A stretch of 10,692 nucleotides of DNA, from NCBI GenBank assembly GCA_021783175.1, contig JAJXUF010000108.1, forward strand, positions 1 to 10,692, in the 5' to 3' direction. The notes under the pieces were generated by a model. The model ran no database searches. It worked only from the letters and a program-made list of their open reading frames with translations, and was not told the origin of the DNA. Made by a program: the position numbers and the translations under genes. Source of the stretch: Pseudomonadota bacterium (GTDB lineage Bacteria; Pseudomonadota; Gammaproteobacteria; Acidiferrobacterales; UBA6901). Shown in pieces: positions 1 to 10,692 of the stretch (position 1 is the first letter of the stretch; each line of letters begins with the position of its first letter).

Positions 1-2564
1 TCAAGGCCGCTCTGTTTTGGTACGCCCGCAAGTCGCCGATCCAGAACAAACAAACCCAGCTTTTCCTTTTCTTCCTATTCGCCCTGGCACTCAATAATCT
101 GGCGGAAATATTCACCTTTTACGACAGCGCCAGAGGGCTCGTTCCAACTGTGCCGCTGGAACTGTACTTCGTCTCAGCGATATGTGCGCTCGCCATGTTT
201 GTTCATCTTTTCGTCTCCATTGCGCTCAATTTCGCGGTATCGAAACACCGTCCTTTGGTCCTTTCGTTACTCTACGGAAGCGCGGCTACTCTTCTTTACC
301 TGCTCCTGTTCACGCCGTTGCTAGTTGCCGGATTCGCCCCCCTCGGCCATGCGTATTATCGTATTCCTGGACCGCTCTACCCGTTATTCGAAATTTTCGC
401 AATCACTTGCTTTATAGTGGTGTTCGCAGTCCTGTTGCATGCGATCGCCATCGAGCCGGTCCAGCAAAAAAAGAGTCGCATGAAGATCATGCTCGTCGGC
501 ATCACGCCGATGATGGTTCTGGTTGTCACCAATATTTCACTGATGCACTTTGGCGTGACATGGCTAAGCACGCCAATCACTTTACCCATTACCATTACCT
601 TCCTTTTGTTAGTTACCACCTACGCTATTCACCAGTACCGCGTATTTGATATTCAGTTTTATCTTCCTTGGTCGCGCCTGCGCCGGCGTAAAACCGCATT
701 TTATGACCGCGTTCGCGCGATGATTACTGAGATTGCAGATCTCGGCTCGGCTGGGGACATTATGAATCGTTTGTCTGCGACGCTCGGATGTTCCGTGGCG
801 CTGATCAGCCGCGATCGATCGATTGTCGCTGCGGGGGCTGGCGCCACGGAGATGACGGGTATGCCGAAAGCCATCCTGCAGGACTTCAGCCATATCGTAG
901 TTGCCAACGAGATTGCCGAAACCCGTCCGGATCTTTATCGCGCGATGAAGGAACATCGAATTGCGGCAGTTGTGCCTTTCTACCCGCACAGCGTTCACGC
1001 ATCCGGATGGCTTCTGCTGGGCGATTCGTTTGATGACCAAGTCTATTCCAGTCTGGATTTCCGATTTGTCGAGCAGCTTTTCGACAAAATGGCCGACTTG
1101 TTTCTGGATAAGCTCCTTACCATGCGTACCCACCTGGCGGACGCTTCGCGCAGTATTCGCGATCTGCAGGGCCAGCGGCAGGAACTAACAGCCAATCTCC
1201 TGGAGGTACAGAAGCAAAATGAACTGCTGCACAAGCAAAATGAACTCTTGCGCAGGGAGCGGCCAATAGACAGCCTGAGTTCATTGTCCATCGATGGATC
1301 CGGAGCACTTGGGCACGAGGAACGTTTTGCATCGACCATTACTTTGCTAGGACGCGACAAGGAAGTGCTGAAACGCCTGCGGCTTCGGTTTTCCCAAGTC
1401 CAAAGCTATGTCGGCATCAGTTCGGCAGGATTCCGCAGTCATCCCCTGCCGGAAGTTTTGGTTGTTTTCATTGACAATCAGGACGTCAAGACGCATGCCA
1501 AATTGTGCGAATTTCTTGTGTCCCAGCGCGAAACAATCGCGGCACTTTTATACGGACCGGCCGCTGCCGACTTCATTCGCACAAATCGGAGCGTGTTGCT
1601 TGGTGGGATCATCGAGGCCCTTCCGCCCGATTTTACAGATGAATTGCTGGTGCGACGCATTCGCACCCTTGCGGCAATGCGCCAAGACGTTTGCGCGATC
1701 TCCGAAAGTGACCAGCCCCTCATCGGCCAAAGCCCGGTTTTCCTCGAGCAGATGGCGGCTGCGCATCGCCTCGCTGGGTTCAGGGAACCCCTATTGCTGC
1801 AGACAACCGATTCAGCTCAGGCTCTGGCGCTTGCCACACACATCCACAAAGTGAGCCGCAGGCCGGGTCAGGTACGAATCTGGCAGGCAAAGCCGACATC
1901 CGAAAACAGCTCACAGCAGACGGAATTTGGCCCGGATACGATGGCTGGATTGGCTACCGCTGCCAAGGACGCGCACGACGGCACCCTTATTATCCTGGGT
2001 ATATGCGAGCTTTCGACGCACTTGCGCGAGCAGGTGCTGACTACGGCAGAAAACGCCAACAACGTGCGCCTTATTGCGATTGCGGCGGGAAATGCAATGC
2101 AGCCGCAAGATGCGATTGCCCAAAGCTTCGCGCCCTTCGTGATCAATATGCCGCATTTGCGCGAAAGAAAAAGCGATGTCGCCGCGCTGGTCAATTACTT
2201 TACGTTACAGTTCAATCTTCAGAGCGGCGCACAGCGCTATTTGAATCAGTCAGAAATTGATGATCTTCTGGAGTCCGCCTATCCAGAAAATGTCGCAACC
2301 CTGAAACAGTCGGTTTTCATCCGGCTTACCCCGAAGCTCGAGCAACCATCCGAATCGGCGGGCGCGGCTATTGCCATTGAAACCGAGGTAGGCGACAAGA
2401 CACTGGACGATTACGTGGCCGAACTGGAGGCGCGTGTCATCACGCAGACGTTGGAACGTTGCGGCGGCAACAAGTCGAAAGCCGCCCGCCTGCTGGGGCT
2501 GCGCCCCAACACGTTGCACTACAAGCTTGAGCGTTACGGGATCGCGCCAGGAAAGACCAGCTAG
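1..2564 (+). CDS. Membrane-anchored NtrC-like regulator with degenerate AAA+ domain and Fis-type HTH (5' end missing)
   Basis: The frame is open from base 3, with no start codon before a GTG at 150. The 49 preceding codons encode another hydrophobic helix, so the gene almost certainly begins left of the window. About six membrane helices are visible (roughly 57-122, 165-233, 255-332, 381-452, 483-551, 570-629), like a histidine kinase 7TM sensor region. A GAF-like domain follows (about 702-1118), then a coiled coil with repeated QNELL heptads (1125-1265). Next is a receiver-like domain (1335-1685) without phospho-acceptor Asp or the KP lysine. The AAA+ domain of sigma-54 activators (1725-2330) is recognisable from LRERKSDV (2157-2180) and a YPENVATL version of the YPGNVREL block. 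The protein ends with a Fis-type HTH (2469-2540, NKSKAARLLGLRPNTLHYKL). Walker A is gone, Walker B DE has become LG, GAFTGA is absent and the sensor II Arg is Ala. I infer a membrane-tethered DNA-binding protein that does not hydrolyse ATP. Domain order is well supported; the target genes are unknown. Confidence 0.8.
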   Translation, partial: KAALFWYARKSPIQNKQTQLFLFFLFALALNNLAEIFTFYDSARGLVPTVPLELYFVSAICALAMFVHLFVSIALNFAVSKHRPLVLSLLYGSAATLLYLLLFTPLLVAGFAPLGHAYYRIPGPLYPLFEIFAITCFIVVFAVLLHAIAIEPVQQKKSRMKIMLVGITPMMVLVVTNISLMHFGVTWLSTPITLPITITFLLLVTTYAIHQYRVFDIQFYLPWSRLRRRKTAFYDRVRAMITEIADLGSAGDIMNRLSATLGCSVALISRDRSIVAAGAGATEMTGMPKAILQDFSHIVVANEIAETRPDLYRAMKEHRIAAVVPFYPHSVHASGWLLLGDSFDDQVYSSLDFRFVEQLFDKMADLFLDKLLTMRTHLADASRSIRDLQGQRQELTANLLEVQKQNELLHKQNELLRRERPIDSLSSLSIDGSGALGHEERFASTITLLGRDKEVLKRLRLRFSQVQSYVGISSAGFRSHPLPEVLVVFIDNQDVKTHAKLCEFLVSQRETIAALLYGPAAADFIRTNRSVLLGGIIEALPPDFTDELLVRRIRTLAAMRQDVCAISESDQPLIGQSPVFLEQMAAAHRLAGFREPLLLQTTDSAQALALATHIHKVSRRPGQVRIWQAKPTSENSSQQTEFGPDTMAGLATAAKDAHDGTLIILGICELSTHLREQVLTTAENANNVRLIAIAAGNAMQPQDAIAQSFAPFVINMPHLRERKSDVAALVNYFTLQFNLQSGAQRYLNQSEIDDLLESAYPENVATLKQSVFIRLTPKLEQPSESAGAAIAIETEVGDKTLDDYVAELEARVITQTLERCGGNKSKAARLLGLRPNTLHYKLERYGIAPGKTS

Positions 2565-2611
2565 ACTGCGAACATCGGGCTGCGCTGGACTGACGGCAGG
2601 CGGGCAGTCGC

Positions 2612-2968
2612 TTAGTCCTTGGCCCGGACTCTGTTGTGGGTGCCGGATCTTTGCGCCTGATCCACTTCCGGATGGGTAAGATAAGCGAAAATGGCACCGG
2701 CGATCGCGGCTGCTAGCGTGTCTCCCCATGCCTGCACCTGCGGCCGGAAACCGACATCGCACCAGAACATGTTGCCTTCGTCGAAACGACCGCAGTGGAA
2801 AAATACACCTTCGGGCAACAGCGACAAAGCGGTCTCGACGTTCTGCGTATAGGGTCGCGATCCTTCAGTGCCATTTGGAAATTCAAGGTGGCACTCGATT
2901 AGCATGTCGGCTTTCTGGCCGGCACGGCGAAGCTCTTTGAGAATGACTTCACGATGCTCGCAATTCAT
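2612..2968 (-). CDS. Unrecognised 118-residue cytosolic protein
   Basis: I do not recognise this family. The start at 2968 is well supported: a Shine-Dalgarno stretch GGGAGGGGAG (2980-2971) lies just upstream. A sigma-54-like promoter at 3005-3020 would give a leader of about 26 nt. The protein has no signal peptide and no clear membrane segment; only a short Ala-rich stretch (about residues 84-97) is mildly hydrophobic. Four cysteines (C3, C26, C59, C70) are spread out, without a CXXC pair. The middle is rich in aromatic and acidic residues (FFHCGRFDEGNMFWCDVGF), which suggests a small folded domain. The tail after residue 100 is polar and basic. It converges on the membrane regulator gene with a gap of 47 bp and stands apart from the ygjP gene behind it, so it is probably transcribed alone. 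Function unknown. Confidence 0.72.
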   Translation of the reverse strand: MNCEHREVILKELRRAGQKADMLIECHLEFPNGTEGSRPYTQNVETALSLLPEGVFFHCGRFDEGNMFWCDVGFRPQVQAWGDTLAAAIAGAIFAYLTHPEVDQAQRSGTHNRVRAKD

Positions 2969-3296
2969 TTCTCCCCTCCCTAGTTAATGGTCCTTTGCTT
3001 TACAAGCAAGATCCACGCCATCCCTGGCATGTACGCAGTATGCCGGCAAATATCCCCGCGCAAGCAACCGTTAATCGGTACCCACCCAGAAGAAACGGCG
3101 TCGCCGGTTGCATCAAGTGTAGTGCCTGCCGGCGCCAATTGTGGCATATCTGTATTAGTAACCAATAATGTACCGACCCATGCCGCGATCCTTGTCGTTC
3201 CCGGCGCCAGCAAGGACCCGGCAAAACTCCTACGCAACTTTAGGACTGCAGCTTGTCCGTCCACAGCCGGTGTCGCGCGCCAATGACAAACCGCAG
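2969..3296. other. Intergenic region between two minus-strand genes
   Basis: Open frames exist on both strands (2987-3286 plus, 2980-3264 minus), but neither has a ribosome binding site or a recognisable protein, so I treat the stretch as non-coding. It holds the sigma-54-like element at 3005-3020. It also has a local AT-rich island with a 13-nt imperfect palindrome ATTAGTAACCAAT (3154-3166), about 135 bp upstream of the -24 element, a distance at which enhancer-binding proteins often bind. The 9-mer CCGGCGCCA occurs twice (3129-3137, 3201-3209). No convincing terminator for ygjP was found. Confidence 0.5.
3005..3020 (-). promoter_or_regulatory. Candidate sigma-54 (-24/-12) promoter for the 118-residue protein gene
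   Basis: On the minus strand the sequence reads TGGCGTGGATCTTGCT. It matches the consensus TGGCAC-N5-TTGCW at TGGC, the spacing and TTGCT, with two mismatches (GT for AC). The expected transcription start near 2994 leaves a leader of about 26 nt that contains the strong ribosome binding site. The position is good; the two mismatches keep this tentative. Confidence 0.42.
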
Positions 3297-4031
3297 CTAA
3301 AAGGCGGCGTTTAATCCGAAACTCTTCAGTTCCAGACGCAGTCGCGGATACTCCGGTACAACCCGTTCGACCTCTCTCCAGAACCGCTGGGAATGGTTGG
3401 CATGCAACAGGTGGCAGAGTTCGTGCACAACAACGTAGTCCAGCACTTCCGCCGACGCCTGCATGAGTCGCCAGTTGATGGTGATCGTACCGCGTGCGGA
3501 ACAGCTACCCCAGCGGGTCTTCTGACCGCGAATGCTGAGACGTCGCGGTGCACGTCCCACGAGAGGCGCGAAATGCAGAACCCGCCCGGAAACATGTTCG
3601 CGCGCGGCCTGCCGATACCAGCCCACCACCAGGGCCGAGACCTGTCCCGAAGTCGGAGCCGAGACCACGAGATTCTGGCCAAGTCGGATAGCAGCCGGCC
3701 TGATCTTTTCGCCCAGATGCTGACGCAAAACCAATATATCGCCCAGCAACGGCAGCTGCGAGCCGTCGCCCAAATGGGCAACCGACTTTTGTTGTGCGCT
3801 ATTCACCAGCGCACGCCGCTTACCCGCTATCCAGGCCCAATGATGTGCAAGAAACGTGTGTATATCGCTGCGCCGCGCTCGCATCGGCGCCATGACTCTG
3901 ACTACACCGCCGGCCAACACTTGAACACAGAGGGTAGCGCGGCGCGGACTCAGGCGCAAAGCATAGGGCAAAGTAACGCCGTCAACGGAAATTTCGTCAT
4001 GCCGCAACACTGGGTCCAAAGCCCGCGACAT
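3297..4031 (-). CDS. ygjP: YgjP-like (DUF45/SprT-type) zinc metallopeptidase domain protein
   Basis: This 244-residue protein belongs to the YgjP-like metallopeptidase family (formerly DUF45). The C-terminal half carries the family block TRWGSCS (172-178), then INWRLMQA (185-192), then the zinc-binding HELCH (203-207), with a third ligand His in NHSQRFW (H213). These are the zincin HEXXH signature and its downstream ligand. The N-terminal part (residues 1-130) is the beta-rich lead domain of the family. There is no signal peptide or membrane helix, so it is probably cytoplasmic. The substrate is not established for the family. The ATG at 4031 is separated by a single base from the rubredoxin stop (TGA-C-ATG), and the start has only a weak ribosome binding site of its own, so translation is probably coupled to the rubredoxin gene. 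Confidence 0.9.
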   Translation of the reverse strand: MSRALDPVLRHDEISVDGVTLPYALRLSPRRATLCVQVLAGGVVRVMAPMRARRSDIHTFLAHHWAWIAGKRRALVNSAQQKSVAHLGDGSQLPLLGDILVLRQHLGEKIRPAAIRLGQNLVVSAPTSGQVSALVVGWYRQAAREHVSGRVLHFAPLVGRAPRRLSIRGQKTRWGSCSARGTITINWRLMQASAEVLDYVVVHELCHLLHANHSQRFWREVERVVPEYPRLRLELKSFGLNAAF

Positions 4032-4032
4032 G

Positions 4033-4197
4033 TCAGATCTCGATCATTTCGAATTCATCCCTGGAGGCTCCGCAGTCGGGACATTTCCAAGTTTCAGGAA
4101 AATCCTTCCACAATGTTCCCGGCTCGATGCCTTGCTCGGGAATGCCTTGTTCCTCGTCGTATATAAAACCGCATATCACGCACATGTACGCCTTCAT
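4033..4197 (-). CDS. rubA: Rubredoxin
   Basis: This is a 54-residue classical rubredoxin. Its single iron is held by four cysteines in two knuckles: C6-V-I-C9-G and C39-P-D-C42-G. The aromatic core residues are present (Y4, Y13, W30, F33, W38), as is the acidic surface typical of these electron carriers. Length and sequence match the single-domain type. The frame stays open upstream to 4365, but the ATG at 4197 is the right start: GAGGAAGG lies just before it and the protein begins exactly at the conserved [10 protein letters not shown]. It is the first gene of a two-gene unit with ygjP and is divergent from hemH. It probably serves as a soluble one-electron carrier; the redox partners are not in this window. 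Confidence 0.97.
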
Positions 4198-4251
4198 GCC
4201 TTCCTCGAATTCAACCCAACGCCAATTGCCTCCGCCGCTCGACGCAGCGCG

Positions 4252-4288
4252 TTTTCGCATGCGGCAGGCGATTTTCGCATGATTTCGC
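4252..4288. repeat. Phased direct repeat in the rubredoxin/hemH divergent promoter region
   Basis: TTTTCGCATG occurs twice, at 4252-4261 and 4272-4281, exactly 20 bp apart. The core TTTCGC occurs a third time at 4283-4288, a further 10 bp on. The copies thus lie on one face of the helix, immediately upstream of the proposed hemH -35 element. This looks like an operator or activator site, but the binding protein is unknown. Confidence 0.45.
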
Positions 4289-4293
4289 GGCGG

Positions 4294-4322
4294 GTGAAAA
4301 GCGGCCGCGCGCCGCGTACAAT
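4294..4322 (+). promoter_or_regulatory. Candidate sigma-70-type promoter of the hemH-thiD-thiE-hemL operon
   Basis: GTGAAA (4294-4299) and TACAAT (4317-4322) are separated by 17 bp and match the -35 and -10 consensus at 4/6 and 5/6 positions. The expected transcript start near 4329 lies after an in-frame ATG at 4321 and before the ATG at 4360, which favours 4360 as the hemH start. The spacer is very GC-rich, which lowers confidence. Confidence 0.42.
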
Positions 4323-4359
4323 GCCAGCCAGCTACCAGGCCACACAGCACCCTCCACCC

Positions 4360-5334
4360 ATGCAAAGCAAAACCGCCGTCGTCCTTTTCAATCTTGGTGG
4401 GCCGGATTCGCTCAATTCCGTCGAGCCGTTCCTGTTCAATCTCTTTTCCGATCCGGATATTTTCAAATTACCGCTGGCTTTTCTCACCCAACGCCTATTC
4501 GCGCGCGCCGTCGCGCGCCGTCGCGCGCCTGAGGCCCGAGTGGGTTATGCCGCCATCGGCGGCAAATCTCCGCTGCTGGAAAATACCACCAGACAGGCCC
4601 GTGCGCTGCAGCATTCACTCCAGGCGCACGGCGAATTTGAAGTGTTCATCTGCATGCGCTACTGGAATCCGCTGACCGCTGAAGTCGTCAGTCAGCTCAA
4701 GAAACGGGGGCATACGCGCGTTGTGCTCTTCCCCCTGTATCCCCAATACTCGATCACCACAACGGGAAGTTCGTACAATGAATTCATGCGCCAATGCGAG
4801 CGCCAGCATTATCGACCTGCGGTCACATTGATTCGCCAATGGTACGACGCGCCAGACTACCAGCAGGCAATTCTCGACAGCATTGCAGCGCGAGTCGCAG
4901 CATTCCCCATTGCCGACCCAGCGCACATCACGTTGCTTTTCTCGGCCCACGGCTTGCCGCAAAAAGTGGTGGATCGGGGCGATCCGTATGAGGAACAGAT
5001 TCGCGCTACCTTCGATGCGCTGCGCGCTCGGCTCGGCTGGCCGGACATTATGCTCTGTTACCAGAGTCGAGTCGGTCCGCTCAAATGGCTTCAACCCTAT
5101 ACAGACCAGGTTATCCGCAGCAAGGGGGCGACAGGAACCAAGCAGATGCTCGTCTACCCCATCGCCTTTGTGTCTGACCATACCGAAACGCTTTATGAGC
5201 TAGGCATTCTCTACAGCAAGCTCGCCGCACAATGCGGTATCGAGCACTACCAGGTGGTGCCGGCCCTCAATGATCATCCGCTATTGATCCGCGCCGTCGA
5301 AAAGCTCATTCTTGCCGAGGCACGAAACCTATGA
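4360..5334 (+). CDS. hemH: Ferrochelatase
   Basis: This 324-residue enzyme inserts ferrous iron into protoporphyrin IX, the last step of protoheme synthesis. It has the N-terminal block [11 protein letters not shown], the FPLYPQYS region, the catalytic His in FSAHGLP (H197) and the catalytic Glu in DHTETLYEL (E276). Length is normal for a bacterial single-domain enzyme. The frame is open upstream to 4030. The ATG at 4360 was chosen because it begins the conserved core directly and lies after the proposed promoter; an ATG at 4321 would add 13 poorly conserved residues. There is no strong ribosome binding site. The N-terminal sequence ([23 protein letters not shown] written in conserved blocks) recalls alphaproteobacterial ferrochelatases more than the usual betaproteobacterial NLGTPDAPT type. 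It overlaps thiD by four bases (ATGA). Confidence 0.95.
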
Positions 5335-6140
5335 CTACTCCCAATCTCCCGGTCGTTCTGGTTTTTGCCGGCAACGATCCAACCGGTGGAGCCGGCATCC
5401 AGGCCGATATTCAATCCCTGGCAAGCCTTGGCTGCCATCCTGCCCCGGTGGTTACGGCGATTACCGTTCAAGACACAATCGGCGTCAAACAGTTCGTTTC
5501 GGTCGATGCCGAACTGGTTATTGCCCAGGCACGCGCCGTGCTTGAAGACATGCCCGTGGCCGCTTTCAAGACAGGCATGCTCGGCAGTATCGCCAATCTG
5601 ACCGCGATCGCCGGTATCCTCGAGGATTATCCCGAAATCCCGCTCATCGTCGACCCGGTGCTGGCTTCGGGACAAGGCGATGAGCTTTCCGAGGAGCCAA
5701 TCGAGGACGCGTTGCGGGCACTGCTCATCCCGCAAGCGACGCTGATAACGCCCAACAGCATGGAAGCCCGGCGCCTGGCACCGGATGCGGACACACTTGA
5801 TGCCTGCGCGCAGGAACTTCTTTCCGTGGGCTGCCAGTTCGTGCTTGTTACCGGAACGCACGAGAACACGCCTCAGGTGGTCAACCGCCTGTACGGTAAC
5901 CGGCGTTTGCTGGAAACATTTTCCTGGGAGCGTTTGCCGGAAAGCTATCACGGTTCCGGCTGCACCTTGGCTGCAGCCTGCGCCGCCACGTTTGCCCAGG
6001 GATTTGATCCGGTGGACGCCGTTGCCGAGGCGCAAGACTACGCATGGAACACGCTCAAGCACGGCCAGCGCCTGGGTATGGGCCAGCACCTGCCCGACCG
6101 CCTTTACTGGGCACGATCCGGCGACGAAAATGGCGACTGA
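5331..6140 (+). CDS. thiD: Hydroxymethylpyrimidine / phosphomethylpyrimidine kinase
   Basis: This 269-residue kinase of the ribokinase fold phosphorylates hydroxymethylpyrimidine and then its monophosphate, giving the pyrimidine half of thiamine. Evidence is the N-terminal FAGNDPTGGAGIQADI (canonical SGSDSSGGAGIQADL), the FKTGMLG and VDPVLASGQG blocks, and the C-terminal anion-hole motif HGSGCTLAAA with the conserved Cys (C211). The ATG at 5331 overlaps the hemH stop in an ATGA junction, which implies translational coupling. The 3' end overlaps the thiE start by 11 bp. The N-terminal Ser-to-Asn/Thr changes in the first motif are seen in other proteobacterial members. No TPP riboswitch is visible ahead of the operon, so any thiamine control is not obvious from the sequence. 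Confidence 0.95.
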   Translation: MTTPNLPVVLVFAGNDPTGGAGIQADIQSLASLGCHPAPVVTAITVQDTIGVKQFVSVDAELVIAQARAVLEDMPVAAFKTGMLGSIANLTAIAGILEDYPEIPLIVDPVLASGQGDELSEEPIEDALRALLIPQATLITPNSMEARRLAPDADTLDACAQELLSVGCQFVLVTGTHENTPQVVNRLYGNRRLLETFSWERLPESYHGSGCTLAAACAATFAQGFDPVDAVAEAQDYAWNTLKHGQRLGMGQHLPDRLYWARSGDENGD

Positions 6141-6813
6141 TCAGCGGCGCGAAACAATCTCGCCGGGTCGCGGGGCCGATGCCCGTCAGCGAGCGATATG
6201 CGGACTTTATGCGATCGCCGACAGTAGCTGTCTGCGAACGGCCACTTTCCTTGATGGTGTGGATGCCGCGCTGCGCGCCGGTGCGCGTGTTATTCAGTAC
6301 CGCGACAAGCAGGCGGACCCGGACGGACGCGAGCGCCTCGCACGTTCGCTGGTTGAGCTGTGCCGACGCTACACGGTACCATTGATCGTGAACGATGACG
6401 TGGATCTTGCCCGCCTGGTTGGTGCTGCCGGTGTCCACCTCGGCCGTGACGATCCTGGTCCCAGGGAGGCGCGAGCCATCCTTGGCAGCGAAGCGATCGT
6501 TGGCGTTTCCTGCTACAACGAATTCGAGCGCGCCGAGCGCGCGGCCGAAAGCGGCGCCGACTATATCGCCTTCGGCAGCATGTATCCGTCCCGCAGCAAG
6601 CCGGCGGCGGTACGCGCCAGCACCGATCTGCTGCGCCGTGCCAAAGCCAGACTAGGTGTCGCCGTGGTTGCGATCGGCGGGATTACCCCGGACAATAGCG
6701 CCGCCTTGATCGAGGCCGGCGCCGATGCCGTTGCCGTGATCGAAGGAGTTTTCGGACAGGCGGATATTTGCGCCGCGGCGAGCGCCTATGCGCGCTTGTT
6801 TGCCTGCCCGTAG
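6130..6813 (+). CDS. thiE: Thiamine-phosphate synthase
   Basis: This 227-residue TIM-barrel enzyme joins hydroxymethylpyrimidine pyrophosphate to hydroxyethylthiazole phosphate to make thiamine monophosphate. Diagnostic blocks are YAIAD (27-31), VIQYRDK (54-60), LIVNDD (85-90), GVHLGRDD (101-108), VGVSCYN (124-130), the pyrophosphate-binding loop [11 protein letters not shown] (148-158, where many enzymes have TXTK) and AIGGI (181-185). The ATG at 6130 lies inside the end of thiD (11 bp overlap), giving about 20 residues before the fold starts. This head is polar and weakly conserved, and no good ribosome binding site is visible, so translation is probably coupled to thiD. The product works directly downstream of ThiD, and the pair is a natural functional unit. 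Confidence 0.95.
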
Positions 6814-6838
6814 GAAAGTCGTAGTTGCGGAAACCGTC

Positions 6839-8140
6839 ATGACTAAAGCGTTCACATTCTCCAAATCCAGCGCGCTCTTCCAGCAGGCGCGTCACCGCAT
6901 TCCCGGCGGTGTCAATTCACCAGTTCGCGCCTTCCGGGGTGTGGGCGGAGATCCGGTATTTTTCGCGCGCGGCAGCGGCGCCTATTTGTGGGACGAAGAC
7001 GGTAATCGCTATGTCGATTATGTGGGTTCCTGGGGTCCCATGATCCTCGGTCATGCGCACCCGCACGTGGTTGAGGCCGTAAAAAAAGCCGCCGACGGGG
7101 GCCTGGGATTCGGGGCGCCAACCCGCAGCGAGACAGAGATGGCGGAACTTGTATGCTCTCTCGTACCGTCGATAGAAAAGATTCGCATGGTGAGTTCGGG
7201 TACCGAAGCGACCATGAGCGCAATCCGTCTGGCGCGCGGTTACACCGGCCGCGACAAGATCGTCAAGTTCGAGGGCTGCTATCATGGTCACTCCGACTCG
7301 CTGTTGGTGAAGGCGGGTTCCGGCGCCCTGACGCTTGGCATCCCCACCTCACCAGGCGTGCCGGCCGCGCTGGCCGCCATCACCCTCACTCTGGAATACA
7401 ACAACGCCGAACAGGTGCGCAGCGTCTTCGCGTCGCATGGCGCTGAAATCGCCTGCGTCATTGTCGAGCCTGTGGCCGGCAACATGAACTGCGTGCCGCC
7501 GGTGCCCGGCTTTCTCGAGGAATTGCGCAGGACCTGTGATGCCTACGGCGCGTTGCTGATCTTCGATGAAGTGATGACTGGATTCCGAGTGGCGCTCGGC
7601 GGAGCCCAGGCGCTGTACGGTATCAAGCCGGATCTGACGACGCTCGGCAAGGTGATTGGCGGAGGCCTGCCCGTCGGTGCGTTTGGCGGGCGGGCAGACA
7701 TCATGGACCGGATCGCGCCCGACGGACCGGTCTATCAGGCCGGGACGCTTTCCGGCAACCCATTGGCGATGGCCGCCGGGTTGGCGACGCTGCGGGCGGT
7801 TGCAGCGCCGGGATTTCACGAGGCCCTCACCGCCAAGACACGAGCGCTTACCACGGGACTGCAGGCGGCCGCCCGCACCGCAGGCATCCCCTTGCTGGCG
7901 CAGAGTGTCGGCGGCATGTTCGGGGTGTTCTTTACGGCTGAGGGACAAGTTGCGCGCTTTTCCCAGGTGATGACCTGCGATGTAGAGCGCTTCCGGCATT
8001 TCTACCACGGGATGCTTGGCGCTGGCGTCTATCTCGCCCCGTCAGCCTTCGAGGCCGGTTTTGTGTCGGCGGCGCATAGCGAGGCAGATATCGCGCAGAC
8101 CGTTGACGCCGCCGAGCGCGTATTTCGCACCCTCAAATAA
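6839..8140 (+). CDS. hemL: Glutamate-1-semialdehyde 2,1-aminomutase
   Basis: This 433-residue PLP enzyme of the class III aminotransferase fold converts glutamate-1-semialdehyde to 5-aminolevulinate, the C5-pathway precursor of all tetrapyrroles. Evidence is the N-terminal [11 protein letters not shown], the PLP phosphate region [15 protein letters not shown], the [10 protein letters not shown] block, [10 protein letters not shown], the PLP-binding lysine in [18 protein letters not shown] (K271) and [13 protein letters not shown]. Length is normal. The ATG at 6839 is used because it is preceded by GCGGAAA and gives the standard N-terminus; the frame itself is open to an ATG at 6788 inside thiE. 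The gap to thiE is 25 bp, so it is the last gene of the hemH-thiD-thiE-hemL operon, and a strong hairpin follows four bases after the stop. Confidence 0.97.
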
Positions 8141-8143
8141 AAG

Positions 8144-8170
8144 AAAGGTCGGGGTGATACCCCGACCTTT
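8144..8170. terminator. Bidirectional hairpin terminator after hemL
   Basis: A perfect 12-bp stem AAAGGTCGGGGT / ACCCCGACCTTT (8144-8155, 8159-8170) with loop GAT starts four bases after the hemL stop. On the plus strand the T-tail is short (TTTA). On the minus strand the stem is followed by CTTTTATTT, a better U-rich tail. It therefore also suits the minus-strand gene ending at 8226. Confidence 0.88.
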
Positions 8171-8225
8171 ACACCCACACCCCACACTTGCTGGTCCTGG
8201 TTGTTGTTCCCCTCGTTCCCCTGAC

Positions 8226-8462
8226 TCAGCTTGAAAGTATGTATTCGTCGCCGTACTTTACCGCTGCCACATGTGGACGCAGCGTCTCATCGCTCAGTGC
8301 GATATCCACCCCTAAAATTGCAGTGACATCTTCGTGATCACGCACCCCTGGCAGTTCTTCCCGCAGGTAGCCGTAGTGGGTCTCGTTCATGTAGACCAGA
8401 TTTGGGCGTACCCCGTGGTTTTGTTCATAGCTGCTTACAAGGCTGACTATAAAGCTAAGCAT
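8226..8462 (-). CDS. Unrecognised 78-residue protein with sigma-54-type promoter
   Basis: I do not recognise this family with certainty. The ATG at 8462 is chosen over an in-frame ATG at 8528 because GAGGAG lies eight bases before it, and the upstream part (Arg/Pro-rich) looks like untranslated leader. The N-terminus MLSFIVSLVSSYEQNHG is amphipathic rather than a signal peptide. The body has a distinctive, well-ordered composition (RPNLVYMNETHYGYLREEL, then VTAILGVDIALSDE) that reads like a compact alpha/beta domain, and it ends VAAVKYGDEYILSS. No cysteines and no transmembrane helix are seen. It is convergent with hemL and shares its hairpin as terminator. A full sigma-54 promoter match lies about 80 nt upstream, so expression may be conditional. 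Confidence 0.75.
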   Translation of the reverse strand: MLSFIVSLVSSYEQNHGVRPNLVYMNETHYGYLREELPGVRDHEDVTAILGVDIALSDETLRPHVAAVKYGDEYILSS

Positions 8463-8551
8463 GGTTGCCGCTCCTCTGCGTCTAGGCCCGGGACGGATGC
8501 AATTCTGTTTCCTGCCAGGGCGCGTCACGTAACTTCCTTGCTACAGAGAGG

Positions 8552-8567
8552 AGCAAGAGGTGTGCCA
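8552..8567 (-). promoter_or_regulatory. Sigma-54 (-24/-12) promoter
   Basis: On the minus strand the sequence is TGGCACACCTCTTGCT, a complete match to TGGCAC-N5-TTGCW with correct spacing of the GG and GC dinucleotides. It points to the 78-residue gene, with a predicted start near 8542 and a leader of about 80 nt. A chance full match in a window of this size on either strand is unlikely (of the order of one in a hundred). Confidence 0.72.
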
Positions 8568-8598
8568 GAATCAGAAAATTTCGTAACGTATTGATTCT
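8567..8598. repeat. Inverted repeat directly upstream of the sigma-54 promoter
   Basis: AGAATCA (8567-8573) and TGATTCT (8592-8598) form a 7-bp inverted repeat with 18 bp between them. The inner arm abuts the -24 element. The interior is AT-rich. It may be a regulator site, but the arms are short and may be coincidental. Confidence 0.3.
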
Positions 8599-8755
8599 AA
8601 GGGAAAGTGGATGTGGGGGCGGGATGCCCTGCCCGGATTAGGAAGCTGCGTATCGGGTCAGTGGGTGACGCCAATGGGCAGATCAAAAGACCCAAGGACG
8701 GCAGCTGCGGCATGACGCCATCGACGACGCAACTGCCTTGCGCGCCAGCCGACTG

Positions 8756-8787
8756 TTACCGGCCCCGTGCCAGCACGGAGCCGGTAA
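8756..8787 (-). terminator. Large hairpin downstream of cytochrome c4
   Basis: TTACCGGCCCCGTGC (8756-8770) pairs with GCACGGAGCCGGTAA (8773-8787), 14 of 15 pairs, with a two-base loop that can open to four. It begins 13 bases past the cytochrome c4 stop. No U-run follows on either strand, so it is either a tail-less terminator or an mRNA 3'-end stabiliser. Confidence 0.55.
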
Positions 8788-8800
8788 TGACAAAGACGGG

Positions 8801-9409
8801 CTAGTGCAAACCCTGCATGTAGCCAGCGACAGCCTTGATCTGCGCCAGTGACATGCGGAAAGCAATGGGCCCCATGACGTTCCCATCGTTGGTTCTGTCA
8901 CCATTTTTGAACGCCACAAGCTGCTTTTCCAGATATGCGGCATGCTGACCAGCTATGCGCGGGAAGCGCGGCGGAATGCCGTGGCCAGCTGGACCATGAC
9001 AGCTCATGCAGGCGGGGATGCCAAACTTCCAATCGCCGCCCCGGTAAAGCTGTTCGCCGATTTTGACGGTATCGGCATCCGCATTATCGACACCGGCAGA
9101 CATCTTCTGACTGGAGAAATAGGCGGCGACATCTTCCATGTCCTGAGTCGAAAGGGACGCGGCCATGCCAGTCATGATCGGATCTTTACGTTTGCCGGAC
9201 TTGAAGTCGGAAAGCTGTTTGACGATGTATCCGGCGCTCTGGCCCGCGAGTTTCGGCCAAAGCGGGTTCACGCTGTTGCCATCGGCTCCGTGGCATGCCT
9301 GGCAGGCAGCGGATTTCACCTTACCAGCCGCCATATTACCGTCAGCATGAGCCAGGCTCATGGTGCCGGCGATCATCAAGCTTAGAAAAAGTGCTGCACG
9401 TCTTTGCAT
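8801..9409 (-). CDS. Di-heme cytochrome c4
   Basis: This 202-residue periplasmic cytochrome has two c-type heme sites, CQACH (36-40) and CMSCH (134-138), in two tandem homologous domains. Each is followed by candidate axial methionines (M79/M82 and M179/M186). The signal peptide is clear: basic MQRR, a hydrophobic core and a likely cleavage after AHA (residue 22) before DGN. The sequence KLAGQSAGYIVKQLSDFKSGKR and its second-domain counterpart RIAGQHAAYLEKQLVAFKNGDR, quoted here only as parallel blocks, are typical of cytochrome c4. It passes electrons toward terminal oxidases. The ATG at 9409 is supported by GAGGGGG just upstream and the intact signal peptide; the frame continues open to 9598. 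It is divergent from engB. ResB/CcsA cytochrome c assembly genes, often next to c4 in this group, are absent here. Confidence 0.96.
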   Translation of the reverse strand: MQRRAALFLSLMIAGTMSLAHADGNMAAGKVKSAACQACHGADGNSVNPLWPKLAGQSAGYIVKQLSDFKSGKRKDPIMTGMAASLSTQDMEDVAAYFSSQKMSAGVDNADADTVKIGEQLYRGGDWKFGIPACMSCHGPAGHGIPPRFPRIAGQHAAYLEKQLVAFKNGDRTNDGNVMGPIAFRMSLAQIKAVAGYMQGLH

Positions 9410-9618
9410 ATCACCCCCTCGTAAATCCGGCGCGTTTCCGCAATACCGGGCTGGTATCTTCTCCGGCGATGTTACACTGTCTGTCGCGCACCGGCTGCCC
9501 TGCGTAAACCCGGCAAGCTTCCACGTATCGGGCGTCGCCGTGGGCGGGTCTGGCAAAATGGGGTAACCGGAACCGATTAGCGTCGCCTTATATACCAAGA
9601 GCCTGTCTTGAGGTCAAT

Positions 9619-10287
9619 TTGCAAGAGTCTGCCAGCCAAGTTTTTTTTCCATCGGTGGTTTTCCTCCAGAGCTCCAGCAGCCCCGATAACCTGCCGCCGG
9701 ACCGCGGTGTCGAAGTGGCGTTTGCCGGCCGATCCAATGCCGGGAAGTCGAGCACTCTCAACGCAATTACCGGGCGCCGTGCACTGGCCCGCACCAGCAA
9801 GACCCCGGGCCGGACGCGCCTAATCAATTTTTTTGCCCTCGACCCATTGCATCGCTTGGTCGATCTGCCCGGCTATGGTTATGCCAAGGTATCGGAATCG
9901 GTCAAAGAGAGCTGGCAAGAGTCCATGGCCACCTTTCTCGAAAGCCGGCAGTGTCTGCGTGGATTGATACTAGTTCTCGATATCCGTCTGGCACTGACAC
10001 CACTGGACAGGCAAATGTTGGTGTGGTGCCACCGCTCGCGCATGCCGGTGCATCTACTTGCTAACAAATGCGACAAATTGAGCCGTGCCGCTGCCGGGCG
10101 CGCGCTCGATGCGCTTCGCAACGAAGTTACTGCGATTGGCATGAGCGCCTCAGCGCAGCTTTTCTCAGCGACCTCCCGTCAGGGTGTGGACGAGGCACGA
10201 GCGCTCATACTCGAGTGGCTGGAGCTGAGCGTTGGACACAAAAAAAACCCCGGAAACAAGGGGAGAGAGTCCGGGGTTCGTAAGTAA
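9619..10287 (+). CDS. engB: Ribosome biogenesis GTP-binding protein EngB (YsxC/YihA)
   Basis: This 222-residue TrmE-Era-EngA-EngB-Septin-type GTPase assists assembly of the large ribosomal subunit. G1 is GRSNAGKSS (37-45), G2 lies in SKTPGRT (60-66), G3 is DLPGYGYAK (82-90), G4 is NKCD (149-152) and G5 is the FSATSRQG block (182-189). No ATG is available before G1. The TTG at 9619 is the best start, with GAGGT about five bases upstream, and it yields the usual lead FFPSVVF...LPPDRGVEVAF. The C-terminal tail (GHKKNPGNKGRESGVRK) is polar and basic, and is encoded by DNA that also forms the opposite-strand terminator at 10240-10278. The 209 bp between cytochrome c4 and engB must hold both promoters; no clear one was identified, though TATATA at 9589-9594 could be an engB -10. 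Confidence 0.93.
   Translation: MQESASQVFFPSVVFLQSSSSPDNLPPDRGVEVAFAGRSNAGKSSTLNAITGRRALARTSKTPGRTRLINFFALDPLHRLVDLPGYGYAKVSESVKESWQESMATFLESRQCLRGLILVLDIRLALTPLDRQMLVWCHRSRMPVHLLANKCDKLSRAAAGRALDALRNEVTAIGMSASAQLFSATSRQGVDEARALILEWLELSVGHKKNPGNKGRESGVRK
10240..10278 (-). terminator. Rho-independent terminator of polA, inside the 3' end of engB
   Basis: On the minus strand the 9-bp stem AACCCCGGA / TCCGGGGTT (arms at 10270-10278 and 10246-10254, loop of 15 nt) is followed directly by eight T residues (10247-10240). This is a typical intrinsic terminator for transcripts coming from polA. It lies within the last codons of engB, and about 200 nt past the polA stop. Confidence 0.8.
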
Positions 10288-10311
10288 TCCCGAAAAAATG
10301 CTCGGGATTTT
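10286..10311 (+). terminator. Rho-independent terminator of engB
   Basis: AATCCCGA (10286-10293) pairs perfectly with TCGGGATT (10302-10309) across an eight-base loop, and a short T-run (10308-10311) follows. The hairpin starts on the engB stop codon itself. Confidence 0.75.
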
Positions 10312-10312
10312 C

Positions 10313-10427
10313 CCCGCTCAGGGAGGAGGAGCGGGTAGGACGAAAAATTCGCCCATATCACCAAAGACTCCCCGAGAATTGAAAAGTTCCCCTCGTTTCC
10401 CCCGGCGACCTTGACTAAAACAAGGTC
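10313..10427. other. Two further hairpins in the engB/polA convergent gap
   Basis: CCCGCTC (10313-10319) pairs with GAGCGGG (10329-10335), and GACCTTG (10407-10413) pairs with CAAGGTC (10421-10427), each a 7-bp perfect stem. Neither has a clear U-tail. They lie in the expected 3' untranslated region of polA. No gene is seen between 10288 and 10480. Confidence 0.45.
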
Positions 10428-10480
10428 ATAAAAATTCCTGATGATTGCGCCCTGATTCGAGCCAGCGCACTACCAATCAG

Positions 10481-10692
10481 TCAGTGCGCCTCGTCCCAAT
10501 TAACGCCGCTGCCGATATCCACGATCAGCGGCACGGCTAGCTTTGTAACTTCCGTCATGCATCGACGAATCTGTTCGGTGGCCACCGGCAACTCTTCTTG
10601 CGGCACCTCGAAAACCAGTTCGTCATGCACTTGCATGATCATCTTGGTGCGCACGCCTGAGTCGACAATCCAGGAATCCACGGCGATCATCG
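10481..10692 (-). CDS. polA: DNA polymerase I, C-terminal fragment (gene continues right of the window)
   Basis: About 70 C-terminal residues of a family A DNA polymerase are visible. They begin within the block that reads AMIAVDxWL in E. coli and contain motif C, KMIMQVHDELVFEV, whose HDE includes one of the two catalytic aspartates of the polymerase site. They end with VPLIVDIGSGVNWDEAH, the usual C-terminus of Pol I. The upstream fingers, palm and 3'-5' exonuclease domains lie beyond base 10692. The protein fills gaps in excision repair and removes Okazaki primers. It is convergent with engB, with a gap of 193 bp that holds several hairpins. Confidence 0.95.
   Translation of the reverse strand, partial: MIAVDSWIVDSGVRTKMIMQVHDELVFEVPQEELPVATEQIRRCMTEVTKLAVPLIVDIGSGVNWDEAH

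What the first reader, a model, noticed from the sequence alone, without database searches (positions are those of the whole stretch)
1..2564. Membrane-bound NtrC-like regulator with a catalytically dead AAA+ domain
The order membrane helices - GAF-like - coiled coil - receiver-like - sigma-54-activator AAA+ - Fis HTH is unusual. The AAA+ part keeps the outline of the family (GQSPVF, LRERKSDV, YPENVATL) but has lost Walker A, has LG in place of the Walker B DE (GTLIILGICELS), lacks GAFTGA and has Ala for the sensor II Arg. It should not hydrolyse ATP or contact sigma-54. A sensor that stays in the membrane while binding DNA through an EBP-type HTH would be a new kind of one-component regulator, or a negative partner of true enhancer-binding proteins.
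Basis: partly seen in the sequence, partly recalled or inferred. Interest (0 to 1): 0.75.

Follow-up and report, generated by a model that had tools for sequence, protein, structure and literature searches.

The report
Seven-helix membrane receptor that binds DNA
This gene encodes a protein that sits in the cell membrane through seven helices and most likely controls, directly from there, a gene for an enzyme that joins fatty chains; it keeps the outline of an old ATP-driven gene activator but has lost the engine, and many relatives have dropped that engine altogether.

Summary
The ORF (3-2564; 18 N-terminal residues lie outside the window) encodes 7TM - GAF-like - coiled coil - receiver-like - AAA+-like - Fis HTH. 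Of 114 aligned homologues, 0 have a P-loop Lys, 0 a Walker B DE, 0 GAFTGA: a conserved family, not a decayed copy. Its AAA core is the least conserved domain, and a short form (465-553 aa) lacks receiver and AAA completely; short and long forms interleave on a tree with at least 15 well-supported changes. The working core is membrane-GAF-HTH. Of 33 stretches with a family gene, 17 have an OleA/PpyS-type ketosynthase gene beside it, 3 an N-acyl amino acid synthase gene, 9 fadE. A palindrome, TCAAANNTTTGA, lies upstream of the ketosynthase or synthase in 15 of 18 loci (0.31 expected; 11 of 14 in loci not used to find it); no sigma-54 promoter was seen there. Best explanation: a sigma-54-independent transmembrane regulator descended from NtrC-type activators that controls an acyl-condensing enzyme and probably senses a lipid-like compound. 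Binding and ligand are inferred. The window itself lacks the upstream DNA. New variant of a known kind.

The parts
3..2564 (+). whole regulator gene (5' end outside the window, 18 codons missing relative to P0001)
3..638 (+). seven-helix membrane part (first helix cut by the window edge); N-terminus out, C-terminus in
   Evidence: AlphaFold2 helices; seven hydropathy peaks and positive-inside charges; related to Pfam HisKA_7TM in part of the homologues (precomputed; below cut-off)
675..1046 (+). GAF-like cytoplasmic domain, second most conserved domain (mean pairwise identity 0.62)
   Evidence: fold match weak
1050..1259 (+). long helix, probable dimerising coiled coil
   Evidence: residues 368-437; low pLDDT in its middle
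1335..1697 (+). receiver-like domain; receiver Lys absent (0 of 114), acidic residue after strand 3 in 96 of 114
   Evidence: (aligned with FleQ 8p53)
1716..2099 (+). AAA+ core without ATPase motifs
1803..1826 (+). place of the lost Walker A (TTDSAQAL)
1980..2000 (+). place of Walker B (GTLIILG; LG for DE)
2100..2348 (+). lid region with conserved LRERxxD and the family-specific YFTLQFN stretch
2295..2297 (+). Ala at the sensor II Arg position
2403..2546 (+). Fis-type helix-turn-helix, most conserved domain (mean pairwise identity 0.76)
   Evidence: HTH_8 E 3.3e-17

Best explanation
It is a membrane-held, sigma-54-independent transcription factor. Seven helices and a GAF-like domain receive a signal; a long coiled coil links the two subunits of a dimer to paired Fis-type HTHs; the dimer binds a palindrome (TCAAANNTTTGA) in front of a neighbouring gene for an acyl-joining enzyme, an OleA/PpyS-type ketosynthase or, in a sub-group, a FeeM-type N-acyl amino acid synthase, and in one lineage group also next to the fadE beta-oxidation operon. 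The receiver-like and AAA+ parts are what is left of an NtrC-type ancestor; they no longer hydrolyse ATP or touch sigma-54 and act at most as a spacer or extra contact, which is why they are so often lost. Shown by computation: domain order, motif losses, short forms, gene neighbourhood, conserved palindrome and its position. Inferred: that this protein binds that palindrome, that it acts as a dimer from the membrane, that the signal is lipid-like, and whether it activates or represses.
For: Conserved loss of ATPase motifs in 114 of 114. Conservation falls from HTH 0.76 and GAF-like 0.62 to AAA core 0.32 mean pairwise identity; only the 18-residue linker is lower (0.23). Short forms without receiver and AAA: 39 of the 40 new proteins (501-553 aa), and loci L016 (two), L018, L020-L022, L024, L084, L086; at least 15 long/short changes forced by well-supported branches in a 94-row tree. 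One member replaces the outside by a periplasmic binding-protein (Venus flytrap) domain in front of the seven helices and the HTH (L085, Peripla_BP_6 E 3.9e-50), as expected of an outside-in receptor. Charge pattern fits N-out, C-in. Neighbours: 17 of 33 stretches ketosynthase, 3 of 33 FeeM, 9 of 33 fadE. In one order ketosynthase orthologues (E <= 1e-45) occur in 9 of 57 genomes, all 9 among the 17 that have a family gene. Operator: 15 of 18 upstream regions with at most 1 mismatch against 0.31 in shuffles, maximum 4 in 300; 11 of 14 in loci not used to find it, 0.27 expected; 18 sites in 6.1 kb against 7 in the other 312 kb of these loci, 131-fold. The site is shared by loci whose only common part is the family gene: ketosynthase loci and FeeM loci. 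Sigma-54 promoter-like sites in the 18 stretches: 0.
Against: No binding, expression or localisation data exist. The window does not contain the upstream DNA, so neighbour and operator are shown only in relatives; the window's downstream order (small gene, YgjP, hemH, thi, hemL) matches L002 and L003, where both are present. Three of 18 regions lack the site at 1 mismatch (L002, L025, L088; all have 2), and three further target starts were dropped (two broken pieces in L015, contig start in L018). In 13 of 33 stretches there is neither ketosynthase nor FeeM; there the target is unknown (L084 has two sites 436 and 521 bp before the family gene, L086 one 375 bp behind it). Many loci are related, so they are not independent. 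Genome-wide, the 14-base form with 1 mismatch gives 65 sites in 12 genomes against 18 for the reversed control, and most of the extra sites looked at lie inside or far from genes. Two family members keep receiver and AAA without the membrane part (L087) or only an HTH (L089).
Confidence: 0.62

Rival explanations
1. The palindrome is read by another regulator (host Fis or a fatty-acid repressor), and the family protein is only a neighbour with unknown targets.
For: The site resembles the A/T-rich Fis core (recalled), and in 5 of the 10 printed fadE intergenic stretches it was not seen (L024, L081, L083, L086, L089).
Against: The site follows the family gene into FeeM loci that share nothing else. 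Ketosynthase orthologues in the order were found only in genomes with the family gene (9 of 9). The HTH is by far the most conserved domain, as expected for a fixed target.
Confidence: 0.15
2. The protein is a membrane-held precursor: a protease frees the HTH part, which then acts as a soluble factor.
For: Membrane tether plus long linker helix; marine loci carry an Rce1-like (CAAX-type) membrane protease gene close behind in 6 of 33 stretches (L005, L008, L009, L011, L012, L013).
Against: The Rce1-like gene is confined to that group. The GAF-like domain and coil between membrane and HTH are highly conserved, not what a throw-away tether needs.
Confidence: 0.12
3. The dead receiver-AAA part is a nucleotide sensor (for example for c-di-GMP, as in FleQ and VpsR) and the main input of the long forms.
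Against: The AAA core has only 0.32 mean pairwise identity, and the module is lost again and again. c-di-GMP contacts were not tested here.
Confidence: 0.12
4. A dominant-negative partner that mixes with true enhancer-binding proteins and blocks sigma-54 activation.
For: RpoN is present in 18 of 19 host genomes searched, and separate enhancer-binding-protein-like frames are found in them.
Against: Short forms have no AAA with which to mix. No sigma-54 promoter near the operator in 18 of 18 stretches. One host genome (G010) shows no RpoN match, though it may be incomplete.
Confidence: 0.04

Closest known systems
Transmembrane transcription regulators (TTRs: ToxR, CadC, TcpP and others; PMC10269533)
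   Same: DNA-binding domain plus membrane helices in one chain, acting without a separate soluble regulator.
   Different: In that survey 56% are single-pass; here seven helices, a GAF-like domain and a Fis-type HTH inherited from an NtrC-type activator. The word forms 'GAF', 'HTH_8' and 'sigma' do not occur in that paper's main text and the 'Fis' hits seen were other words.
NtrC-type sigma-54 activators (NtrX, ZraR, PspF)
   Same: Receiver, AAA+ and Fis HTH in the same order, same folds.
   Different: No Walker A, no Walker B DE, no GAFTGA, no sensor II Arg; membrane part in front; no sigma-54 promoter at the presumed target.
FleQ and VpsR (degenerate activators)
   Same: Best structural match over receiver plus AAA (FleQ 8p53; VpsR 7v2b).
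   Different: Those are soluble; the family here has lost more motifs and often the whole module. That FleQ and VpsR work with c-di-GMP and at sigma-70 promoters is recalled, and listed in abstracts only.
LuxR-type receptor plus ketosynthase pairs (PluR with the photopyrone synthase PpyS)
   Same: A head-to-head ketosynthase of the OleA/PpyS kind next to a one-component regulator; PpyS makes a quorum-sensing signal and needs the same Glu as OleA (PMC4578411, passages).
   Different: PluR is a soluble LuxR-type protein; here the regulator is a seven-helix membrane protein of another family, and its ligand is unknown.
PrsK/PrsR of PEP-CTERM systems
   Same: TIGR02915 (PrsR type) matches 49 of 49 members, but only weakly and far below its cut-off.
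   Different: There a kinase and a separate regulator; here one chain, no kinase. A link of the membrane part to PrsK is a guess and was not tested.

Membership tests
sigma-54 enhancer-binding proteins | Walker A (P-loop Lys) | tested here: not met
   0 of 114
sigma-54 enhancer-binding proteins | Walker B Asp-Glu | tested here: not met
   DE in 0 of 114
sigma-54 enhancer-binding proteins | GAFTGA sigma-54 contact loop | tested here: not met
   0 of 114 aligned, loop deleted; 0 of 120 by pattern
sigma-54 enhancer-binding proteins | AAA+ fold of the activator type | tested here: met
sigma-54 enhancer-binding proteins | Fis-type HTH at the C-terminus | tested here: met
   HTH_8 over cut-off
sigma-54 enhancer-binding proteins | sigma-54 (-24/-12) promoter at targets | tested here: not met
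   0 of 18 stretches by a simple consensus scan
transmembrane transcription regulators | DNA-binding domain and at least one membrane helix in one chain | tested here: met
transmembrane transcription regulators | located in the membrane and acting from there | not testable with these tools
   needs fractionation and reporter assays
HisKA_7TM (PF16927) | match over the Pfam cut-off | tested here: inconclusive
   no match for the window protein; L018 25.2 and L088 24.7 bits against a cut-off of 28.6; listed as precomputed for many homologues
two-component response regulators | phosphorylatable receiver (Asp, Lys, Thr/Ser) | tested here: not met
   Lys position 0 of 114; Asp in 53 and Glu in 43 of 114 after strand 3; positions read from the model, so approximate
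OleA/PpyS ketosynthases (the neighbouring gene, in relatives) | Cys-His-Asn triad plus the OleA-type Glu | tested here: met
   Cys and His motif in 15 of 15, Asn motif in 14 of 15 (L018 none by the pattern), EP-x-TA Glu in 15 of 15: 11 by the strict pattern, 4 with a changed neighbour. Best PDB match OleA, E 1.3e-38; below the NCBIfam cut-off of its best model
FleQ/VpsR c-di-GMP responders | c-di-GMP binding residues | not tested
   -

The most novel reading that the evidence does not exclude
A new type of lipid-signal circuit: a GPCR-shaped seven-helix receptor fused directly to a DNA-binding domain senses the membrane-soluble product of the very enzyme whose gene it controls (a head-to-head ketosynthase, or an N-acyl amino acid synthase), as LuxR does for LuxI, but from within the membrane and with parts taken from a sigma-54 activator.
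Probability: 0.3. Interest if true: 0.88.

Novelty: new variant of a known kind. Interest (0 to 1): 0.7.

Why it matters
It would show how a sigma-54 activator can be turned into a membrane receptor that needs neither ATP nor sigma-54, with intermediates still visible: long forms with a dead AAA part, short forms without it, a form with an outside binding protein, a soluble form with a true receiver. It also offers a testable pairing of a seven-helix receptor with an acyl-condensing enzyme and a defined operator, and so a direct test of how transcription factors that stay in the membrane read DNA, and of whether OleA/PpyS-type or FeeM-type products serve as signals.

Full report

It is a family. 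One search found 193 proteins at E <= 0.001 (7,995 candidates scored); the 120 listed are 625-880 aa, 115 of them 800 or longer. I aligned 114 (A2). Aligned to ZraR, the P-loop Lys column holds Ala 73, Cys 13 and others, never Lys; Walker B is DN 27, DD 16, TG 12 and others, never DE; the GAFTGA columns are mostly gaps and never GAFTGA; the sensor II column is Arg in 2. The single Walker-A-like pattern among 120 proteins lies in the membrane part of P0069. The receiver-like part lacks the receiver Lys in 114 of 114, though an acidic residue follows strand 3 in 96. The enzyme is therefore dead by sequence throughout, and this is not a recent decay.

The AAA part is dispensable. Mean pairwise identity by domain is HTH 0.76, GAF-like 0.62, coil 0.52, lid 0.46, receiver-like 0.43, membrane part 0.41, AAA core 0.32; only the 18-residue linker is lower at 0.23. 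Scanning GTDB genomes gave 29 loci, several of which encode a short form of 469-540 aa that matches the membrane-GAF part and then jumps to the HTH. A search with seven short forms listed 40 new proteins, 39 of them 501-553 aa; 38 of those 39 carry a precomputed HTH_8 (P0159 does not). In a 94-row tree of the membrane-GAF region (47 short, 47 long; 391 columns) the two forms are mixed: 18 changes by parsimony, at least 15 forced by starred branches, 31.8 in shuffles. Repeated loss is the simplest reading; exchange of domains between genes would look alike. One short row (L088) is interrupted by a stop before its HTH.

Other architectures. In genome G416, L085 (916 aa) has a periplasmic binding-protein domain (Peripla_BP_6 E 3.9e-50) in front of seven helices, GAF-like part and HTH, and L087 (612 aa) has a true receiver (Response_reg E 1.7e-10) in place of the membrane part, followed by the degenerate receiver, dead AAA and HTH (33% identity over 403 columns to the window's protein). 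In L089 only an HTH frame is left at the same place. Loop charges fit an outside N-terminus and inside C-terminus, in line with the L085 fusion.

Where it sits. In one search I labelled the genes of 40 stretches. Leaving out the window and six stretches with no or fragmentary family genes (L019, L026-L029, L089), 33 hold a family gene; some come from the same genome (G009, G010, G015, G416). In 17 an OleA-like ketosynthase gene lies directly beside it (broken in L015), in 3 a FeeM gene (L020-L022; PF21926 over cut-off), in 9 the fadE gene points away from the same intergenic stretch (L001, L007, L015, L016, L024, L080, L081, L083, L086), with fadA, fadB, fadD behind it in most; 10 have none of the three. 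The ketosynthase's best solved relative is OleA of Xanthomonas (E 1.3e-38), and all 15 copies examined have the Glu that OleA and PpyS need. In the order of G001, 17 of 57 genomes have a family gene over E 1e-30 and 9 of 57 a ketosynthase orthologue at E <= 1e-45; all 9 are among the 17, one (G016) being broken and unlinked. In a class-wide draw only 2 of 369 genomes had the family, one of them the centre itself. RpoN is found in 18 of 19 host genomes.

The operator. Reading ten fadE intergenic stretches, I saw the palindrome TCAAANNTTTGA or a near form in five (L001, L007, L015, L016, L080). Scanned over all fetched loci, it gathers in front of the ketosynthase or FeeM gene. Of 18 upstream regions of 350 bases (192 in L020; three starts dropped: two pieces in L015, and L018), 15 have it with at most one mismatch, 5 exactly; 300 dinucleotide shuffles give means of 0.31 and 0.007. 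In the 14 loci not used to find it, 11 have it (0.27 expected, maximum 3 in 300), though the marine loci are related to each other, as are the three FeeM loci. In these 18 loci the density is 131 times that of the rest (18 sites in 6.1 kb, 7 in 312 kb). Best sites start 98-216 bases before the start codon in most loci; in the marine group there is one near -125 and often a second near -307. Loci without ketosynthase or FeeM mostly lack it. A genome-wide scan of 12 genomes for the 14-base form with one mismatch gave 65 sites against 18 for the reversed pattern; few of the extra ones look like promoters, so the regulon is probably small and local.

How it most likely works. A dimer held in the membrane carries two HTHs on a coiled coil under a GAF-like domain. 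A signal reaching the seven helices or the GAF-like domain alters how the HTH pair sits on the palindrome and so changes transcription of the ketosynthase or FeeM gene, perhaps also of fadE. No sigma-54 promoter-like site lies in the 18 stretches; in the FeeM loci a sigma-70-like -35 lies inside the palindrome (read by eye), which allows a repressor as well as an activator touching the -35 region. That the ligand is lipid-like is inference from the neighbours, all of which handle acyl chains.

What is known. Transmembrane transcription regulators are common (PMC10269533: abstract, first part of Results, Discussion and passages read), most of them single-pass. PpyS, a head-to-head ketosynthase, makes a quorum-sensing signal (PMC4578411, passages) that PluR, a LuxR-type protein, senses (listing and abstract start). 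I found no description of a seven-helix regulator with an activator-type Fis HTH, or of this family, in nine searches of open-licence papers.

Verdict. Observation confirmed; interpretation partly supported. The protein is not a member of the sigma-54 activators by function-defining motifs, though descended from them; it meets the definition of a transmembrane transcription regulator by sequence. The context and the operator make it a testable system.

Noticed in passing
window 2612-2968 (-); L001, L002, L003, L007, L018, L027, L080: A small conserved gene (about 116-178 aa) of unknown family lies tail to tail behind the regulator; no Pfam match for the window copy or for L001 and L003.
   Followed up: partly
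L085 8353-11103 (-), genome G416: Periplasmic binding-protein domain fused to seven helices, GAF-like part and Fis HTH: the layout of class C GPCRs, but ending in a DNA-binding domain.
   Followed up: partly
L087 8392-10230 (-), genome G416: Soluble relative with a true receiver in front of the degenerate receiver, dead AAA and HTH; its partner kinase was not looked for.
   Followed up: no
L089 about 1290-1545 (-), genome G406: HTH-only frame of about 119 codons (stop to stop) at the hemH/fadE place where relatives have the full regulator, perhaps a remnant.
   Followed up: no
L016 8738-13282; L024 9992-13561: Two family genes in tandem around the ketosynthase, with a palindrome before the ketosynthase in both and, in L016, also before the first regulator.
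   Followed up: partly
L005, L008, L009, L011, L012, L013: An Rce1-like membrane protease gene follows the regulator in this marine group.
   Followed up: no
window 4030-8140: The following genes hemH, thiD, thiE and hemL keep their order beside the regulator in many relatives, so the place in the genome is old.
   Followed up: no
L100 3019 and 3251, genome G411: Two palindromes 232 bases apart in front of a secreted protein gene with a Peptidase_S74 domain; a possible second target.
   Followed up: no
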